In this document: positions 1 through 64,000 of the stretch, in pieces
Layout: the number at the start of each line of letters is the position of its first letter
Position numbering within the stretch: position 1 is the first letter of the stretch
Source: Salinibacter pepae
GTDB lineage: Bacteria; Bacteroidota; Rhodothermia; Rhodothermales; Salinibacteraceae
Assembly (NCBI RefSeq): GCF_947077775.1
Contig: NZ_CAMTTE010000001.1
Location: forward strand, 124,001-188,000
Length of the DNA stretch: 64,000 nt
Reading direction: 5' to 3'
Translations under genes and position numbers: made by a program
The notes under the pieces: generated by a model
Databases searched by the model: none
What the model was told of the DNA's origin: nothing
What the model saw: only the letters and a program-made list of their open reading frames with translations

Positions 1-1886
1 ATGGCGACGATGTACGGCTCATCCGGCGCGTCGGGATCGTCCGGGTCGAAGAGCTCGCCCTGCTCACTCGGTTCGGCCGGCACGGGGGCCGGCAGGGCGC
101 GGTCGTCGAAGCTGACGACCCCGACCACGTGCTCCCCGTCGTCGAACGAGAACAGCTTTTGCACCGGATCGCCGTACCCGGTCGTGCTGGGGATTTCCGT
201 GATGCGGGTGGTGTAGCAGGTGCCGTAGTTCGTAAAAAAGCCGACGGTGGCGCGGGTCGACCCGGCCAGGGCCCACCCCACCTCATCTCCGTCGCGCGTC
301 CGGATGGCGTCGAGGTCCGAATACGTCCCCTGCCGCTTCACCCAACCGTCCCGCGTGACGATGACGTGGACGTCCTCGTCGACGATGTAATCCTCTTCGG
401 TGTATTCCATGTCCGCCTCCGGCCCGACGAGGGTACTGCGGCGCTCGTCCGTGTATTCGTCGCGGATGTCCTGAAGCTCGTCCTTCACAATGCCCCAGCG
501 CGCGTCCTCGTCGTCGAGCAGGCGACGGATTTCTTCCGCCCGGGCCCGTTTCTCCCCAAGTTCGTCCCGGATCGCTTCAATCTCCATCTGCGAGAGCTTG
601 TACAGCTGCGTCTCCAGAATCGCGTCGGTCTGCTCTTCGTCGAGCTGGAAGCGGTGCATGAGCCGCTGGGCGGCGTCGGCTTTGTTCTTCGAGGTCCGGA
701 TGATCTCGATGGCCTCGTCGAGGGCGTCGAAAATCGTCTCAAACCCCTCAAGGATGTGAATCCGTGCCTCCAGCTCCGCCAGTTCGTTCTGCAGACGCCG
801 GGTCACGACGTCCAGCCGGAAGTCGAGGAAGTACCGGAGAATGGTACGGAGGTCCACCTGCTTCGGGGCCTTCACGTCCGTGCTCTCGGTCGGCACGAGG
901 CAGGTGAGGTTGACGTGGAATCGTTTCTGGAGCTTCGTGTGCTTGAACAGGTAGGCCATCGCCGCCTCCGTGTCGGAGCCCCGCTTCAGCTCCAGCACGA
1001 TGCGCACCTCGTCGGTTGACTCGTCGCGCACGTTCGACAGCTGCGGGACGTTTTCCTCCGCAATGTGGTCGGCAATCTCCTCGACGATTTTGCTCTTGTC
1101 CACGCCGTAGGGCACCGACTCGATGATGGCACGGGTCTTCCCCTTCGTCCGGTACGCCCCGCGCATCTCGATCGTCCCGGAGCCCGTCTCGTAGATCTCC
1201 ACAAGTTCGTCCTGGGTGTTTAGGATGCGCCCCCCGGTCGGAAAGTCCGGGCCCTGAATGTGCTCGCGGACGAGGGGCGCGGTGGACACCTCAGGCTCTT
1301 CAATCATGCGGAGGGCCGCGTTGACCACCTCGCCGAGATTGTGCGGCGGAATGTTCGTCGCCATCCCGACCGCGATGCCGCTCGCCCCGTTCACCAGGAG
1401 GTTGGGGACGCGGGCAGGGAGCACGACCGGCTCTTCCAGCGAGCCGTCAAAGTTGTCGCGGTAGTCGACCGTCTCGTCGCGGAGTCCCTCCAACATCTCC
1501 ATGGCCAGGGGCTGCAGCTTGGCCTCCGTGTAGCGCATCGCCGCCGCGCTGTCACCGTCGAGCGACCCGAAGTTGCCGTGTCCGTCGACCAGCGGCGCCC
1601 GCAGCGAAAACGACTGTGCCATGCGCACCATGGCGTCGTAGATGGCCTTGTCGCCGTGGGGGTGGTACTTTCCCATCGTCTCCCCCACGACCGTCGCGCT
1701 CTTGCGGTGCCGCTTGGACGGGTAGAGGTTCAGGCTGTCAAACATCGCAAAGAGGATGCGACGCTGCACCGGCTTCAGGCCGTCGCGAATGTCCGGAAGG
1801 GCCCGGCTGGTGATGACGGACAGGGCGTAGTTCAGGTACCGTTCGCGGGCGGTCTCGTGAAGCGGGATCGTTTCGGTAACAGGCAT
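1..1886 (-). CDS. Type IIA DNA topoisomerase subunit A (GyrA/ParC family), 3' end outside window
   Basis: This is the DNA-breaking and rejoining subunit of gyrase or topoisomerase IV, which works with GyrB/ParE to change DNA topology. The first 628 residues are present and the C-terminal DNA-wrapping part runs off the window. Visible marks are [15 protein letters not shown] near residues 29-43, the HPHGD motif at 75-79, the catalytic tyrosine Y119 in [10 protein letters not shown], and [20 protein letters not shown]. The Gln in KPVQRR is more typical of ParC (GyrA usually has His), so a topoisomerase IV role is quite possible; the missing C-terminus (GyrA-box) would decide. The ATG at 1886 gives the conserved short N-terminus. 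The family is certain, the paralogue is not. Confidence 0.93.
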
Positions 1887-2214
1887 CAGCGGCGTTCAAT
1901 AACGGATGTTGACGGCGCACACATAGTTTACTCACACGTTTTCGGAGTTACAACTGTCACTGACTGGCGTTTCGGAAGATTTGACCGTTCTCCATTGGGC
2001 CGCCGCGGCTCACGCCCATCACGGCGCGGGCGATCAGTACCTGGGCGGGCCTTCACTTCCCCCGACCGCCTTTTCAACCGGCACGTGCCGAGCCGAATCA
2101 GGAGGTCCTTCTGGGCGCGTTTAAAATTGCTATTTTATCTTGCAATAACAGAAACTTACATGTGGGATTGGCGGGCCTTCCTGTGCGGTGGCGCAGGGTC
2201 GGTTGCCGTCCCGA
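1887..2214. other. Intergenic region upstream of the topoisomerase gene
   Basis: These 328 bases hold no convincing gene. Most of the stretch is GC-rich, but positions about 2121-2160 form a sharp AT-rich island with an inverted repeat (ATTGC at 2126-2130, GCAAT at 2142-2146). On the minus strand this could be a promoter or operator for the topoisomerase gene, about 240 bases from its start. No clear hexamers were identified, so this is a suggestion only. Confidence 0.35.
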
Positions 2215-2865
2215 TCAGTAGTTCAGCGTAAAGTAATCGCCGTCCTCATCGGGATGGAGGTGCAGCAGGTCGGCCTCCGTAAGACGCAACAGCGTCTGGG
2301 ACGCCCGCTCCGGCGGAATGTCGGCCAGCTGAGCCAGCTGTGAGACGGAGATGCGACCGTAGTCGTCCAGGTAGCGCATGAGCAACGACTCCGTCTCCCC
2401 AAATTCGAAAGTCACGCCTGCATGGTCCTCCTGGTTGCGCAGCTCCTGGATGGTCTCGGGGCTGGCCTCAACGCTACTGGCCTCCACCCGAACGTACGTC
2501 TGGCCCTCGTCGTCGCGGGCCTCCTCGTCGGGCACGACGACGTGGGGCTTGGTGCTGCTTTCGGGGATCGTCACCACGAGCACGTCGCAGCGGGGCTCCA
2601 CCACAATGCGCTCCGTCTGGTACTCCACAACGGGCCGGGAGTGGGCGTTCACGGCCTGACGGAGCAGAAACTCTTGCTCGGAGGTGTGCTCCACCCCCAT
2701 GATGGTTCCGTCGTCGTTGACGCCGAGCACGATGCGCCCGCCGTTGGTGTTTGCCAGCGCAACCGCCTCTTTAGCGATGCGCACGGGCCGGGGCGCCCGG
2801 CGCTTGAACTCCACACTGATGCCCTCCCCCAGGTCGACGAGCTGTTCTAGTTCTCGACGCGTCAT
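2215..2865 (-). CDS. AlbA_2 (Schlafen-type) domain protein with C-terminal winged helix, putative regulator
   Basis: The 216-residue protein has an N-terminal AlbA_2-like domain: EFKRR near residue 20, then an IAKEAVALANTNGGRIVLGV segment (about 30-48). That pattern is typical of proteins once called predicted transcriptional regulators with an HTH. The last 60 residues look like a winged helix (ISVSQLAQLADIPPERASQT). The start is taken at MTRRELEQL because the upstream in-frame extension is low-complexity and unlike the family. It lies between the topoisomerase and gpsA on the same strand, with 115 bases to gpsA. Target and role are unknown; nucleic-acid binding is inferred from the fold. 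Confidence 0.75.
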   Translation of the reverse strand: MTRRELEQLVDLGEGISVEFKRRAPRPVRIAKEAVALANTNGGRIVLGVNDDGTIMGVEHTSEQEFLLRQAVNAHSRPVVEYQTERIVVEPRCDVLVVTIPESSTKPHVVVPDEEARDDEGQTYVRVEASSVEASPETIQELRNQEDHAGVTFEFGETESLLMRYLDDYGRISVSQLAQLADIPPERASQTLLRLTEADLLHLHPDEDGDYFTLNY

Positions 2866-2980
2866 ACCGGTCGTGCAGGCGAGCAATGAGTAGGTACAGC
2901 CGGGCCGGGGAGACGAAACCAAACAGCGGCCCTCGGCAACGGGGCGAATGGGGTGCGGCAACCGAACACGCGCCCGGGCC

Positions 2981-4015
2981 TCAGGAAACGTTCCGGAGGC
3001 CCTGTGGCAACCAGTGCTCCCGCTTGGCCGAGCGCGTCATAAGCTCGTCAACCATGTCTTCGGGGCGCCGGTTCTCGAACAGAACACGGTGCACCGCCTC
3101 CGTAACGGGCATCTCGATCTCATGGTGGCGCGCGAGGTCTTGCACCGACTGGGTCGTCCGAACGCCCTCCGCAACCATGTCCATTTCCGACTCGATCTCT
3201 TCGAGCGTCATGCCGTTCCCAATCTGCTCCCCCAGGTGTCGGTTGCGGCTGTGCGGACTCATGCAGGTCACGAGCAGGTCGCCGATGCCTGCGAGGCCGG
3301 CGAACGTTCGGGGCTTGGCGCCCATCGCGACCCCGAGGCGCCGAATCTCGGCGAGGCCACGGGTAACGAGGGCCGCCTTGGCATTGTCTCCGTACCCCAC
3401 TCCGTCCCCAATCCCCGCCGCAATCGCGAGGACATTCTTCGCGGAGCCCCCAATCTCCACGCCGACCACATCGGTGTTTACGTAGACGCGGAGCCGCTCG
3501 GTCATGAAGGCGTCCTGGACCCACTCGGCCCGCGGCTCAGTGGGGGCGGCCGCGACCAGTGTGGTCGGCTGATTTTCGGCGACCTCCTCCGCGTGACTGG
3601 GCCCGTAGAGCACCCCGATCTGTTGTGTCTCCATCCCCCCCAGCTCATCGGCCAGCACCTGCGACATCGTCTGCAGGGTCTCGTTCTCGATTCCTTTCGC
3701 CAGCGATACCACGGTCGTCCCCGGGCGGGTGAGCGGCGCGATGCGGGTCGCCACGCTACGCAGGTTCTGCGAGGGCACCGCCACGGCCCAGAGGGACGAG
3801 GCCCCCGCGGCGGCCTCAAGGTCCGACGTCACGTGCACAGAGGGCGGGATCTCGATGTCCGAGAGGTACGTGGGGTTGCGGTGCGTTGTCCGCATCCGCT
3901 CGACCGCCTCGTCGCGGCGGGCCCAGAGGGTCACGTCGCGCCCCGCGGCGGCCAGGTGGACGGCCAGGGCCGTTCCCCAGCTTCCGGCTCCGAAGAGCGT
4001 AATCGATGTCGACAT
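2981..4015 (-). CDS. gpsA: NAD(P)H-dependent glycerol-3-phosphate dehydrogenase (first copy)
   Basis: This cytosolic enzyme reduces dihydroxyacetone phosphate to sn-glycerol 3-phosphate, the backbone for phospholipids. At 344 residues it has the normal length. The dinucleotide-binding GAGSWG is at residues 9-14, K107 lies in LAKGIEN, GPSHAEEVA is near 139, and the catalytic lysine K193 is in GGSAKN. The start MSTSITLFGAG fits the family; the longer open frame upstream is Arg/Pro-rich and rejected. It follows plsY by 125 bases on the same strand, and PlsY uses its product, so this copy most likely serves lipid synthesis. A close paralogue lies at 12954-13979. Confidence 0.95.
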   Translation of the reverse strand: MSTSITLFGAGSWGTALAVHLAAAGRDVTLWARRDEAVERMRTTHRNPTYLSDIEIPPSVHVTSDLEAAAGASSLWAVAVPSQNLRSVATRIAPLTRPGTTVVSLAKGIENETLQTMSQVLADELGGMETQQIGVLYGPSHAEEVAENQPTTLVAAAPTEPRAEWVQDAFMTERLRVYVNTDVVGVEIGGSAKNVLAIAAGIGDGVGYGDNAKAALVTRGLAEIRRLGVAMGAKPRTFAGLAGIGDLLVTCMSPHSRNRHLGEQIGNGMTLEEIESEMDMVAEGVRTTQSVQDLARHHEIEMPVTEAVHRVLFENRRPEDMVDELMTRSAKREHWLPQGLRNVS

Positions 4016-4140
4016 GAGAAATCGTCTGGATGCAAAGAATCGGGCGCGGGGCCGACGGCCCTCAGCCGCCGGGGGCCTCCCCCAGGCAGGGCCCCCACGC
4101 TTGCGGCAGATTGTTCGCCAGGGCGGCCCCAGCATCTCCG

Positions 4141-4830
4141 TCAGAGTTCTCCACGGCCCAGCATGCCCTGGGCCGGCTCAAAGGAGCTAATCTGGCTTTC
4201 GGTGCCGTTTAGGAGGCGCTGAATGTTAGACCGGTGCGCCACCACGATAGACAGCGCGAGAAGCCCCCCAAAGACGAGCAGGCTCGGGTCAAGATCGGCC
4301 CCGAAGCCGAAGCGGCGCAGGGCCACGATGGTGGGGAACGCCACGGCGGCGGTGATGGAAGACAGGGACACGTACCGCGAGGACAGCAACACCGCCACGA
4401 AAACCGCGAGCGTGATCGCCATGGTGAGGGGCGTGAGCGCAAAGAGCATCCCAGCGGCGGTGTTTACGCCCTTCCCTCCCTCAAACCGCGCGAAGATCGG
4501 GTACATGTGACCGATCACCGCCCCCACTCCAGCGAGGAGCCCCAGGACCACGAACGGGTCCCCCCCAAAGAGTGAGAGGCCGGACGGAATGGGATCGATG
4601 CGAATCACCGACGCCACGACGCCCGCCGCGAGAAAGCCCTTCCCAAAATCCACGACCGTCGCCAGCGCGCCCGCCTGCCAGCCCACGACCCGAAAGGCAT
4701 TGGTGGCCCCACAGTTGTGACTTCCGTGATTGCGGATGTCGACCCCATGCAGGGCCTTGCTCGACCACAGCGCGCCGGGAATGGACCCGAGGAAATAGCT
4801 GATGAGCAGTATGACGGTCAGCGACCACAT
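4141..4830 (-). CDS. plsY: Glycerol-3-phosphate acyltransferase PlsY
   Basis: This inner-membrane enzyme transfers an acyl group from acyl phosphate to glycerol 3-phosphate, the first step of phosphatidic acid synthesis. The 229-residue protein is strongly hydrophobic with about six to seven membrane segments. It carries the family's conserved stretches: SYFLGSIPGALW near the N-terminus, GSHNCGATNAFRVVG near 40, and FARFEGGKGVNTAAG near 115. The start MWSLTVILL opens directly into the first membrane helix. It stands upstream of gpsA as a two-gene lipid-precursor unit. The IS element at 4998 lies 167 bases upstream and could separate it from any former promoter beyond. Confidence 0.95.
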   Translation of the reverse strand: MWSLTVILLISYFLGSIPGALWSSKALHGVDIRNHGSHNCGATNAFRVVGWQAGALATVVDFGKGFLAAGVVASVIRIDPIPSGLSLFGGDPFVVLGLLAGVGAVIGHMYPIFARFEGGKGVNTAAGMLFALTPLTMAITLAVFVAVLLSSRYVSLSSITAAVAFPTIVALRRFGFGADLDPSLLVFGGLLALSIVVAHRSNIQRLLNGTESQISSFEPAQGMLGRGEL

Positions 4831-4997
4831 GTCGACACCCCAGCAGCGGTGAGTGAATTGAGAGCACGGCGCGACGGCAGACGAGGACACGTGAACGCGC
4901 CTTCAGAATTTAGTGCCTATCGTACCTCTTCTTTGACGTCAAATGTTCCGGGGAGCCCGGTGCAGCCCCCGCCGTTCACGCCTTCGAAACGGACTAG

Positions 4998-5011
4998 GCA
5001 CTGTCTGATAA
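4998..5011 (+). repeat. IS left terminal inverted repeat
   Basis: GCACTGTCTGATAA matches the reverse complement of the right end at 11 of 14 positions, including the perfect GTCTGATAA inner part. Confidence 0.85.
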
Positions 5012-5065
5012 AAAGGCTGTATGAACGGCCCGCACTGTCTATTAGACTGGTTGGGCCTTTCTGTC

Positions 5066-5455
5066 ATGCCGAGACGCCGCTATGAACTCACTGACGAGCA
5101 GTATGAACGCATCGAACACCTCCTGCCGGAAGTTGAGGGACGTGGTTGTCCGTACAACGATCACCGGCAGGTCATCAACGGAATCTTCTGGATCCTCCGA
5201 TCGGGAGCACCTTGGCGGGATATGCCCAAGCGGTATGGAAACTGGAAAACGGTGTACGACCGATTCCGACGCTGGGCCGAAGATGGTACTCTTGAGTCGA
5301 TCGTACGGCATCTTCAAGGGGAACTCGACGCAGAGGGCCGTATCGATTGGAGCCAGTTCAATGTGGATAGCACCATCGTACAGGCCGCCCGAGCCGCCGC
5401 TGGCGGACCAAACGATGATAAAAAGGGGCCCGAAGCAGGCGGGACGAAGGCGTAG
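5066..5455 (+). CDS. IS427-like transposase, N-terminal frame (orfA)
   Basis: This 129-residue frame holds the N-terminal DUF4096-like helical domain (YELTDEQYERIEHLLPE, then GIFWILRSGAPWRDMP) and the first catalytic aspartate in FNVDSTIVQ. The family usually starts at MPRRRYELT, so the ATG at 5066 was chosen. The frame ends in a TAG at 5453, but the DDE domain continues in the -1 frame from about 5425. Alone it lacks the second Asp and the Glu and cannot be a complete transposase; it may be a regulatory product. Confidence 0.88.
   Translation: MPRRRYELTDEQYERIEHLLPEVEGRGCPYNDHRQVINGIFWILRSGAPWRDMPKRYGNWKTVYDRFRRWAEDGTLESIVRHLQGELDAEGRIDWSQFNVDSTIVQAARAAAGGPNDDKKGPEAGGTKA
5420..5428 (+). other. 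Probable -1 ribosomal frameshift site of the IS transposase
   Basis: Five A followed by four G (AAAAAGGGG) lie where the first frame reads AAA AAG GGG. A slip of one base back gives a continuous reading into ALGYSRGGFSTKIHL and then the second frame, which is the expected transposase order. Homopolymer A runs followed by G are common programmed slip sites in IS elements. A simple inactivating frameshift cannot be excluded. Confidence 0.6.
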
Positions 5456-5919
5456 GCCCGGCGCTCGGCTACAGCCGAGGTGGGTTCTCTACAAAGATAC
5501 ACTTGCTTACAGACCGACGAGGCCTCCCTCTGGGAGCCGTCCTGTCGGCCGGGCAGCGCCACGAGTCGGCCTTCTTCACCGACCTAATGAACGAAGTATC
5601 GGTCCCCCGCCAAAGAGGACGGCCCCGCAAACGCCCCGAGGCAGTCGCTGGAGACCGTGGCTACGACGCTGCCTGGATCCGCCGCTGGCTCGCCGAACGA
5701 GGCATCGAGTCGGCCATCCCGGCTCGCAAGGGTGTTCGAGAAGGCCCTGGGCGCCCACCAACCTGCGATGACCAGAGGTACCGCGACCGAAATACGGTTG
5801 AGCGCTGCGTTGGTCACCTGAAGGAGCGGCGGCGCCTCGTCGTCCGATATGAGAAGAAAGCAAGCCACTACAAAGCCATGGTGCTCTGGGCGTTCGTCGA
5901 GGAATACCTGAAGCGATAA
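5425..5919 (+). CDS. IS427-like transposase, C-terminal DDE frame (orfB)
   Basis: Read from the slip site, this frame supplies the rest of the RNase-H-like DDE domain. The second aspartate is in AVAGDRGYDA and the glutamate in RNTVERCVGHLKERRR, the usual IS5-family C-terminal signature. It ends 14 bases before the right inverted repeat finishes. The only near-start codon of its own is a TTG at 5503, so it is probably made only as the fused frameshift product. The frame is intact to its natural end (EEYLKR). Confidence 0.85.
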   Translation, partial: GARSRRDEGVGPALGYSRGGFSTKIHLLTDRRGLPLGAVLSAGQRHESAFFTDLMNEVSVPRQRGRPRKRPEAVAGDRGYDAAWIRRWLAERGIESAIPARKGVREGPGRPPTCDDQRYRDRNTVERCVGHLKERRRLVVRYEKKASHYKAMVLWAFVEEYLKR

Positions 5920-5933
5920 TTATCAGACGCAGC
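5920..5933 (-). repeat. IS right terminal inverted repeat
   Basis: Read on the minus strand this is GCTGCGTCTGATAA, the partner of the left end at 4998-5011. It directly abuts the CTAG duplication. Confidence 0.85.
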
Positions 5934-6947
5934 CTAGTGGGACGCCCCTGCAGTCTCGATCCGCCCCATCCGGATCGGGGATTCGCCAGCGGCCTCCAGC
6001 TGGTCGACCGCCCGGGAGGCCTCCTCCGCCCGCACCACGGCCACCATCCCGATGCCGAGGTTAAAGGTCTGTCGCATGTCCTCCTCCGGCACGTTCCCGT
6101 GCTTTTGGATCAACGAGAAGATCGGCGGACGATCCCAGGCGTCGTAATCGACCGCCGCCGTACCCCCCTCCGGCACCACCCGGCCGAGGTTGTTCGGAAG
6201 TCCCCCGCCGGTGATGTGGGCGAGCCCTCGGGCAAGGTCGGCCTCCACGAGCGTTCGAATCGGGCGCAGGTACGACCGGTGGACCCGAAGCAGCGCCTCC
6301 CCCACCGACGCGCCCCCCAGCTCAGAGGGGCAGTCCTCCACGGTGTACGCGTCGAAGAGGACGCTCCGGGCAAGGGTGTAGCCGTTGGTGTGGATGCCCG
6401 TCGAGGGCAGCCCGAGGAGCACGTCCCCGGGACGGACCTCGTCCCCCGTCACGATCTCGCCCTTGTCCACAAGCCCGACGACCGTGCCCACCAGGTCGAA
6501 ATCGCCCTCCCCGTACACGTCCGGCATTTCCGCAATCTCTCCCCCAACCAGCGCACAGTCGTTGTCGTCGCAGGCGGTCGCGAAGCCCTCTACGACGGCC
6601 TCCGCCGTGTCGGGCTCAAGGGTGCCCACCCCGTAGTAGTCGAGGAAGTACAGGGGCCGCGCGCCACACACGGCCACATCGGTTACGCAGTGGTTCACCA
6701 GGTCCTGCCCCACCGTGTCGTAGCGCTCGGCGCGGGACGCCACCTTCAACTTGGTACCCACCCCATCGATGGACGACACGAGCACCGGCTCGTCCATGCC
6801 CTCCAGATCCGGTTCGAAGAACGACCCGAAGGCCCCGATGTCGGCGAGTACGCCGGGCGTAAAGGTGTCCTGCACGCTCGACCGGATGCGGTCGACCGTT
6901 TCTTCGCCGGCTTCAACGTCAACGCCGGCTTCCTTGTAGGTTGTCAT
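5934..6947 (-). CDS. purM: Phosphoribosylformylglycinamidine cyclo-ligase (AIR synthetase)
   Basis: This enzyme makes aminoimidazole ribotide from FGAM with ATP, the fifth step of purine synthesis. The 337-residue protein has the full family length. Conserved parts are SSIDGVGTKLKVA near residue 60, LDYYGVGTL near 105, GGEIAEMPDVY near 137, GLPSTGIHTNGY near 185 and HITGGGLPNN near 245. The start MTTYKEAG is the family's; a GTG four codons upstream is less likely. Its TAG stop lies inside the CTAG target duplication of the insertion sequence, so the coding sequence is complete but its downstream region was displaced. Confidence 0.95.
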   Translation of the reverse strand: MTTYKEAGVDVEAGEETVDRIRSSVQDTFTPGVLADIGAFGSFFEPDLEGMDEPVLVSSIDGVGTKLKVASRAERYDTVGQDLVNHCVTDVAVCGARPLYFLDYYGVGTLEPDTAEAVVEGFATACDDNDCALVGGEIAEMPDVYGEGDFDLVGTVVGLVDKGEIVTGDEVRPGDVLLGLPSTGIHTNGYTLARSVLFDAYTVEDCPSELGGASVGEALLRVHRSYLRPIRTLVEADLARGLAHITGGGLPNNLGRVVPEGGTAAVDYDAWDRPPIFSLIQKHGNVPEEDMRQTFNLGIGMVAVVRAEEASRAVDQLEAAGESPIRMGRIETAGASH

Positions 6948-6991
6948 AATCGTACGCACTGCAATTGAAAAGAATCGCGGGTGATCGGGGC

Positions 6992-7801
6992 CTACCGGCG
7001 GCCGAAGAGCATGAGCAAGTACACCTCCAGCCGGCGGAGTCGCGACAGCTCGATGGGGGCCGCCCAGAGGTCGTAGTCGCGCCGATCGAGTTCGTTAAGC
7101 AAGGCGAGGGCCCCGTGCCAGTACCGAAGCAGGGCGTAGCGCTTTCGGAGTCCAAGGTCGTCGGCCAGCGATCGGCCGCGCTGCAGGGCATCGCGTGCCC
7201 GAACGCTCTGCTTCCAGAGCAGGCGGCGGGCCCCTTCCGTGGCCGGGCCCGTTCGGAGCTGCTCCGCCGAGACCTCGTACTGGCGAAGCTCGTCCAGCGG
7301 CACGAAGAGACGGCCCCGCGCCAGATCGGCAGGCAGCCGGAGGAGGTGCGCCAGGTGGAAGAAGCCGCGGGCCAGCTCGTCGACCCAGCCGATCTGCACG
7401 GAATTGGTCAGGCCCGCCAGGTGTGCGAGGAGACGGGCGTGGGGCACGGCCCAGAGCCGAACGAAGGTCTCCAACTGATCGGCATCTTCGAAGCGGGTCT
7501 CTCCCACAAACAGCCGTGCCGCTTCGACCTGCGTCCCGAGCCAATCCAGGGTCAGGTCGTGGGTCTCACACGCCGCGTAGGCGGCAGACGCAGTCTCTTC
7601 GGGCATCCCGCGGAGCGGTCGGCCTGACTCGGCCCGTGCCCGCTCCTCATCGAAATACGCCTTCACGTCTTCGCCCTTCGGCACCACCGGGCGCTTGAGG
7701 GCCGAGTGCCAGTGCCATAGCGCCTGTGCCGCAGGGCGGCGGCGCCGGGACCAGTCGTCGTAAAACGGGCGGGGCAGGTCCGGTGGATGCTCGTCACCCA
7801 T
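6992..7801 (-). CDS. Squalene/phytoene synthase-fold protein, probably catalytically degenerate
   Basis: The 269-residue protein aligns with isoprenoid head-to-head synthases over its length. ELARGFFHLAHLLRLPADLARGRLFVPLDEL (about 150-180) sits where phytoene synthases have LTNILRDVxEDxxxGRxYLP. Both Asp-rich substrate-Mg motifs are lost: the first region reads ALWHWHSALKRPV and the second reads LRLPADLARG. A true synthase is therefore unlikely. Non-catalytic members exist, such as the complex I assembly factor NDUFAF6, so a scaffolding or assembly role is possible but unproven. It starts 44 bases downstream of purM's 5' side on the same strand as aconitase. Confidence 0.7.
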   Translation of the reverse strand: MGDEHPPDLPRPFYDDWSRRRRPAAQALWHWHSALKRPVVPKGEDVKAYFDEERARAESGRPLRGMPEETASAAYAACETHDLTLDWLGTQVEAARLFVGETRFEDADQLETFVRLWAVPHARLLAHLAGLTNSVQIGWVDELARGFFHLAHLLRLPADLARGRLFVPLDELRQYEVSAEQLRTGPATEGARRLLWKQSVRARDALQRGRSLADDLGLRKRYALLRYWHGALALLNELDRRDYDLWAAPIELSRLRRLEVYLLMLFGRR

Positions 7802-7853
7802 TCAAAATCAAAAAGCCCGTCAGGTTAGAGTGCGCGATCGGAGCCCCCCAAAC

Positions 7854-7890
7854 ACGGAACGGGGAAGCCACTGCGGGCTCCCCCGTCCGT
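7854..7890 (-). terminator. GC-rich hairpin downstream of aconitase
   Basis: ACGGAACGGGGAAGCC and GGGCTCCCCCGTCCGT can pair in an imperfect 16-base stem with a short loop, just beyond the aconitase stop on the minus strand. A T-run follows only about 30 bases later, so this is a possible terminator or RNA-stabilising hairpin rather than a classical one. Confidence 0.35.
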
Positions 7891-7913
7891 CTCACGACTA
7901 AGCCAAAACGACG

Positions 7914-9890
7914 TTACGCTTCCACGCCGGCAAACTCTTTCTTCACCACGCTAATCTGGCTGCCCTCGAGCACCATCTTGAGCTCTCGGTCAGACAGGTC
8001 GTGCTCCACCACGTAGGTCTCGTCCTTGTCTGCGTTCGTGAGCTCCACGTCCGTTCCGGACTGCACCTGATCGCGCAGGTTGCGGAACTGCAGGGTGTCG
8101 CCCTGGTCGATGCTATCGTAGGACTCGTCGTCCTTGAACAGGAGCGGAAGGATGCCGAAGTTCGCCAGGTTTTGCCGGTGAATCCGGGCGTAGCTCTTGG
8201 CGATCTTGACGCGGGTGCCGAGCCACCGCGGCGCGATGGCGGCGTGCTCCCGGCTCGATCCCTGTCCGTAGTTCGTGCCGCCGACGACGGCGAAGCCGTT
8301 GTCCTGATGCTCCATGGCGCGGTCGAAGAAGCTCTCGTCGACCTGCTCGAAGACAAACTCCGAGATCTTCGGGATGTTGGAGCGGTAGGGCAGAATGCGC
8401 GAGCCGGCCGGCATAATCTCGTCGGTGGAAATGTCGTCGCCCACCTTCAGGAGGACCGGCAGATCGAACGAATTCTGGAGCGGCTCAAACTCAGGCAGCG
8501 AGACGACGTTCGGGCCCTTCTCGAGGTCGACGCCTTTCGCCTCCTCTGCGCTGAGCGGCTCCACGAGCTGGTCGGTGTTGACGCTGATCTGATCCGGCGT
8601 CTCCGCGTTCGGGTACTCCATGTCGTAGAGGTCCGCCAAGTCGCGCGGGTCGGTGATCTCGCCGGTCAGTGCCGAGGCGGCGGCCGTCTCGGGGCTCACG
8701 AGGTACACCGCGTCTTCCTTCGTGCCGGAACGGCCCGGGAAGTTGCGCGGCACCGTGCGCACCGAAATCTGGCCGGTGGCGGGCGCCTGGCCCATGCCGA
8801 TGCAGCCGTTGCAGCCGGCCTGGTGAATGCGGGCGCCAGCGCGGGTGAGCATCTGGAGGTGTCCCGAGTTCATCAGGTTCTCCAGGATCTGCCGCGAAGT
8901 CGGGTTCACGTCGAACGAGACGCGGTCGTGCACCTGGCGGCCGTCCACAATCTCGGCGGCGCTGGCAAAGTCGCGGAAGCCGGGATTGGCCGAGGAGCCG
9001 ACGTAGCTCTGGTAAATCTCCTGGCCCTCAACCTCCCGCACCGGCACGACGTTGCCCGGGCTGCTGGGCTTCGCGATCTTCGGCTCCAGCTCCGAAAGGT
9101 TGATCTCTTCGTACTCGTCGTAGTCGGCGTCCTCGTCGGCTTTGATCTCCTCAAAGACCTCTTCACGGCCCTGACGGCGGAGGAACGCCCGCACCTCGTC
9201 GTCGCTCGGGAAGACGGTGCTGGTGGCGCCCAGCTCCGTGCCCATGTTGGCAATGACGTGGCGGTCCATGCAGCTGAGGCTGTCGAGGCCCGGGCCGTAG
9301 TACTCAATGATCTGGCCCACGCCCCCATCCACGTCGTGGCGCTCCAGCATGGTGAGGATGACGTCCTTCGCGCTCACCCAATCGGGCAGCTCCCCGGTGA
9401 GCTTCACGCCCCACACCTCCGGCATGTTAATCGTATACGGCTTGCCGGCCATCGCCATGGCGACGTCGAGGCCGCCGGCCCCGATAGCGAGCATGCCGAT
9501 GGCGCCCGCAGCCGGCGAGTGGCTGTCGGACCCAATCAGCGTCTTGCCCGGCTCCCCGAACCGCTCCTGATGCACCGGGTGGCTCACGCCGTTCCCCGGC
9601 CGGCTGTACCACGCGCCAAACTTCTTGCAGGCGCTGCGCAGAAAGAGATGGTCGTCCGGGTTCTTGAAGTCGGACTGAATCAGGTTGTGGTCAACGTACT
9701 GCGCCGAAAGTTCCGTCTGGACGCGGGGAATGCCCATCGCCTCAAACTCCAGCATCACCATCGTACCGGTGGCGTCCTGGGTGAGGGTCTGGTCCATTTC
9801 GAGGTCGATCTCCTTCCCCACCTCTACGTCCTCGAAGCGTCCATCGGCGAGATGGCTGTCAATGAGTTTCTCTGCAACGTTTTTACCCAT
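7914..9890 (-). CDS. Aconitate hydratase (single-chain, about 660-residue type)
   Basis: This [4Fe-4S] enzyme interconverts citrate and isocitrate in the TCA cycle. At 658 residues it is shorter than AcnA/AcnB and fits the compact Aquifex-type family. Visible marks are IGSDSHSPAAGAIGMLAIG near residue 120, a cysteine in SLSCMDRHVIANMGTELGAT near 205, the cluster cysteines in HQAGCNGCIGMGQAPA near 365, and in the swivel domain GDDISTDEIMPAG near 490 and GGTNYGQGSSREHAA near 545, with the catalytic Ser-Arg. The start MGKNVAEKLI was preferred to a non-ATG seven codons upstream. An acidic insert (EEIKADEDADYDEYEE) near 270 fits halophilic adaptation. Confidence 0.93.
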   Translation of the reverse strand: MGKNVAEKLIDSHLADGRFEDVEVGKEIDLEMDQTLTQDATGTMVMLEFEAMGIPRVQTELSAQYVDHNLIQSDFKNPDDHLFLRSACKKFGAWYSRPGNGVSHPVHQERFGEPGKTLIGSDSHSPAAGAIGMLAIGAGGLDVAMAMAGKPYTINMPEVWGVKLTGELPDWVSAKDVILTMLERHDVDGGVGQIIEYYGPGLDSLSCMDRHVIANMGTELGATSTVFPSDDEVRAFLRRQGREEVFEEIKADEDADYDEYEEINLSELEPKIAKPSSPGNVVPVREVEGQEIYQSYVGSSANPGFRDFASAAEIVDGRQVHDRVSFDVNPTSRQILENLMNSGHLQMLTRAGARIHQAGCNGCIGMGQAPATGQISVRTVPRNFPGRSGTKEDAVYLVSPETAAASALTGEITDPRDLADLYDMEYPNAETPDQISVNTDQLVEPLSAEEAKGVDLEKGPNVVSLPEFEPLQNSFDLPVLLKVGDDISTDEIMPAGSRILPYRSNIPKISEFVFEQVDESFFDRAMEHQDNGFAVVGGTNYGQGSSREHAAIAPRWLGTRVKIAKSYARIHRQNLANFGILPLLFKDDESYDSIDQGDTLQFRNLRDQVQSGTDVELTNADKDETYVVEHDLSDRELKMVLEGSQISVVKKEFAGVEA

Positions 9891-10070
9891 AAGTCTGAAA
9901 GTAGTGGTCAAGCAAAGTAGTCACGGATCAACGGGTCGACCCCTTCTCATGCCCGAAGGTAATGCTTCCCTCCCAGAGTTCGTACCTCGGCACTTAAAAA
10001 AACTGTGTGCCCGCCCCAAGATACTTCTTAGGCTGGGTGAACACGTACCTGTTGGCCGGTGGCCCGTTCC

Positions 10071-10865
10071 TCATCCGCGGGCATCCTGCTTCCAGGGCGG
10101 ATCCTCGTCGTTGAGGAAGGCGTCGATGCCCGCCTGACAATCCTCCGTGCCCCGAGCAAAGGCGTTCATCTGCACCGCGTAGTCGAGCGCCTCGTCGAGC
10201 CCCATTCCCGGCACCCGCGCCAGCATCTGCTTCGTGAGCGCCACCGCCGAGCCGCTTGTCTCGCGCGCCAGTTCGTGGGCGAGGGCGTCTACCGCCTCGT
10301 CAAGGTCGCCTTCGGGGACGACGCGGGTCACGAGCCCCATCTCCGCGGCCTTGGATGCGTCCACCAGACGCCCCCGAAGCAGTAGGTTTCGGGTCTGCGT
10401 CTCCCCCAGTTTGCGCCGCAGAAACACCATGACGATGGCGGGCACGAACCCGATGCGCACCTCCGTAAACCCGAGCCTGGCGCCGCCCGACACGTACGCA
10501 AAGTCACAAACGGACGCGAGGCCGCACCCGCCCCCAATTGCGTGGCCGTTTACTTTTGCAATAACGGGCATCGAAGACTGGTAAATCCGGCGGAAGAGCT
10601 CCGCCAGGTGGCGAGAGTCCGTCTGGTTCTCCGTCGGCCCCGCCTCGCGCATGGCCCGGAGCGAGGATAGGTCCGCCCCGGCCGAAAAGGCCGAGCCGGT
10701 GCCTGTGAGCACAACGGTGCGAAGAGAGTCGTCGTCCTCTGCGGCATCGAGGGCCCTCTTCAGGGCCGTCACGAGGTCGGCGTTTAAAGCGTTGCGCTTG
10801 TCGGGCCGGTTGAGTCGGAGGGTCCGAACGGGGCCGTCGGTCGACGTCTGGATGAGATTAGACAT
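10071..10865 (-). CDS. Enoyl-CoA hydratase/isomerase family protein (crotonase)
   Basis: The 264-residue crotonase has the CoA-binding and oxyanion elements SAGADLSSL near residue 62 and GHAIGGGCGLASVCDFA near 107. The second catalytic Glu is kept in LGFTEVRIGFVPA, but the position of the first Glu in classical hydratase (GGCE) is Gly. That pattern resembles methylglutaconyl-CoA hydratases of leucine breakdown more than straight-chain enoyl-CoA hydratase. The substrate remains a guess. It lies between aconitase and the unrecognised gene at 10987, all on the minus strand. Confidence 0.85.
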   Translation of the reverse strand: MSNLIQTSTDGPVRTLRLNRPDKRNALNADLVTALKRALDAAEDDDSLRTVVLTGTGSAFSAGADLSSLRAMREAGPTENQTDSRHLAELFRRIYQSSMPVIAKVNGHAIGGGCGLASVCDFAYVSGGARLGFTEVRIGFVPAIVMVFLRRKLGETQTRNLLLRGRLVDASKAAEMGLVTRVVPEGDLDEAVDALAHELARETSGSAVALTKQMLARVPGMGLDEALDYAVQMNAFARGTEDCQAGIDAFLNDEDPPWKQDARG

Positions 10866-10986
10866 TCGTCAGAGGTGGCTGTTATCGAGGCCTGTTGTCG
10901 AGAAAGGTGGCTATCGTCGAGAAACGTGGAGGTGGGAGGCGATTCTCGGCCTGACATCTCTCCTTTACCTGATCAGAGAAGCTGAC

Positions 10987-11751
10987 CTACGCGAATTCGT
11001 CGGCGAGGTAAAACCGGTAGATCGGCCACACGTCGAGGACGAGATCGAGCGCACGGTCGACCACTTCCGCGCCGAGATCGAGCGTCTCCTCGCGACCGAT
11101 GTGGTGGCGCACGTGAAACCCGTTCGCCCCCTCCACGCTGTCCGGAATGTGGTCGAGTGGCGCGTCGAACACAGACGTCGTCTTGCTCCCGCCCGCCCGA
11201 CCGTGAGTTTGGAACCGCCAGTTTTTGTTTTGCAATAACGGGTTTACAAGGTCAAGGTAAGTGGCCGGGGCGTCCTGGATCCGCGACTTTGCCTGGGCCA
11301 GCAGGTCCGTGGCGTGGGACCCGACGTAGATGCCCACCGCAAATCCGTCCGGGGAGACGCGATGGGTGATTTGGACGTCTTCGAGGCGGCGTGTCTCCGG
11401 CCGGTAAAACGACATCCACAGGTTGTCGTTGCAGCCACCGGCGCCAAAGTCGTTCTTGAGCAGGCGGCTGAAGACGTACTTCTCGGTCTCGAACCCGAGC
11501 CGATTTGGAAGCACCCAGTTCACCACCAGATCATCGCGGTAGCGTCGGAACGGGTCCTTCAGGTGCTCGGTGACCCCCGGCTTTTCTTTCTTGTACTGGT
11601 CGATGTGCGGCTCGGCCCGGAGCCGATCCAGCATTGCGAAGACCGCCTCGGACCAGCCCTCGAACGACCGGTCGAGGGCATCGGGGCGACGCATGGCATC
11701 GAGGGACTTTTGCGGCGGGTCGATCGCCGCGGTGGACGGCTCGTCGGGCAT
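10987..11751 (-). CDS. Conserved-looking hypothetical protein downstream of fbp
   Basis: I do not recognise this 254-residue protein. It has no signal peptide or membrane segment and is soluble and mixed alpha/beta in character. Trp- and aromatic-rich stretches such as NLWMSFYRPETRR near 120 and YRFYLADEFA at the C-terminus suggest a folded domain. The start MPDEPSTAA follows the fbp stop by 63 bases, so the two may share a transcript. An upstream in-frame extension of 20 residues overlaps that gap and was not used. A role linked to sugar phosphate metabolism is only suggested by position. Confidence 0.65.
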   Translation of the reverse strand: MPDEPSTAAIDPPQKSLDAMRRPDALDRSFEGWSEAVFAMLDRLRAEPHIDQYKKEKPGVTEHLKDPFRRYRDDLVVNWVLPNRLGFETEKYVFSRLLKNDFGAGGCNDNLWMSFYRPETRRLEDVQITHRVSPDGFAVGIYVGSHATDLLAQAKSRIQDAPATYLDLVNPLLQNKNWRFQTHGRAGGSKTTSVFDAPLDHIPDSVEGANGFHVRHHIGREETLDLGAEVVDRALDLVLDVWPIYRFYLADEFA

Positions 11752-11814
11752 ACGGCACTGAGTCAAACGGCGGGTCAAAAATGCCCTGCTCGTACGATCC
11801 GTCACGGCCAACGT

Positions 11815-12885
11815 TCAGGCCCCACGGGCGACCTCCGCCCCACGGCCCTGCAGGTACGCCTCGGCCGCCGTCACCAGCGGGGCGCTGCCGATAAACAGTG
11901 GAGTGCGTTCGTGCAGGCCCTCGGGCTCAAGGTCGAGAATGCGCTGGTGGCCCGTGGACGCCCGCCCGCCGGCCTGCTCCACGAGAAAGGCCATGGGATT
12001 GGCCTCGTACATCAGGCGCAGCTTCCCGTCCGGATGGTCCGCGGTAGCCGGGTACATGTACAATCCACCCGTTAGCAGATTCCGGTGGAAGTCGGAGACG
12101 AAGGAGCCGATGTAGCGGGCGCGGATGCGGCCTCCCGTGTCCGGATCTTTGGTCTTGAGCCACTGCAGAAACGCACGAAGCTCCGGTGAGAAGTCCTCGA
12201 TGTCGGCCTCGTTGATTGAATACATCGCCGGCGCCTGGGGAATCTGGAGGTCGGGGTGCGTCAACAAGAACTCCCCGATCCCCGGATCCAGGGTGAAGCC
12301 GTTGACGCCGTTGCCGGTGGTAAAGACAAACATGGTGGACGAGCCGTAGGCCACGTACCCCGCCGCCACCTGCTCGCCCCCGGGCCGGAGGGCCACGTCC
12401 AGGGCATCGCCCTCGTCCGCGCCCTCCGGCAGGGTGTAGACGCTGAAGGTCGTGCCCACCGAGGCGTTGACGTCCGTGTTGCTCGACCCGTCGAGCGGAT
12501 CGAAGAACACCGCAAAGCGCTCCTGAAAGTCCCCCCGCGGGGAGAGGGCGATCGTGTCCGCCTGCTCCTCCGAGCCGACCAGGCAACACTCCCCGCCCCG
12601 ACGCAGGGCACGTTCGAGCTCCCGGTCGGCAATCTCGTCGAGCTTCTTCTGCTTCTCGTCCTGTACGTTGACGGTTCCGCTCTCCCCCATCACGTCAAGG
12701 ATGCCCGCCCGCCGGATGTTGTGGTTGATGATCTTCGCCGCTACGCTCACGTCGCGCAGGAGCCGCGAAAAGGCCCCGGTAGACTGCGGGAAGCGCCCGC
12801 GGCGGTCCAGGATGAACTGCTCGAGCGTCATGACCGACTCCAGGGCGCCGGACGGGGCCGGGCCGTCGGACAGGGCATGCGACAT
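11815..12885 (-). CDS. fbp: Fructose-1,6-bisphosphatase class I
   Basis: This enzyme hydrolyses fructose 1,6-bisphosphate to fructose 6-phosphate, the committed gluconeogenic step. The 356-residue protein shows the metal site FFDPLDGSSNTDVNASVGT near residue 150, the substrate-binding RARYIGSFVSDFHRNLL near 255, and GKLRLMYEANPMAFLVEQAGG near 295. The start MSHALSDG is used; MTLEQFILD, 18 codons later, is the alternative that matches the shortest homologues. It lies 68 bases after the second gpsA and downstream of the AraC gene, which fits a gluconeogenic role during growth on glycerol. Confidence 0.95.
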   Translation of the reverse strand: MSHALSDGPAPSGALESVMTLEQFILDRRGRFPQSTGAFSRLLRDVSVAAKIINHNIRRAGILDVMGESGTVNVQDEKQKKLDEIADRELERALRRGGECCLVGSEEQADTIALSPRGDFQERFAVFFDPLDGSSNTDVNASVGTTFSVYTLPEGADEGDALDVALRPGGEQVAAGYVAYGSSTMFVFTTGNGVNGFTLDPGIGEFLLTHPDLQIPQAPAMYSINEADIEDFSPELRAFLQWLKTKDPDTGGRIRARYIGSFVSDFHRNLLTGGLYMYPATADHPDGKLRLMYEANPMAFLVEQAGGRASTGHQRILDLEPEGLHERTPLFIGSAPLVTAAEAYLQGRGAEVARGA

Positions 12886-12953
12886 GAGACGGACGATCTG
12901 TACCAGGAAGGACGTGGGCTCGGGAGCGGCCGCCGGGCCGGCGGCACGGGCCC

Positions 12954-13979
12954 TTACTGCTGCAGGGTGGTCGGGAGCCAATTCTCGTGCTTGGCCGAAC
13001 GGGTCATGAGGCGTTTTACCATCTTCCGGGGGCTCTTGTCGTCGAAGAGAATGGCGTGAACGGCCTCCGTGATGGGCATCTCCACCCCGTGGTGCTTCGC
13101 CAGATTGTAGACCGAGCGGGTCGTGCGCACCCCCTCCGCAACCATCGCCATGTCATTGAGGACGTCGTCGAGGCTCTTGCCCGTACTGATCTGCTCCCCG
13201 AGGTACCGGTTGCGGCTGTGCTGGCTCATGCAGGTCACCACGAGGTCGCCAATGCCCGCCAGGCCCGCAAAGGTTTGCGGGTCGGCCCCGAGGGCCTGTC
13301 CCAGGCGTCGGATCTCGGCCAGGCCGCGCGTGACGAGGGCGGCCTTGGCGTTGTCCCCGTAGCTCACCCCGTCGGCAATCCCCGCCGCGATGGCGAGGAC
13401 GTTTTTAGCAGAGCCCCCGATTTCGACCCCGAGCACGTCTGTGTTCATGTAGACGCGCAGGCGCTCGGTCATGAACACCTTCTGGATGTGCCGGGCCTCC
13501 CCCTCGTCGGGGGCCGCCGCCACGACGGCCGTGGGGCGCCCCTCGGCGACCTCCTCGGCGTGGCTCGGGCCGTACAGCGCCCCGATCTGGTCCGACGGCA
13601 CCGACTCGAACACATCGTCGAGGACCTGCGACATGGTGAGCAATGTCTCGTTCTCGATGCCCTTCGACAGGGCCACGAGCCGGGTGCCTGGGTGGGCGTG
13701 CGGGCGGAGGTGCTCGGCCCGCCCCCGAAGCTGCTGGGACGGCACGGCCATGCCCCACAGGTCGGACGCCTCCGCGGCCTTCTCCAAGTCCGTCGTGATG
13801 TACACGGAAGACGGAATGAGCAGCTCCGGAAGGTACGTGGGGTTGTGGGAGGTGCGGCGAATTTCGTCGGCCACCTCCGGACGGCGTGCCCACAGCACAA
13901 CGTCCCGCCCCGCCGACGCCAGATGTACGGACATGGCTGTGCCCCAGCTACCGGCACCGAACAGTGTAATGGAGGACAT
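12954..13979 (-). CDS. gpsA: NAD(P)H-dependent glycerol-3-phosphate dehydrogenase (second copy)
   Basis: This 341-residue paralogue of the gene at 2981-4015 keeps every catalytic mark: GAGSWG at residues 8-13, K106 in LSKGIEN, GPSHAEEVAEG near 138, and K192 in GGSAKN. The two proteins are alike along their full length, clearly from duplication. This copy sits between the AraC regulator and fbp, opposite the glycerol operon, so it may work in glycerol metabolism (DHAP/G3P balance) rather than lipid supply. That division of labour is inferred from neighbours only. Confidence 0.95.
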   Translation of the reverse strand: MSSITLFGAGSWGTAMSVHLASAGRDVVLWARRPEVADEIRRTSHNPTYLPELLIPSSVYITTDLEKAAEASDLWGMAVPSQQLRGRAEHLRPHAHPGTRLVALSKGIENETLLTMSQVLDDVFESVPSDQIGALYGPSHAEEVAEGRPTAVVAAAPDEGEARHIQKVFMTERLRVYMNTDVLGVEIGGSAKNVLAIAAGIADGVSYGDNAKAALVTRGLAEIRRLGQALGADPQTFAGLAGIGDLVVTCMSQHSRNRYLGEQISTGKSLDDVLNDMAMVAEGVRTTRSVYNLAKHHGVEMPITEAVHAILFDDKSPRKMVKRLMTRSAKHENWLPTTLQQ

Positions 13980-14059
13980 AGATCAGGAACGAACGGGTGA
14001 TGTGGTCTGAACGCCCCTCAGGTGAGGGACGACGGAAGCGCTTCCTAATGGACGCAACG

Positions 14060-14971
14060 CTAGTCCAGGAGGTCCATCTGATACTGCTTGGGCGTCACGC
14101 CCTCATGCTCTTTAAACATATCGATGAAGTGACTGGTGCTGCTGAAGCCCAGGGCGTGGCTCACGTTGGTGACGGTGTTGTCCGAATCCGCCAACAGCTC
14201 CCGCGCCCGGACGACCCGCTCCCGCGTGATGTACTCCAGGGGGGACATCTCAAATTCGTCGCTGAAGTGCCGGTAGAAGCTGGACTTGCTCATGCAGGCC
14301 TCCTCGACCAGTTCATCGATCGAAATGTGCCGGTCGAGGTTGTCCTGGATGTACTGCACGGCCGCGGCCAATCCGCCAGCGGAGGTGTTGCGGGGCAGCT
14401 TCCCGACGAGAAGGGGGCGCGACGCGGTCTGAAGCATTTGAATGAGCAGCTCCATCGCGTTGAGGTCGATCAGGCGGTCGCGGTTCGGGGGATCCTCCCG
14501 GAACAGATACGCGACCATGTTCAGCACGCGGGCGATCCCTTCATTTTCCGGCACGTGAAAGTAGGCGTGGTCGTCCCTCCCCCCTTCCTGCACCGCGGGG
14601 CCCGACGGCACGTCGCTCGCGACACGATCGAGAATGGAGCGAACCTGCGACCGGTCGATCCGCAGCACCACGTACCGGGCCGGGTCCTCGTGCGCCGCAG
14701 GAAAGTCGACCGTGATCGTCTGCAGCGGGGGCACGACCAGCGACTCGCCCGCCTCAACGGCAAGCCCTTCTTCGCCCTCCACGTCGACCCGGGCCGTGCC
14801 GTCGACCAGCCCGTAGTACGTCAGGTGCGGGGCCCGGAGGGACACGCCGCGGGCCGACTCCTCGACGGCATAGAAGGAAAGCCGTGCGTCGTCTCCGCCC
14901 ACGCCCAGTCGGTAGTTGACGAGAGAGTCGGACGCCTCTCCGTACGGGGTTGGCCGAAAGGATCGGGACAT
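14060..14971 (-). CDS. AraC-family transcriptional regulator, likely activator of the glycerol genes
   Basis: The 303-residue protein has an N-terminal sensing domain (about 1-190) of the AraC_N type. Its C-terminal AraC DNA-binding domain has two helix-turn-helix units: ISIDELVEEACMSKSSFYRH near 225 and VTNVSHALGFSSTSHFIDMF near 270, ending in GVTPKQY. The ATG at 14971 was chosen because the longer frame upstream reads through the divergent promoter region and its repeats. It is divergent from glpK. Two 66-bp elements in the glycerol genes have 21-bp-spaced half-sites, as AraC-family proteins require, so it is the obvious candidate activator; its ligand might be glycerol or glycerol 3-phosphate. 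Confidence 0.9.
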   Translation of the reverse strand: MSRSFRPTPYGEASDSLVNYRLGVGGDDARLSFYAVEESARGVSLRAPHLTYYGLVDGTARVDVEGEEGLAVEAGESLVVPPLQTITVDFPAAHEDPARYVVLRIDRSQVRSILDRVASDVPSGPAVQEGGRDDHAYFHVPENEGIARVLNMVAYLFREDPPNRDRLIDLNAMELLIQMLQTASRPLLVGKLPRNTSAGGLAAAVQYIQDNLDRHISIDELVEEACMSKSSFYRHFSDEFEMSPLEYITRERVVRARELLADSDNTVTNVSHALGFSSTSHFIDMFKEHEGVTPKQYQMDLLD

Positions 14972-15009
14972 GAGCCTGGGGGTGCATGAATGCAGTCGCG
15001 AACACCAGT

Positions 15010-15045
15010 TCGTGGTGTGGAGCCCATTTGTGGTGTGGAGCCCAA
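15010..15045. repeat. Two-copy 18-bp tandem repeat beside the araC start
   Basis: GTGGTGTGGAGCCCA occurs at 15012-15026 and 15030-15044, 18 bp apart, about 40 bases from the regulator's start codon. It could be an autoregulatory site or simply a replication-slippage duplication. Confidence 0.75.
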
Positions 15046-15166
15046 GTCGTTGATCAGCGCCTGTTCCGCCCCGTCGGGTGAACAGTCCGATGGGACTGCC
15101 GATGTACATTTAGTGCAGGGTAGAAGATATACGGACCCATCGGACAAAAACCAGAGGGGGCGAGGA

Positions 15167-15232
15167 TTTGGGAAGATGGAAGCATTTTCTCGGAAGATCA
15201 TACTACCGACTCGAAAAAGCGCTTCCTATACT
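15167..15232 (+). promoter_or_regulatory. Conserved 66-bp glycerol promoter element, copy 1 (glpK operon)
   Basis: The segment shares its exact length and most bases with 21552-21617. It opens with TTTGGGAAGATGGA, has GGAAGAT at 15171-15177 and again at 15192-15198 (start to start 21 bp, two helical turns), and ends with AAAAGCGCTTCCTATACT. TATACT at 15227-15232 is a good -10 hexamer, and no good -35 lies 17 bases before it, as expected for an activator-dependent promoter. The glpK start is 265 bases downstream, beyond a long leader with tandem repeats. Binding by the divergent AraC protein is inferred. Confidence 0.75.
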
Positions 15233-15384
15233 TCGTTTGCGACGAAAGGGTGGGAACAGGACCAGGCATGTCCCGAATCGTAGCAGGTCCCCGTTCGGGG
15301 CCCTCCACGGCGAAAGCCCTTCCACCGTGCCGTCGGCGCCCGACCGCATGGTCCCAACACCGTGGCGTACAGACTTTCCCGCAC

Positions 15385-15480
15385 CGGGCTGACTTCCAAA
15401 CGGGCTGACTTCCAAACGGGCTGACTTCCAAACGGGCTGACTTCCAAACGGGCTGACTTCCAAACGGGCTGACTTCCAAA
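15385..15480 (+). repeat. Perfect six-copy 16-bp tandem repeat in the glpK leader
   Basis: The unit CGGGCTGACTTCCAAA is repeated six times without a mismatch and ends 16 bases before the glpK ATG. It lies downstream of the predicted promoter, hence in the untranslated leader. Perfect identity implies recent expansion and likely copy-number variation between strains. Because 16 is not a multiple of 3 and the array is untranslated, any effect would be on transcription spacing or mRNA structure. Confidence 0.95.
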
Positions 15481-15496
15481 GACGTCAATCCAACCC

Positions 15497-17077
<1,581 letters not shown>

Positions 17078-17137
17078 CCCCTCCGCCGGTCCTTGTCGCC
17101 ACGGGCCTTCTCTCTCAGAATTCCGTTGATCCGCCCC

Positions 17138-18253
17138 ATGGGCATTCGTGTCGAAAACCTCCACAAGTCGTTTGGGACCGAGCAGGTGCTGGACGGGATC
17201 ACCCTGGACATCCCCGACCGGAGTTTCTTCAGCGTGGTGGCCCCCACGGGCGCCGGCAAGACCACCCTGCTCCGCATCATGGCCGGCATCGAGTCCGCCG
17301 ACGCGGGCGCCGTCCACTACGACGGCGAGGAGATGACCGACGTGGCCGTTCAGGACCGCAGCGTCGGCATGGTCTACCAGGAATTTATCAACTACCCCTC
17401 CCTCACCGTCCGCGAAAACCTCGCCTCGCCCCTCCAGGTCAGCGACGAGAATTACTCGGCGGACGAGATTGAGCGCCGGGTCCAGGAGACCGCCGAGATG
17501 CTCAAGATCGACCACATCCTCAACAACCTCCCGGAGGAGGTCAGCGGCGGCGAGGCGCAGCGGACCGCCATCTCGCGGGCCCTCATCAAAGAGCCCGACT
17601 ACCTCTTCATGGACGAGCCGCTGGCCAACCTCGACTACAAGCTGCGCGAGCAGCTGCGCAGCGACTTCGAGCGCCTGTTCTCCGAGGAGGACACGACGGT
17701 CATCTACGCGACCCCCCAAGCCGGGGACGCGCTCGCGATGTCGACGCACATCGGCTTTCTCCACGACGGCAACATCATCCAGAAGGCGCTGCGCGACGAG
17801 ATTTACTACCGGCCGCGCTACCTCCCGGTGGCCGAGTACCTGGGCGAGCCCCCCATGAACATCGTGCCGGTCACGCTCGTCCAGGAGCCGACTTCCACCG
17901 ATCGCTACTTCGAGGTGGACGACGACACGCGCGTCCCGGCCACGGGCTTCGACGCCCTCTCCCCCGGCGAAACCTACCACCTCGGCTTCCGCCCGCAGGA
18001 CATGACGCTCACGGAAAACGGGGCCGAGGCGTCCATCACCCCCACCCTCTCGTTCGTGGAGACGGTCGGCTCCACCAGCACCCTGCACATGGACTTTCAG
18101 GGGCGGGAGATCTACGCGCTGCACCCCACCCCACTGCACCTGGAGACCGGCGCGTCGATCTCGTTTGCGCTCGATCCCAAGAAGTTCTACGTCTACGACC
18201 CCGAGGCGGGCGACCTGATCGCCGCGGGCGACAAAATTCCCTCCTTCTCATAA
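17138..18253 (+). CDS. glpS: Glycerol ABC transporter ATP-binding protein GlpS
   Basis: This is one of two MalK-like ATPases that power glycerol import in GlpSTPQV systems. It has 371 residues: nucleotide-binding domain about 1-235, then an OB-fold regulatory domain. Walker A reads APTGAGKTT (the first Gly of the usual motif is Ala), the signature is VSGGEAQR near 147 and Walker B is YLFMDEPLANLD near 166. After it, the H-loop region reads VIYATPQAG, so the usual switch His is Pro. This altered Walker A and H-loop is like the GlpS of rhizobial glycerol transporters, known from the literature. ATG at 17138 follows glpK by 60 bases. Confidence 0.85.
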   Translation: MGIRVENLHKSFGTEQVLDGITLDIPDRSFFSVVAPTGAGKTTLLRIMAGIESADAGAVHYDGEEMTDVAVQDRSVGMVYQEFINYPSLTVRENLASPLQVSDENYSADEIERRVQETAEMLKIDHILNNLPEEVSGGEAQRTAISRALIKEPDYLFMDEPLANLDYKLREQLRSDFERLFSEEDTTVIYATPQAGDALAMSTHIGFLHDGNIIQKALRDEIYYRPRYLPVAEYLGEPPMNIVPVTLVQEPTSTDRYFEVDDDTRVPATGFDALSPGETYHLGFRPQDMTLTENGAEASITPTLSFVETVGSTSTLHMDFQGREIYALHPTPLHLETGASISFALDPKKFYVYDPEAGDLIAAGDKIPSFS

Positions 18254-18268
18254 CGTCGACGCTGGTAC

Positions 18269-19387
18269 ATGGCTGAGATCGAAGTTCGTGACATACGACA
18301 CGTCTACGATGCGGGCACCGCGGACGAGACGGTGGCCATCGACCACGTAGACCTGACCCTGCAGGACGGCACCGCCAACGCGCTGCTGGGCCCCTCGGGG
18401 TGCGGCAAGACCACCCTCCTTCAGATCATCTCCGGGCTCCTCCAACCCACCGAGGGACAGGTGCTCATCGACGGCGAGGACGTGACCGAGAAGCCCCCGG
18501 CCGAGCGCGACATCGCGCAGGTGTTCCAGTTTCCGGTCATCTACGACTCGATGGACGTCTACGGCAACCTCGCGTTTCCCCTGCGGAATGGCGGGACGCC
18601 GGAGAACGAAATCGAAGAGCGCGTCCAGAAAATCGCCGACCTGCTGGAGCTCAACGACATTCTGCACAGCAGCCCCTCGAACCTCGGGCCCGAGCTGAAC
18701 CAGCTGGTGGCCCTGGGGCGCGGCATCATCCGCGCGGACACCTCCGCCATCCTCTTCGACGAGCCGATGACCGACGTGGAGCCCGCCCGGAAGCTCACCA
18801 TCCGCCGGCGCGTGAAGGAGGCCCAGCAGGAGTTCGAAATCACGGCGCTCTACGTGACCCACGACCAGCACGAGGCGCTCACCTTCGCCGAGCAGGTGGC
18901 CATCATGCGGGACGGGCGTCTCGTGCAGTACGACAGCGGCGAGACCCTCTACGAGAACCCGGTCAACACCTTCATCGGCCACTTCATCGGGAGCCCCGGC
19001 ATGAACCTGCTCGAGTGCGGCGTGACGGAAACCGACGCGGCGCCGCACGCGAAAATCGGGCCGCATACGATTTCCGTCTCCGCGGACATCCACGACGAGA
19101 TCGACCTGAGCTGGACCGACTGCCACGTCGGCATCCGCCCCAGTTCCGTGACCGTCCAGGTGGCCGATCCGAAGGGGGACGCGGACTACATTCCCGCGAC
19201 CGTCGATCAGGTGGAGATGGTCGGCGGCTACCAGATCCTGACGACGCGCCTCGACGATACCGACGTGGAGGTGAAGGCCCGCGTGGCCCACGACTTCATG
19301 ATCGAAGAGGGCGCCTCGATCTGGCTCAAGTTCCCCCCCGACACGGTCCAGTTTTTCCACGAAAAACAGGCCGTGCACGCCCAGTAG
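18269..19387 (+). CDS. glpT: Glycerol ABC transporter ATP-binding protein GlpT
   Basis: The second ATPase of the importer has 372 residues. Walker A GPSGCGKTT (near 41), Walker B SAILFDEPMTDVE (near 165) and the switch His in LYVTHDQHEAL are canonical, but the ABC signature LSGGQ is replaced by LGPEL. In the GlpS/GlpT pair one partner has a poor signature and the other a poor H-loop, so one composite site should be the hydrolytic one. The gene starts 15 bases after glpS. It is distinct from the G3P antiporter also called GlpT. Confidence 0.85.
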   Translation: MAEIEVRDIRHVYDAGTADETVAIDHVDLTLQDGTANALLGPSGCGKTTLLQIISGLLQPTEGQVLIDGEDVTEKPPAERDIAQVFQFPVIYDSMDVYGNLAFPLRNGGTPENEIEERVQKIADLLELNDILHSSPSNLGPELNQLVALGRGIIRADTSAILFDEPMTDVEPARKLTIRRRVKEAQQEFEITALYVTHDQHEALTFAEQVAIMRDGRLVQYDSGETLYENPVNTFIGHFIGSPGMNLLECGVTETDAAPHAKIGPHTISVSADIHDEIDLSWTDCHVGIRPSSVTVQVADPKGDADYIPATVDQVEMVGGYQILTTRLDDTDVEVKARVAHDFMIEEGASIWLKFPPDTVQFFHEKQAVHAQ

Positions 19388-19435
19388 GCACCGCCCCGCC
19401 CCACTCCCGCACTCCCCCGTTAGGCCCCTTGCCCC

Positions 19436-20302
19436 ATGAAACAACGTCCCTGGCTCTTTCTGCTGCCGGCACTGCTCCTGGTCTCGATCAGTGCCTTCAT
19501 CCCGCTCATCACGGTGATGAACTACTCCCAAATGACCCTGCTCCCGGGCACCGAGCCCTACTTTGCGGGGCTGGAGAACTTCGTGGCCATCCTTGAGGAC
19601 GAGGCGTTTCGGGGGGCGCTGGGCCGGCAGTTCGTCTTCAGCTTCCTCGTGTTGATTACAGAAATCCCGCTCGGGCTGGGACTGGCCCTCTGCATGCCCA
19701 AGGAGGGCCCCGGCGTCGGCGTCAGCCTCGTCCTCCTGGGCATCCCGCTGCTGATTCCCTGGAACGTCGTCGGCATCATCTGGCGCGTGTTTACCCGGTC
19801 GGACATCGGGGTCCTTCCCGCTGCCTTCAACTGGTTTGGGTACTCCTACGAGATTAGCAGCTCCACATTTGACGCCTGGTGGACGGTATTGGCCATGGAC
19901 ATCTGGCACTGGACCCCCTTGGTGGTCCTCATCTGCTACGCCGGCATTCAGGCCATCCCCGAGGAATACTACATGGCCGCCAAGATCGACCGGGCCTCGC
20001 CCTGGAAAACGTTCCGGTACGTTACGCTGCCGAACCTGCGGGGCGTCCTCATCATCGCCGTGCTCCTGCGGCTGATGGACTCCTTTAAGATCTACGCCGA
20101 ACCGTTCGTGCTCACGGGCGGCGGCCCGGGGAGCTCTACAACCTTCCTCAGCACGTACACCTCACGAATGGCCATTGGGGGCTTTCAGATGGGAAGAGGC
20201 GCGGCGACGTCGCTGATCTACTTCTTCATCGTGATCCTTATCTCCTTCGTGATCTACATCGTCATGCTTAATCTTGGACAAGGCGCAGGTGGTGACCAAT
20301 GA
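19436..20302 (+). CDS. glpP: Glycerol ABC transporter permease GlpP
   Basis: This 288-residue inner-membrane permease has six predicted helices. The cytoplasmic EAA loop that contacts the ATPases is visible as EYYMAAKIDRASPWKTFRYV near residue 178, followed by TLPNLRG. It belongs to the MalF/UgpA type of binding-protein-dependent permeases. It starts 48 bases after glpT, and its stop overlaps the start of glpQ by 4 bases, implying coupled translation of the two channel halves. Confidence 0.88.
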   Translation: MKQRPWLFLLPALLLVSISAFIPLITVMNYSQMTLLPGTEPYFAGLENFVAILEDEAFRGALGRQFVFSFLVLITEIPLGLGLALCMPKEGPGVGVSLVLLGIPLLIPWNVVGIIWRVFTRSDIGVLPAAFNWFGYSYEISSSTFDAWWTVLAMDIWHWTPLVVLICYAGIQAIPEEYYMAAKIDRASPWKTFRYVTLPNLRGVLIIAVLLRLMDSFKIYAEPFVLTGGGPGSSTTFLSTYTSRMAIGGFQMGRGAATSLIYFFIVILISFVIYIVMLNLGQGAGGDQ

Positions 20303-21093
20303 ACAAGAGATATTACCTCATCCTGTTTTTGGTATTTATTTTGATACCAATCTACTGGATGGTCAACATGTCGTTTAAGCCGAACTCCGAGATTCTGAGT
20401 CGGCTGACGCTCTACCCGCACGAGTTCACGCTCGCAAACTACGAGGAGATTTTGACCTCGGAGTTCTGGCGGGCCGGGTATATCAACTCCATCATCATGG
20501 CCTCCATGAACGTGGTGTTCGTGACCATCGCGGCCCTCCCCGCCGCCTACGCCTTCTCCCGCTGGGACTTTCGGGGCGACAAGCACCTGTTCTTCTGGTT
20601 CCTGACGAACCGGATGGCGCCCCCGGCGGCCTTCCTGGTGCCGTTCTTTATCCTCTACTCGAACCTGAACCTGATCGACACCTATTGGGCGGTCGCGCTG
20701 GCCCACTGCCTGTTCAACCTGCCGCTCGCCATCTGGATTCTGGAGGGGTTCATGTCTGGCATCCCCAAGGAGATTGACGAGATGGCCTTCATCGACGGAC
20801 ACAGCTTCACTAGCTTCTGCTGGAACATCTTCCTCCCGTTGATCAAGCCCGGCATCGCAGTGACGGCGTTTCTCACGTTCATGTTCTCCTGGGTGGAGCT
20901 GCTCCTCGCCCGCACCCTCACCAACGAGGCCGCACAGCCGATTACCGTCACCCTGACCCGCAGCCTCGGCGCCGGCGGCTGGGACTGGGGCGTGCTGGCC
21001 GCGGCGGGCGTGATCGCCATGATTCCCGGGGCCATCATCGTGTACCTCGTCCGCGACCTCCTGGCCACGGGCTTCTCTATGGGCCGCGTGTAG
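20299..21093 (+). CDS. glpQ: Glycerol ABC transporter permease GlpQ
   Basis: The second channel subunit is a 264-residue MalG/UgpE-type permease with six hydrophobic segments and the EAA loop IPKEIDEMAFIDGHSFTSFC near residue 155. It overlaps glpP (ATGA junction). The glpQ symbol here means the glycerol transporter permease of rhizobial systems, not the glycerophosphodiester phosphodiesterase of E. coli. Neighbours on both sides belong to the same importer. Confidence 0.88.
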   Translation: MNKRYYLILFLVFILIPIYWMVNMSFKPNSEILSRLTLYPHEFTLANYEEILTSEFWRAGYINSIIMASMNVVFVTIAALPAAYAFSRWDFRGDKHLFFWFLTNRMAPPAAFLVPFFILYSNLNLIDTYWAVALAHCLFNLPLAIWILEGFMSGIPKEIDEMAFIDGHSFTSFCWNIFLPLIKPGIAVTAFLTFMFSWVELLLARTLTNEAAQPITVTLTRSLGAGGWDWGVLAAAGVIAMIPGAIIVYLVRDLLATGFSMGRV

Positions 21094-21143
21094 CGGCATG
21101 CCGCCCTTCCCGTCCCCTGCCTCACTCCACCCCACTGGTCCCC

Positions 21144-21434
21144 ATGCTCTCCCTTCCCCCCGACTGGATGAACTGGACGTCCCCAACCCTCATCTTCCTC
21201 GGGTCGATCATTCTGCTGCTCATCAGCCTGACGATCTGGGACATGAAGGAGCCCGGATGGGCGCGTCAGGGCCTCCTCCCCATCGAGACCACGCGGGGCG
21301 ACCGCTTCTTTATGGGCCTGCTCATGACGGGCGCCATCTTTTGCCTGTGGCTGTATCTGGTGGGAACGACGGCCGTGTGGGCGGTGCTCCTCCTCGGGGT
21401 GCTGTCCATCATTGGCACCATCAACTTCTTCTAG
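21144..21434 (+). CDS. glpU: Small DUF2160-like membrane protein of the glycerol transporter operon (GlpU)
   Basis: The 96-residue protein has three hydrophobic segments (about 15-31, 52-69, 75-92) and a short loop reading WDMKEPGWARQGLLPIETT. Proteins of this DUF2160 type lie between the permease and binding-protein genes in alphaproteobacterial glycerol operons, and the same order is seen here. Their function is not established; an accessory transporter subunit is plausible. It starts 50 bases after glpQ and closes the first transcription unit before a hairpin and a second promoter. Confidence 0.8.
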   Translation: MLSLPPDWMNWTSPTLIFLGSIILLLISLTIWDMKEPGWARQGLLPIETTRGDRFFMGLLMTGAIFCLWLYLVGTTAVWAVLLLGVLSIIGTINFF

Positions 21435-21499
21435 GCCGGCGCCCGGCACATTGCTGATTCCTCCCCAGGACGTCCGGCCCCTGGGGCCCGCCGGGGAAA

Positions 21500-21519
21500 A
21501 GGGCCAATGTCCTGGCCCT
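21500..21519 (+). terminator. Hairpin after glpU, possible attenuator or RNA-stabilising stem
   Basis: AGGGCCA and TGGCCCT form a perfect 7-bp stem with a 6-base loop, followed at once by the palindrome CACGGCCGTG. There is no T-run, so termination is uncertain; it may lower read-through into glpV or protect the upstream message. Confidence 0.4.
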
Positions 21520-21551
21520 CACGGCCGTGCGTCGTCGGACGGCCGCACCAC

Positions 21552-21617
21552 TTTGGGAAGATGGAATCATTTTCTCGGAAGATTAGACTATCGATGAAGA
21601 AAAGCGCTTTCTATACT
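21552..21617 (+). promoter_or_regulatory. Conserved 66-bp glycerol promoter element, copy 2 (glpV)
   Basis: This is the twin of 15167-15232. The first 32 bases differ at a single position, half-sites GGAAGAT are at 21556-21562 and 21577-21583 (again 21 bp), and AAAAGCGCTTTCTATACT ends at 21617. The middle is less conserved while the total length is identical, as expected for a regulator site and a -10 box held at fixed spacing. It is placed to drive glpV. Confidence 0.75.
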
Positions 21618-21775
21618 GCCCCCTAGACTGACGAAGGCAGCCGCGACCGCCCCGCCTGGGCTGCGGAAGCGCTTACGGGGCCCTCGAGACGGGTCGTGTC
21701 CAATGGGGCGCTCCTTTGTTCTTCGACGCCTGATCGTCCTCAACGACTTTTTTCATTACCAACGGTGGCTTTGTT

Positions 21776-23611
21776 ATGAGCACCTCCTACCAACCCCATG
21801 CGCCGCGCCGCGGCTGGCTGATGCCAGTCGCCCTCTGCGTCGCGGCCCTCCTCCTCCAACCCCTCGCGTCCGCGCAGGCGCAGGACTTTCCCGATGAGCC
21901 CAACTATCCCGACATCACGCGGGAGGAAGCCCGGGAGTATGCCCAGAGCGAGTACGGCCCCATGAACGACCGCAAGCGGGCCGCGGTCAAGTACGCGATG
22001 GAGTTTCAGCCGTCGGTCCTCACGCTGAAGGAGCAGATCGACGAGCTGATGTGGTTCGCGGAAAATGCCGAGCAGCTCCGCGGGACCGACGTCGAGTCGG
22101 TGGCCGAAACGATCAAAACCCACACGTGGGAATCGGAGACGCTCGCCGACGCCTTTACCGAAATCACGGGCATTAACGTGACCCACAACATCATCGGCGA
22201 GGGCGACCTGGTCGAGAAGCTCCAGACGCAGCTCGCGTCCGGCCGGAGCGTCTACGACATTTACGTCAACGACGCCGACCTCATCGGCACCCACATCCGC
22301 CTTCAGAGCGCGGTCAACCTGACCGACTACATGAACGGAGCGGGCAGCGAGTTTACAAACCCGACGCTCGACCTGGACGACTGGATGAACCCGGAGTTCG
22401 GCCAGAATTTTGAGGGCGACCAGATTCAGCTCCCGGACCAGCAGTTCGCGAACCTCTATTGGTTCCGGTACGACTGGTTCAACGACCCGGAGATCAAGGA
22501 GCAGTTCCGGAACGAGTACGGCTATGAGCTGGGCGTGCCCCGCAACTGGGCCGCCTACGAAGACATCGCCGAGTTCTTTACCGAGTCGGTCTCCCCGTCC
22601 GACGTGGGCGCCGAGACGGAGGGCGTGTACGGCCACATGGACTACGGGCGCCGGGGGCCGTCCCTTGGATGGCGTTTCACGGACGCCTGGCTCTCAATTG
22701 CGGGCGCCGGCGACAAGGGCCTTCCGAACGGCCGCCCCGTGGACGAGTGGGGCATTCGGGTCGAAGACCGCATCCCGGTCGGCTCCTCGGTGGATCGCGG
22801 CGGCGCCACAAACGGCCCCGCGGCCTACTACGCCACCCAGAAGTACGTGGATTGGCTGAACGACTACGCCCCACCCTACGCCCCGTCCATGAGCTGGTCG
22901 GAAGCCGGCCCGGTGCCCTCTCGCGGCAGCGTGGCGCAGCGCGTCTTCCAGTACATCACCTTCCTCTCGGCCGAGCCCTTCACCTCGCCGGAGTCGGCGG
23001 TGACGGACGACGAGGGCAACCCGAAGTGGCGCGTGGCCCCCACGCCCCACGGCCGCTACTGGGACGAGGGCATGAAGGTCGGCTACCAGGACGCCGGAAG
23101 CTGGACCATTCCGAAGCAGACCACCGGCGACAAGCGACACGCCGCCTGGATGTGGGCCCAGTTTGCCTCCTCCAAGACGGTCTCGCTCAACAAGTTCAAC
23201 GTGGGCCGGACGCCCGTCCGCAGCTCCACGGTCAACTCCGAGTACTGGCAGGAGCGCGAGGGCGACCTCGGCGGCCTGATTTCCTTCTACACCTCCCCGG
23301 TGGAGGACCAGTGGACGGACTCAGGACCGAACGTGCCCCACTACCCCCTCCTGGCCGAGCAGTGGTGGAAGCAGGTGGCCAGCGCCGTGACCGGCGAGAA
23401 GACCGTGAAGCAGGCGATGAACGACCTGGCGAGCATTCAGAACTCGCTGATGGACCGCCTGCGGATGGCACAGTACTCCCCCGATCTCAACGAAGAGCGC
23501 ACCCGGGAGTACTGGCTCAATCAGCCGGGCGCCCCGAAGGCCGAGCGGCCCCCGGAAGAGCCGGAGACCGTGCCGTACGATGAACTCCTCAAGCAGTGGG
23601 AGGGGGAGTAG
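21776..23611 (+). CDS. glpV: Glycerol ABC transporter substrate-binding protein GlpV
   Basis: This 611-residue exported binding protein has an N-terminal signal (RRGWLMPVALCVAALLL, cleavage likely after AQA near residue 40) and a family 1-type extracellular binding fold with many Trp and Tyr. It is longer than usual MalE-like proteins (about 420) and close to the large binding proteins of rhizobial glycerol operons. Position after DUF2160 and the shared promoter element support the assignment. No lipobox is present, so it would be periplasmic. Ligand specificity is inferred from context. Confidence 0.85.
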   Translation: MSTSYQPHAPRRGWLMPVALCVAALLLQPLASAQAQDFPDEPNYPDITREEAREYAQSEYGPMNDRKRAAVKYAMEFQPSVLTLKEQIDELMWFAENAEQLRGTDVESVAETIKTHTWESETLADAFTEITGINVTHNIIGEGDLVEKLQTQLASGRSVYDIYVNDADLIGTHIRLQSAVNLTDYMNGAGSEFTNPTLDLDDWMNPEFGQNFEGDQIQLPDQQFANLYWFRYDWFNDPEIKEQFRNEYGYELGVPRNWAAYEDIAEFFTESVSPSDVGAETEGVYGHMDYGRRGPSLGWRFTDAWLSIAGAGDKGLPNGRPVDEWGIRVEDRIPVGSSVDRGGATNGPAAYYATQKYVDWLNDYAPPYAPSMSWSEAGPVPSRGSVAQRVFQYITFLSAEPFTSPESAVTDDEGNPKWRVAPTPHGRYWDEGMKVGYQDAGSWTIPKQTTGDKRHAAWMWAQFASSKTVSLNKFNVGRTPVRSSTVNSEYWQEREGDLGGLISFYTSPVEDQWTDSGPNVPHYPLLAEQWWKQVASAVTGEKTVKQAMNDLASIQNSLMDRLRMAQYSPDLNEERTREYWLNQPGAPKAERPPEEPETVPYDELLKQWEGE

Positions 23612-23636
23612 CCTCCTTTCCGGCCGGACCCGACTC

Positions 23637-23680
23637 CGGCCGCAGTGCGCCGCCCGAGCCTTGGGCTCGCGCTGCGGCCG
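23637..23680 (+). terminator. Long GC-rich hairpin between glpV and the porin gene
   Basis: CGGCCGCAG (23637-23645) pairs with CTGCGGCCG (23672-23680), and an inner CGAGCC/GGCTCG stem adds to it around a short loop. It stands 25 bases after the glpV stop, where a terminator is expected, though a T-run is missing. A second smaller hairpin (GGTCCCC at 23778, GGGGACC at 23791) lies in the porin leader. Confidence 0.55.
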
Positions 23681-23845
23681 GGGGCCTTCCGGCACCACGA
23701 CGAGCATTTCGACGCGCCTCTCCGGGCGTCGGTATCGGTTCTTTTTGGAGAGGCCAACAGCAGGGTCGGGCGACTGGGGTCCCCGTCGGTGGGGACCTTG
23801 TCTACGCCCGTTTTCACGAACAACGACCAACCCACAACACCTCTT

Positions 23846-25057
23846 ATGTCTCAATTTACGATTTCAAGGACCTCAAACGCTTTTTTTCAATGGCTGACCG
23901 CCGGCGCCTTTGCCCTTCTGCTTCTCGTGGCAACGGCGGTGCCGGCCCAGGCGCAGATGGAGGACGGCGAGCTGCCGGAGATTGACTTCGCGGTCAACCT
24001 GATGCAGTCCGCTCAGTCCATTTCCGTGGATGGCTTTCCTGGAGCGGTGACCGGGTTTCATCGTGCTCGTGCTGGCCTGAATGCCAGCGTCCAGTTCTCA
24101 GAAAATGTGAGCGGCCTGCTGATGCTGGAGCAAGAGCCAAATGATTTTGGCGGCCAGTTTGGGCTTGGGCCGTCGGTTGACTTCATGGTGATGAACATGC
24201 AGGTCAGTGAAGGACTGACCGTTCAAGCGGGTACACCCGTTACTGGCCTCATGCACTTCCGCGGCTTCTCAGATGGCCCCGTGGTTCAGGGAAACCCTCT
24301 CATCGGAAACTCACCGGCCGACATCATCACTGCCGGTCAGGGCGTGAAGTTGATTGGATCGTACGGAGGGTTCGGGTTCGACCTGACCGCGGCGAAGACC
24401 TTTGGAGAGAACCTGACCACGTTGGGTGAAGGCTCCACCGGTGTGTGGTTGATTGGAAATGCCACGTACGCTGTCTCCGACGTGCTGCAGGTCGGGGCTG
24501 GCCTTGCGGGCGCAACGGGCCAGGAGACCATGGACTTTGCCCGAGGCGACCGTGAGAACATCAACCTGAACCCCGAACAGCAGAACCCCAGTGGGGGCTT
24601 TATTGACCAGTCCAAAAATACCCACGCGGCCCTTCCGAATGGCGGATGGATCACGCAGGTGGACGCCAAGATCACTCCGAGCCCCCTGGACATTGACCTT
24701 TGGGGCGGCTACGCACAAGACAGCGAGGTGGACGGCACGAATGATGCTGCCGCGGCCTTTGGTGGTCTCGGTGCGAAAGTCGACATCACGGAAAGCTTCT
24801 ACCTCGCCGGTCGCTTTGTGATCGTCAGTGACCAGGGCGACGCCATCGACAATGCCTCCGGTGACCCGGACGGCAACCTTACCCGTTTCGAGGGAGGAAT
24901 TGGGGTGCAACTTTACGACCACGCCCTCCTGAAGGTGTCCGGTGTCACGCAGAGCCACGGGGATAGCTTCAGTGCCGCTCAGGGAACGCCCGTCACCCGC
25001 CCGGCGCCGGCCGACAGCTTTGCTGGCGTCCTGACGGAGCTCTCCTTCAGCTTTTAA
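23846..25057 (+). CDS. Predicted outer-membrane porin of the glycerol island
   Basis: The 403-residue protein has a signal peptide (GAFALLLLVATAVPAQAQ). The mature chain alternates polar and hydrophobic residues, has many Gly and aromatic residues and ends in LSFSF with a C-terminal Phe, as in outer-membrane beta-barrels. I recognise no named family. The ATG at 23846 gives a clean signal peptide; an upstream in-frame extension runs through the intergenic hairpins. It lies between the glycerol binding protein and glpD, so a glycerol-permeable channel is the natural guess. Its codon use is visibly less GC-biased than its neighbours, suggesting transfer or high expression. Confidence 0.7.
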   Translation: MSQFTISRTSNAFFQWLTAGAFALLLLVATAVPAQAQMEDGELPEIDFAVNLMQSAQSISVDGFPGAVTGFHRARAGLNASVQFSENVSGLLMLEQEPNDFGGQFGLGPSVDFMVMNMQVSEGLTVQAGTPVTGLMHFRGFSDGPVVQGNPLIGNSPADIITAGQGVKLIGSYGGFGFDLTAAKTFGENLTTLGEGSTGVWLIGNATYAVSDVLQVGAGLAGATGQETMDFARGDRENINLNPEQQNPSGGFIDQSKNTHAALPNGGWITQVDAKITPSPLDIDLWGGYAQDSEVDGTNDAAAAFGGLGAKVDITESFYLAGRFVIVSDQGDAIDNASGDPDGNLTRFEGGIGVQLYDHALLKVSGVTQSHGDSFSAAQGTPVTRPAPADSFAGVLTELSFSF

Positions 25058-25282
25058 CGGCGTGCAGTAGGTACATCAGTGAGCGTGCTGAGTACGATGT
25101 AGGAGCTCAGTCGGCCTGGGGCCGCCACCTGCCGGTGGGGGCCCCAGCGCGTTCACGCCCCTTTTCGGCTCGGGTGCGCCCGGGCCCTTCCCCGTCGCGG
25201 GGCCGTTCCGCCGAACCGTTTTCCGGTGGCGGCGGCCGCCCGGACCGGACTCGTTTACTCTGTTGGTTTTGCAATTGATCTC

Positions 25283-26857
25283 ATGGACCGCACACAAGGC
25301 ATCGAGGCACTCGAATCCCGACAGACGCCCTGGGACTTCGTCATCATTGGCGGCGGGGCCACCGGGCTCGGCTGCGCCGTGGACGCCGCGGCACGGGGCT
25401 ACGACACCCTCCTGCTCGAGATGCACGACTTCGCGAAGGCGACCTCCAGCCGCTCGACGAAGCTCGTGCACGGCGGCGTCCGGTACCTGGAGCAGGGCAA
25501 CGTGTCCCTCGTCTTCGAGGCGCTGAAGGAGCGGGAGCGGCTTCAGGACAACGCTCCCCACCTCGTGAGCAACCTCCCCTTCGTCGTGCCGAGCTACAAG
25601 TGGTGGGAGGCCCCCTACTACGGGATCGGGATGAAGGTGTACGACCTGCTCGCGGGCAGCCAAAACTTTGGCCGGTCGCAGTACCTGAACCGACACCAGA
25701 CGGTGGAGCGCCTCCCCACCGTGGAGACCGACGGCCTGCGCGGCGGGATTCTGTACTTCGACGGGCAGTTCGACGACACCCGGCTGGCCGTCAACATGGC
25801 CCAGACGGCCGACGAGCAGGGCGGCGTGCTGCTCAACTACATGAAGGTGACGGACCTCAAAAAGACGAACGGGGCCGTGGACGGCGTGGTGGCCGAGTGC
25901 CAGGAGACCGGCGCCACGTTCGAGATCGAGGCCCGGTCGGTGATCAACGCCACCGGCATCTTCACCGACACGATCCGCCAGATGGACGACCCGTCGGCCG
26001 GCACCACCCTCCGGCCCAGCCGCGGAACCCACATCGTCCTGGACAAGTCGTTCCTGCCGGGCGACAGCGCGATCATGGTGCCGAAAACGGACGACGGCCG
26101 CGTCCTCTTTGCCATCCCGTGGCACGACCGGGTCGTCGTCGGCACGACCGAAGCGGAGGTCGACGAGGTGAGCATGGAGCCCACACCTGGGCACGAGGAG
26201 TTGAACTTCCTCCTCACCCACGCCCAGCGGTACCTCGCCAAGGACCCGGGGCCGGAGGACGTGCGAAGCGTTTATGCCGGCATTCGTCCCCTAGTGGCCC
26301 CCCCTGGAAGCAACGGGGACACCTCGGACATCTCGCGCGAGCACCAGCTGAACGTGTCCGACAGCGGCCTCGTCACCATTTCGGGGGGCAAGTGGACCAC
26401 CTACCGCAAGATGGCGGAGGACACCGTCGACCGGGCGGCCCGCCACGCGGAGCTTGCCCGGCGGCCCTCCCAGACGGGCGACCTCCGCCTGCACGGCTGG
26501 CACCAAAACCCGGAGCAGTTTGGCGACCTCGCCCTCTATGGCGCCGACGCCGAAGCGCTGGACAACCTGATGGAGGAGCACCCCGACCTCCGAAAGCCGC
26601 TCGACGAGCGGCTGCCCATCCGGGCCGGACAGGTGGTGTGGGCCGCCCGGCACGAGATGGCCCGGACGGTAGAGGACGTCCTGGCCCGCCGCACCCGATG
26701 CCTCCTGCTCGACGCGCAGGCGAGCATCGACGCGGCGCCCCGGGTCGCCGCGTTGATGGCCGAAGAACGGGACCTGCCCCCCTCCTGGGTCGACGATCAG
26801 GTCGAGGCCTTCACCGAGGTGGCCCGCAACTACCTGATGCCGTCCATCCCCGCGTAG
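25283..26857 (+). CDS. glpD: Aerobic glycerol-3-phosphate dehydrogenase (FAD)
   Basis: GlpD oxidises glycerol 3-phosphate to dihydroxyacetone phosphate at the inner membrane and passes electrons to quinone. The 524-residue protein has the FAD-binding VIIGGGATGLGCAVDAAARG near residue 20, DFAKATSSRSTKLVHGGVRYL near 55, the substrate-region RPSRGTHIVLD near 254, and GGKWTTYRKMAEDTVD near 375. ATG at 25283 puts the nucleotide-binding fold at the expected distance from the N-terminus. It has its own 225-base upstream gap with no copy of the 66-bp element seen. It completes the glycerol-to-DHAP route with glpK. Confidence 0.95.
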   Translation: MDRTQGIEALESRQTPWDFVIIGGGATGLGCAVDAAARGYDTLLLEMHDFAKATSSRSTKLVHGGVRYLEQGNVSLVFEALKERERLQDNAPHLVSNLPFVVPSYKWWEAPYYGIGMKVYDLLAGSQNFGRSQYLNRHQTVERLPTVETDGLRGGILYFDGQFDDTRLAVNMAQTADEQGGVLLNYMKVTDLKKTNGAVDGVVAECQETGATFEIEARSVINATGIFTDTIRQMDDPSAGTTLRPSRGTHIVLDKSFLPGDSAIMVPKTDDGRVLFAIPWHDRVVVGTTEAEVDEVSMEPTPGHEELNFLLTHAQRYLAKDPGPEDVRSVYAGIRPLVAPPGSNGDTSDISREHQLNVSDSGLVTISGGKWTTYRKMAEDTVDRAARHAELARRPSQTGDLRLHGWHQNPEQFGDLALYGADAEALDNLMEEHPDLRKPLDERLPIRAGQVVWAARHEMARTVEDVLARRTRCLLLDAQASIDAAPRVAALMAEERDLPPSWVDDQVEAFTEVARNYLMPSIPA

Positions 26858-26938
26858 GAGACCGGCGTCACGTACGGGACGGAAGGCGGCCGGCCCTGCG
26901 CGCGGGACAGTTCGCCGGGCCCGTCCTCTCGCCTTCCA

Positions 26939-28879
26939 CTATCCCGTCATGGCTCCGTCTCCCGCCACCTCTGAACTTCCCGGCCCACCCGGGCTCTGGG
27001 CCGAGCGGCCGTTGGTCCGGTCGGAATCCGGGGCCCCCTCCCCCGCGGCGGAGGCCGTCTCGGCCGCTGCGGGGCGGGTCCGATCCAGGGCAAACTGACG
27101 GACCCGGGCTTCCAGGTTCTCGGTGACGCGGTCCAGGGTCGTCGCGATGTCGGACACCTCCGTCACGCCCGCCGCCGACTCCTGGGCGGCCGTCGAGATC
27201 GACTGCACGCTCCGGGCGATCTCTTGGCTGGTGGTGGACTGCTCCTCGGAGGCGGCCGCAATCTCGTCGGCCTTCGCCTCCACCTCCTCGATCGAGGCGA
27301 CGATCTGGCGGAGCGCCTCGCTCGCCTTCTCCGACAGCTCGATGCCCTCCTCGGCGTTGCGACTGCTCTGCTGGGCCGCCTCCACGGCCTGGTCGATCTC
27401 CAACTGCACCTCACCGATGATGTCGGCGATCTCGGAGGTGGCCTGGTCGGTCTCGTCCGCAAGCTCCCGCACCTCCTCGGCCACCACGGCGAACCCTTGG
27501 CCCGTCTCGGACCCGGTGCCGTCCCCGCCGGCTCGGGCCGCCTCAATCGCCGCGTTCAGCGCCAACAGGTTGGTCTGATTCGCGATCTCGTCGATGGTCT
27601 CGACGACCTGGCTGATTTCCTCACTGGAGGCCTGAAGGCGGTCAATGGTGTCGGCGGTGCCCTGCACTTCCCGGGCGATGTCCTTCATCTTGCCGGTCGC
27701 CTCCGAGACCACCGCCTGCCCCTCGCGCGCCTCCCGGCCCCCGTCCTGGGCGGACTGGGCCACGGACTGGACGCTGCGCGCATTTTCGTTGATCGTTGTG
27801 TTGAGCTCCTCCACCGCCGCGGCCACCTCCTCGGCCTGCGCGGACTGCTCCTCGGCACTGGCGGCCATCTGGTCGGACGACGTGCTAATTTCGTCGGCGG
27901 ACCTGTTGGCCCTGCTCGTCGCGCTCATCACCTCCTGCAGGGTCGACCGGATCGACGCGACCGCGCCCTCCAGTTTCGTGCGGAGTTGGCCGGTCATTTC
28001 GGCGGCCTGCTCCGTGTTCTCGTTCGGGGTCGTCGGGGCCTCGCCGGCGAACGACACAGTCAGGTCGCCGTCTTCGAGCCGTTCGAGGCGGCCGTCCAGG
28101 TCCTCAATCTCCAGGCGAAGGAAGCTGTTCACCTCCTCGGCGGTCTCTGCCAAGCGAGACGCTTCCTCCCGTTTCTCCTCGGCCTCCTCCTGCGCCGCCT
28201 CAAGATCAGCGAGGAGCGTCTCGAGCTCCTCATTCTGCGCCTCGTTTTCGAGCTCGGTCCGGGCCCGGTTGCGCTGGGCCCGAATGGCCTGCAGGCACCC
28301 GAGCGTTAGGAAGCCGACCTCGAAAATCACCCAGGCGCTGTGCTCCGCCGCCATCCAGGGCGCCGAATGGGTCACCCCAAACATCGACATCGGCCAGAAA
28401 ATCCCGCGGGCAAAGTGGTCGATGGCCGTCACGGCCGCCGCGGACACCAGCACGCCCCAGTCGTAGTACAGCGCCAGAAAGGCCAGGGACACGAAGATGT
28501 GGAAGTGCATCGAGATGCGTCCCGCCACGAGGTAGATCAGCAGGCCCGACATCAGGAGCTGTGCGGCCCCCACGCCGTGACGGGTGAGCGTCGCCTCCGG
28601 CTTAAAGTAGGCCGCGGCCGCCGCCGGAATGGAAATGAGCCCCCCCACGAGGGCGGCGGTGAGCACGTACCCGCCAACCGCACTCTCCGCCCCGGCCCAC
28701 GCTCCGGCGGAGGCGACACGGGCCAGAACGATTGCCAGGATCCACTGGACTGCCAAAAGCCCGGCAAATTTCCGGCTGGTGGCCCGCCATCCTGCGCGGA
28801 GGTACTTCAACGTTCGCTCCTGGAGGGCCTGATCGGCGATGGTCGGGCCCGTTTCCTTCTGTGCGGCTCGGTGTTGCAT
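26939..28879 (-). CDS. Methyl-accepting chemotaxis protein with multi-helix membrane sensor
   Basis: The 646-residue receptor signals to CheA/CheW. Residues 35-200 contain about six membrane helices instead of a periplasmic loop, with a His-bearing stretch (HFHIFVSL, then AIDHFARG) near 125-160. A coiled coil of about 205-260 leads to the methylated signalling domain (300-600). The hairpin tip keeps [18 protein letters not shown] but inserts about six residues (GDGTGSET replacing the usual EQ) before [14 protein letters not shown]. It faces glpD tail to tail. A ligand is unknown; glycerol taxis is only a thought from position. Confidence 0.88.
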
Positions 28880-29331
28880 AATGGTTGGGACGCCCGCATC
28901 GGGGACGGTCCGTCGACCCCCCTATAGCCTCAGAGACTCGGCGGGACAATCCGGGGCGTCGTTGTTTGGCGGGGAGTGCGTGCGACAGAGTGGTTTTGAT
29001 GCTTTCAGCATTTGTTATCGGCCGTTCACTTCGTATTTATTGCGGCAAGGCCACGCGTTACAAGAGTGTCACTTTCACGAGCGCGCGCGTCTTCGGCCGC
29101 ACTGGTGCACGGGAGCCCATCTACAGACGGCCCGGAGAGGCAGCGCCGGATCCCGTCGTTAGCCGCCATGAATGCACCTCAGGTTCTCTCTCGCCTCCGC
29201 CAAAAATAAAAAACGCCCGCTCCGGAGACGGGACGGGCGTTGAGCAGGTCCACGTCGGATGGTCGCGCGGTGTTAGCGGAGGGAGTGCCCTCCGGAGGCC
29301 CCTCCCTCCCTTCGGTGAAGCCTTGCCCCCG
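28880..29331. other. Intergenic region between the chemotaxis receptor and rlmB
   Basis: These 452 bases lie upstream of the receptor gene (minus) and downstream of rlmB (minus). Apart from the rlmB terminator at 29202-29241, I see no gene or RNA gene. A moderately AT-richer part around 28990-29050 with the small palindrome ATGCTTTCAGCAT could hold the receptor promoter. Confidence 0.4.
29202..29241 (-). terminator. Rho-independent terminator of rlmB
   Basis: On the minus strand AACGCCCG (29241-29234) pairs with CGGGCGTT (29219-29212), with further inner GC pairing, followed by a T-rich run (TTTTTTATTTTTG). It stands 90 bases after the rlmB stop. Confidence 0.85.
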
Positions 29332-30093
29332 CTACGTCCGCGACCGGGCGGCCTCGAAGACGAGCAGGCCCGTCGCCACGGAGACGTTGAGCGACTCCGC
29401 CGGGCCGCGCATGGGAATGGAAAGGAGCTCGTCGCACGCCTCCGCCACCTCGGGCGCCAGGCCCGTCCCTTCGCTCCCCAGGACCACCGCCACGGGCCGG
29501 TCCCAGTCGGCGTCCCAGAGCGGGGTCTCGGCGGTGCCCTCCGCGCCGTAGACGAAGTAGCCCCGCTCCTTGAGCTGGGTCAGCACGCGGGGCAGGTCGT
29601 CGGTCCGCGCGATCGGAATCCGGGGCGCCGTGCCGGCGCTCGCCTTTATCGCGGCGGCGTTCAACGGGGCCATCTCGCGGGACGGCACAATGACGCCGTC
29701 GGTCCCGGCCGCCACCGCACTCCGCAGCATCGCGCCGAAGTTACGAGGGTCCGTCACCCGGTCGACGACGAGGAGCGTCGGCTGGGCGGCCTGCACCGCG
29801 TCCCAGGTGGGCGCGATGTCGGAGAGCATTGCGTCCACCTCCCGGTACCGGATGGGGGCCGTAATGGCCACGACGCCCTGATGCGTGGCCCCGTCGGACT
29901 CGTGCCGCAGCCGGGCCTCGGGGACGTACTGGACCGGGGTCCCGCGGTCGTCGGCGATCGACCGAATGGCCCCGATCTGGGCGCCGCTCACGTCCTGCTT
30001 CAGCATCACCTTTTCGATGCCGAGGTCGTCCCGCTTCAGGGCCTCCAGAACGGGACCGCGGCCGATGAGGGTAGAGGTGTCTGACGGGCTCAT
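29332..30093 (-). CDS. rlmB: 23S rRNA 2'-O-ribose methyltransferase, SpoU/TrmH family (RlmB type)
   Basis: This SPOUT methyltransferase methylates a guanosine ribose in 23S rRNA. The 253-residue protein has the N-terminal substrate-binding domain (LIGRGPVLEALK near 9) and the knotted SPOUT domain with motif 1 LLVVDRVTDPRNFGAMLRSA near 105, motif 2 VLGSEGTGLAPEV near 200 and motif 3 IPMRGPAESLNVSVATGLL near 222. ATG at 30091-30093 matches family length; the upstream frame is unrelated sequence. It is divergent from fadI. The exact RNA target is inferred from family membership. Confidence 0.88.
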   Translation of the reverse strand: MSPSDTSTLIGRGPVLEALKRDDLGIEKVMLKQDVSGAQIGAIRSIADDRGTPVQYVPEARLRHESDGATHQGVVAITAPIRYREVDAMLSDIAPTWDAVQAAQPTLLVVDRVTDPRNFGAMLRSAVAAGTDGVIVPSREMAPLNAAAIKASAGTAPRIPIARTDDLPRVLTQLKERGYFVYGAEGTAETPLWDADWDRPVAVVLGSEGTGLAPEVAEACDELLSIPMRGPAESLNVSVATGLLVFEAARSRT

Positions 30094-30276
30094 GTTCGGG
30101 TCGGGAACGGGTGGTGCGGGAAGACAGGTGAAACGAGACGAGCCCCCCGCCAGGCTCCACTCCCCGACACGCAACAGCGGCCACAGAACGTAGTTCGGGC
30201 TCTGCTCGACTCTTCGGTGTGTTTTCGCGTCGGGCCGAACGGGGCTCCCGGCTGCTCGTATGGCTATCCCCTCGTC

Positions 30277-30311
30277 TCCCAACACCTCAGCTCTTCCCAA
30301 CACCTCAGCTC
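30277..30311 (+). repeat. Two-copy 18-bp tandem repeat directly before fadI
   Basis: TCCCAACACCTCAGCTC occurs at 30277-30293 and 30295-30311, the second copy ending one base before the fadI ATG. Like the glpK array it occupies the leader next to the start codon. Confidence 0.85.
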
Positions 30312-30312
30312 A

Positions 30313-31614
30313 ATGCCTGTCTCCTCCCCCGGCCGCACCGCGGTCTTCGTCGACGGCTGTCGGCTTCCGTTCCAGCGGGCCGGCACCGGGTACGCCGACC
30401 TGATGGCCTACGACATGGGCCGCATGGTCCTGCGGCACCTCCTCACCCGGACCGGCCTGCCCCCCGACCGGGTGGAGCGGGTCGTGATGGGCACGGTGGT
30501 GCAGGACGTCAACACGAGCAACGTGGCCCGGGAGTCGGCCCTCGCCGCCGGCATTCCGAACCACGTGCCCGCCTTCACGGTGACGATGGCCTGCATCTCC
30601 AGCAACCAGGCCGTCACCAGTGGCGTCGACCTCCTGCGCACCGGACAGGCGGACGTTATGATCGCGGGCGGCACCGAAACCCTGAGCGACCCGCCCGTCC
30701 GGCTGAAGCGCCCCGTCCGGAAGCGGCTCTTTCAGGCCCGCAAGGCCAAGAGCACGGGCGACTACCTGGACCTGCTGGACGGCCTCAGCCCCGGCGACCT
30801 CCTGCCCGAAACGCCGGCCATCGCCGAGTTCTCGACCGGCGAGGTGATGGGCGAGAGCGCCGACCGGCTCGCCGCGATGTTCGGCATCTCGCGCGAGGAC
30901 CAGGACCGGTTCGCCCTCCGCTCGCACAAGCGGGCCGCCGCCGCCCGGGACGACGGGCGCCTCGACGAGGAACTCGTTCCCGCTACCGTTCCCCCCGACT
31001 TCGACCCAATCACGACCGACAACGTGATCCGGGACGACACGTCATTGGAGCAGCTCCATGACCTGCCGCCCGCATTCGTCGAGCCCTTCGGGACCATCAC
31101 CGCCGGCAGCTCGTCGGCCCTCACCGACGGCGCTTCGGCGACGCTGCTGATGGCGGAGGAGGTGGCCGAAGCCGAGGGCGTTGCGCCGCGCGCCGCCCTC
31201 CACACCTACACCTACGTCGCGCAGGACCCCGAGACCGAATTGCTCCTGGGCCCCGCGTACGCCATCCCCGAGGTGCTCGACGAGGCCGGCCTCACGCTCG
31301 ACGACATCGACGTGATCGAGCTCCACGAGGCCTTTGCCGGCCAGGTGCTGGCGGTCCTCGAAGCGCTCCGCTCCGACACGTTCGCCGCGGAGCACCTGAA
31401 CCGAACCGAGGCGGTCGGCGCGGTCGAGATGGATCGCCTCAACACGCGGGGCGGCTCCCTGTCGCTGGGGCACCCGTTTGGGGCGACCGGGGCGCGCCTC
31501 GTGATGAGCGCGGTGAACCGGCTTCACGACGAGGACGGCCGCTGGGCCCTCGTCTCGGCCTGCGCCGCCGGCGGCCAGGGCCACGCCCTCCTCCTTGAGC
31601 GGCGGCCCTCGTAG
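30313..31614 (+). CDS. fadI: Acetyl-CoA acyltransferase (3-ketoacyl-CoA thiolase), FadI type
   Basis: The thiolase subunit cleaves 3-ketoacyl-CoA in fatty acid beta-oxidation. The 433-residue protein has the acylation cysteine in MACISSNQA near 98, EYSTG-like EFSTGEVMGESADRLA near 178, the HEAFAGQVLA motif near 338, GGSLSLGHPFGATGARL near 382 and the second active cysteine in VSACAAGGQGHA near 418. Length and features fit FadI, the partner of FadJ, rather than biosynthetic thiolase. ATG at 30313 starts MPVSSPGRTA; an in-frame upstream stretch through the tandem repeats was rejected. fadJ follows after 47 bases. Confidence 0.92.
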   Translation: MPVSSPGRTAVFVDGCRLPFQRAGTGYADLMAYDMGRMVLRHLLTRTGLPPDRVERVVMGTVVQDVNTSNVARESALAAGIPNHVPAFTVTMACISSNQAVTSGVDLLRTGQADVMIAGGTETLSDPPVRLKRPVRKRLFQARKAKSTGDYLDLLDGLSPGDLLPETPAIAEFSTGEVMGESADRLAAMFGISREDQDRFALRSHKRAAAARDDGRLDEELVPATVPPDFDPITTDNVIRDDTSLEQLHDLPPAFVEPFGTITAGSSSALTDGASATLLMAEEVAEAEGVAPRAALHTYTYVAQDPETELLLGPAYAIPEVLDEAGLTLDDIDVIELHEAFAGQVLAVLEALRSDTFAAEHLNRTEAVGAVEMDRLNTRGGSLSLGHPFGATGARLVMSAVNRLHDEDGRWALVSACAAGGQGHALLLERRPS

Positions 31615-31661
31615 TCCGTCCCCAGCGCCCCCCTCCTTCTGTCTTCAACGCCCCCCAACCC

Positions 31662-33821
31662 ATGCCGAACGCCCTCTCTGTGCCCACGGACCTCCTGACC
31701 CTGACGGTGGACGAGACCGGAGTGGCCACGCTCGAGCTCGATGCCCCCGACGCGTCGGTCAACAAGATCTCTTGGGACACCCTGAACGCCTTTTCCGACG
31801 CCCTGGACGTGGTTGAGACCCACGCCGACCTGTCCGGGCTGGTGATCGCCAGTGGCAAGCCGGACTCGTTCATCGTCGGGGCCGACCTGGCGATGCTGCA
31901 AACGTTCGAGATCCCGGCGGAGGCGCGGCGCCTGAGCCGCGAGGCCCACGCCCTCGGGGAACGGGTCCGAAGCCTCCCGGTCCCGACCGTGGCCGCCCTC
32001 CACGGCCCCGTGATGGGGGGCGGCCTGGAGCTGGCGCTCAACTGCGACTACCGCGTCGCCTCCACCGCCGACGCGACCAAGATGGCCCTGCCCGAGGTGC
32101 AGCTCGGCCTGCTGCCCGGCGGGGGCGGCACCCAGCTGCTGCCGCGCCTCGTGGGCGTGCAGCAGGCCCTCGGGCTCATGCTGACCGGCAAAAACACGTA
32201 CCCGGACAAGGCGCGGCGCATCGGCCTGGTCGACGCCCTCATTCACCCGCCCGGCCTCCGCGATGCGGCGCGGCGGGCGGCCCGTGAACTGGCGGCGGGC
32301 ACCCGCCCCGTCGAGCGTGCCGAGCAGTCCCTCGGGGACCGCCTGCTGGAGGGCAACCCCGTCAGCCGGCGCGTCATCTACCGGCAGGCCCGCACACGGA
32401 CCGAACGCCGCACCCGGGGCAACTACCCCGCGCCGCCCCGCATCATCGACGCGGTGCGCACGGGGATGGAAGAGGGCCTCGGGCCCGGGCTCGACACGGA
32501 GCGGCAGCACTTCGGCGAGCTCGTGTTCACGCCCGAGTCGCAGGCCCTCGTGTCGATCTTCTTCGCCAAACGGGACGCGGAGACGAACCCGCAGCCCGAA
32601 CAGGCGCGCCCGGTCGATACCGTGGGCGTGCTCGGGGCGGGCCTCATGGGGAGTGGCATCGCGCAGGTGTCGGCCCAGAATGGGCTCGACGTCGTGCTTA
32701 CGGACCAGTCGCTGGCGCTCGCGGCCGAGGGGAAGAAGGCCATCTGGTCCGCGGTGGCCGAGCAGAAGGACAAGGGCATCATCAACACGTTCACGCGGGA
32801 CCAGATTGTAGAGCGGGTCGCCCCCACCGCCGACTACGCGCCGCTCCGGGCGGCCGACGTCGTGATTGAGGCCGTGCCGGAGGACCTCTCGATCAAGCAC
32901 GCGGTGCTGTCGGAGGTCGAGGCCGTAGTCGATCCGGATACGGTGTTGGCCTCCAACACGTCCGCCCTGCCCATCTCGACGATCGCCGAGGGCGTGGACG
33001 ACCCGTCCCGCGTGCTCGGGATGCACTACTTCTCCCCCGTGCCCGACATTCCGCTCCTGGAGATCATCGTCACCGAGGACACCTCCGAGGAGGCCCTCGC
33101 CACCGCCTACGCCGCGGGGCTCGCGCAGGACAAGACCGTCATCGTGGTGAACGACGGCCCGGGCTTCTACACCACCCGCATCCTCGCCCTCTACATGAAC
33201 GAGGCCCTGCTGCTCTTCGAGGCCGGGGCCGAGATCGAAGCGGTCGACGACGCGATGATGGACGCCGGGTTCCCGATGGGGCCGTTCGAGCTGTTCGACC
33301 TGGTGGGCCTGGACGTGGCGGCCAAGATTACGGACGTGATGGGCGAGGCCCTCTCCCCCGGCCGCGTCGACATCAGCGACCGGGCCGGCCGGCTCGCGGA
33401 GGCCGACCTGCTGGGTCAAAAGACCAATCTCGGCTTCTACGAGTACGACGCGGACGACGCCGCCGACGACAAGGACCCGCAGGGGGTCAACGACGCGGTG
33501 TACCGCCACAGCGAGGCTTCGACTCGGTCCACGCCCCCCGCCGGCGCGGTCCAGGACCGCCTGCTTCTCATGATGGTCAACGAGGCCGTCCGGTGCCTCG
33601 AAGACGGGGTGCTCCGCGCCCCCATCGACGGCGACCTCGGGGCCGTGTTCGGGCTCGGCTTTCCGCCGTTCCTCGGCGGGCCCTTCCGCCACGTCGACCG
33701 TGCAGGGGCCGCCTCCATCGTAGACACCCTCCAGCGCCTGGCCGACCGGCACGGCCCTCGCTTTGCCCCGGCCGACCGCCTCCAGACCCACGCCGCTCAG
33801 GACACCACCTTTCACCCGTAA
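31662..33821 (+). CDS. fadJ: Fatty acid oxidation complex alpha subunit, FadJ type
   Basis: This multifunctional enzyme (719 residues) hydrates enoyl-CoA and oxidises 3-hydroxyacyl-CoA. The N-terminal crotonase domain (1-190) keeps both glutamates, in [13 protein letters not shown] and [14 protein letters not shown]. The dehydrogenase domain starts with the NAD motif [17 protein letters not shown] near 325 and has the catalytic His in MHYFSPV near 450, followed by the C-terminal helical domain with [17 protein letters not shown]. It forms an operon with fadI upstream and the ATPase-like gene four bases downstream. Confidence 0.95.
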
Positions 33822-33825
33822 GCGC

Positions 33826-35415
33826 ATGGCGCCTTCCATCTCCGCCCTCAAGGACGCCCTCTCTGCTCCCGCCGCCTACCCGCACGACCCGGATCGGATT
33901 GATTTCGAGCAGACCCACATCTCCCTGGTCGCCCTCGTCCCGCCCCGGGTGTACAAGATCAAAAAGCCGGTCTCGCTGAAGTACCTCGATTTTTCGACCC
34001 TGGAGCGGCGGCGGCACTTCTGCGAGCAGGAGGTCCGCCTGAACCGCCGCCTCGCCCCCGACACGTACGAGGGGGTGGTGCCCATCGTCGACACCGCCGA
34101 CGGCCTCCGCGTGGACGGCGATCCGAGCGCGGGGCCCGTCGTAGAGGTGGCCGTGGCGATGCGCTACCTGGACCCGGATCGGTTTCTCGAGGCACGATTG
34201 GCCCGCGGGGCGGCCTCGGCCGCCGACATCGACCGGGTGGTGCAGACGCTTTGCGCCTTCTACGCGTCACGCCCCTCGACGCCCGAGGTGGCCGAGGCGG
34301 GGCGGATCGACCGGCTGCGGGCGGTGACCGAGGGGAATTTCGCGGAGGCGGAGGGGCACGTCGGCCACCTGCTCTCGCGCCCAGCGCACGAGGCGCTCCG
34401 CTTCTACGCCGAGCGCTTCTACGACCAGCACGCCGCCCGCCTCCACCGACGCCGGGCCGGGGGATGCATCGTGGAGGGCCACGGCGACCTGCGGCTGGAG
34501 CACGTCCACCTCACCGACGACCGCGTCGTCATCTTCGACTGCGTGGAGTTCAACGACGAGTTTCGGCACCTCGACGTGGCGAACGACGTGGCCTTCCTGG
34601 CCATGGACCTCGACCGGAAGGGGCGTCCGGACCTGGCCCGCCGCTTCGTGGACCGGATGGCAGAGGGGTTGGACGATCCGGGCCTGCATGCGGTGATTCC
34701 CTTCTACAAGAGCCAGCGCGCTCAGGTGCGGGGGAAGGTGCACGGGCTGCGGGCCGCCGAGGAAGAGATCTCCGCCGCCGAGCAGGATCGCAGCCGCGCC
34801 CAGGCCCGCCACTACTACCAGTTGGCCCTCCGCTACGCCGTGGCGGGGGCCAGGCCGCTCGTGGTGGTGGTCATGGGCCGCCCCGGCACCGGCAAGAGCA
34901 CGCAGGCCGAGGCGGTGGCCCGCGCCCTCGGGTGGCCCCACCTCGCCTCCGACCGCATCCGCAAGACCCACGCGGGCGTCCCGCTCCACGAACGGCCCGA
35001 CGCCGCCACCCGCAAGCGCCTCTACGCCGACCGCACGACGGAGGCCACCTACGCCACGCTCCGCACCCGCGCCCTGGAGCGGGCCCGCCGCCACCAAAGC
35101 ACGGTGCTCGACGCCACGTTCAGCCGCCCCGCGCAGCGGACCCGCCTCCGTGCTGCCCTCCGCGCCGCGGACGTGCCGCATGTCTTCGTGGAGGTCACGG
35201 CGCCCGACGACGAACTCAAACGGCGCCTGCGCCGACGCTCCGCCGAGGACGCCACGGCTTCTGACGCCCGGGCCACTGACTTCGAGATGCTCACGGACCG
35301 CTACGAGGCGCCCGATGCCCTGGAGGACCCGCGCCACGTCCGGGTCGGGACCGAAGGCGCCCCCGAGCAGACCACGCTCGACATCTTGAAGACGCTAATT
35401 CGGCTGACGAACTGA
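33826..35415 (+). CDS. Fusion of aminoglycoside-phosphotransferase-like domain and P-loop kinase domain
   Basis: The 529-residue protein joins an APH/choline-kinase-like N-terminal half (about 1-330) to a P-loop kinase-like half. In the first, the Brenner-type motif reads VEGHGDLRLEHV near 222 and VIFDCVEFNDEFR near 243. The second half has Walker A MGRPGTGKSTQAE near 350 and a following ATATF-like VLDATFSRP near 427. This is the COG2187/COG0645 architecture, whose substrate is not established. ATG 33826 is four bases after the fadJ stop, so it is the third gene of the beta-oxidation operon. Drug resistance is not implied. Confidence 0.8.
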   Translation: MAPSISALKDALSAPAAYPHDPDRIDFEQTHISLVALVPPRVYKIKKPVSLKYLDFSTLERRRHFCEQEVRLNRRLAPDTYEGVVPIVDTADGLRVDGDPSAGPVVEVAVAMRYLDPDRFLEARLARGAASAADIDRVVQTLCAFYASRPSTPEVAEAGRIDRLRAVTEGNFAEAEGHVGHLLSRPAHEALRFYAERFYDQHAARLHRRRAGGCIVEGHGDLRLEHVHLTDDRVVIFDCVEFNDEFRHLDVANDVAFLAMDLDRKGRPDLARRFVDRMAEGLDDPGLHAVIPFYKSQRAQVRGKVHGLRAAEEEISAAEQDRSRAQARHYYQLALRYAVAGARPLVVVVMGRPGTGKSTQAEAVARALGWPHLASDRIRKTHAGVPLHERPDAATRKRLYADRTTEATYATLRTRALERARRHQSTVLDATFSRPAQRTRLRAALRAADVPHVFVEVTAPDDELKRRLRRRSAEDATASDARATDFEMLTDRYEAPDALEDPRHVRVGTEGAPEQTTLDILKTLIRLTN

Positions 35416-35450
35416 GGCAATCCGCAGCTGCTCAAAGGACTCGGCCGCAG

Positions 35451-36077
35451 TTACGCCGCGGCCAGGTCGAGCGCAGCTTCCGACGAGATGACCTGCACGC
35501 CCGCCTCGTTCATCTCGTCCCACGCCTGCGCCAGCGAGCCGTCCTGATCGATGCCACGGGTCGCGTCCTCGATCACGTACACGTCGAACCCCTCCTCGCG
35601 CCCGTCGACGGCCGACCACTTCACGCAGAAGTCCGTGGCCAGGCCGCACAGGTAGAGCGTGTCGATGCCCCGCCCGCGCAGGTAGCCCGTCAGGCCCGTC
35701 GGCGTTGTGCCGTCGTTTTCGTAGAAGGCCGAGTAGGAGTCGATCCCGGCCCGGAACCCCTTGCGGAGGATCAACTCCGACGGGGCGGTGTCGAGGTCCG
35801 GATGAAACGCGGCCCCCTCGGTGCCCTGCACGCAGTGGTCCGGCCACAGCACCTGCTCGCCGTAGTCCACCTCAATCACGTCCATCGGGGCGTGGTCCGG
35901 GTGCGACGAGGCGAACGACTGGTGCCCGGCCGGGTGCCAGTCCTGGGTCTGGATGACGTGGTCGAACCGGGCGGCCAGCGCATTCACGGTCGGGACGATC
36001 GTGTCCCCCTCCGGCACCGCCAGAGCGCCGCCGGGGCAAAAGTCGTTCTGAAGGTCGACGATGAGGAGTGCGTCCAT
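35451..36077 (-). CDS. pncA: Nicotinamidase (pyrazinamidase)
   Basis: This 208-residue isochorismatase-fold hydrolase converts nicotinamide to nicotinate in NAD salvage. The catalytic triad is visible as D8 in LIVDLQNDF, the lysine in LRKGF near 105 and the cysteine in GLATDFCVKWSA near 152. The metal-binding segment TQDWHPAGHQSFA lies near 44-56. It is convergent with the ATPase fusion gene (35 bases apart) and divergent from the aldehyde dehydrogenase. Confidence 0.93.
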   Translation of the reverse strand: MDALLIVDLQNDFCPGGALAVPEGDTIVPTVNALAARFDHVIQTQDWHPAGHQSFASSHPDHAPMDVIEVDYGEQVLWPDHCVQGTEGAAFHPDLDTAPSELILRKGFRAGIDSYSAFYENDGTTPTGLTGYLRGRGIDTLYLCGLATDFCVKWSAVDGREEGFDVYVIEDATRGIDQDGSLAQAWDEMNEAGVQVISSEAALDLAAA

Positions 36078-36255
36078 GGAGGATGGAGCCGTATCAATTC
36101 AAGAGTGTCCGCCTGGAGGTGGTGGGAGCGGTAGGTTCCTAGCGGGGCCCACTCAAATCCCAGCCGGCCCGCATTGTTGCCGGCCCGTCCGCGGATCATG
36201 GCCCTCGGGAGACAGGTTCGACTCTTCCTCCCCCGAACGACTCCCGGTTCCCACA

Positions 36256-37710
36256 ATGCCCGACTCCCTTTCCCCGCCCCCGGCCTCCGCCAGTGCCGAC
36301 GAGATCGAACGCGTGTTTGCCGCCCAGCGGGCCCACGCCCCGGCGGTGCGGGCCGCGTCGGTCGACCGGCGCCGCGACAAGCTGCGGCGGCTCTGCGACG
36401 GCCTCCGGGCGCACCGGACCGACTTTCAGGACGCCATCCACGCCGACTTCCGGAAGGCACCGGCGGAGGTGGATCTGACAGAGATGAAGCCCCTGCTGGA
36501 CGAGGCCCAGTTCGCGATCAACCGCCTCGACGACTGGATGGCCCCGGACCGGCGCAGCCACCCGGCCTTCTTTGCGGGCACCCGCTCGGAGATCCACTAC
36601 GAGCCGAAGGGGGTCGCGCTGATTCTCGCCCCCTGGAACTACCCCCTCACGCTCACGCTCGGCCCGCTGATCGGCGCCCTCGCGGCGGGCAACTGCGTGA
36701 CGCTGAAGCCTTCCGAGAAGACGCCCCACACGAACGTCGTCCTCAAAAAGCTGATCGGCGACCTGTACGAGGAGCGGGAGGTCGCCCTGCTGACCGGCGC
36801 GAAGGAGGTGGCACAGGGCCTCCTGGAGCAGCCGTACGACCACGTGTATTTCACCGGCAGCCCACGGGTCGGCCGGCTCGTGATGAAGGACGCAGCGGAC
36901 CACCTGGCGTCCGTGACGCTGGAGCTCGGGGGCAAGTCGCCGGCGATCGTCGACGAGACCGCCGACCTCGACCTCGCGGCGGAGCGCATCGCCTGGTCGA
37001 AGTTCACAAACGCGGGGCAAACCTGCATCGCCCCGGACTACGTGCTCGTCGACGCCCCGGTGCACGACGCCCTGGTCGCCCGCCTCATCGACACCATAGA
37101 ACACTTCTACGGCGCGACGGCGGCGATGCGACGGGGCAGCGACGACTACGCCCGCCTCATCGACGACGGCCACTGGGACCGCGTCGTGGGGCTCCTGGAG
37201 GAGGCCGTCGCGGACGGGGCCACCGTGGCCTTCGGCGGGCAGACCGACGCCGAGACCCGGTACGTGAGTCCCACGATCCTGACGGACGTGCCCCTGGACA
37301 CCGCCGTCATGCAGGCCGAAATCTTCGGCCCCCTGCTGCCCATCATTCCGATCTCGTCGCTGAACCAGGCGGTGGGTATCGTCAACGATCGGCCCAATCC
37401 GCTGTCGATGTACCTCTTCAGCGAACGCGACGCGATGGTCGACACCGTTCTGGGGCGCACCACGGCCGGAAGCACATGCATCAACGAGGGCTTCTTCCAC
37501 TACGCCAACCCCGACCTCCCCTTCGGCGGGGCCGGGCACAGCGGCATCGGACGGGGGCACGGCGAGGCCGGCTTTCGGGCCTTCTCGAACGCGCGTTCGG
37601 TCCTGCGGCGCCGGTACGGGGCGTCGCTCGTGCAGGCCGTCCTTCCCCCCTTCACGGATCGCAAAGAGAGCTTCTTGGCGGCCCTGCTCCGGTACTTCTC
37701 CGGGCCCTAA
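36256..37710 (+). CDS. Aldehyde dehydrogenase (class 3-like, membrane-associated type)
   Basis: The 484-residue NAD(P)-dependent enzyme oxidises aldehydes to acids. Motifs include APWNYPLTLTLGPLIGALAAGN near 113, FTGSPRVGRLVMKDAA near 202, the catalytic Glu in VTLELGGKSP near 226 and the catalytic Cys in NAGQTCIAPDYV near 258. The short N-terminus and the hydrophobic C-terminal end (SFLAALLRYF) recall fatty-aldehyde dehydrogenases such as ALDH3. ATG 36256 was chosen because upstream residues are not family-like. A role in clearing lipid-derived aldehydes near the fad genes is possible but unproven. Confidence 0.9.
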   Translation: MPDSLSPPPASASADEIERVFAAQRAHAPAVRAASVDRRRDKLRRLCDGLRAHRTDFQDAIHADFRKAPAEVDLTEMKPLLDEAQFAINRLDDWMAPDRRSHPAFFAGTRSEIHYEPKGVALILAPWNYPLTLTLGPLIGALAAGNCVTLKPSEKTPHTNVVLKKLIGDLYEEREVALLTGAKEVAQGLLEQPYDHVYFTGSPRVGRLVMKDAADHLASVTLELGGKSPAIVDETADLDLAAERIAWSKFTNAGQTCIAPDYVLVDAPVHDALVARLIDTIEHFYGATAAMRRGSDDYARLIDDGHWDRVVGLLEEAVADGATVAFGGQTDAETRYVSPTILTDVPLDTAVMQAEIFGPLLPIIPISSLNQAVGIVNDRPNPLSMYLFSERDAMVDTVLGRTTAGSTCINEGFFHYANPDLPFGGAGHSGIGRGHGEAGFRAFSNARSVLRRRYGASLVQAVLPPFTDRKESFLAALLRYFSGP

Positions 37711-37802
37711 AGGGCCTTTCGCTCAGCGGGGAAGCGGCGATCGATTCTCCCGTGGGGCCGTATGGATGAGTGTCTCTCGACCCCTTCCCTCTTCACCACC
37801 TC

Positions 37803-39755
37803 ATGCCTGACGCCGGCGACATCCTGGACGGCTACCGCCTGGACGCGGTCATTGGCCGGGGCGGCATGGGCACCGTGTACCGGGCCACAGACCAGGCCCT
37901 CGAAAAAACCGTCGCCCTCAAGGTCATCGCGCCCCACCTGGCCGACGACGACACCTTCGTGCGCCGGTTCCGGGAGGAGGCCAAGGCACTGGCCCGCCTG
38001 GATGCGGACGGCATTGTCGACGTGTACACCCTCCGCGAGACGGAGGAGGCCCTGTTTTTTGTAATGGAGCACGTCGAGGGCCCTTCGCTGGAGACCGTGT
38101 TGCGGCGGCGGGGCCACCTGGAGCCCCCGCAGGCCCTGTCGCTCCTCCGACAGGTGCTGACCGCCGTGGGGCACGCCCACGCCTCGGGGGTGCTGCACCG
38201 CGACCTCAAGCCCAGCAACGTCCTCATTGACGCCGACGGGCAGGCGGTGATCACGGACTTCGGGCTGGCCAAAATTCTGGCGTCCGACGCCGACCTGACG
38301 GCGACGCACGACCAGCTCGGCACCGTCGCGTACATGTCGCCGGAGCAGGTGAAAGGCCTCCAGAATGTGGACGCGGCCAGCGACCTCTTCGCCGTCGGCC
38401 TCATCGCCTACGAGGGGCTGACCGGACGGCTCCCCTTCGATCGATCCGGGAGTGACTTCGTCGTCCAACGGGCGATCGTGGACGCCTCGTTTCCGCCCCC
38501 GTCCACCCACGCGCCGGCGGTGCCCCCGGCGGTGGAACAGGTGGTGCTCGACCTGTTGTCGAAAGACCCGGCCGCTCGCCCGCCCGATGCCCGGGCCGCC
38601 CTGGACCGGCTTCCCACCCCGGAGGCCGCAGACGAGGAGCCGCTCCTCACGCCGGATGCCCCCCCCTCCCCCGACGCCGGCTTCACGCCCTGGCAGTGGG
38701 CCGGCCTGGCGGCAGGGACCCTCCTGGTGCTGATGGGCACCTACGCCGGGGTGCGGGCCACCCTCGGCCTCCCGGTTCTCTCCGCCGCGGGCCCGGCGCC
38801 CCCAGAAACGACCCGGACGGCGGCGGGCACGGCCGGCCCTTCCGCAGAAGGGCAGACGAGGCCGCCGGTGGCGGACGACGCAGGGCTCTCCGCTCGCGAG
38901 GAGGAAGGGTCCGCGGCAGGGTCGTCACCGCCCGCCGATGCATCGCCCGACGACGAAGCCCCATCGGATAAGCCGCCCCGCAGTGCGGACGCTTCATCGG
39001 AGGACGCCCCGCCCCCGGCCGCTTCGTCCGACGGCACGTCCAGAACAACAGCCCCCGCAGCGTCCGCCCCCGACGACGAGCCGTCCCCCTCGTCCGAACC
39101 GGCGACGGGGGCGATTACGGTCCGGTCGGCCCCGGACGGGGCGACCGTGCGCCTCAACGAACGGCCCATCGGGCGCACGCCGCTGACGATTGGGGACCTG
39201 GAGCCCGGCACGTATCGGCTCCTTCTGGACCGGGACGACCACCGCGCCCGGGAGGCGACCGTGTCCGTGGCGGGGGCCGACACCGCCGTCGTCTCGCCGA
39301 CGCTTCTGCCGCGGCCCGCCGTGGTGCGGCTGGGCGCCCGTCCCGACGGCGAGGTGCGCATCGACGGGGCCTCACGCCCCCCCACAGCGGACGGGCTCGT
39401 CGTCGACTCGCTGTCCCCGGGCTCGCACACGGTCGTGTTCACGTCCGCTCTCGGCCGCTGGGAAATGGAGGTGACGCTCGACCCGGGAGAGACGTACGAG
39501 CGCACGATCGACTTCAGCGAGCGCGTCGAGAGCGCGGTCACCGCCCGCGCGCCGGACGGCACTCCGCTCCCCAACGCCACCGTCACGGTGGACGACGACA
39601 CGGTCGGGTATACCCCGCAGCGCCTGATGCTGCGGGTGGGGGAGCGCACCATCCGCGTCGCGAAGGAGGGCCGCGCCCCGGCCAAACGCACGGTCCGGGT
39701 GGAGCCGGGCATGGACACGCCCCTCGTGTTTGAGCTCGCCCCGGAGCCCGACTGA
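37803..39755 (+). CDS. Transmembrane Ser/Thr protein kinase with PEGA domains
   Basis: The 650-residue protein has an N-terminal Hanks-type kinase domain (12-270): GRGGMGTVYRA near 20, the ATP lysine in TVALKVI, HRDLKPSNVL near 137, DFGLAK near 157 and YMSPEQ near 180, so it should be active. One membrane helix follows near 297-315 (WAGLAAGTLLVLMGTYAGV), then a Ser/Pro/acid-rich linker of about 125 residues. The external part (about 435-650) contains PEGA-type beta repeats (GAITVRSAPDGATVRLNERP and a similar second unit near 580). It likely relays an envelope signal. It is convergent with the exported-protein cluster. Confidence 0.9.
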   Translation: MPDAGDILDGYRLDAVIGRGGMGTVYRATDQALEKTVALKVIAPHLADDDTFVRRFREEAKALARLDADGIVDVYTLRETEEALFFVMEHVEGPSLETVLRRRGHLEPPQALSLLRQVLTAVGHAHASGVLHRDLKPSNVLIDADGQAVITDFGLAKILASDADLTATHDQLGTVAYMSPEQVKGLQNVDAASDLFAVGLIAYEGLTGRLPFDRSGSDFVVQRAIVDASFPPPSTHAPAVPPAVEQVVLDLLSKDPAARPPDARAALDRLPTPEAADEEPLLTPDAPPSPDAGFTPWQWAGLAAGTLLVLMGTYAGVRATLGLPVLSAAGPAPPETTRTAAGTAGPSAEGQTRPPVADDAGLSAREEEGSAAGSSPPADASPDDEAPSDKPPRSADASSEDAPPPAASSDGTSRTTAPAASAPDDEPSPSSEPATGAITVRSAPDGATVRLNERPIGRTPLTIGDLEPGTYRLLLDRDDHRAREATVSVAGADTAVVSPTLLPRPAVVRLGARPDGEVRIDGASRPPTADGLVVDSLSPGSHTVVFTSALGRWEMEVTLDPGETYERTIDFSERVESAVTARAPDGTPLPNATVTVDDDTVGYTPQRLMLRVGERTIRVAKEGRAPAKRTVRVEPGMDTPLVFELAPEPD

Positions 39756-39774
39756 GTCGCCCCGTTCCCCGCGG

Positions 39775-41790
39775 CTACTGCATGATGACGAGGCGGCGGG
39801 TCCGCGTGACGTCCCCGGCCTGCAGGCGAAGCAGGTAGGCGCCACTGGAAAGGGTGCCCCCGGTATCCTGGCGGGTCCAGGCGTAGGTGTGGGTGCCGGG
39901 GCCGACAGACTCGTCGTCGACGAGCGTGGCCACGCGCCGCCCCAGCAGGTCGTACAGCTCCAGGGTGGCTCGGGTGCGCTCGGGGACCCGGTACCGGAAG
40001 GTGGCGTGGCTGCGCACCGGGTGGGGCACGCTGGGCAGGAGCTCAACGCGCTCCGGCCGATCCGCATCTCGCCCCAGTCGGCGCTGGACCGCCGCGGCGG
40101 GGCCGACGAGGATTCGCAGGGGGCGGGCGTCGGTCGCCTCGGACGCCGGGAACTGGTACGTCGGCGTCTCCCGCAAATTTTGCGTCTGGTCCAGGACCGG
40201 GTCCACGAGCCACACCGACTGGTCGTCGGGCACCGACGAGATGCCCGAGGCATTTATGGTGACCAGGCCGGACACGTTGGTCCGCACCTCGGCCGTCCAG
40301 GTGCGGAGGCCGCCGCCCGTTGAGCGCATGTCGCGCCAGAGTCCCCTGTCCTGCGAGGGGGCCCGGAAGCGGAGGGAGACGTAATCGCCGATGGGCGGGG
40401 GCTCCCGGCCGTCCGCCGCCTCCACGCCGTCCGTGGCGCTGGGGGCCGTCCCGAACGTGTTCATCGGATCGCGTGCCTGCCCCACTCGGGCCGACAGGTC
40501 GACCGCCCACCGCGGGTCCGGGGCGCGGGCCGACGCGATAGAGGCGGACGCTTCCTCCGGGCTCGGGTCAACGACGAGCGTGCCGCCCTGCCCACCGGAG
40601 AGGTACACAAGGTAGCCCCGGTAGGGCTTAAGCGCACCGCCCGCCTGATTGACAAAATTGTTGCCGTTGTAGCCCAATACGTCCTGCAGGGACCCGGCCG
40701 TGTTCTCCACCCGAACTTGGCTCAGCGGCACGTCGAACGCAAACGGGTTGCCGATGAGGTTCCACCCCTCGTCCAGTGAAATCTCGTGGGGCTGGTTTAT
40801 GGGAACCGACGTGCCGTCGAGCGAAGCCAGGGCCCCGCCATTCCGGCGGATAAACCACAACGCCCGGCCGGCACTCAGGGACGCCCCCTCCAACTCGTTT
40901 TGCTCTACGTAGCCGCCATCCGCCGTGAGGCCGCTGGCCCCAATTGAGAAGAGTCGCCACTCCGACGGGTCGTACGGGAGCAGCGGCTCGAATATGTTGG
41001 ACAGTTCCGGCTCGTCCAGCTCAGTGGGAAACGACACGATTCGGTACGCACCGCTGGGCTGCTGAGGAGGAGTTACCTCTCCCTCGACCCGAATCGACGC
41101 CGGGCCGTCGGACGGGGCCTGTGCCAGGATCTCCTCTTCATCTCGGACCTCCACAACGTATTCGATGCCGCGGAGAGTGACGCGAGAGTCAAGAATGGTC
41201 CTCGTACGCTCCTCATTGCCCTCCATTTCTTTCTGGACGTACGTCGGCTCTCCGCCCTCTCGGGACCGAAGCAACACGTCTGCCCCGGACGGCAGGCTTC
41301 TTACATCCGCCGTCACGTCAACGGCCGTGCCTGCCTCAACCGGGTCGGGGGAGGCTGGCGGGGACGGCTCGGTGAGCTGAAGGAATAGCGGCGTGGCCGA
41401 CGCCTGATTCGAGAGCGACGAAACCTGCGTCGCCGCGTCCCCACACGAAACAGGACGCTCTTCCGTCTCGACGACCTCGGCCGCCACCCGGTAGTAGTAC
41501 TCCTGTCCCTCCGACAGACCAGTGTCGGTGTAGGTCGGAGGAGTCCCCTCGGTTGCTTCTATCCCCTCGATCCGTTTTTCAGACTGCTCCTCTGGGTCGG
41601 TGGAGGGGATCTCCGCCGTGTCCCGGTACAGCCCGTAGCACACCACCGTCTCGTCGTCTAGCCCCGTTGGGGCGTCCCAGGTCAACGTATTCTCCTGGTT
41701 CCCGGGAACGGCATCGAGGTTCTGGGGCGCCTGTGCCACAGCCCCAAGCGGAAGAAGGAGCCCAAGAAGGAGGAGCAACCGACTCGTCAT
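39775..41790 (-). CDS. Secreted protein with fibronectin-like module and type IX sorting domain
   Basis: This 671-residue exported protein has a signal peptide (LLLLLGLLLPLGAVAQ). A fibronectin III-like region follows (PQNLDAVPGNQENTLTWDAP, then YYYRVAAE). The C-terminal domain carries the marks of a type IX secretion sorting signal: a LYDLLGRRVATLV-like strand, LSSGAYLLRLQAGD, then a final basic strand TRTRRLVIMQ. In Bacteroidota such domains send proteins through T9SS to the cell surface. The central part is not recognised. It follows the small gene at 41838 by 47 bases on the same strand, likely one transcript. Confidence 0.8.
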   Translation of the reverse strand: MTSRLLLLLGLLLPLGAVAQAPQNLDAVPGNQENTLTWDAPTGLDDETVVCYGLYRDTAEIPSTDPEEQSEKRIEGIEATEGTPPTYTDTGLSEGQEYYYRVAAEVVETEERPVSCGDAATQVSSLSNQASATPLFLQLTEPSPPASPDPVEAGTAVDVTADVRSLPSGADVLLRSREGGEPTYVQKEMEGNEERTRTILDSRVTLRGIEYVVEVRDEEEILAQAPSDGPASIRVEGEVTPPQQPSGAYRIVSFPTELDEPELSNIFEPLLPYDPSEWRLFSIGASGLTADGGYVEQNELEGASLSAGRALWFIRRNGGALASLDGTSVPINQPHEISLDEGWNLIGNPFAFDVPLSQVRVENTAGSLQDVLGYNGNNFVNQAGGALKPYRGYLVYLSGGQGGTLVVDPSPEEASASIASARAPDPRWAVDLSARVGQARDPMNTFGTAPSATDGVEAADGREPPPIGDYVSLRFRAPSQDRGLWRDMRSTGGGLRTWTAEVRTNVSGLVTINASGISSVPDDQSVWLVDPVLDQTQNLRETPTYQFPASEATDARPLRILVGPAAAVQRRLGRDADRPERVELLPSVPHPVRSHATFRYRVPERTRATLELYDLLGRRVATLVDDESVGPGTHTYAWTRQDTGGTLSSGAYLLRLQAGDVTRTRRLVIMQ

Positions 41791-41837
41791 CAAAGATTTG
41801 GAACTTGGCCCAAGGGCGTGCGACTCAACTGGCGGAC

Positions 41838-42389
41838 CTACTCCGGCGGTTGGGGCGACGGCGGACGTGGAAGCTCGGCCCCATCGCCGGAGTCGCTCCC
41901 TCCGAGCAGGAGCACTGCGGCCGTGCCAAGGGCGGCGGCCGCCGCCCCGAGCGTCCACCGGAGCCAACGGCGGTTCTCGTCCTCTTTGGCCTCGGCCCGG
42001 GCCCGCCGCTGCGTCTTCGCCTGCTCCACGAGAGCGACAAAGTCGGGGCGGTCTTCCGATGGGTCCGGCATGAAGTCCGGGCGCAGGTCAAGCAGGCTTT
42101 CGACGGCCCGGCGGGCCGCCGCCTCGTCGTTCTGGCCGAGGCGAACGAAACTAAGCAGCCGGTACATGCGGGCCCGCACCGAGTCCGGGAGGGTCGGCTC
42201 CTGTGCACAGGGCCGAAGACGAGCCACGGCGACCTCGAATTCTGCGGCGTAGTAGGCCTTCTGCGCCTGTGCGAAGCGGGTGTCACAGGAGGTCGGCTTT
42301 TGAGCCTGGACCGCAGACGCGCTGCCCACAAGCAGCGCTCCCCCCACGATCAGCCAGCCCAAGGCAGGGAGCAAACCGATGCGGCACAT
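41838..42389 (-). CDS. Exported protein with C-terminal membrane helix, function unknown
   Basis: The 183-residue protein starts with a signal peptide (LLPALGWLIVGGALLVGSASAVQAQ). A helical, TPR-like stretch follows (FAQAQKAYYAAEFEVAVARL, then SFVRLGQNDEAAARRAVESL). A short charged coil (KTQRRARAEAKEDENRR) leads into a single membrane helix and a Gly/Pro-rich tail. I do not recognise a named family. The N-terminal ATG at 42389 gives the clean signal peptide. It precedes the type IX-sorted protein and may help in its surface placement; that is a guess from order. Confidence 0.65.
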   Translation of the reverse strand: MCRIGLLPALGWLIVGGALLVGSASAVQAQKPTSCDTRFAQAQKAYYAAEFEVAVARLRPCAQEPTLPDSVRARMYRLLSFVRLGQNDEAAARRAVESLLDLRPDFMPDPSEDRPDFVALVEQAKTQRRARAEAKEDENRRWLRWTLGAAAAALGTAAVLLLGGSDSGDGAELPRPPSPQPPE

Positions 42390-42559
42390 GCATTCAGTTG
42401 AGGAAGCCGGGAAACACTTCGAACAAACCAGGGGGCTATACAGAACACTGGGGGGAGGGTTGCACTCCCCGCAGTGCAGATCTCTAGTGGCGCCTGGGGG
42501 CCTCTCCCCGGTCGCGAGCACTTCTTCGGGAGAGGCCGCATCCTTGACAACTTGTCTGC

Positions 42560-44155
42560 CTACTCGTCCCGATCGCCCGCCGCAGGGACGGTCCCCTCCA
42601 GGTACGAGCTGCCATTTCGTTGCACCGCGACGCGCTGACCACGCGGGTCGAAGTCGAGCGGGGGATGGCCCTCCTCCGACGGTCGGCGGAACTCGATCTC
42701 CGCCTCGCCCTCGTCGCCCGTCGCGTCCAGCTCACCGCGCGTCGTATCGGCGACCACGACGTCGTAGGTGCCCATCGTCAGGTCTTCAACCTCAACCTTG
42801 AACGCCGCCTTGTCGGCCTCCTTTTCAAACTCCACCTCGCCGGCGGCATCCAAGTCCGGACCGGTGTTGTTGAGGTCAATCTCGATCTCGACCTCTTCTT
42901 CGTCCTCCTCCTCTTCATCCTCCTCGTTTTCGTTTCCGTTGGTCGGAACGTCTGCTTCCAGATACGAGGTGCCCCCCTGCTGCACCTCCACACGCTGGCC
43001 CCGCGGGTCGAAGTCGAGCAGCGGGTGGCCCTCCTCCGACGGTCGGCGGAACTCGATCTCCGCCTCGTCCTCGTCGCCCGTCACGTCGAGCTCCCCGCGC
43101 GTCGTATCGGCGATGACGACGTCGTAGGTGCCCGTCGCCAGGTCTTCAACCGCCACCGTGAACGCCGCCTTGTCGGCTTCCTTTTCAAATTCCACTTCGC
43201 CGGAAGCGTCCGAGTCCGGACCGACGTTCTCCAGGGCCGTCTCAATTTCGATCTCGGTTTCGTCTTCTTCGTCTTCCTCTTCTTCTTCCTCATCGTCCCT
43301 CCCGTCTCGGTCATCGTCCTCGAAGCCCTCGATGGAGGATTCGATGTTCTCCTCGACACGGTCTTCGAAGGCACCCCCCTCCGTCACTCGTGCCGGGTTC
43401 ACAAGGGTACTATCGGCGCGTCGAAACCAGGTGTCGACGTTGACCGAAAACGTGACGTTGTTGGTGTTGTCCGCAGTCACCTCCAAGGGCGGCTCAAACT
43501 CAATTTCGCGCTCGGCGTTGAGATCGCTCGTGTACGTGAAGTCCTGGGCCGCCCCGCCGGCCGGTGTGTAGCGTCCCTGAACCCGGATGCTCGCCTCCAT
43601 CGGAAAGTCCGTCGCCTCCAGAAAATCGGGCGTGGAAGACTCGGCCTCGGGCTTGTGCACCTCAAACTCGACCTCGTCCCAGCGTCCGAGGGGCAGCGTC
43701 GTATCGACAACCACGGCGGGCGCATCTCCGTCCAGCGGAAGGGAGACGAGGACGGGGCCGGACTCGACTTCGGCGCAATCGCCGTCCTCCGCGTCGGGTC
43801 GATCCTCCGGCGAGCAGTTCTCGTCGCCGGTGGCACGGTCCAGCTCAATTTCACGGACAATCATCTGCACCCGGTCGAGCCGAAGCTCATTGCCGTCCGG
43901 ATCGATGAGAGTACGCGGGCCCGATGCGGCCTTGCTGGCCGACGCGGTGCCACTGGACGGGGCGCCGGTGGACACGGTGCCGTCCGAAAACGCCATGGAG
44001 ACGGGTGCACTGTCCTCAGCGCCATCCGGCCCCGCCACGGTGCTTCCGTCGCAGGCCGCGAGGCCCAGCACGAGCCCACCAAGGACCACAAGTCCGCCGA
44101 GGGGGCGCAGCACATCGAAAAGGGACTCGTCGGAATACAAGCAACGCAGAGACAT
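42560..44155 (-). CDS. Acidic surface lipoprotein with tandem internal duplication
   Basis: The 531-residue protein has a lipobox (LGLAAC, Cys about residue 34), so it should be a lipoprotein. The N-terminal domain (about 60-290) is unrecognised. After that come two near-identical units of about 105 residues (298-403 and 418-521), each beginning with an EIEIE-type strand and sharing EVEFEKEADKAAF, GTYDVV and EAEIEFRRPSEEGHP. Each is preceded by a run of Asp/Glu. The repeat period is 360 bp in DNA (for example 42646 versus 43006), showing a recent duplication. Function is unknown; an envelope adhesin or matrix role is possible. Confidence 0.75.
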   Translation of the reverse strand: MSLRCLYSDESLFDVLRPLGGLVVLGGLVLGLAACDGSTVAGPDGAEDSAPVSMAFSDGTVSTGAPSSGTASASKAASGPRTLIDPDGNELRLDRVQMIVREIELDRATGDENCSPEDRPDAEDGDCAEVESGPVLVSLPLDGDAPAVVVDTTLPLGRWDEVEFEVHKPEAESSTPDFLEATDFPMEASIRVQGRYTPAGGAAQDFTYTSDLNAEREIEFEPPLEVTADNTNNVTFSVNVDTWFRRADSTLVNPARVTEGGAFEDRVEENIESSIEGFEDDDRDGRDDEEEEEEDEEDETEIEIETALENVGPDSDASGEVEFEKEADKAAFTVAVEDLATGTYDVVIADTTRGELDVTGDEDEAEIEFRRPSEEGHPLLDFDPRGQRVEVQQGGTSYLEADVPTNGNENEEDEEEEDEEEVEIEIDLNNTGPDLDAAGEVEFEKEADKAAFKVEVEDLTMGTYDVVVADTTRGELDATGDEGEAEIEFRRPSEEGHPPLDFDPRGQRVAVQRNGSSYLEGTVPAAGDRDE

Positions 44156-44522
44156 AGGCAGAACCTTGACGTAATTGGCTGAATCGTGGAGCACGCTTTC
44201 GCAAGCGCGTTCTACGGCAAGATCAAGTCTCGCGCCACGTCGCTCTTTCTTTATTTTTGTTCACGAAAACCCCACAGAAAGAGTGATCTGGGGCGATACA
44301 GGGCAGGTGAGGTCGTGAATTTGTTCGGGACGGAGAGCGAATGTGTGTCGGCGGCGGGCGGGTTGTGTTTCACCAGTGTGTCTCGTGAGACACCTCGCTC
44401 GGGTGTATGGACGGTGCGTTCGTTTCTCTTGTCCCGGGTGCCGCTCGACCAGGATACGGGCGGACCAACCGTGCCGCAGATTGAATAGAATCGTCGCCGT
44501 TCAGTCCAACTCTTTCCCCGAC
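44156..44522. other. Divergent intergenic region between lipoprotein and two-component genes
   Basis: These 367 bases separate two divergent transcription units and carry no gene that I can support. An AT-richer stretch near 44243-44270 (CTTTCTTTATTTTTGTTCACG) could hold a promoter. A perfect inverted repeat at 44378-44393 is listed separately. Confidence 0.45.
44378..44393. promoter_or_regulatory. Perfect inverted repeat, candidate operator upstream of the histidine kinase
   Basis: GTGTCTC and GAGACAC flank a two-base centre (GT), a 16-base near-palindrome about 130 bases before the kinase start. Such symmetry suits a dimeric regulator, perhaps the adjacent Fis-type activator; no binding partner is proven. 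Confidence 0.45.
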
Positions 44523-45860
44523 ATGTCGCTCCGGCGCAAGATTTTACTGATGGTGTTCGGACTCGCCCTCGGGGCCGTCGTCACGGGGGGCGTCGCGGGG
44601 CTGACCCTCTGGTATGTGCGGGTCGGGGCCGCCCCCTTCCTGGCGGAGGCGCCCCAGCTCGACGCCCTGCTCCGCCGGGGCCTCTGGCTCGTCGGCGGCG
44701 TGACGGGCGCCCTCGCGCTCGGGGCCGCGCTCGCCGGGCGGTGGCTGCTCGTGTCGTTCCGGCAGTCCCTCCAGGTCCTCCAGGACGCCGTGGAGCAGGT
44801 CCGCACCGGTCGCCTCGACGCCCAGGTCTCAGTCGACCCAGACGATGAGCTCCGGCGACTGGCCCAGGCCCTGAACCGGATGACCACCACGCTCAGTCAG
44901 CAGACCGTCTCGCGGAGCTACCTCCAGGCCGTGCTCGACTCCATGGCGGAGCTGCTGTTTGTGGTTGACGCCGACGGGCGCGTCCGTCGGGCCAACGCGG
45001 CGGCCGCACAGGCCCTCGGCCGCTCGGCATCGGCCCTGCGCGGAACGGCACTCGGCGATCACTTCGACGCCGACCCGTTGGCCTCCTTGGGGGAGGGGAC
45101 GGTCGAATGCACCCTCACCCCCACGGACGGCCCCGAGCGGCCCGTGCTCGTCTCGCGGTCGGCCCTGGAGCGAGCGGACGCCACGCAGGGCACGCTCGTG
45201 TGCGTGGCGCAGGACATCTCGGAGCGGAAGGCCGCCGAGGAGAAGCTGCGGCGCTCCCTGGAGGAAAAAGAGGTTCTCCTCCGCGAGATTCATCACCGCG
45301 TCAAGAACAACCTGCAGGTCATTTCGAGCCTGCTGAACGCCCAGGCCCGCGACGTGGAGAGTCCTGCAGTCGAGGAGCGGTTCACGGAGACGCAGGACCG
45401 CATCCGCTCCATGGCGTCCATCCACGAGCAGCTCTACCAGACCGACGACCTGTCGCGAATCGAGTTCGACGCGTACCTGGAGGGCCTCCTGGATGACCTC
45501 TTCCGGTCGCACCGCACCGCCCCCATCGATCGCACCCTGGCGGCCGACGCCCAGCCGCTCTCCGTGGATCAGGCCATCCCCGCCGGCCTTATCGTGAACG
45601 AGCTCGTCACGAACGCCCTCGAGCATGCCTTTCCGGAGGGCCGGTCCGGCACCGTCGCCGTCACGTTCCGCGCCGACGGGGGCACCGCACGCCTCACCGT
45701 GGCGGACAATGGCCGCGGCGCGGACGGGCTCGGCGGAAACGGAAGCCTCGGGCTTCGGCTGGTCCGGGGGCTGACGCGCCAGCTTCGGGGCACCCTCTCC
45801 ACCGACCTCGACGACGGGGTGACCGTCACGATCGCGTTCCCCACGAACCCATCCAGCTAG
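44523..45860 (+). CDS. Sensor histidine kinase, HisKA_2 type with HAMP and PAS domains
   Basis: The 445-residue kinase has two N-terminal membrane helices (about 7-27 and 51-74) around a short external segment. A HAMP linker and a PAS domain (SMAELLFVVDADGRVRRANAA near 140) follow. The phosphoacceptor His lies in LLREIHHRVKNNLQVISSLL near 255, the HisKA_2/HWE type. The ATPase domain has NELVTNALEHAFPEG near 360 and ADNGRGADG near 398. It ends three bases before the response regulator gene and surely pairs with it. ATG 44523 was chosen as the first Met before the membrane helix. Confidence 0.9.
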   Translation: MSLRRKILLMVFGLALGAVVTGGVAGLTLWYVRVGAAPFLAEAPQLDALLRRGLWLVGGVTGALALGAALAGRWLLVSFRQSLQVLQDAVEQVRTGRLDAQVSVDPDDELRRLAQALNRMTTTLSQQTVSRSYLQAVLDSMAELLFVVDADGRVRRANAAAAQALGRSASALRGTALGDHFDADPLASLGEGTVECTLTPTDGPERPVLVSRSALERADATQGTLVCVAQDISERKAAEEKLRRSLEEKEVLLREIHHRVKNNLQVISSLLNAQARDVESPAVEERFTETQDRIRSMASIHEQLYQTDDLSRIEFDAYLEGLLDDLFRSHRTAPIDRTLAADAQPLSVDQAIPAGLIVNELVTNALEHAFPEGRSGTVAVTFRADGGTARLTVADNGRGADGLGGNGSLGLRLVRGLTRQLRGTLSTDLDDGVTVTIAFPTNPSS

Positions 45861-45863
45861 TCC

Positions 45864-47543
45864 ATGTCGCGCCCCCCCCGCATCTTGATCGTAGAGGACG
45901 AGTTTGCCGTCGCCATGGAACTGGAGGATCACCTGGGGGCACTCGGCTACACCGTGGTGGACCACGTGATGACCGGCGCCGCGGCAATCGACCGGGCGGC
46001 AGGGGCCGATCTCGACCTGGTGCTGATGGACGTGCGTCTCGACGGCCCGATGGACGGCGTGGAGGCGGCCCGCACCATTCGGAAGGATCATCCCCTCCCC
46101 GTCGTCTTCGTGACCGCCTACAGCGACGACGAGACGCTTCAGCGGGCGACCGACACGACGCCGTTCGGCTACGTCGTGAAGCCGTTCAACGAGCGGGAGA
46201 TCTACGCCGCGGTGGAGGTGGCGCTGCAGACCCACGCCCTGCAGCGCCGCGTGGAGCGGGCCCGCGACGACCTCCGGCAGCTCCTGAATGGGCTCCGCCA
46301 GGGCACGGCCCTCACCGACGGGACCGGGCGCCTCCGATTCCTAAGCGACCCGGCCGCCCGCCTGCTCGATGTCGCGTCCGAGGCCGCCACCGGCACGCCG
46401 TGGGCCGACCTCCTCCCCGTCGGCGACGAGGCCCTCGAGGCGCTCCAGTCCCGAATGGACGGCACGGCCGACGCCGACGAGCCCGTCACCGCTACCCTCT
46501 CCCACGACGACGGCCCGTCCTACCGCGTCGAGATCGACGTTCGCGACGACCCGCGCGACAGCGAGCGTCACATCCTGGTCTTCTACGACGTGACCGAGGT
46601 CCACGAGCTCCGGCGCATGCTCGACGACCGGGCCCGGTTCCACGACCTCGTGGGCAAGAGCGCCCCGATGCAGGACGCCTACGAGCAGATTCGGTCCGTC
46701 GCCGAGGTCAAAACCACGGTGCTCATCCAGGGCGAGACGGGCAGCGGGAAGGAACTCGCCGCCCGGGCCATCCACGACGAGAGCCCGCGGTCTGAGGGCC
46801 CGTTCGTCACCGTCAACTGCGCCGCCCTCAACCCCGACCTCGCCGGCAGCCGACTCTTCGGGCACCGGGCGGGCGCCTTTACGGGAGCGACCGAGGACCG
46901 GGAGGGGTACTTCGAGGCGGCCGACAGGGGCACGCTGTTCCTCGACGAGATTGGGGACGTCCCGCTCGACGTGCAGCGGCAGCTCCTGCGGGTGCTCGAA
47001 GAGGAGGCCGTTACGCGACTCGGGGAGACGGAGGCCCGCCCGGTCGACGTCCGCATCGTGGCCGCCACCCACCGAAGCCTAGACGAAGAGGTGGAGGCCG
47101 ACCGGTTTCGTCAAGACCTGCTGTACCGGATTCGGATCGCCCGCGTGGCCCTCCCGCCCCTCCGCGAGCGCCGGTCGGACCTGCCCCTCCTGGTGCGCAC
47201 CTTCCTTCGTGAAATCCGGGCCCGCACCGGGGCGGACGTCGACCGCGTCGGCGACGAGGCCCTCCGCCGCCTGCTCAACTACGACTGGCCGGGCAACGTG
47301 CGCGAGCTGAAAAATGCACTGGAGGCGGCCCTCATCCGCGCGTCCGGCGATGTGCTCCGGGCAGACGACCTTCCCCCCGAGATTCGGGAGGCGTCCCCCT
47401 CTGCCCGGTCGGCCCCCGAAGAGGCCGAGCGCATCCGGGCGGCCCTCGAGCAGACCGACGGCAACCGCACCGAGGCCGCCGAGCTGCTCGGCATCAGTCG
47501 GGCCACCCTGTACCGCCGCCTCGACGAGTACAACATCGAGTAG
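45864..47543 (+). CDS. Sigma-54-dependent response regulator (receiver, PAS, AAA+, Fis HTH)
   Basis: The 559-residue activator has a receiver domain (1-120; Asp in VLMDVRLDG near 54, Lys in VVKPFNE near 107) and a PAS-like middle (about 140-245). The AAA+ domain has Walker A GETGSGKE near 290, the sigma-54 contact loop GAFTGATED near 332 and Walker B GTLFLDEIGD near 355. A Fis-type helix-turn-helix (TEAAELLGISRATLYRRL) stands at the end. With an intact GAFTGA it should activate sigma-54 promoters. The genes it controls are not apparent here. Confidence 0.92.
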   Translation: MSRPPRILIVEDEFAVAMELEDHLGALGYTVVDHVMTGAAAIDRAAGADLDLVLMDVRLDGPMDGVEAARTIRKDHPLPVVFVTAYSDDETLQRATDTTPFGYVVKPFNEREIYAAVEVALQTHALQRRVERARDDLRQLLNGLRQGTALTDGTGRLRFLSDPAARLLDVASEAATGTPWADLLPVGDEALEALQSRMDGTADADEPVTATLSHDDGPSYRVEIDVRDDPRDSERHILVFYDVTEVHELRRMLDDRARFHDLVGKSAPMQDAYEQIRSVAEVKTTVLIQGETGSGKELAARAIHDESPRSEGPFVTVNCAALNPDLAGSRLFGHRAGAFTGATEDREGYFEAADRGTLFLDEIGDVPLDVQRQLLRVLEEEAVTRLGETEARPVDVRIVAATHRSLDEEVEADRFRQDLLYRIRIARVALPPLRERRSDLPLLVRTFLREIRARTGADVDRVGDEALRRLLNYDWPGNVRELKNALEAALIRASGDVLRADDLPPEIREASPSARSAPEEAERIRAALEQTDGNRTEAAELLGISRATLYRRLDEYNIE

Positions 47544-47571
47544 TCGAGACCGAGCAGGGACCCCGCCCGGG

Positions 47572-48126
47572 TTAGTCCTTGAGCGTCTCCAGGAGGCGCT
47601 CGAAGTCCGCCTCCGTCAGCTTCTGCTCGGCCCGCAGGCGCTCCAAGGCGTCCCGCACGGCCGCGACATCCGTCGTGTCCGGCTCCGCCGCGGGCGCGAA
47701 GTCGATGTCCCGCACCATCGCCGCGTCCAGAACATCGGCGACGTAGGACGCCGCCTTCGGCGTGCCCGAAAAGTCCATCGTCAGCTCGAAGGTGGCCCGC
47801 CCGCGGTTGACCGTGAGGGCCACTTCCTTGCCGCCCAGGCCGAACCAGCGGCTGTGCGCCTCAACCCCCACGAGATCCGGGTAGCGCACCGTCTGGGTCG
47901 CCTGCAGGTCGTTGTTCTGAAAGACGAACCGGTCGGGGGCAAAGACGGCCCCGTCGCCCCCCGTGCCGCTGAGGGTCGCGTCGTACAGCGCCAGCACCTC
48001 GCCCCGTTCTACCTCGGTCGCGTAGTCGGAGAGCGCGTTGTTGAGGCGCCCCGACGGCAGGTTCGGCGTCACGAAGAGCCCCATCTGCGGGGCGTGGGGG
48101 AGCCGGTCCCGGAGCAGCGCTTCCAT
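47572..48126 (-). CDS. Hypothetical protein after nuoN
   Basis: This 184-residue soluble protein is not recognised. The N-terminal 130 residues are probably a small beta-rich domain (VLALYDATLSGTGGDGAVF, FGLGGKEVALTVNRG). The last 25 residues, RLRAEQKLTEADFERLLETL, resemble a SHOCT-like helical motif seen at the ends of many bacterial proteins. ATG 48126 lies 58 bases after the nuoN stop, so it is likely the last gene of the complex I transcript. Any link to respiration is positional only. Confidence 0.65.
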   Translation of the reverse strand: MEALLRDRLPHAPQMGLFVTPNLPSGRLNNALSDYATEVERGEVLALYDATLSGTGGDGAVFAPDRFVFQNNDLQATQTVRYPDLVGVEAHSRWFGLGGKEVALTVNRGRATFELTMDFSGTPKAASYVADVLDAAMVRDIDFAPAAEPDTTDVAAVRDALERLRAEQKLTEADFERLLETLKD

Positions 48127-48183
48127 CCGCGGCAAATGTGGATTGGAGAAGTGAAGACGAGTCGCGCCGGGGGGCGCGGTCGT

Positions 48184-49683
48184 TCAGGGCGCGGTCGCCA
48201 TTGCGGTGGTCTCGAAGAAGCCCAGCGTGGTCTCGAGGACGCCGCCGAAGAAGACCCCGAGCACGACGAGCGCCACCGCACACACCACGAGCGTGCCGGT
48301 CGCCGCCACCGTGGCGCGGGGGAACGCGGCCGCCCGCACCGGATCGGTCGCCGCCACCTCGTCGGCCGACTGCATCCAGAAGACGTACACGACGCGCAGG
48401 TAGTAGTAGGCACTCAGGGCGCTCATGAGCACGCCGATCACCACGAGCCAGGTGAGCCCGGCCTCGACCGCCGGGGCGAACACGAGATATTTGCCAATGA
48501 AGCCCCCGAGCGGCGGAAACCCGATCAGGCTCAGCATGAAGATGCCCATCGTGCTGCCGAGGACGGGGCGGTCGTTGGCGATGCCCGCCAGGGACGAAAG
48601 CGTCTGTTCGCGCCCCTCCTTCCCGTCCCACTCCAGCATCGACATTACGCCGAAGGCGCCGATGTTCATCACCGCGTAGACCAGCAGGTAGAAGAGGGCG
48701 CCGGCGTATCCGGCCGACGTTCCCGCCGAGAGCCCCACGAGCAGGTACCCGGCGTGCGCGATGGACGAGTACGCGAGCAGGCGCTTGACATTGGTCTGGG
48801 CCAGCGCCATCACGTTTCCAATCACCATCGTCAGGACCGCCACCGCGGCCACGGACAGCTGCCACTCCCCGCCCGGCACGGCGTGGACGAGGACCAGGAT
48901 GAGGGCGGCGAACGCGGCGGCCTTCGTCGCCGTCGACATGTACCCGGTGAGGGGCGTGGGCGCCCCCTGGTACACGTCCGGGGTCCACATGTGAAAGGGC
49001 GCCGCGCTCACCTTGAAGAAGAAGCCCACCAGGAAGAGCGCGAATCCGCCCCAGAAGAGGAGCCGCGTCGAGAGCGTCCCGAGCTCCGCCGCCGCCATCG
49101 CCGGCAGGGCCATCGTCCCCGTGGCGCCGTACATGAGCGCGATGCCGTACAGGAAGAAGCCGGTCGAGAACGCCCCGAGCAGAAAGTACTTGAGCGCGCT
49201 CTCCACCGCCCCTTCGTCCTCTCGGATGAACCCGGTCAGGACGTAGAGGCACACCGACATCGTTTCGAGCCCGAGGAAAATGCTGACCATGTTGTTGGCC
49301 GAGCCGAGCATGATCATGCCGACCGTGCAGAACATGACCAGCGCGTACACCTCCCCGTAGTCGTACCGCAACTGGTTCAGGTAGGGCACCGAGAGGAGGA
49401 TCGTGGCCAGGCCCGTCAGCAGGATGATCAGGTTAATGAACGCCACGAAGCCCCCGGTTCGGAGGGTTTCGAAGAACACCGTGCTCGGAGGGGCCCCGAG
49501 ATGCGTGATCTCCCAGACCGCAGACACGCCGAGCGCCGCCACGCCGAGCCAGGGAATGGCCGGGTGGTCGTTCCGGAACGCATCGAGGACAATCATCGCA
49601 AGCCCGACCCCCCCCACGACCGACATCGAAAAGGCGGCCGGCAGGTCGGCCACGAGCGCCGGGAATGCAGTCGACAAATCCAT
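48184..49683 (-). CDS. nuoN: NADH-quinone oxidoreductase subunit N
   Basis: This 499-residue antiporter-like membrane subunit of complex I is one of three proton-pumping channels. It has about 14 hydrophobic helices, the conserved lysine/His region FFFKVSAAPFHMWTPDVYQGAPTP near 240 and VKRLLAYSSIAHAGYLL near 300. ATG 49683 gives MDLSTAFPAL; the longer frame upstream runs through the preceding gene's 3' end and is rejected. It closes the nuo part of the operon and is separated from nuoM by the small dehydratase gene. Confidence 0.95.
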   Translation of the reverse strand: MDLSTAFPALVADLPAAFSMSVVGGVGLAMIVLDAFRNDHPAIPWLGVAALGVSAVWEITHLGAPPSTVFFETLRTGGFVAFINLIILLTGLATILLSVPYLNQLRYDYGEVYALVMFCTVGMIMLGSANNMVSIFLGLETMSVCLYVLTGFIREDEGAVESALKYFLLGAFSTGFFLYGIALMYGATGTMALPAMAAAELGTLSTRLLFWGGFALFLVGFFFKVSAAPFHMWTPDVYQGAPTPLTGYMSTATKAAAFAALILVLVHAVPGGEWQLSVAAVAVLTMVIGNVMALAQTNVKRLLAYSSIAHAGYLLVGLSAGTSAGYAGALFYLLVYAVMNIGAFGVMSMLEWDGKEGREQTLSSLAGIANDRPVLGSTMGIFMLSLIGFPPLGGFIGKYLVFAPAVEAGLTWLVVIGVLMSALSAYYYLRVVYVFWMQSADEVAATDPVRAAAFPRATVAATGTLVVCAVALVVLGVFFGGVLETTLGFFETTAMATAP

Positions 49684-49768
49684 AAACCAAATCAAGTCGT
49701 TCGTTACGCAAAAACAGCCCGCCGCCCCCATGCGGCGATCCCTTCCCCCCGCACCGATGCCGCTCCGT

Positions 49769-50059
49769 CTACGCGAGCTCCTCAATCTGCGAGGCGAGCT
49801 CCACGTCCATCTCCGTCACTTTGCCCCCCGCATCGTGGGTCGTGAGGGCGATGGAGACCGTGTTGTAGACGTTTTCCAGCTCGGGGTGGTGCATCATCTC
49901 CTCGGCGTAGAACGAGAGGCGCACGATGAAACTGATGGCCTCCCGAAAGTCGGAGAACTCGTACGTCTTGTGGAGTTTGTTGTCGGCGTGGGACCATCCG
50001 TCCAGGTCCGCCAGGGCGTCGTCGATTGCGTCGTCGGAGAGGGGCTCGCGTGAAGGCAT
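49769..50059 (-). CDS. 4a-hydroxytetrahydrobiopterin dehydratase (pterin-4a-carbinolamine dehydratase)
   Basis: The 96-residue protein has the PCD fold and active-site motif: EEMMHHPELENVYNTV near 60-75 and LTTHDAGG near 80, with the three conserved histidines. The family recycles 4a-hydroxypterin made by aromatic amino acid hydroxylases, and some members act in molybdopterin-related steps or as transcription co-factors. It sits between nuoM (93 bases after its stop) and nuoN (86 bases before its start), where a pterin enzyme is unexpected. No hydroxylase is in the window. Confidence 0.9.
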   Translation of the reverse strand: MPSREPLSDDAIDDALADLDGWSHADNKLHKTYEFSDFREAISFIVRLSFYAEEMMHHPELENVYNTVSIALTTHDAGGKVTEMDVELASQIEELA

Positions 50060-50151
50060 ACGTTCAGGCTGATGCTCCGAAAGGAAATTAGAGAAGCCGG
50101 ATTCCAAAATGAGCGTGTTGGGTCGTAAACGGGACGGCCGCCGCGACCGGT

Positions 50152-51786
50152 TCAAGGGGAGATCGACGGGACATCGATGGACACGTCTTCGGCCTCGGGC
50201 GGGGCGGCCGGCACCGGGGTGGGCTCGTCCGCCGTGGCGGCGGCCGCGTTCTCCATCCGCTCCACCGCGGCCCGTTTTTCCTCGACCGTCTCCAGGAGAA
50301 ATTCGGTGGTCGGGGCCGTCTGTCGCAGGAACGGGCCCGGGTAGAAGCCCAGGACGAACATGAGCACGATGAGCGGCACCATCAGCCCAAACTCGCGGGC
50401 GTTCAGGTCCGCCATCTGCGCGTTCGCCGCGTCGGTGAGCTCGCCGAAGAAGGTGCGGTAGAGCATGTGGAGCAGGTACATCGCCGCCAGGATGACGCCG
50501 GTCGTCGCGAAGGCGATCAGCACCGGACTGTCGATCACGGTGCTTTTGAAGGACCCGAGTAGGATCAGAAACTCGCCTACGAATCCGTTCAGGCCCGGCA
50601 GGCCCGCCGAGGCGAGCACGCTAATCACCATGAGGGTCGTGAGCACCGGGACGGATGTCGCCAGCCCCCCATAGTCGTCCATCAGGCGGGTGTGGCGCCG
50701 CTCGTAGAGCATGCCCACCAGCAGGAAGAGGGCCCCGGTCGAGAGGCCGTGGTTGACCATCTGAATCATGGCCCCCTGCATCGCCTCCGTCGTGAAGGCG
50801 AACAGCCCGAGCACGACGAACCCGAGGTGGCTGATGGACGAGTACGCCACGAGGCTCTTCGCGTCGTCCTGCACGCGGGCCACCAGCGCCCCGTAGATGA
50901 TGCCGATGATGGCGATCACCGCGAAGAGGCCGGCGTAGCTCTGCGCGACGTTCGGGAAGAGCGGCAGGCAGAAGCGCAGCAGGCCGTACGTGCCCATCTT
51001 CAGCAGCACCCCAGCCAGAATCACCGAGCCCCCTGTGGGGGCCTGCACGTGAGCGTCCGGCAGCCAGGTGTGCAGCGGAAAGAGCGGCACCTTGATCGCG
51101 AACGAGAAGGCGAAGACGGCGAAGAGCCAGCCCTGCACCGCCAGCGGAATGTTGTACTCCAGCAGCGTGTACCAGTCGGTCGTGAACACGCCGCTGTTGA
51201 CGGCGTCCCCCGCCGCGTAGCCCAGGTACAGAATGCCGACGAGCATCAGGAGCGACCCCACGAGCGTGTAGATGACGAACTTGACCGCCGCGTAGATGCG
51301 CTCCTTCCCGCCCCAGATTCCGATGATGAAATACATCGGAATGAGGGTGAGCTCAAAGAAGATGTAGAAGAGGAGGAGGTCGAAGCTCGTGAAGACCCCC
51401 GTGATGCCCGTCTGCAGCAAAAGGAGCAGCGCGTAGTAGCCCTTGTGCTTCTCGCCGATGTAGGTCCAGGACGACAGGACGACGATGGGCCCCAGGAGCG
51501 TCGTCAGCATCACGAGCAGCAGGCTCAGCCCGTCGACGCCCACGAAGTACTTGACGTCATAGCCGTCGGGCAGCCACCCGGCCCACACGTCCGCCAGCTG
51601 CGGGCCCAGGGCCGTGCTCACCGATGGGTCGTAGCCCACGAAGAGCCCGATCGAGAGCACGAACGTGACGGTCGTGGTCGCCAGGGCCGTCCACCGGATC
51701 GCGGAGGCACGCCGCAGGAAGAGCGTCAGCAACGCGCCGGCGGCCGGCAGGAAGACGACGAGGGATGTGAGGTAGGGAATGTCCAT
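50152..51786 (-). CDS. nuoM: NADH-quinone oxidoreductase subunit M
   Basis: This 544-residue antiporter-like subunit of complex I has 13-14 helices. Conserved parts include LTLIPMYFIIGIWGG near 145 with the membrane glutamate, IKVPLFPLHTWLPDAHVQAPTGGSV near 235, and AYSSISHLGFVVLG near 316. The last 45 residues form an Ala/Glu/Pro-rich acidic tail after the final helix that is not usual for the subunit. ATG 51786 (MDIPYLTSL) is taken. It lies 139 bases after nuoL on the same strand. Confidence 0.96.
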   Translation of the reverse strand: MDIPYLTSLVVFLPAAGALLTLFLRRASAIRWTALATTTVTFVLSIGLFVGYDPSVSTALGPQLADVWAGWLPDGYDVKYFVGVDGLSLLLVMLTTLLGPIVVLSSWTYIGEKHKGYYALLLLLQTGITGVFTSFDLLLFYIFFELTLIPMYFIIGIWGGKERIYAAVKFVIYTLVGSLLMLVGILYLGYAAGDAVNSGVFTTDWYTLLEYNIPLAVQGWLFAVFAFSFAIKVPLFPLHTWLPDAHVQAPTGGSVILAGVLLKMGTYGLLRFCLPLFPNVAQSYAGLFAVIAIIGIIYGALVARVQDDAKSLVAYSSISHLGFVVLGLFAFTTEAMQGAMIQMVNHGLSTGALFLLVGMLYERRHTRLMDDYGGLATSVPVLTTLMVISVLASAGLPGLNGFVGEFLILLGSFKSTVIDSPVLIAFATTGVILAAMYLLHMLYRTFFGELTDAANAQMADLNAREFGLMVPLIVLMFVLGFYPGPFLRQTAPTTEFLLETVEEKRAAVERMENAAAATADEPTPVPAAPPEAEDVSIDVPSISP

Positions 51787-51925
51787 CAATTGTAGCAGTG
51801 CCTAATCGGCAAACAAGAAATCACCAGGAGTTTCTGCACTCACGTGCCGGTCGCGCGCGGTTAACGGTAAAGTCGGGCCCGGGGCGACCGTTCTACATCG
51901 CAGGGCTCTACGTCACAGTGCCCGC

Positions 51926-53923
51926 TCAAACCCCGTACATCAACAGCCCGACCAGGAGCGCGGCCCCGACGGTCAGCGCCAGGGCGTAGTTCTGGACCAG
52001 GCCCGTCTGGACCCGGCGCAGCAGGCCGCTCGCGTTCTGGGCCGCGCCGGCCACCCCATTGACGGCCCCGTCCACCACGGTGGTATCGAAGGCCGCGAGG
52101 CCCTTGCGGGCAATGCCGTTGATGAGGGAGTCCACGACCACCGCGTCGTAGAATTCGTCCCAGTAGTACATGTCCGACCAGGTCTGGTAGACGCCCCGAA
52201 GCTGCCGTTGGAGGGCGGCGTCGTACTCCAGCCCCTGCGTCCCGTAGACGCGCCAGGCGTAGTAGACCGTCCCGAGGGCAATGACCGAGCTCAGCAGGAT
52301 GAGCCCCCACTCCAGCGCCAGCGGCACGTGGCCCTGGACCGACGCCTCCGCCACCGGCCCCCCGTACTTCGCGCCGAGGTAGTGGTGGATCCAGTTCAGG
52401 TCCCCCCCCTGGATGACCGCGGGCAGCCCAATGAAGCCGCCGACCAGGGAGAGAATGCCGAGCGTCCAGAGCGGCCCCGTCATCGTGGACGGCGACTCGT
52501 GGGGGCTCACCTGATCGGAACGCGGCCACCGGGGCTCCCCCTCAAACGTGAGCATGTAGGAGCGCATCATGTAGAATGCCGTGAGCACGGCCGTCACGAT
52601 CCCGACGACCCACACCGCCATGGCGTAGGTGGACCCGTCGTAGCCGTACTCGAACGCCTTGAACAGGATCTCGTCCTTCGAGAAGAACCCGGCGGTGAGC
52701 GGAATGCCCGAGATCGCCAGGGTCGCCAGGAGGTACGTTGTGCGTGTAGCGGGCATGTACTCCCCGATCCCGCCCATCGTGCGCATGTCCTGCGGGTCGA
52801 AGTCGCCGGTGTCTCGCCCCTCCTTCTCCAGTCCGTGCTCCACCTCTTCCATCCCGTGAATGACACTGCCGGAGCCGAGGAAGAGGCAGGCCTTGAAGAA
52901 GGCGTGGGTGATCACGTGGAAGATCGACACGAAGAACGCCCCCACGCCCGCCGCCATGAACATGTAGCCCAGCTGCGACACCGTGGAGTAGGCCAGGACC
53001 CGCTTGATGTCGTCCTGTGCGATGGCGATCGTGGCCGCCATGAGGGCCGTGGCCGCCCCTACGACGGCGATAATCATCATGACGACCGGCGCGCCCAACA
53101 CCAGCGCCGAGAGGCGAGCCAGGAGGTAGAGCCCGCTCGTCACCATGGTGGCGGCGTGGATGAGGGCGGACACCGGCGTGGGGCCGGCCATCGCGTCTGG
53201 CAGCCACACGAAGAGCGGGATCTGCGCGCTCTTGCCGGTCGCCCCCACGAACAGCAGGAAGACGATCCAGTTGAGCGTCGCCTCCGGAAGAGTGGGCCCC
53301 TCCGTGAGCAGCACGTCAAAGCTCAGCGAGCCGAGCTGCTGAAAGACCAGAAACATGGCCACCAGGAAGGCAAAGTCGCCCACCCGGTTCACGATGAACG
53401 CCTTGTTGGCGGCGGCGCTGTTGCTGAGGTCCGTGTACCAGAACCCGATCAGCAGGTACGAGCACAGGCCCACCCCTTCCCACCCCAGAAACAAGACGGG
53501 CAGGTTGTTCGCCAGCACGAGGTTGAGCATGGCGAAGATGAAGAGGTTGAGGTAGGCGAAGAACCGCCAGTACCCCGCGTCCCCGTGCATGTACCCGATC
53601 GAGTAGAGGTGAATGACGCCCCCCACTCCCGTCACGACCCCCGTCATCAGGAGCGAGAGCTGGTCAATCCGGTAGGCAAACGACAGGTCCAGGTCGCCCG
53701 CCGCCATCCAGGTGAAATAGTCCGCCACGATCGGGTCGCCGCCGAAGGTGACGAACAGGTAGACCGTCAGGACGAACGGAATTGCGACGACCGCCGTGCC
53801 CACCGTCCCCAGGAGCGTCTCGCGGGTGCGAAGATGCTTCAGAAAGAGCGGCGCCACGCCATTCAGGACCGCCCCGGCGAGCGGCAGGAGAAGAACGAGA
53901 CGAAGCAGATCGGCAGAGGTCAT
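51926..53923 (-). CDS. nuoL: NADH-quinone oxidoreductase subunit L
   Basis: The largest antiporter-like subunit of complex I has 665 residues, with about 16 helices and the long C-terminal lateral helix that spans the membrane arm. Marks include GWEGVGLCSYLLIGFWY near 150 with the conserved Glu, SAQIPLFVWLPDAMAGPTPVSALIHAATMV near 230 and AYSTVSQLGYMFMAAGVG near 315. ATG 53923 (MTSADLLRL) is used; the codon before it is a TTG. It follows nuoK by 55 bases. Confidence 0.96.
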   Translation of the reverse strand: MTSADLLRLVLLLPLAGAVLNGVAPLFLKHLRTRETLLGTVGTAVVAIPFVLTVYLFVTFGGDPIVADYFTWMAAGDLDLSFAYRIDQLSLLMTGVVTGVGGVIHLYSIGYMHGDAGYWRFFAYLNLFIFAMLNLVLANNLPVLFLGWEGVGLCSYLLIGFWYTDLSNSAAANKAFIVNRVGDFAFLVAMFLVFQQLGSLSFDVLLTEGPTLPEATLNWIVFLLFVGATGKSAQIPLFVWLPDAMAGPTPVSALIHAATMVTSGLYLLARLSALVLGAPVVMMIIAVVGAATALMAATIAIAQDDIKRVLAYSTVSQLGYMFMAAGVGAFFVSIFHVITHAFFKACLFLGSGSVIHGMEEVEHGLEKEGRDTGDFDPQDMRTMGGIGEYMPATRTTYLLATLAISGIPLTAGFFSKDEILFKAFEYGYDGSTYAMAVWVVGIVTAVLTAFYMMRSYMLTFEGEPRWPRSDQVSPHESPSTMTGPLWTLGILSLVGGFIGLPAVIQGGDLNWIHHYLGAKYGGPVAEASVQGHVPLALEWGLILLSSVIALGTVYYAWRVYGTQGLEYDAALQRQLRGVYQTWSDMYYWDEFYDAVVVDSLINGIARKGLAAFDTTVVDGAVNGVAGAAQNASGLLRRVQTGLVQNYALALTVGAALLVGLLMYGV

Positions 53924-53978
53924 CAACGCGACAGGGTCCGATGGTCAAAACGGGCGCAACAAAGACGTGGCGCGGCGA

Positions 53979-54284
53979 CTAGTGCTTGAAGAGGTTGATC
54001 TCCGTGATGTCCACCGTCACCTGGCTTCGGAAGATGGCAATCACGATCGCGAGCCCCACGGCGGCCTCGGCGGCCGCCACCGCAATCGAGAAGAAGACGA
54101 GCAGCTGGCCGCTGGGATCGCCCATCGACTGGCTAAAGGTCACCAGCGTGAGGTTGACCGCATTCAGCATCAGCTCGACCGACATCAGCACCACAATCGC
54201 GTTGCGACGGAAGAGCACCCCGAACGTGCCGATGGTGAAGAGCACGGCGCTCAGGGCGAGATACCAGTTGGGAGCAACGTCCAT
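53979..54284 (-). CDS. nuoK: NADH-quinone oxidoreductase subunit K
   Basis: This 101-residue subunit has three membrane helices and the two conserved buried glutamates, in [13 protein letters not shown] (about residue 37) and [12 protein letters not shown] (about residue 72), that form part of the proton path. Length is exactly typical. It lies between nuoJ (119 bases) and nuoL (55 bases) in the normal order. Confidence 0.96.
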
Positions 54285-54403
54285 GGTGGGCGAATCAGTG
54301 CTGGGTTACGGAATGTCACGTGTGGCGTGTCGCGTGCGGCGGTGCGTGCGCGGCCGGACAGGGGTGCCTCCGCCCTTCTCTCCCCGCCTCGAAACGACCG
54401 CGG

Positions 54404-54913
54404 CTACTGAAAGCGGCGCTGGGCAAGCAGGACGGCCCCGACGGTTGCGGCCAGCAACAGAATGCCCGCCACCTGCAGGTGCAGCGCGTAGCGGGTGAAC
54501 AGGATCTCGCCCAGGCGCGCCGCGCTTCCCGCCTCCGCCGCGGCCTCCGCCCCAATCGGATCGACCCCCAGTTCAAACTGCAGGGCCACCACGTACAGCA
54601 GCTGGCTCAACAGGACGAGCCCGACCGCAAACCCCCCGATGCTGGCCCACTCGATTTCCTCCAGCTCGGGCAGGGCCGAGAGGTTGAGCAGCATGATCAC
54701 GAACAGAAAGAGGACCATGATGGCGCCGGCGTAGACCAGAATCTGGATGACGCCGATAAAGGACGCGTTCAGCGTCAGGTACAGGCCGGCGATGCAAAAC
54801 AGATTGAGCACCAGCCAGAGCGCACTCGACACCGGATTGCGGGCGATGATCATTCCGAGCGCGGCGGCCACCGCGACGGTCGCCAGCAAAAAAAACATAG
54901 AGGGTGCGGCCAT
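54404..54913 (-). CDS. nuoJ: NADH-quinone oxidoreductase subunit J
   Basis: The 169-residue subunit has five membrane helices and the conserved VIQILVYAGAIMVLFLFVIM stretch near 53-72, which holds the pi-bulge helix of complex I. ATG 54913 (MAAPSMFFLL) gives the typical start. It heads the minus-strand unit nuoJ-K-L-M-PCD-N-hypothetical; the remaining nuo genes are not in the window, so the complex is encoded in at least two places. Confidence 0.95.
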   Translation of the reverse strand: MAAPSMFFLLATVAVAAALGMIIARNPVSSALWLVLNLFCIAGLYLTLNASFIGVIQILVYAGAIMVLFLFVIMLLNLSALPELEEIEWASIGGFAVGLVLLSQLLYVVALQFELGVDPIGAEAAAEAGSAARLGEILFTRYALHLQVAGILLLAATVGAVLLAQRRFQ

Positions 54914-55111
54914 AAGCCCGAGTGTCCTAGCGGGGAAAATCGTCCTGTGCGAAACGGCCCGGGGTGCGGTGCCGGGCGGAATGGAACGAATCCGTGATTG
55001 TCCACCGGGCGCAAAGTAACGCGCCACCGACGTAGGGGCAAGATACGGGGCGGTTAATCATGCATGAATTGAAATCAGGCCCTCCCAACAGCCACGGCGG
55101 TGCGTGCGGCC

Positions 55112-56785
55112 CTACGACTGCAGGGACGGCTCCGGGACCCAGGTGGGGTTGGGCTCGCCGGGGGCGTGGGTCGGAATTTCGGTGGGGGTGACGTGCAGGG
55201 CCCGCCCGAAGGCGTCTTCGAAGAGCCCCCCGTTCGTTTCGGCCGCCCACACCTCAAGCTGGGGGTCCGCCTTGGTGGCCACCAGCACGTGCAGGGCCGC
55301 CTCGGTGAGGGACGTGCGCAGCGCCACCACGTTCTGGAAGTGACTCCGATCCAGGTTCTCCGCGACGCGCAGCAGGGCCGCAAGCTGGCGGGCCCGCCGC
55401 CGACGCTCTGGCGACAGGCGGCCGAAGTGCGCGTGCGACGCGTCCGGCACGGCGCCGCGGTGGTATCGCGCCACCAGGGCCATCATCGCCACCTCGTCGG
55501 CCCGGAAGCCCTGGAGGTCGGCGTGCTCGATCAGGTACCGGGAGTGCTCGTGGTGCTCGTCGTGCGTCACGAGGTGGCCGATGTCGTGCAGCAGGGCCGC
55601 GTACTCCAGAAGCTCCGCGTCGCTCGCCGGCCCATCGTAGAGGGGGCGACAGACGTCGAATAAAAAGGTCGCCGTGGCGGCGACATGCTGGGCATGGTCC
55701 GCCTCCCACTGAAACCGGTAGGCCATCTCGTGCACGCTGCGCCGCCGGGGGTCCCGGAACCGGGCCATGCGCTGAAGGCGGTCACTATTCGCGTTCAGGA
55801 AGTGCACCACCATCCCCTCCCGCAGGGCATTCTGCGACACCCCAAAGCGGCGCGCCAGGGGCAGGCCCGTACAGACCGTATCGAGGAGCACGGCCCCCGC
55901 CCCAATTTGGTCGACCCGTCGCGGCTCAATGGCCGGATGGGCCGTTCGCTCGTCGGCCGTGGCCTGCATGATCCACCGGAGGGCCGATCGCACGTTCTCG
56001 ATGGGGAACGATCGTTGGAACGGCGAGCGGGCCGACGCCTCCTCCCCCTCCAGCGTGACCCGCGCCAGGCTTTTCATGGTCCCCGACGCCCCTACGACGC
56101 GGGCCACGCCGTGCTTTCGACAGGCCGCCAGCACCCCCTCGAGCGCGCCCTTGTAGTGGGCCCGCAGCCGTGCCTGCTCGTCCTCCGACATCGGGTCCGT
56201 CGTCACGAACTGCTCGGTCATGCGGGCGGCCCCGAGCTTCAGGCTCGTGCTGAAGACCGCCGTGTCGTCGACCACGACGATACACTCCACCGACCCGCCG
56301 CCGATGTCCATGACCAGCGTGGGGTCAGCAAACTCTTTCGTCCGGCTGACGCCCTGAAAGATGAGGTGGGCTTCCTGTTCTCCGTTGATGGGGCGGATGC
56401 GAAGCCCCAACTCGTCGTGCGCCCGCTCGATGAAGTCGCCCCCGTTGCTCGCCTCCCGGATCGCGCTCGTGGCGAACGACAGGTACTCGCGCGTGTCCCA
56501 CCCGTCGGCCAGCAGCTTGATGCGGGTGAGGGCCTGCAGGCCGCGCTCCATCGCGTCCTCCGGCAGGCGATTGGCGTCCAGCCCGTGCTCACCGAGGCGC
56601 ACCATCTCCTTCAGCCGGTCGACCACCTGATAGCTGCCATTCGGGTGGACGTCCACGATGATGGCGTGGAAGGAGTTGGTCCCGAGGTCGATCACGCACA
56701 CCCGGACTGGCGAGCCCCCCCCATTGGCCCCGTAGGTGGTCTCCGGAATGAGGGTACAGGCGGCGCGCTCGTGGGGGATAGGCAT
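55112..56785 (-). CDS. Ppx/GppA phosphatase family protein with C-terminal HD domain
   Basis: The 557-residue protein has the actin-like ASKHA fold of exopolyphosphatases and pppGpp phosphatases: VIDLGTNSFHAIIVDV near 33, SAIREASNGGDFI near 113, the MDIGGGSVECIVVVDD phosphate loop near 165 and VGASGTMKSLARV near 238. An HD-type domain follows (LLHDIGHLVTHDEHHEHS near 404). Full-length Ppx has such a second half. It would hydrolyse polyphosphate or pppGpp; which one cannot be told from sequence alone. It is convergent to nothing nearby and lies upstream of no clear partner. Confidence 0.88.
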   Translation of the reverse strand: MPIPHERAACTLIPETTYGANGGGSPVRVCVIDLGTNSFHAIIVDVHPNGSYQVVDRLKEMVRLGEHGLDANRLPEDAMERGLQALTRIKLLADGWDTREYLSFATSAIREASNGGDFIERAHDELGLRIRPINGEQEAHLIFQGVSRTKEFADPTLVMDIGGGSVECIVVVDDTAVFSTSLKLGAARMTEQFVTTDPMSEDEQARLRAHYKGALEGVLAACRKHGVARVVGASGTMKSLARVTLEGEEASARSPFQRSFPIENVRSALRWIMQATADERTAHPAIEPRRVDQIGAGAVLLDTVCTGLPLARRFGVSQNALREGMVVHFLNANSDRLQRMARFRDPRRRSVHEMAYRFQWEADHAQHVAATATFLFDVCRPLYDGPASDAELLEYAALLHDIGHLVTHDEHHEHSRYLIEHADLQGFRADEVAMMALVARYHRGAVPDASHAHFGRLSPERRRRARQLAALLRVAENLDRSHFQNVVALRTSLTEAALHVLVATKADPQLEVWAAETNGGLFEDAFGRALHVTPTEIPTHAPGEPNPTWVPEPSLQS

Positions 56786-56967
56786 TGGCAGTTCGGGGTG
56801 GTGCGGACTGACGAAGGGAGGGTGCGGCCGCGGCGGGCGCAGCGGGCACGCCCAATATACCAATCCACAGGATGAAGGCAAGAAGATCGTACCCGCGTGC
56901 GCCCTCGCTGGTTCGGGATTCCCCGCTGGGGGCCCGCTCCCCCTGTGGCCCGTTCCTCCGAAGCAGC

Positions 56968-58659
56968 TTACGCCGATTGTTGTGGCTGCCCCTGGACCCG
57001 CCCCGCGATGGCGTCGGCCAAGCCGGCCGGCGAGGTGCGAGGGGTCCACCGGATGGCCTCCAGCTCATCTCGGTGCGCGTAGACCCAGTGCGAGAGCAGG
57101 CGGATTTCGGTCGCGTCCCGCTTGGAAAACGTCTCGGGCGGATCGGCCTCCGCGTCGAAGACCGACCGGCAGCGCTCCAGAAGATAGTCCCGCTCCTCCG
57201 GCGACGGCGGCGCCGCACACGCAATCGATTCCTCGAACCGCCCGAACCGCACCAGCATCACGTCCACGCGGCCCGCCCGGTCCGGGGCCTGGTGGACAAG
57301 GGCGGCGTTGTGCTGCCGCACCGGTGCCGCCGCCACGCGCTGCTTCTCCAAGATGCGCTCCAGTTGCTCCGCCGTGTCCCGCAGCTCGGCGGCCTTCTCG
57401 AAATTGAGGTTCTCGGAGGCCCGCTGCATGCGGTCCCGCATCGTGTCGAGCACGCTCTGGTCCTGTCCGGTGAGGAAGGCCCGCACGCGCCCCACGACCG
57501 TAGCGTACGCCTCCGGGTCTTTCGTCTCGCACGGCACGGTGCACCGGTCCATGTCGGCGTAGAGGCACCGCTGGCCCAGGTGCAGGCGCTCGTCGTCGCA
57601 CTCGCGGAGCTGAAAGAACCGGCCGACCACGTCCACCACCATCTCCGCCTGCTCGGTGTTGCGCACCGGGCCGTAGTACTCGGCCCCGTCCGCCTCCAGC
57701 CGACGGGTCCACGACACCGTCGGGTACTCGTGGGCCGTGTCGAGCCGGATGAAGGGCCGGTTGTAGTAGCGGCGCTGCGCCCGGTTGTACCGGGGCTTTT
57801 CCGCCTTGATGCGCCGCGACTCCAGGAGGATGGCCTCCAGCTCAGTCGCGGTCGTCGTCCAGTCCACCGACCGCACCTTTTGGAGCATCTTCCGCTTGCG
57901 GGCGCCGCTCGACTCGACCGCCGTGAAGTGGCTGCGGAGGCGGTCGGGCAGGCGCTTGGCCTTGCCGATGTACAGGGGGGTGCCCGAACGGTTCTTCATC
58001 ACGTAAACCCCCGGCTCGTCCGGCACGTCCGGCAGGGCCTCGTCCCGGATGGACTCGATGTGCCCCGGCACCTCCCGCACCGTCTGGTAGCTCTGGTGCT
58101 GAAAGCGCAGCAGGGCCTCGACGGTCTCGACCTCGTGTTCGAAGGCCAGCTGGCTCACGAACCGGCGCAGCACCACGCGCGTCGCCTCCGCGTCCCCGAG
58201 CGCCCGGTGGCGGCCCTCCACGTCGATGTCGTAGAACTGCGCGAGCCGACTGAGGCCCTTCGAGTCGAGCCCCGGCAGCAGCCGCCGTGCCAGACGCACG
58301 GTGCAGAGCGTCTCGTTGGAGAGCGCCTCGCCTCCCATCCGCTGCAGTTCAGCCTCCAGGAAGGGCACGTCGAACGACGCGTTGTGCGCAACGAGAATGC
58401 CGTCCCCCAAAAAGGCGCGGTAGTCCGGCAAGACCTCCTCGACCGGCGGCGCCTCGAAGACCATCCCCGTCGTGATCCCGGTCATCTTCGTGATGCGCCC
58501 CGGGACGGACTGCTGGGGATTGACGAGCTGCTGGAAGCGGTCCACGACCGACCCGTCCCGTACCTTCACCGCCCCGATCTCCATGATCCGGTCGTCATCC
58601 GGCGTGGTGCCGGTCGTCTCCAGGTCGGTCACGACGAACGTTGCGTCGGCAATGTCCAT
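56968..58659 (-). CDS. DnaQ-like 3'-5' exonuclease fused to UvrC-type GIY-YIG nuclease
   Basis: The 563-residue fusion has a DEDDh exonuclease (1-170): D11 and E13 in TDLETTG, D in AHNASFDVPFLE near 98, and H...D in GRHRALGDAEAT near 149. A GIY-YIG domain (about 210-290) follows with PGVYVMKNRSGTPLYIGKA, its catalytic Arg in RLPDRLRSHF and Glu in ATELEAILLES. A UvrC-like Cys-containing and UVR region comes after (LYADMDRCTVPCETKD, EKAAELRDTAEQL). The UvrC C-terminal RNase-H-like half is absent. Such Cho-like fusions occur in several phyla and likely act in DNA repair. Confidence 0.9.
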   Translation of the reverse strand: MDIADATFVVTDLETTGTTPDDDRIMEIGAVKVRDGSVVDRFQQLVNPQQSVPGRITKMTGITTGMVFEAPPVEEVLPDYRAFLGDGILVAHNASFDVPFLEAELQRMGGEALSNETLCTVRLARRLLPGLDSKGLSRLAQFYDIDVEGRHRALGDAEATRVVLRRFVSQLAFEHEVETVEALLRFQHQSYQTVREVPGHIESIRDEALPDVPDEPGVYVMKNRSGTPLYIGKAKRLPDRLRSHFTAVESSGARKRKMLQKVRSVDWTTTATELEAILLESRRIKAEKPRYNRAQRRYYNRPFIRLDTAHEYPTVSWTRRLEADGAEYYGPVRNTEQAEMVVDVVGRFFQLRECDDERLHLGQRCLYADMDRCTVPCETKDPEAYATVVGRVRAFLTGQDQSVLDTMRDRMQRASENLNFEKAAELRDTAEQLERILEKQRVAAAPVRQHNAALVHQAPDRAGRVDVMLVRFGRFEESIACAAPPSPEERDYLLERCRSVFDAEADPPETFSKRDATEIRLLSHWVYAHRDELEAIRWTPRTSPAGLADAIAGRVQGQPQQSA

Positions 58660-58660
58660 G

Positions 58661-59605
58661 CTATTGGGGACGCTTCGGGGTCAGGTGTTCGTGCTTGGCC
58701 TCAAGACGGGAACGGGGCGGTCGGCCGTACTCAAAATCGTACAGCGCTGCCTCCCAGGATCCATATTGCGGATTGGGGAGGACGATCCAGCGGGTGCCCC
58801 AATATTTTCGGAACGACCGGGCCTTCACACGACGGGCCGACACGCTCGTGTCCGCCGCCGCCACGAAGTCCCCAAAGTTATCGCCCACGAGCAGAAGAAT
58901 GCGGTATCGCTCGGCGACCCACCGGCGGCGGGCTGCCTTCGGGGTCCAGCCCTCCTGTTCGCCCTGAGTGAGCACGGCGTCCGGGGCGTCGTCCACCGGG
59001 AAGCCGAGATTTCGGAGGTTGGTGCGGGTGGCCGCCTCCAAAGACGCGTCCCGGTTGGTCAGGTAAATCACCTGCACGCCCTGGGCCGTGGCCGCCTGCG
59101 TGAAGGCGCGGGCCCCCGGCACCGGGGCGGCCTGCTCCTCCCGAACCCAGTTTGCCCAGCTCTCCGCGCTGTACGCGGCGTCGTCACGAACGAGGCGGGC
59201 CTGGTAGGGACTGTTGTCGAGCACCGTCTCGTCGACGTCGAGGACCACAGCGGGGGGCTTGTCACTGTACGTGTCGCTTCCTCGGGTTGCCTGCTCGAGT
59301 GAGGCGGTCCACAGGCTGTCGGCCCGCGCGCGCTGCATCATGATCTCCGCCATTCGGTACGCCTGTCGGGTCGTTCCCTCGTACTCGACCGCGGTCTGGG
59401 TCCAGAGCGTGCTGTTCAGGAGCGGGTTGCGGAGGGCCGCCGTCCGGGCGAGGCGGTCGGCCCGCGCCTCCAGCGAATCGATACGGGCCCGGAGTGCAGA
59501 CGGGTCCTCGGTGGGGGAGCCGGGCCGAAGGGTCTGACAACCGGTCAGGGCGAGCACGAATGCGAACGCAAACCACGCGGCGCGTCGAGACACGGGGCGA
59601 CACAA
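58661..59605 (-). CDS. HAD-family acid phosphatase lipoprotein (class C / e(P4)-like)
   Basis: The 314-residue protein has a lipobox (FVLALTGC, Cys about residue 23) and a HAD phosphatase core: VVLDVDETVLDNSPYQ near 120 with the nucleophile and acid Asp pair, YLTNRDASLEAATRTNL near 180 and LLVGDNFGDF near 237. Class C phosphatases of this kind dephosphorylate nucleotides at the outer membrane. The start is a TTG at 59605; a GTG four codons later is an equal choice. It ends one base before the nuclease fusion's start codon region on the same strand. Confidence 0.85.
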   Translation of the reverse strand: MCRPVSRRAAWFAFAFVLALTGCQTLRPGSPTEDPSALRARIDSLEARADRLARTAALRNPLLNSTLWTQTAVEYEGTTRQAYRMAEIMMQRARADSLWTASLEQATRGSDTYSDKPPAVVLDVDETVLDNSPYQARLVRDDAAYSAESWANWVREEQAAPVPGARAFTQAATAQGVQVIYLTNRDASLEAATRTNLRNLGFPVDDAPDAVLTQGEQEGWTPKAARRRWVAERYRILLLVGDNFGDFVAAADTSVSARRVKARSFRKYWGTRWIVLPNPQYGSWEAALYDFEYGRPPRSRLEAKHEHLTPKRPQ

Positions 59606-59818
59606 TCAATTCCGAAGGCGGTGCGACGATTCTGCCATGCGCATCGACAAAATAGCCGTGCACAACATATCTGGAGTCTGCCTCAGGGGCAACCCCGCCC
59701 CAACTTCTTCCGGTGAGATTACACCATGGGGGCGTAGAGCCGCCCGCCAAAGGAACGATATGGCCGTTAGGAGGTGCACGGTGCCGCGAGGTTCTCCCTG
59801 ATCTTCCCGACGCCTTCT

Positions 59819-60553
59819 ATGCCTGACCCCGACGACTTTCTGCAGTTTAGCAAAAGCATGACGTCGCTGCCCAGTAGCATTTTTCAGGGCGGCCTCGGCG
59901 ACCAGCCGCAATCCGGGCTCGTCCCCAAGGTCGTGGAGCAGACCACTCGCGGTGAGCGGGCCTACGACATCTTCAGCCGCCTGCTGAAGGAGCGGATCGT
60001 GTTCATTGGCACGCCGATCAACGATCAGATTGCCAATCTCACGGTGGCTCAGCTCCTTTACCTGGAGAGCGAAGGGTCCAGTCAGCCGATCAACATTTAC
60101 ATCAACTCCCCGGGCGGCGTCATCTACAGCGGCCTGGGCGTGTACGACACCATGCAGTACGTGGAGGCGCCCATCTCCACGACGTGCGTCGGCCTGGCCG
60201 CGTCGATGGGCTCGGTGCTGCTTGCCGGCGGCGAAGACGGCCAGCGGGCCTGCCTCCCCAACTCCCGTGTGATGATGCACCAGCCGATGGGCGGAACCGA
60301 AGGACAGGCCTCCGACATCGAGATTCAGGCCAAGGAGATGGCCTGGCTCAAGAAGCGCCTCTACCAGATCCTGTCCTTCCACACCGGCAAGGACATCGAC
60401 CAGATTGAGGAGGACGCGGATCGGAACCACTGGTTGAGCGCCGAGGAGGCACGAGACTACGGGCTCGTGGACCAGGTCATGAACGAGGGCAACCTCGACG
60501 CCCTCAAGTCCATCCATGCCAACGGCGAGGCCAGCGACGCCGACGACGAGTAG
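59819..60553 (+). CDS. clpP: ATP-dependent Clp protease proteolytic subunit
   Basis: This serine protease forms the double-ring chamber fed by ClpX or ClpA. The 244-residue protein has the active Ser in [15 protein letters not shown] near 125, the His in VMMHQPMGG near 150 and the Asp in [15 protein letters not shown] near 200. About 30 residues precede the ring-forming domain and include a Ser/Met-rich propeptide-like part. ATG 59819 was selected; an internal ATG at residue 14 (SMTSLP) is possible. No chaperone partner is adjacent. A strong terminator follows at 60579. Confidence 0.95.
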
Positions 60554-60578
60554 CCGCCCTTCCGTCTTCGGATTCAGT

Positions 60579-60617
60579 GCCCATCTCCGGTCGCCCCCGG
60601 GGATGGGCTTTTCGTTT
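60579..60617 (+). terminator. Rho-independent terminator of clpP
   Basis: GCCCATCTCCGG (60579-60590) and CCGGGGATGGGC (60597-60608) form a 12-bp stem with one mismatch and a six-base loop, followed directly by TTTTCGTTT. It stands 25 bases after the clpP stop. Confidence 0.9.
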
Positions 60618-60647
60618 GGCCTGCCGGGAGACCCTGCCCACGCCCCG

Positions 60648-61193
60648 TCACGGCTTTTCGGCCTCCGTAAAGACCGATACGTGTTCGTCGTTGATGTACC
60701 GCTGGTTGGCCTCCAGGAAGTCCATTTGGGAGCCTCGTCGCGACCGTGTGGCGGAGTGCATCGCCCCCCCGAACGCCCCGACTGCCAGTCCCGCGCTGTA
60801 GGCGGTCGTCCAGAGCCCCCAGAGGTACTGCATGAGATACGCGCCCAGGCCGCCCATCAGGAGGCCGAGGGCGGTGTACTTGAGTACAGGAATGAGACTC
60901 GTCAGCACGTCTCGTCGCCACAAGTGCCAGGCCCGGGGCGCCCGCTGCCCCAAACACCGGAAGGCCTCCCGTCCCGTGACGAGCCAGGCAAGCGTGCCAA
61001 CCCCACTGCCGATGGCAAAGACGCCGGCGGCCTCGGCTTTGTTCAGCACCACAGTCCGGTCGAGGGGCAGCCAGTCCAATATTCCGATGAGGACGATCGC
61101 CACCTCGCTGTTCGAGGCACCGAGCCACAGCGTGAGGGCGAGGGCCACAGCTCCCCCCATCACTCCGTATGCGATCCGAGTGCCGTATTTCAT
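60648..61193 (-). CDS. Hypothetical membrane protein
   Basis: The 181-residue protein has about four hydrophobic helices (near 8-24, 29-42, 55-72, 103-145) and a charged C-terminal tail (NQRYINDEHVSVFTEAEKP). A short cytoplasmic stretch rich in Arg and Trp (APRAWHLWRRDVLTS) joins the central helices. I do not recognise a family. It is convergent with clpP, its stop lying just past the clpP terminator. Confidence 0.65.
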   Translation of the reverse strand: MKYGTRIAYGVMGGAVALALTLWLGASNSEVAIVLIGILDWLPLDRTVVLNKAEAAGVFAIGSGVGTLAWLVTGREAFRCLGQRAPRAWHLWRRDVLTSLIPVLKYTALGLLMGGLGAYLMQYLWGLWTTAYSAGLAVGAFGGAMHSATRSRRGSQMDFLEANQRYINDEHVSVFTEAEKP

Positions 61194-61380
61194 TCCGGGG
61201 ACTGGGCGACAGCGTTGGAAGTCAGTGTTCTGGGCGCCTCACGAACAGTGCCTTCTATTTTTGAACAAAAACCAGGCCAGTTTGCATCAGCAGTCGTATT
61301 ATGCCCGGGCCCCATCATCAGGATGACGGCCGCCTCGCCCTCGCACCTCCTACAGACTGGGACGGCCCCCGCTTCTCCGC

Positions 61381-61728
61381 TCACCCCCGAGAGGCAGCGG
61401 TCTCGGCGTCGGCCACATCCCCGTTCACCTGCAACTGGTAGGAGGCCCCTGCCCGGTCGAGGGTCGGCGCGCCGCAGAGAAGGGTGTAGGGGCCGTCCCG
61501 TTCCAGCAGCCGCACCCGCAGCACGACGGGGATGTCGTCCGACTCCAGGTCGCTAAACCGATTGGACAGGAACTGGTCGTTGAACCGAGCCTGCGCCTGG
61601 ACGCCGCCGCCCTCAGCGGCGAGATGACCCGTGGTGAACCCGTGCAGGGGGCGGAAGGCCCCGTCTCGATCCTGCCGTCGCCACTGGACATTCGTGAGAA
61701 GGTACTCGCCGTCGGGGAGCGCGCTCAT
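61381..61728 (-). CDS. Small hypothetical protein, probably beta-rich
   Basis: The 115-residue soluble protein has alternating polar/hydrophobic strands ([48 protein letters not shown]). No signal peptide or known motif is seen. ATG 61728 (MSALPDGEY) is the first plausible start; the frame continues upstream for 77 codons, but that part is Arg/Ser-rich and overlaps the next divergent leader. Coding is judged from length and from third-position GC. Confidence 0.6.
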
Positions 61729-61976
61729 GGTCGAAAAACGTTGCTGGAAGGACGAAAAAGTGTAGCTCCGGGCCCGTCCCCCACGCCCCCCGGAGAGCGT
61801 TGCTATCTTGGATGGCCATTGGCGGAGTTGGGCGATCCTACGTCGGGCGCTTTTGGAAGTTGCGAGGCCCGCCACGGATCCAGGCGCCGAGCAGCCCATT
61901 GCCGGACCGGTCGCGACTTGTATTTTTCGCGCCGTCCCTCCACCTCCTCGTGTCTTCAAGGTCCCTTTCTCCTCCC

Positions 61977-62807
61977 GTGCCCACTCTTCCCCCGTGGTTC
62001 GAGCAGCTCTCGCCCGTCCTTCAATCGCTGCTGGCCGGGGGGTTCACCTGGGGGGTCACCGCACTCGGGGCGTCTCTCGTCTTTTTCACCCGGCGCGTGA
62101 ACCAGCGCCTCCTCGATGCAATGATGGGGTTCGCGGCCGGCGTCATGATCGCCGCCAGTTTCTGGTCGCTGCTCGCCCCGTCCATCGACATGGCCGCGGC
62201 ACAGGGCATTACCGAATGGGTGCCCCCAACGATTGGATTTCTTCTGGGCGGTGTGTTTCTCCGCCTGTCCGACGCACTTCTTCCCCACCTCCACCCCGGA
62301 GCGCGGCGGGCCGACGCCGAAGGCCCCTCGACGTCCTGGCGCCGGGCCACGCTTCTGGTCCTCGCCATCACCCTGCACAACATTCCCGAGGGGCTCGCCG
62401 TGGGCGTTACGTTCGGGGCCGCCGCCATCGAGCTGGAGGTGGCAACCGGGGCAACACTCGCGGGGGCCCTCGCCCTGGCCCTCGGGATCGGGCTACAGAA
62501 TTTTCCCGAGGGCATCGCCGTGGCCATGCCCCTGCGGGGAGAGGGCCTCTCGCGGGGCCGGAGCTTCTGGTACGGGCAGCTGTCCGGCATCGTCGAACCG
62601 CTCTCCGCCGTGGTGGGGGCCCTCGCGGTCGTAGGTGTGCGCCCGCTTCTGCCCTACGCCCTCTCCTTCGCCGCCGGCGCCATGGTCTACGTCGTGGTCG
62701 AGGAGCTTATTCCCGAATCGCAGCGCCACGACAACACCGACCTCGCCACACTCGGGGTCATGGGCGGCTTTGCGGTCATGATGGTGCTCGACGTGGCCCT
62801 CGGCTAG
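61977..62807 (+). CDS. ZIP-family metal transporter (GufA-like)
   Basis: This 276-residue inner-membrane protein imports divalent metals such as zinc. It has eight predicted helices and the two metal-site helices with the family motifs [13 protein letters not shown] (near 138) and [14 protein letters not shown] (near 175), and a His-containing loop ([12 protein letters not shown]) near 105 between helices 3 and 4. The start is a GTG at 61977 ([12 protein letters not shown]); upstream in-frame codons are unlike membrane-protein N-termini. Specificity cannot be told from the sequence. Confidence 0.9.
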
Positions 62808-62845
62808 CGGAATATTCGCCCCCCACGGACCACCGGCTTCACTGC

Positions 62846-62884
62846 TTTTCACAAGGATCGGTTTTTTTCACAGCGATCGATTTT
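62846..62884 (+). repeat. Imperfect two-copy 19-bp tandem repeat before the DapA-family gene
   Basis: TTTTCACAAGGATCGGTTT (62846-62864) and TTTTCACAGCGATCGATTT (62865-62883) follow one another and end about three bases before the ATG. The arrangement is like those before glpK and fadI but more diverged. Confidence 0.6.
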
Positions 62885-62886
62885 CC

Positions 62887-63825
62887 ATGTCACCTCGCCT
62901 GCCCGCCGGCATTCTCGCCGCCGGCCTCACTCCCTTTCATGCGGACCTGTCCCTTGCCCACGACGCGTATGCCGCACACATGCGGTGGCTCCTCGATCAC
63001 GGCTGCGACGCGGTGCTGCTCTTCGGCACCACGGGCGAGGGGCTCTCGCTGTCGGTCCCCGAGCGGCTGGCGGGCCTCGACGCGGTCTTGTCCTCCGACG
63101 TTCCGGCCCGCCGCCTGCTGGTCGGGACGGGGGCCTCGGCCCTCCCCGACGCCGTCGAGCTGACGCGCACAGCGACACAGGACGGGGTCGGGGGCGTCCT
63201 CGTGCTTCCGCCCGCCCACTTTCGGCAGGTGTCGCCGGAAGGCCTTTTCCGGTTCTACGACCGTCTCATTCAAGCCGTCGGCGATCCCGACCTCCGGCTT
63301 TACTTCTACCACTATCCGGCGCTCTCGGGCGTCCCGATTCCGTTCTCCGTCATCGAAGAACTTCGGGGCACCTACCCCGACCAGATTGCCGGCATCAAGG
63401 ATTCGAGCGGCGAGTGGGACCACACGGAGGCCCTCTGCCACCACTTCCCGGACCTGCAGGTCTTTTCCGGGACCGAGCGCCTGCTGCTGCAGGTCCTAAG
63501 GGCCGGCGGCGCCGGATGCATTTCCGCCACGGCCAACGTGACGGCCGCCCTGGCCGCTCAAGTGCTCCAGCGATGGCGCGCGGACGAGGCGCCCGGGTCC
63601 ATCCAGGACACGCTGAGCGCGTTTCGGGGCGCGTTTGCCCCGCTCCCCACCATTCCGGCCCTCAAGTTTCTGCTGTCCCGGCGCCTTGAGGCGCCCGACT
63701 GGGCCACAGTGCGACCGCCGCTCGCTCCGCTCGCCGACGCGGAGAAAGAAACCGTAGGGGAAATTGCCGACCGGCTCGAAGACGAGGAGGTCCGCCTGCC
63801 GGGCCCGAACGCACAGCCCACGTGA
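62887..63825 (+). CDS. DapA-family aldolase/lyase (dihydrodipicolinate synthase-like)
   Basis: The 312-residue TIM-barrel enzyme forms a Schiff base with pyruvate-type substrates. Marks are LLFGTTGEGLSLSVPER near 45-60, the conserved Tyr in YFYHYPALSGVPIP near 137-150 and the Schiff-base Lys in IAGIKDSSGEW near 165-176. The GTTGEG is typical of the superfamily, and the weak match elsewhere leaves the substrate open (N-acetylneuraminate, 2-keto-3-deoxy sugar acid or dihydrodipicolinate). It follows the ZIP transporter by 79 bases but has its own repeat-bearing leader. Confidence 0.85.
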   Translation: MSPRLPAGILAAGLTPFHADLSLAHDAYAAHMRWLLDHGCDAVLLFGTTGEGLSLSVPERLAGLDAVLSSDVPARRLLVGTGASALPDAVELTRTATQDGVGGVLVLPPAHFRQVSPEGLFRFYDRLIQAVGDPDLRLYFYHYPALSGVPIPFSVIEELRGTYPDQIAGIKDSSGEWDHTEALCHHFPDLQVFSGTERLLLQVLRAGGAGCISATANVTAALAAQVLQRWRADEAPGSIQDTLSAFRGAFAPLPTIPALKFLLSRRLEAPDWATVRPPLAPLADAEKETVGEIADRLEDEEVRLPGPNAQPT

Positions 63826-63826
63826 T

Positions 63827-64000
63827 CTACGGCGTTCGGGCCCCCTCCTTGCGAGACACGACCTGTCCGTCCGGCGTAATTCGCTCGTCGGCCTCCGGTT
63901 TCTGAGTCGGAAACCGACTGATCGATACGTCCGGGTTTCGGTCCCTCGGGACGTAGTGCACGTGGTCCCCGTGCGGGATTTTTTCGAAACGCTGTCCCCG
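63827..64000 (-). CDS. C-terminal end of an unidentified gene cut by the window edge
   Basis: Fifty-seven codons and a TAG stop (63827-63829) are open on the minus strand to the window end. The piece reads FEKIPHGDHVHYVPRD near its start and ends in VVSRKEGARTP. HGDHVHYV recalls metal-binding His clusters in extracytoplasmic lipoproteins or periplasmic zinc proteins, but the fragment is too short to name. It faces the DapA-like gene tail to tail with one base between stops. Confidence 0.5.
   Translation of the reverse strand, partial: RGQRFEKIPHGDHVHYVPRDRNPDVSISRFPTQKPEADERITPDGQVVSRKEGARTP

Follow-up and report, generated by a model that had tools for sequence, protein, structure and literature searches.

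A six-copy 16-bp tandem array in the glpK leader of Salinibacter pepae, a candidate minisatellite in a regulated glycerol operon

The glycerol locus and the array before glpK

The window analysed here is a stretch of 64,000 nucleotides of the Salinibacter pepae genome, and all coordinates are counted from its first letter. It contains a glycerol locus that occupies both strands. The minus strand encodes a fructose bisphosphatase, an NAD-dependent glycerol-3-phosphate dehydrogenase and an AraC-family regulator, and the plus strand encodes, in this order, glpK, two ABC ATPases, two permeases, a DUF2160 membrane protein, a solute-binding protein (21776-23611) and an FAD-dependent glycerol-3-phosphate dehydrogenase. 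The product of glpK (15497-17077, plus strand) matches the NCBIfam models TIGR01311 (735 bits, cut-off 590) and NF000756 (820 bits) and the Pfam domains FGGY_N and FGGY_C. The TIGR01311 score identifies it as glycerol kinase, the key glycerol enzyme that an earlier note on this DNA had placed behind the repeat. The divergent AraC-family gene (14060-15109, minus strand) was assigned from its HTH_18 (6.9e-24) and AraC_N (3.2e-6) matches and from its orthologs; its start is uncertain and possibly lies near 14974. An 18-bp tandem duplication (15009-15044, 17/18 identical) is found near the 5' end of this gene, where the sister genome G005 has one copy. A 398-residue protein without a Pfam match is encoded at 23861-25057, after the solute-binding protein gene and before that of the FAD-dependent dehydrogenase. 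It has a signal-peptide-like start and, as a guess, may serve the glycerol locus as a porin in the outer membrane.

The leader of glpK carries six perfect head-to-tail copies of CGGGCTGACTTCCAAA (15385-15480, plus strand). Tandem Repeats Finder (TRF) reports a period of 16, 6.0 copies, 100% match and 0% indels, and the sequence itself confirms that six identical units end exactly 16 bases before the glpK ATG (15497), as the earlier note had described. With units of 16 bp, the array falls within the range of about 10-100 bp of minisatellites. Six exact matches to the unit compare with 0.67 matches expected in shuffles when up to 3 mismatches are allowed, and Markov shuffles of 1.26 Mb contained no perfect repeat with a period above 10. 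Across all 3 contigs of the genome (3.63 Mb), only these six copies and one hit with 2 mismatches elsewhere were found. The unit is thus unique to the glpK leader, and a reading as a dispersed or mobile element was rejected. Translation of GlpK from a start farther upstream, through the array, was also rejected, since the last unit contains an in-frame TGA 27 nt ahead of the ATG. The Rfam search of the leader gave no match to a known structured RNA up to E=1. Among the papers found on Salinibacter and glycerol kinase, tandem repeats or glycerol transcription, no title or opening of an abstract describes the array.

Conserved control elements upstream of the array

A promoter element of 65-70 bases (15168-15235, plus strand), conserved in the genus and ending in TATACT (15227-15232), precedes the leader. 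It shares 96-97% identity with the corresponding elements of G005 and of a second relative, G002, whereas the leader before the array is only 72-84% identical. The array would start about 145 nt downstream of the presumed transcription start near 15239-15241, in a leader with a predicted length of about 257 nt. This agrees with the proposal that it is untranslated and downstream of the promoter. A sigma-70 consensus scan and a terminator scan of 15000-15600 found neither, and the transcription start is therefore a putative one. A second copy of the element (21552-21617, plus strand) lies before the solute-binding protein gene and has neither a tandem array nor the array unit.

Within the first element, the direct repeat GGAAGAT-N14-GGAAGAT (15171-15198, plus strand), with a spacing of 21 bp, is a candidate AraC-type operator. 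In the whole genome the exact motif occurs twice, both times in the glycerol locus. The element was found in eight genomes of the genus, and an ortholog of the AraC-type regulator lies nearby in all eight; in G006 and G010 the element is missing, as is a close adjacent ortholog. The regulator is more diverged in G003 and G004, and a variant of the element is seen in G004. Given this co-occurrence and the two exact genomic sites, the direct repeat is most likely the operator of the divergent AraC-type regulator, although we infer both the operator and its binding by the regulator from conservation and co-occurrence only.

LacI-type palindromes built around AAGCGCTT are found at 14034-14045, 15215-15226, 15312-15323, 21600-21611 and 21665-21676. 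They mark three promoters of the glycerol locus and are paired at two of them, the one at 14034 preceding the gene for the NAD-dependent glycerol-3-phosphate dehydrogenase. At glpK, AAAAGCGCTTCC (15215-15226, plus strand) lies immediately 5' of TATACT and GAAAGCCCTTCC (15312-15323, plus strand) lies in the leader and is kept in most relatives; the palindromes at 21600 and 21665 accompany the second copy of the element. Such pairs would allow repression by looping, and the genome codes for four LacI-family proteins. At glpK, all of these conserved control elements precede the array. Its assignment to the AraC- or LacI-type operators themselves was rejected as a main reading: the operators are separate from it and remain conserved in relatives that have only one unit or a degenerate one.

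Copy number in the genus and tandem repeats in the genome

Orthologous leaders were compared between this genome, its sister G005 (about 95% identical in aligned stretches), G002 and G001, with one genome per species. They contain six units here, two in G005, one in G002 and a single diverged stretch matching the unit at 10 of 16 bases in G001. The distance from the promoter element to the ATG is 330, 267, 251 and 250 nt, respectively. The longest leader thus equals the shortest plus five units (330 = 250 + 5 x 16), and the rest of the leader is colinear. In G002, GACGTC directly follows the only unit, which is the ancestral single-copy state; here, the last unit and the start-proximal spacer read GACGTCAATCCAACCC (15465-15496, plus strand). 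Leader lengths that step by 16 nt between colinear flanks indicate that the array grew recently from one ancestral unit, and the one-copy state kept in relatives makes the history of the array readable. The view that this repeat expands and contracts, put forward from the perfect identity of its units, is therefore borne out between species, and the array behaves as a minisatellite in that its copy number differs between related genomes.

The extra copies carry no substitution, while the adjacent leader differs by 16% from G005. The probability that 80 bases remained unchanged is about 0.002 at the rate of this leader (about 8% per lineage) and about 0.14 at the genome-average rate. The growth of the array is thus most likely recent, or else the copies were homogenised.

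These counts could be questioned if the true array were shorter or longer than six copies, tandem repeats being named as a known source of assembly errors in part of the literature (PMC6868369). We consider such an error quite unlikely. The genome is assembled in 3 contigs with 99.97% completeness, an ordinary short read is longer than the 96-bp array, and two copies were found independently in the sister genome. The array is real and specific to this lineage, and it is most likely recent.

The start-proximal unit is identical in this genome, G005 and G002, and the leader that precedes it is not: compared with G002, the unit matches at 16/16 bases and the leader before it at only 72%. A single start-proximal unit may thus be under constraint, on the strength of a post-hoc observation on a short stretch. 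This full conservation would also suit a multimerised binding site, in which each unit would be bound by a DNA- or RNA-binding protein and the number of copies would set occupancy. The AraC-type regulator is an example of such a binder, as the reverse complement of the unit, TTTGGAAGTCAG, loosely resembles the GGAAGAT half-site. However, this match extends to only 5 of 7 bases, the period of 16 differs from the 21-bp spacing of the proposed operator, and the unit is absent from the second promoter that shares this operator. In G001, moreover, the unit is degenerate despite the presence of regulator and operator. A multimerised site is very unlikely on these grounds.

Similar arrays are not restricted to glpK. 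In 1.264 Mb, about a third of this genome, we found 30 perfect tandem repeats of period 14-16 with up to 6 copies, the glpK array having the most, and none of these periods in Markov shuffles of the same sequence; few perfect repeats had periods of 13 or 17-23. According to a simple GC-frame gene call, 20 of the 30 are intergenic, though 79% of the sequence was called coding. Where repeats of 14 and 16 bp fall in called ORFs, they are close to the 5' ends of these ORFs, and those of 15 and 12 bp are tolerated within ORFs, a placement that matches what is expected for real duplications filtered by selection. In the window, further short tandem repeats are seen at 30277-30311 (18 bp x 1.9, perfect) and at 62846-62884 (19 bp x 2.1, 85%).

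Five other arrays were aligned to G005, and all have fewer copies there, which is partly expected since they were picked in this genome. A 400-kb sample of G005 contained one repeat of period 14-16 (the glpK pair) and four of period 13, a 400-kb sample of G006 contained no perfect repeat of period 14-16, and 568 kb of mixed bacterial sequence (genomic contigs with distant glycerol kinases, taken from the GlpK scan) contained seven. Repeats of period 14-16 are apparently denser here than in G005 and G006; the four period-13 repeats of the sister sample make the contrast between the present genome and G005 suggestive rather than firm. It would suggest that the lineages differ in how they form or keep short tandem duplications. 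With many similar arrays across the sampled part of the genome, the glpK array appears as one product of a general process.

Consequences of copy number and comparison with known systems

The earlier note had further proposed that the number of copies tunes glpK mRNA structure, stability or translation and serves as a bet-hedging switch. Such a phase-variable device would give rise to clonal variants in glycerol use. The perfect identity of the copies and the 6/2/1 difference between species do indicate recent change, and a precedent exists in the lpdA-glpD2 promoter repeat of Mycobacterium tuberculosis, which varies within isogenic populations (PMC12817950) and whose copy number is reported, in a citation within PMC6455211, to affect lpdA transcription. 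In order to evaluate this proposal, the leader was folded with 0 to 12 units and the opening energy of positions -16 to +15 was computed. The predicted values, which apply to standard conditions without the high salt of the cell or RNA-binding proteins, are 5.3, 7.6 and 8.9 kcal/mol at 0, 1 and 2 copies. They saturate at 3 copies and remain at 9.0-9.2 kcal/mol for 3 to 12 copies. Opening energies predicted for the G005 and G002 leaders likewise level off. Start-site accessibility is thus predicted to be flat over a wide range that includes the present six copies, and this speaks against tuning. Going from one unit to two shifts the predicted energy by about 1.3 kcal/mol here and by 0.4-0.5 kcal/mol in the other two leaders, so that copy number may have a small effect when there are few units.

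The arrangement of the control region argues in the same direction. The repeat neither overlaps the promoter nor alters its spacing, the element at 15168-15235 is untouched, and added units leave the positions of the operators relative to the promoter unchanged. The array is outside the conserved cis elements, and comparable 14-16-bp arrays throughout the sampled genome point to a general mutational process; neither tuning nor bet-hedging is supported by these observations. What support a switch has comes from the position of the array and its variability between species, and we regard a tuning device as unlikely. The stronger version, a contingency locus in which slippage at a high rate would shift GlpK output post-transcriptionally with each change and produce clonal glycerol-use variants, has a decidedly slim chance of being correct.

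Copy number could also act through an upstream ORF, by setting the distance from its stop to glpK and hence reinitiation. A 46-codon ORF does start at 15268 and ends at a TGA inside the array, 88 nt before glpK, and the leader ORF of G005 also stops in its own array. However, the stop lies at -88, -40 and -72 in three species, the frame is not conserved and the ORF is absent in others. Since the unit itself carries a TGA, any frame closes within three copies. This reading was rejected as highly improbable.

We favor, with a probability of about 0.75, the interpretation that the array is a near-neutral minisatellite, and as such a VNTR candidate, located in the leader of a glycerol operon under regulation. 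It would have arisen when 16 bp of the glpK leader were duplicated, and further copies would have brought it to six in this lineage, replication slippage or unequal recombination being the most likely mechanisms. Control of the operon would be exerted upstream of the array, where an AraC-type activator site and two LacI-type operators are proposed. With each unit gained or lost, the length of the leader would change by 16 nt in a tolerant stretch, probably with little effect on expression. The array is accordingly a candidate typing marker at a metabolically central gene.

The regulation that surrounds the array resembles that of GliR (PA3027) of Pseudomonas aeruginosa, an AraC-type activator of glycerol and glycerolipid genes (PMC8151288). 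There too, the AraC-family gene is divergent from its target operon, and two binding motifs are present, one of them overlapping the -35 region. The regulator and the target genes are different, and the likeness touches the surrounding regulation, not the array.

In M. tuberculosis, glpK variants are coding changes, the length of a homopolymer shifting the frame of GlpK. This phase variation (PMC6667613) shares with the present locus a repeat-driven change at the glycerol kinase gene, but the array described here does not code for protein, and changes in its length leave the GlpK frame intact. Most similar among known systems is the lpdA-glpD2 promoter repeat of the same species (VNTR 3690), whose copy number also varies among isolates (PMC12817950). 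According to PMC12817950 and PMC6455211, its unit is 58 bp, located 12 bp upstream of lpdA and proximally upstream of a leaderless promoter. Both are noncoding tandem repeats a few bases before a glycerol-metabolism operon, with copy numbers that differ between genomes. They differ in that a 58-bp promoter repeat varies within populations in M. tuberculosis, whereas the repeat here, a 16-bp unit within a leader predicted at about 257 nt, varies between species. If the copies did tune GlpK, an environmental bacterium would possess a form of the tuberculosis glycerol phase switch that works after transcription, and, as a contingency locus, the array would parallel the glpK and glpD2 repeats of M. 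tuberculosis from a noncoding position in the leader, in a halophile.
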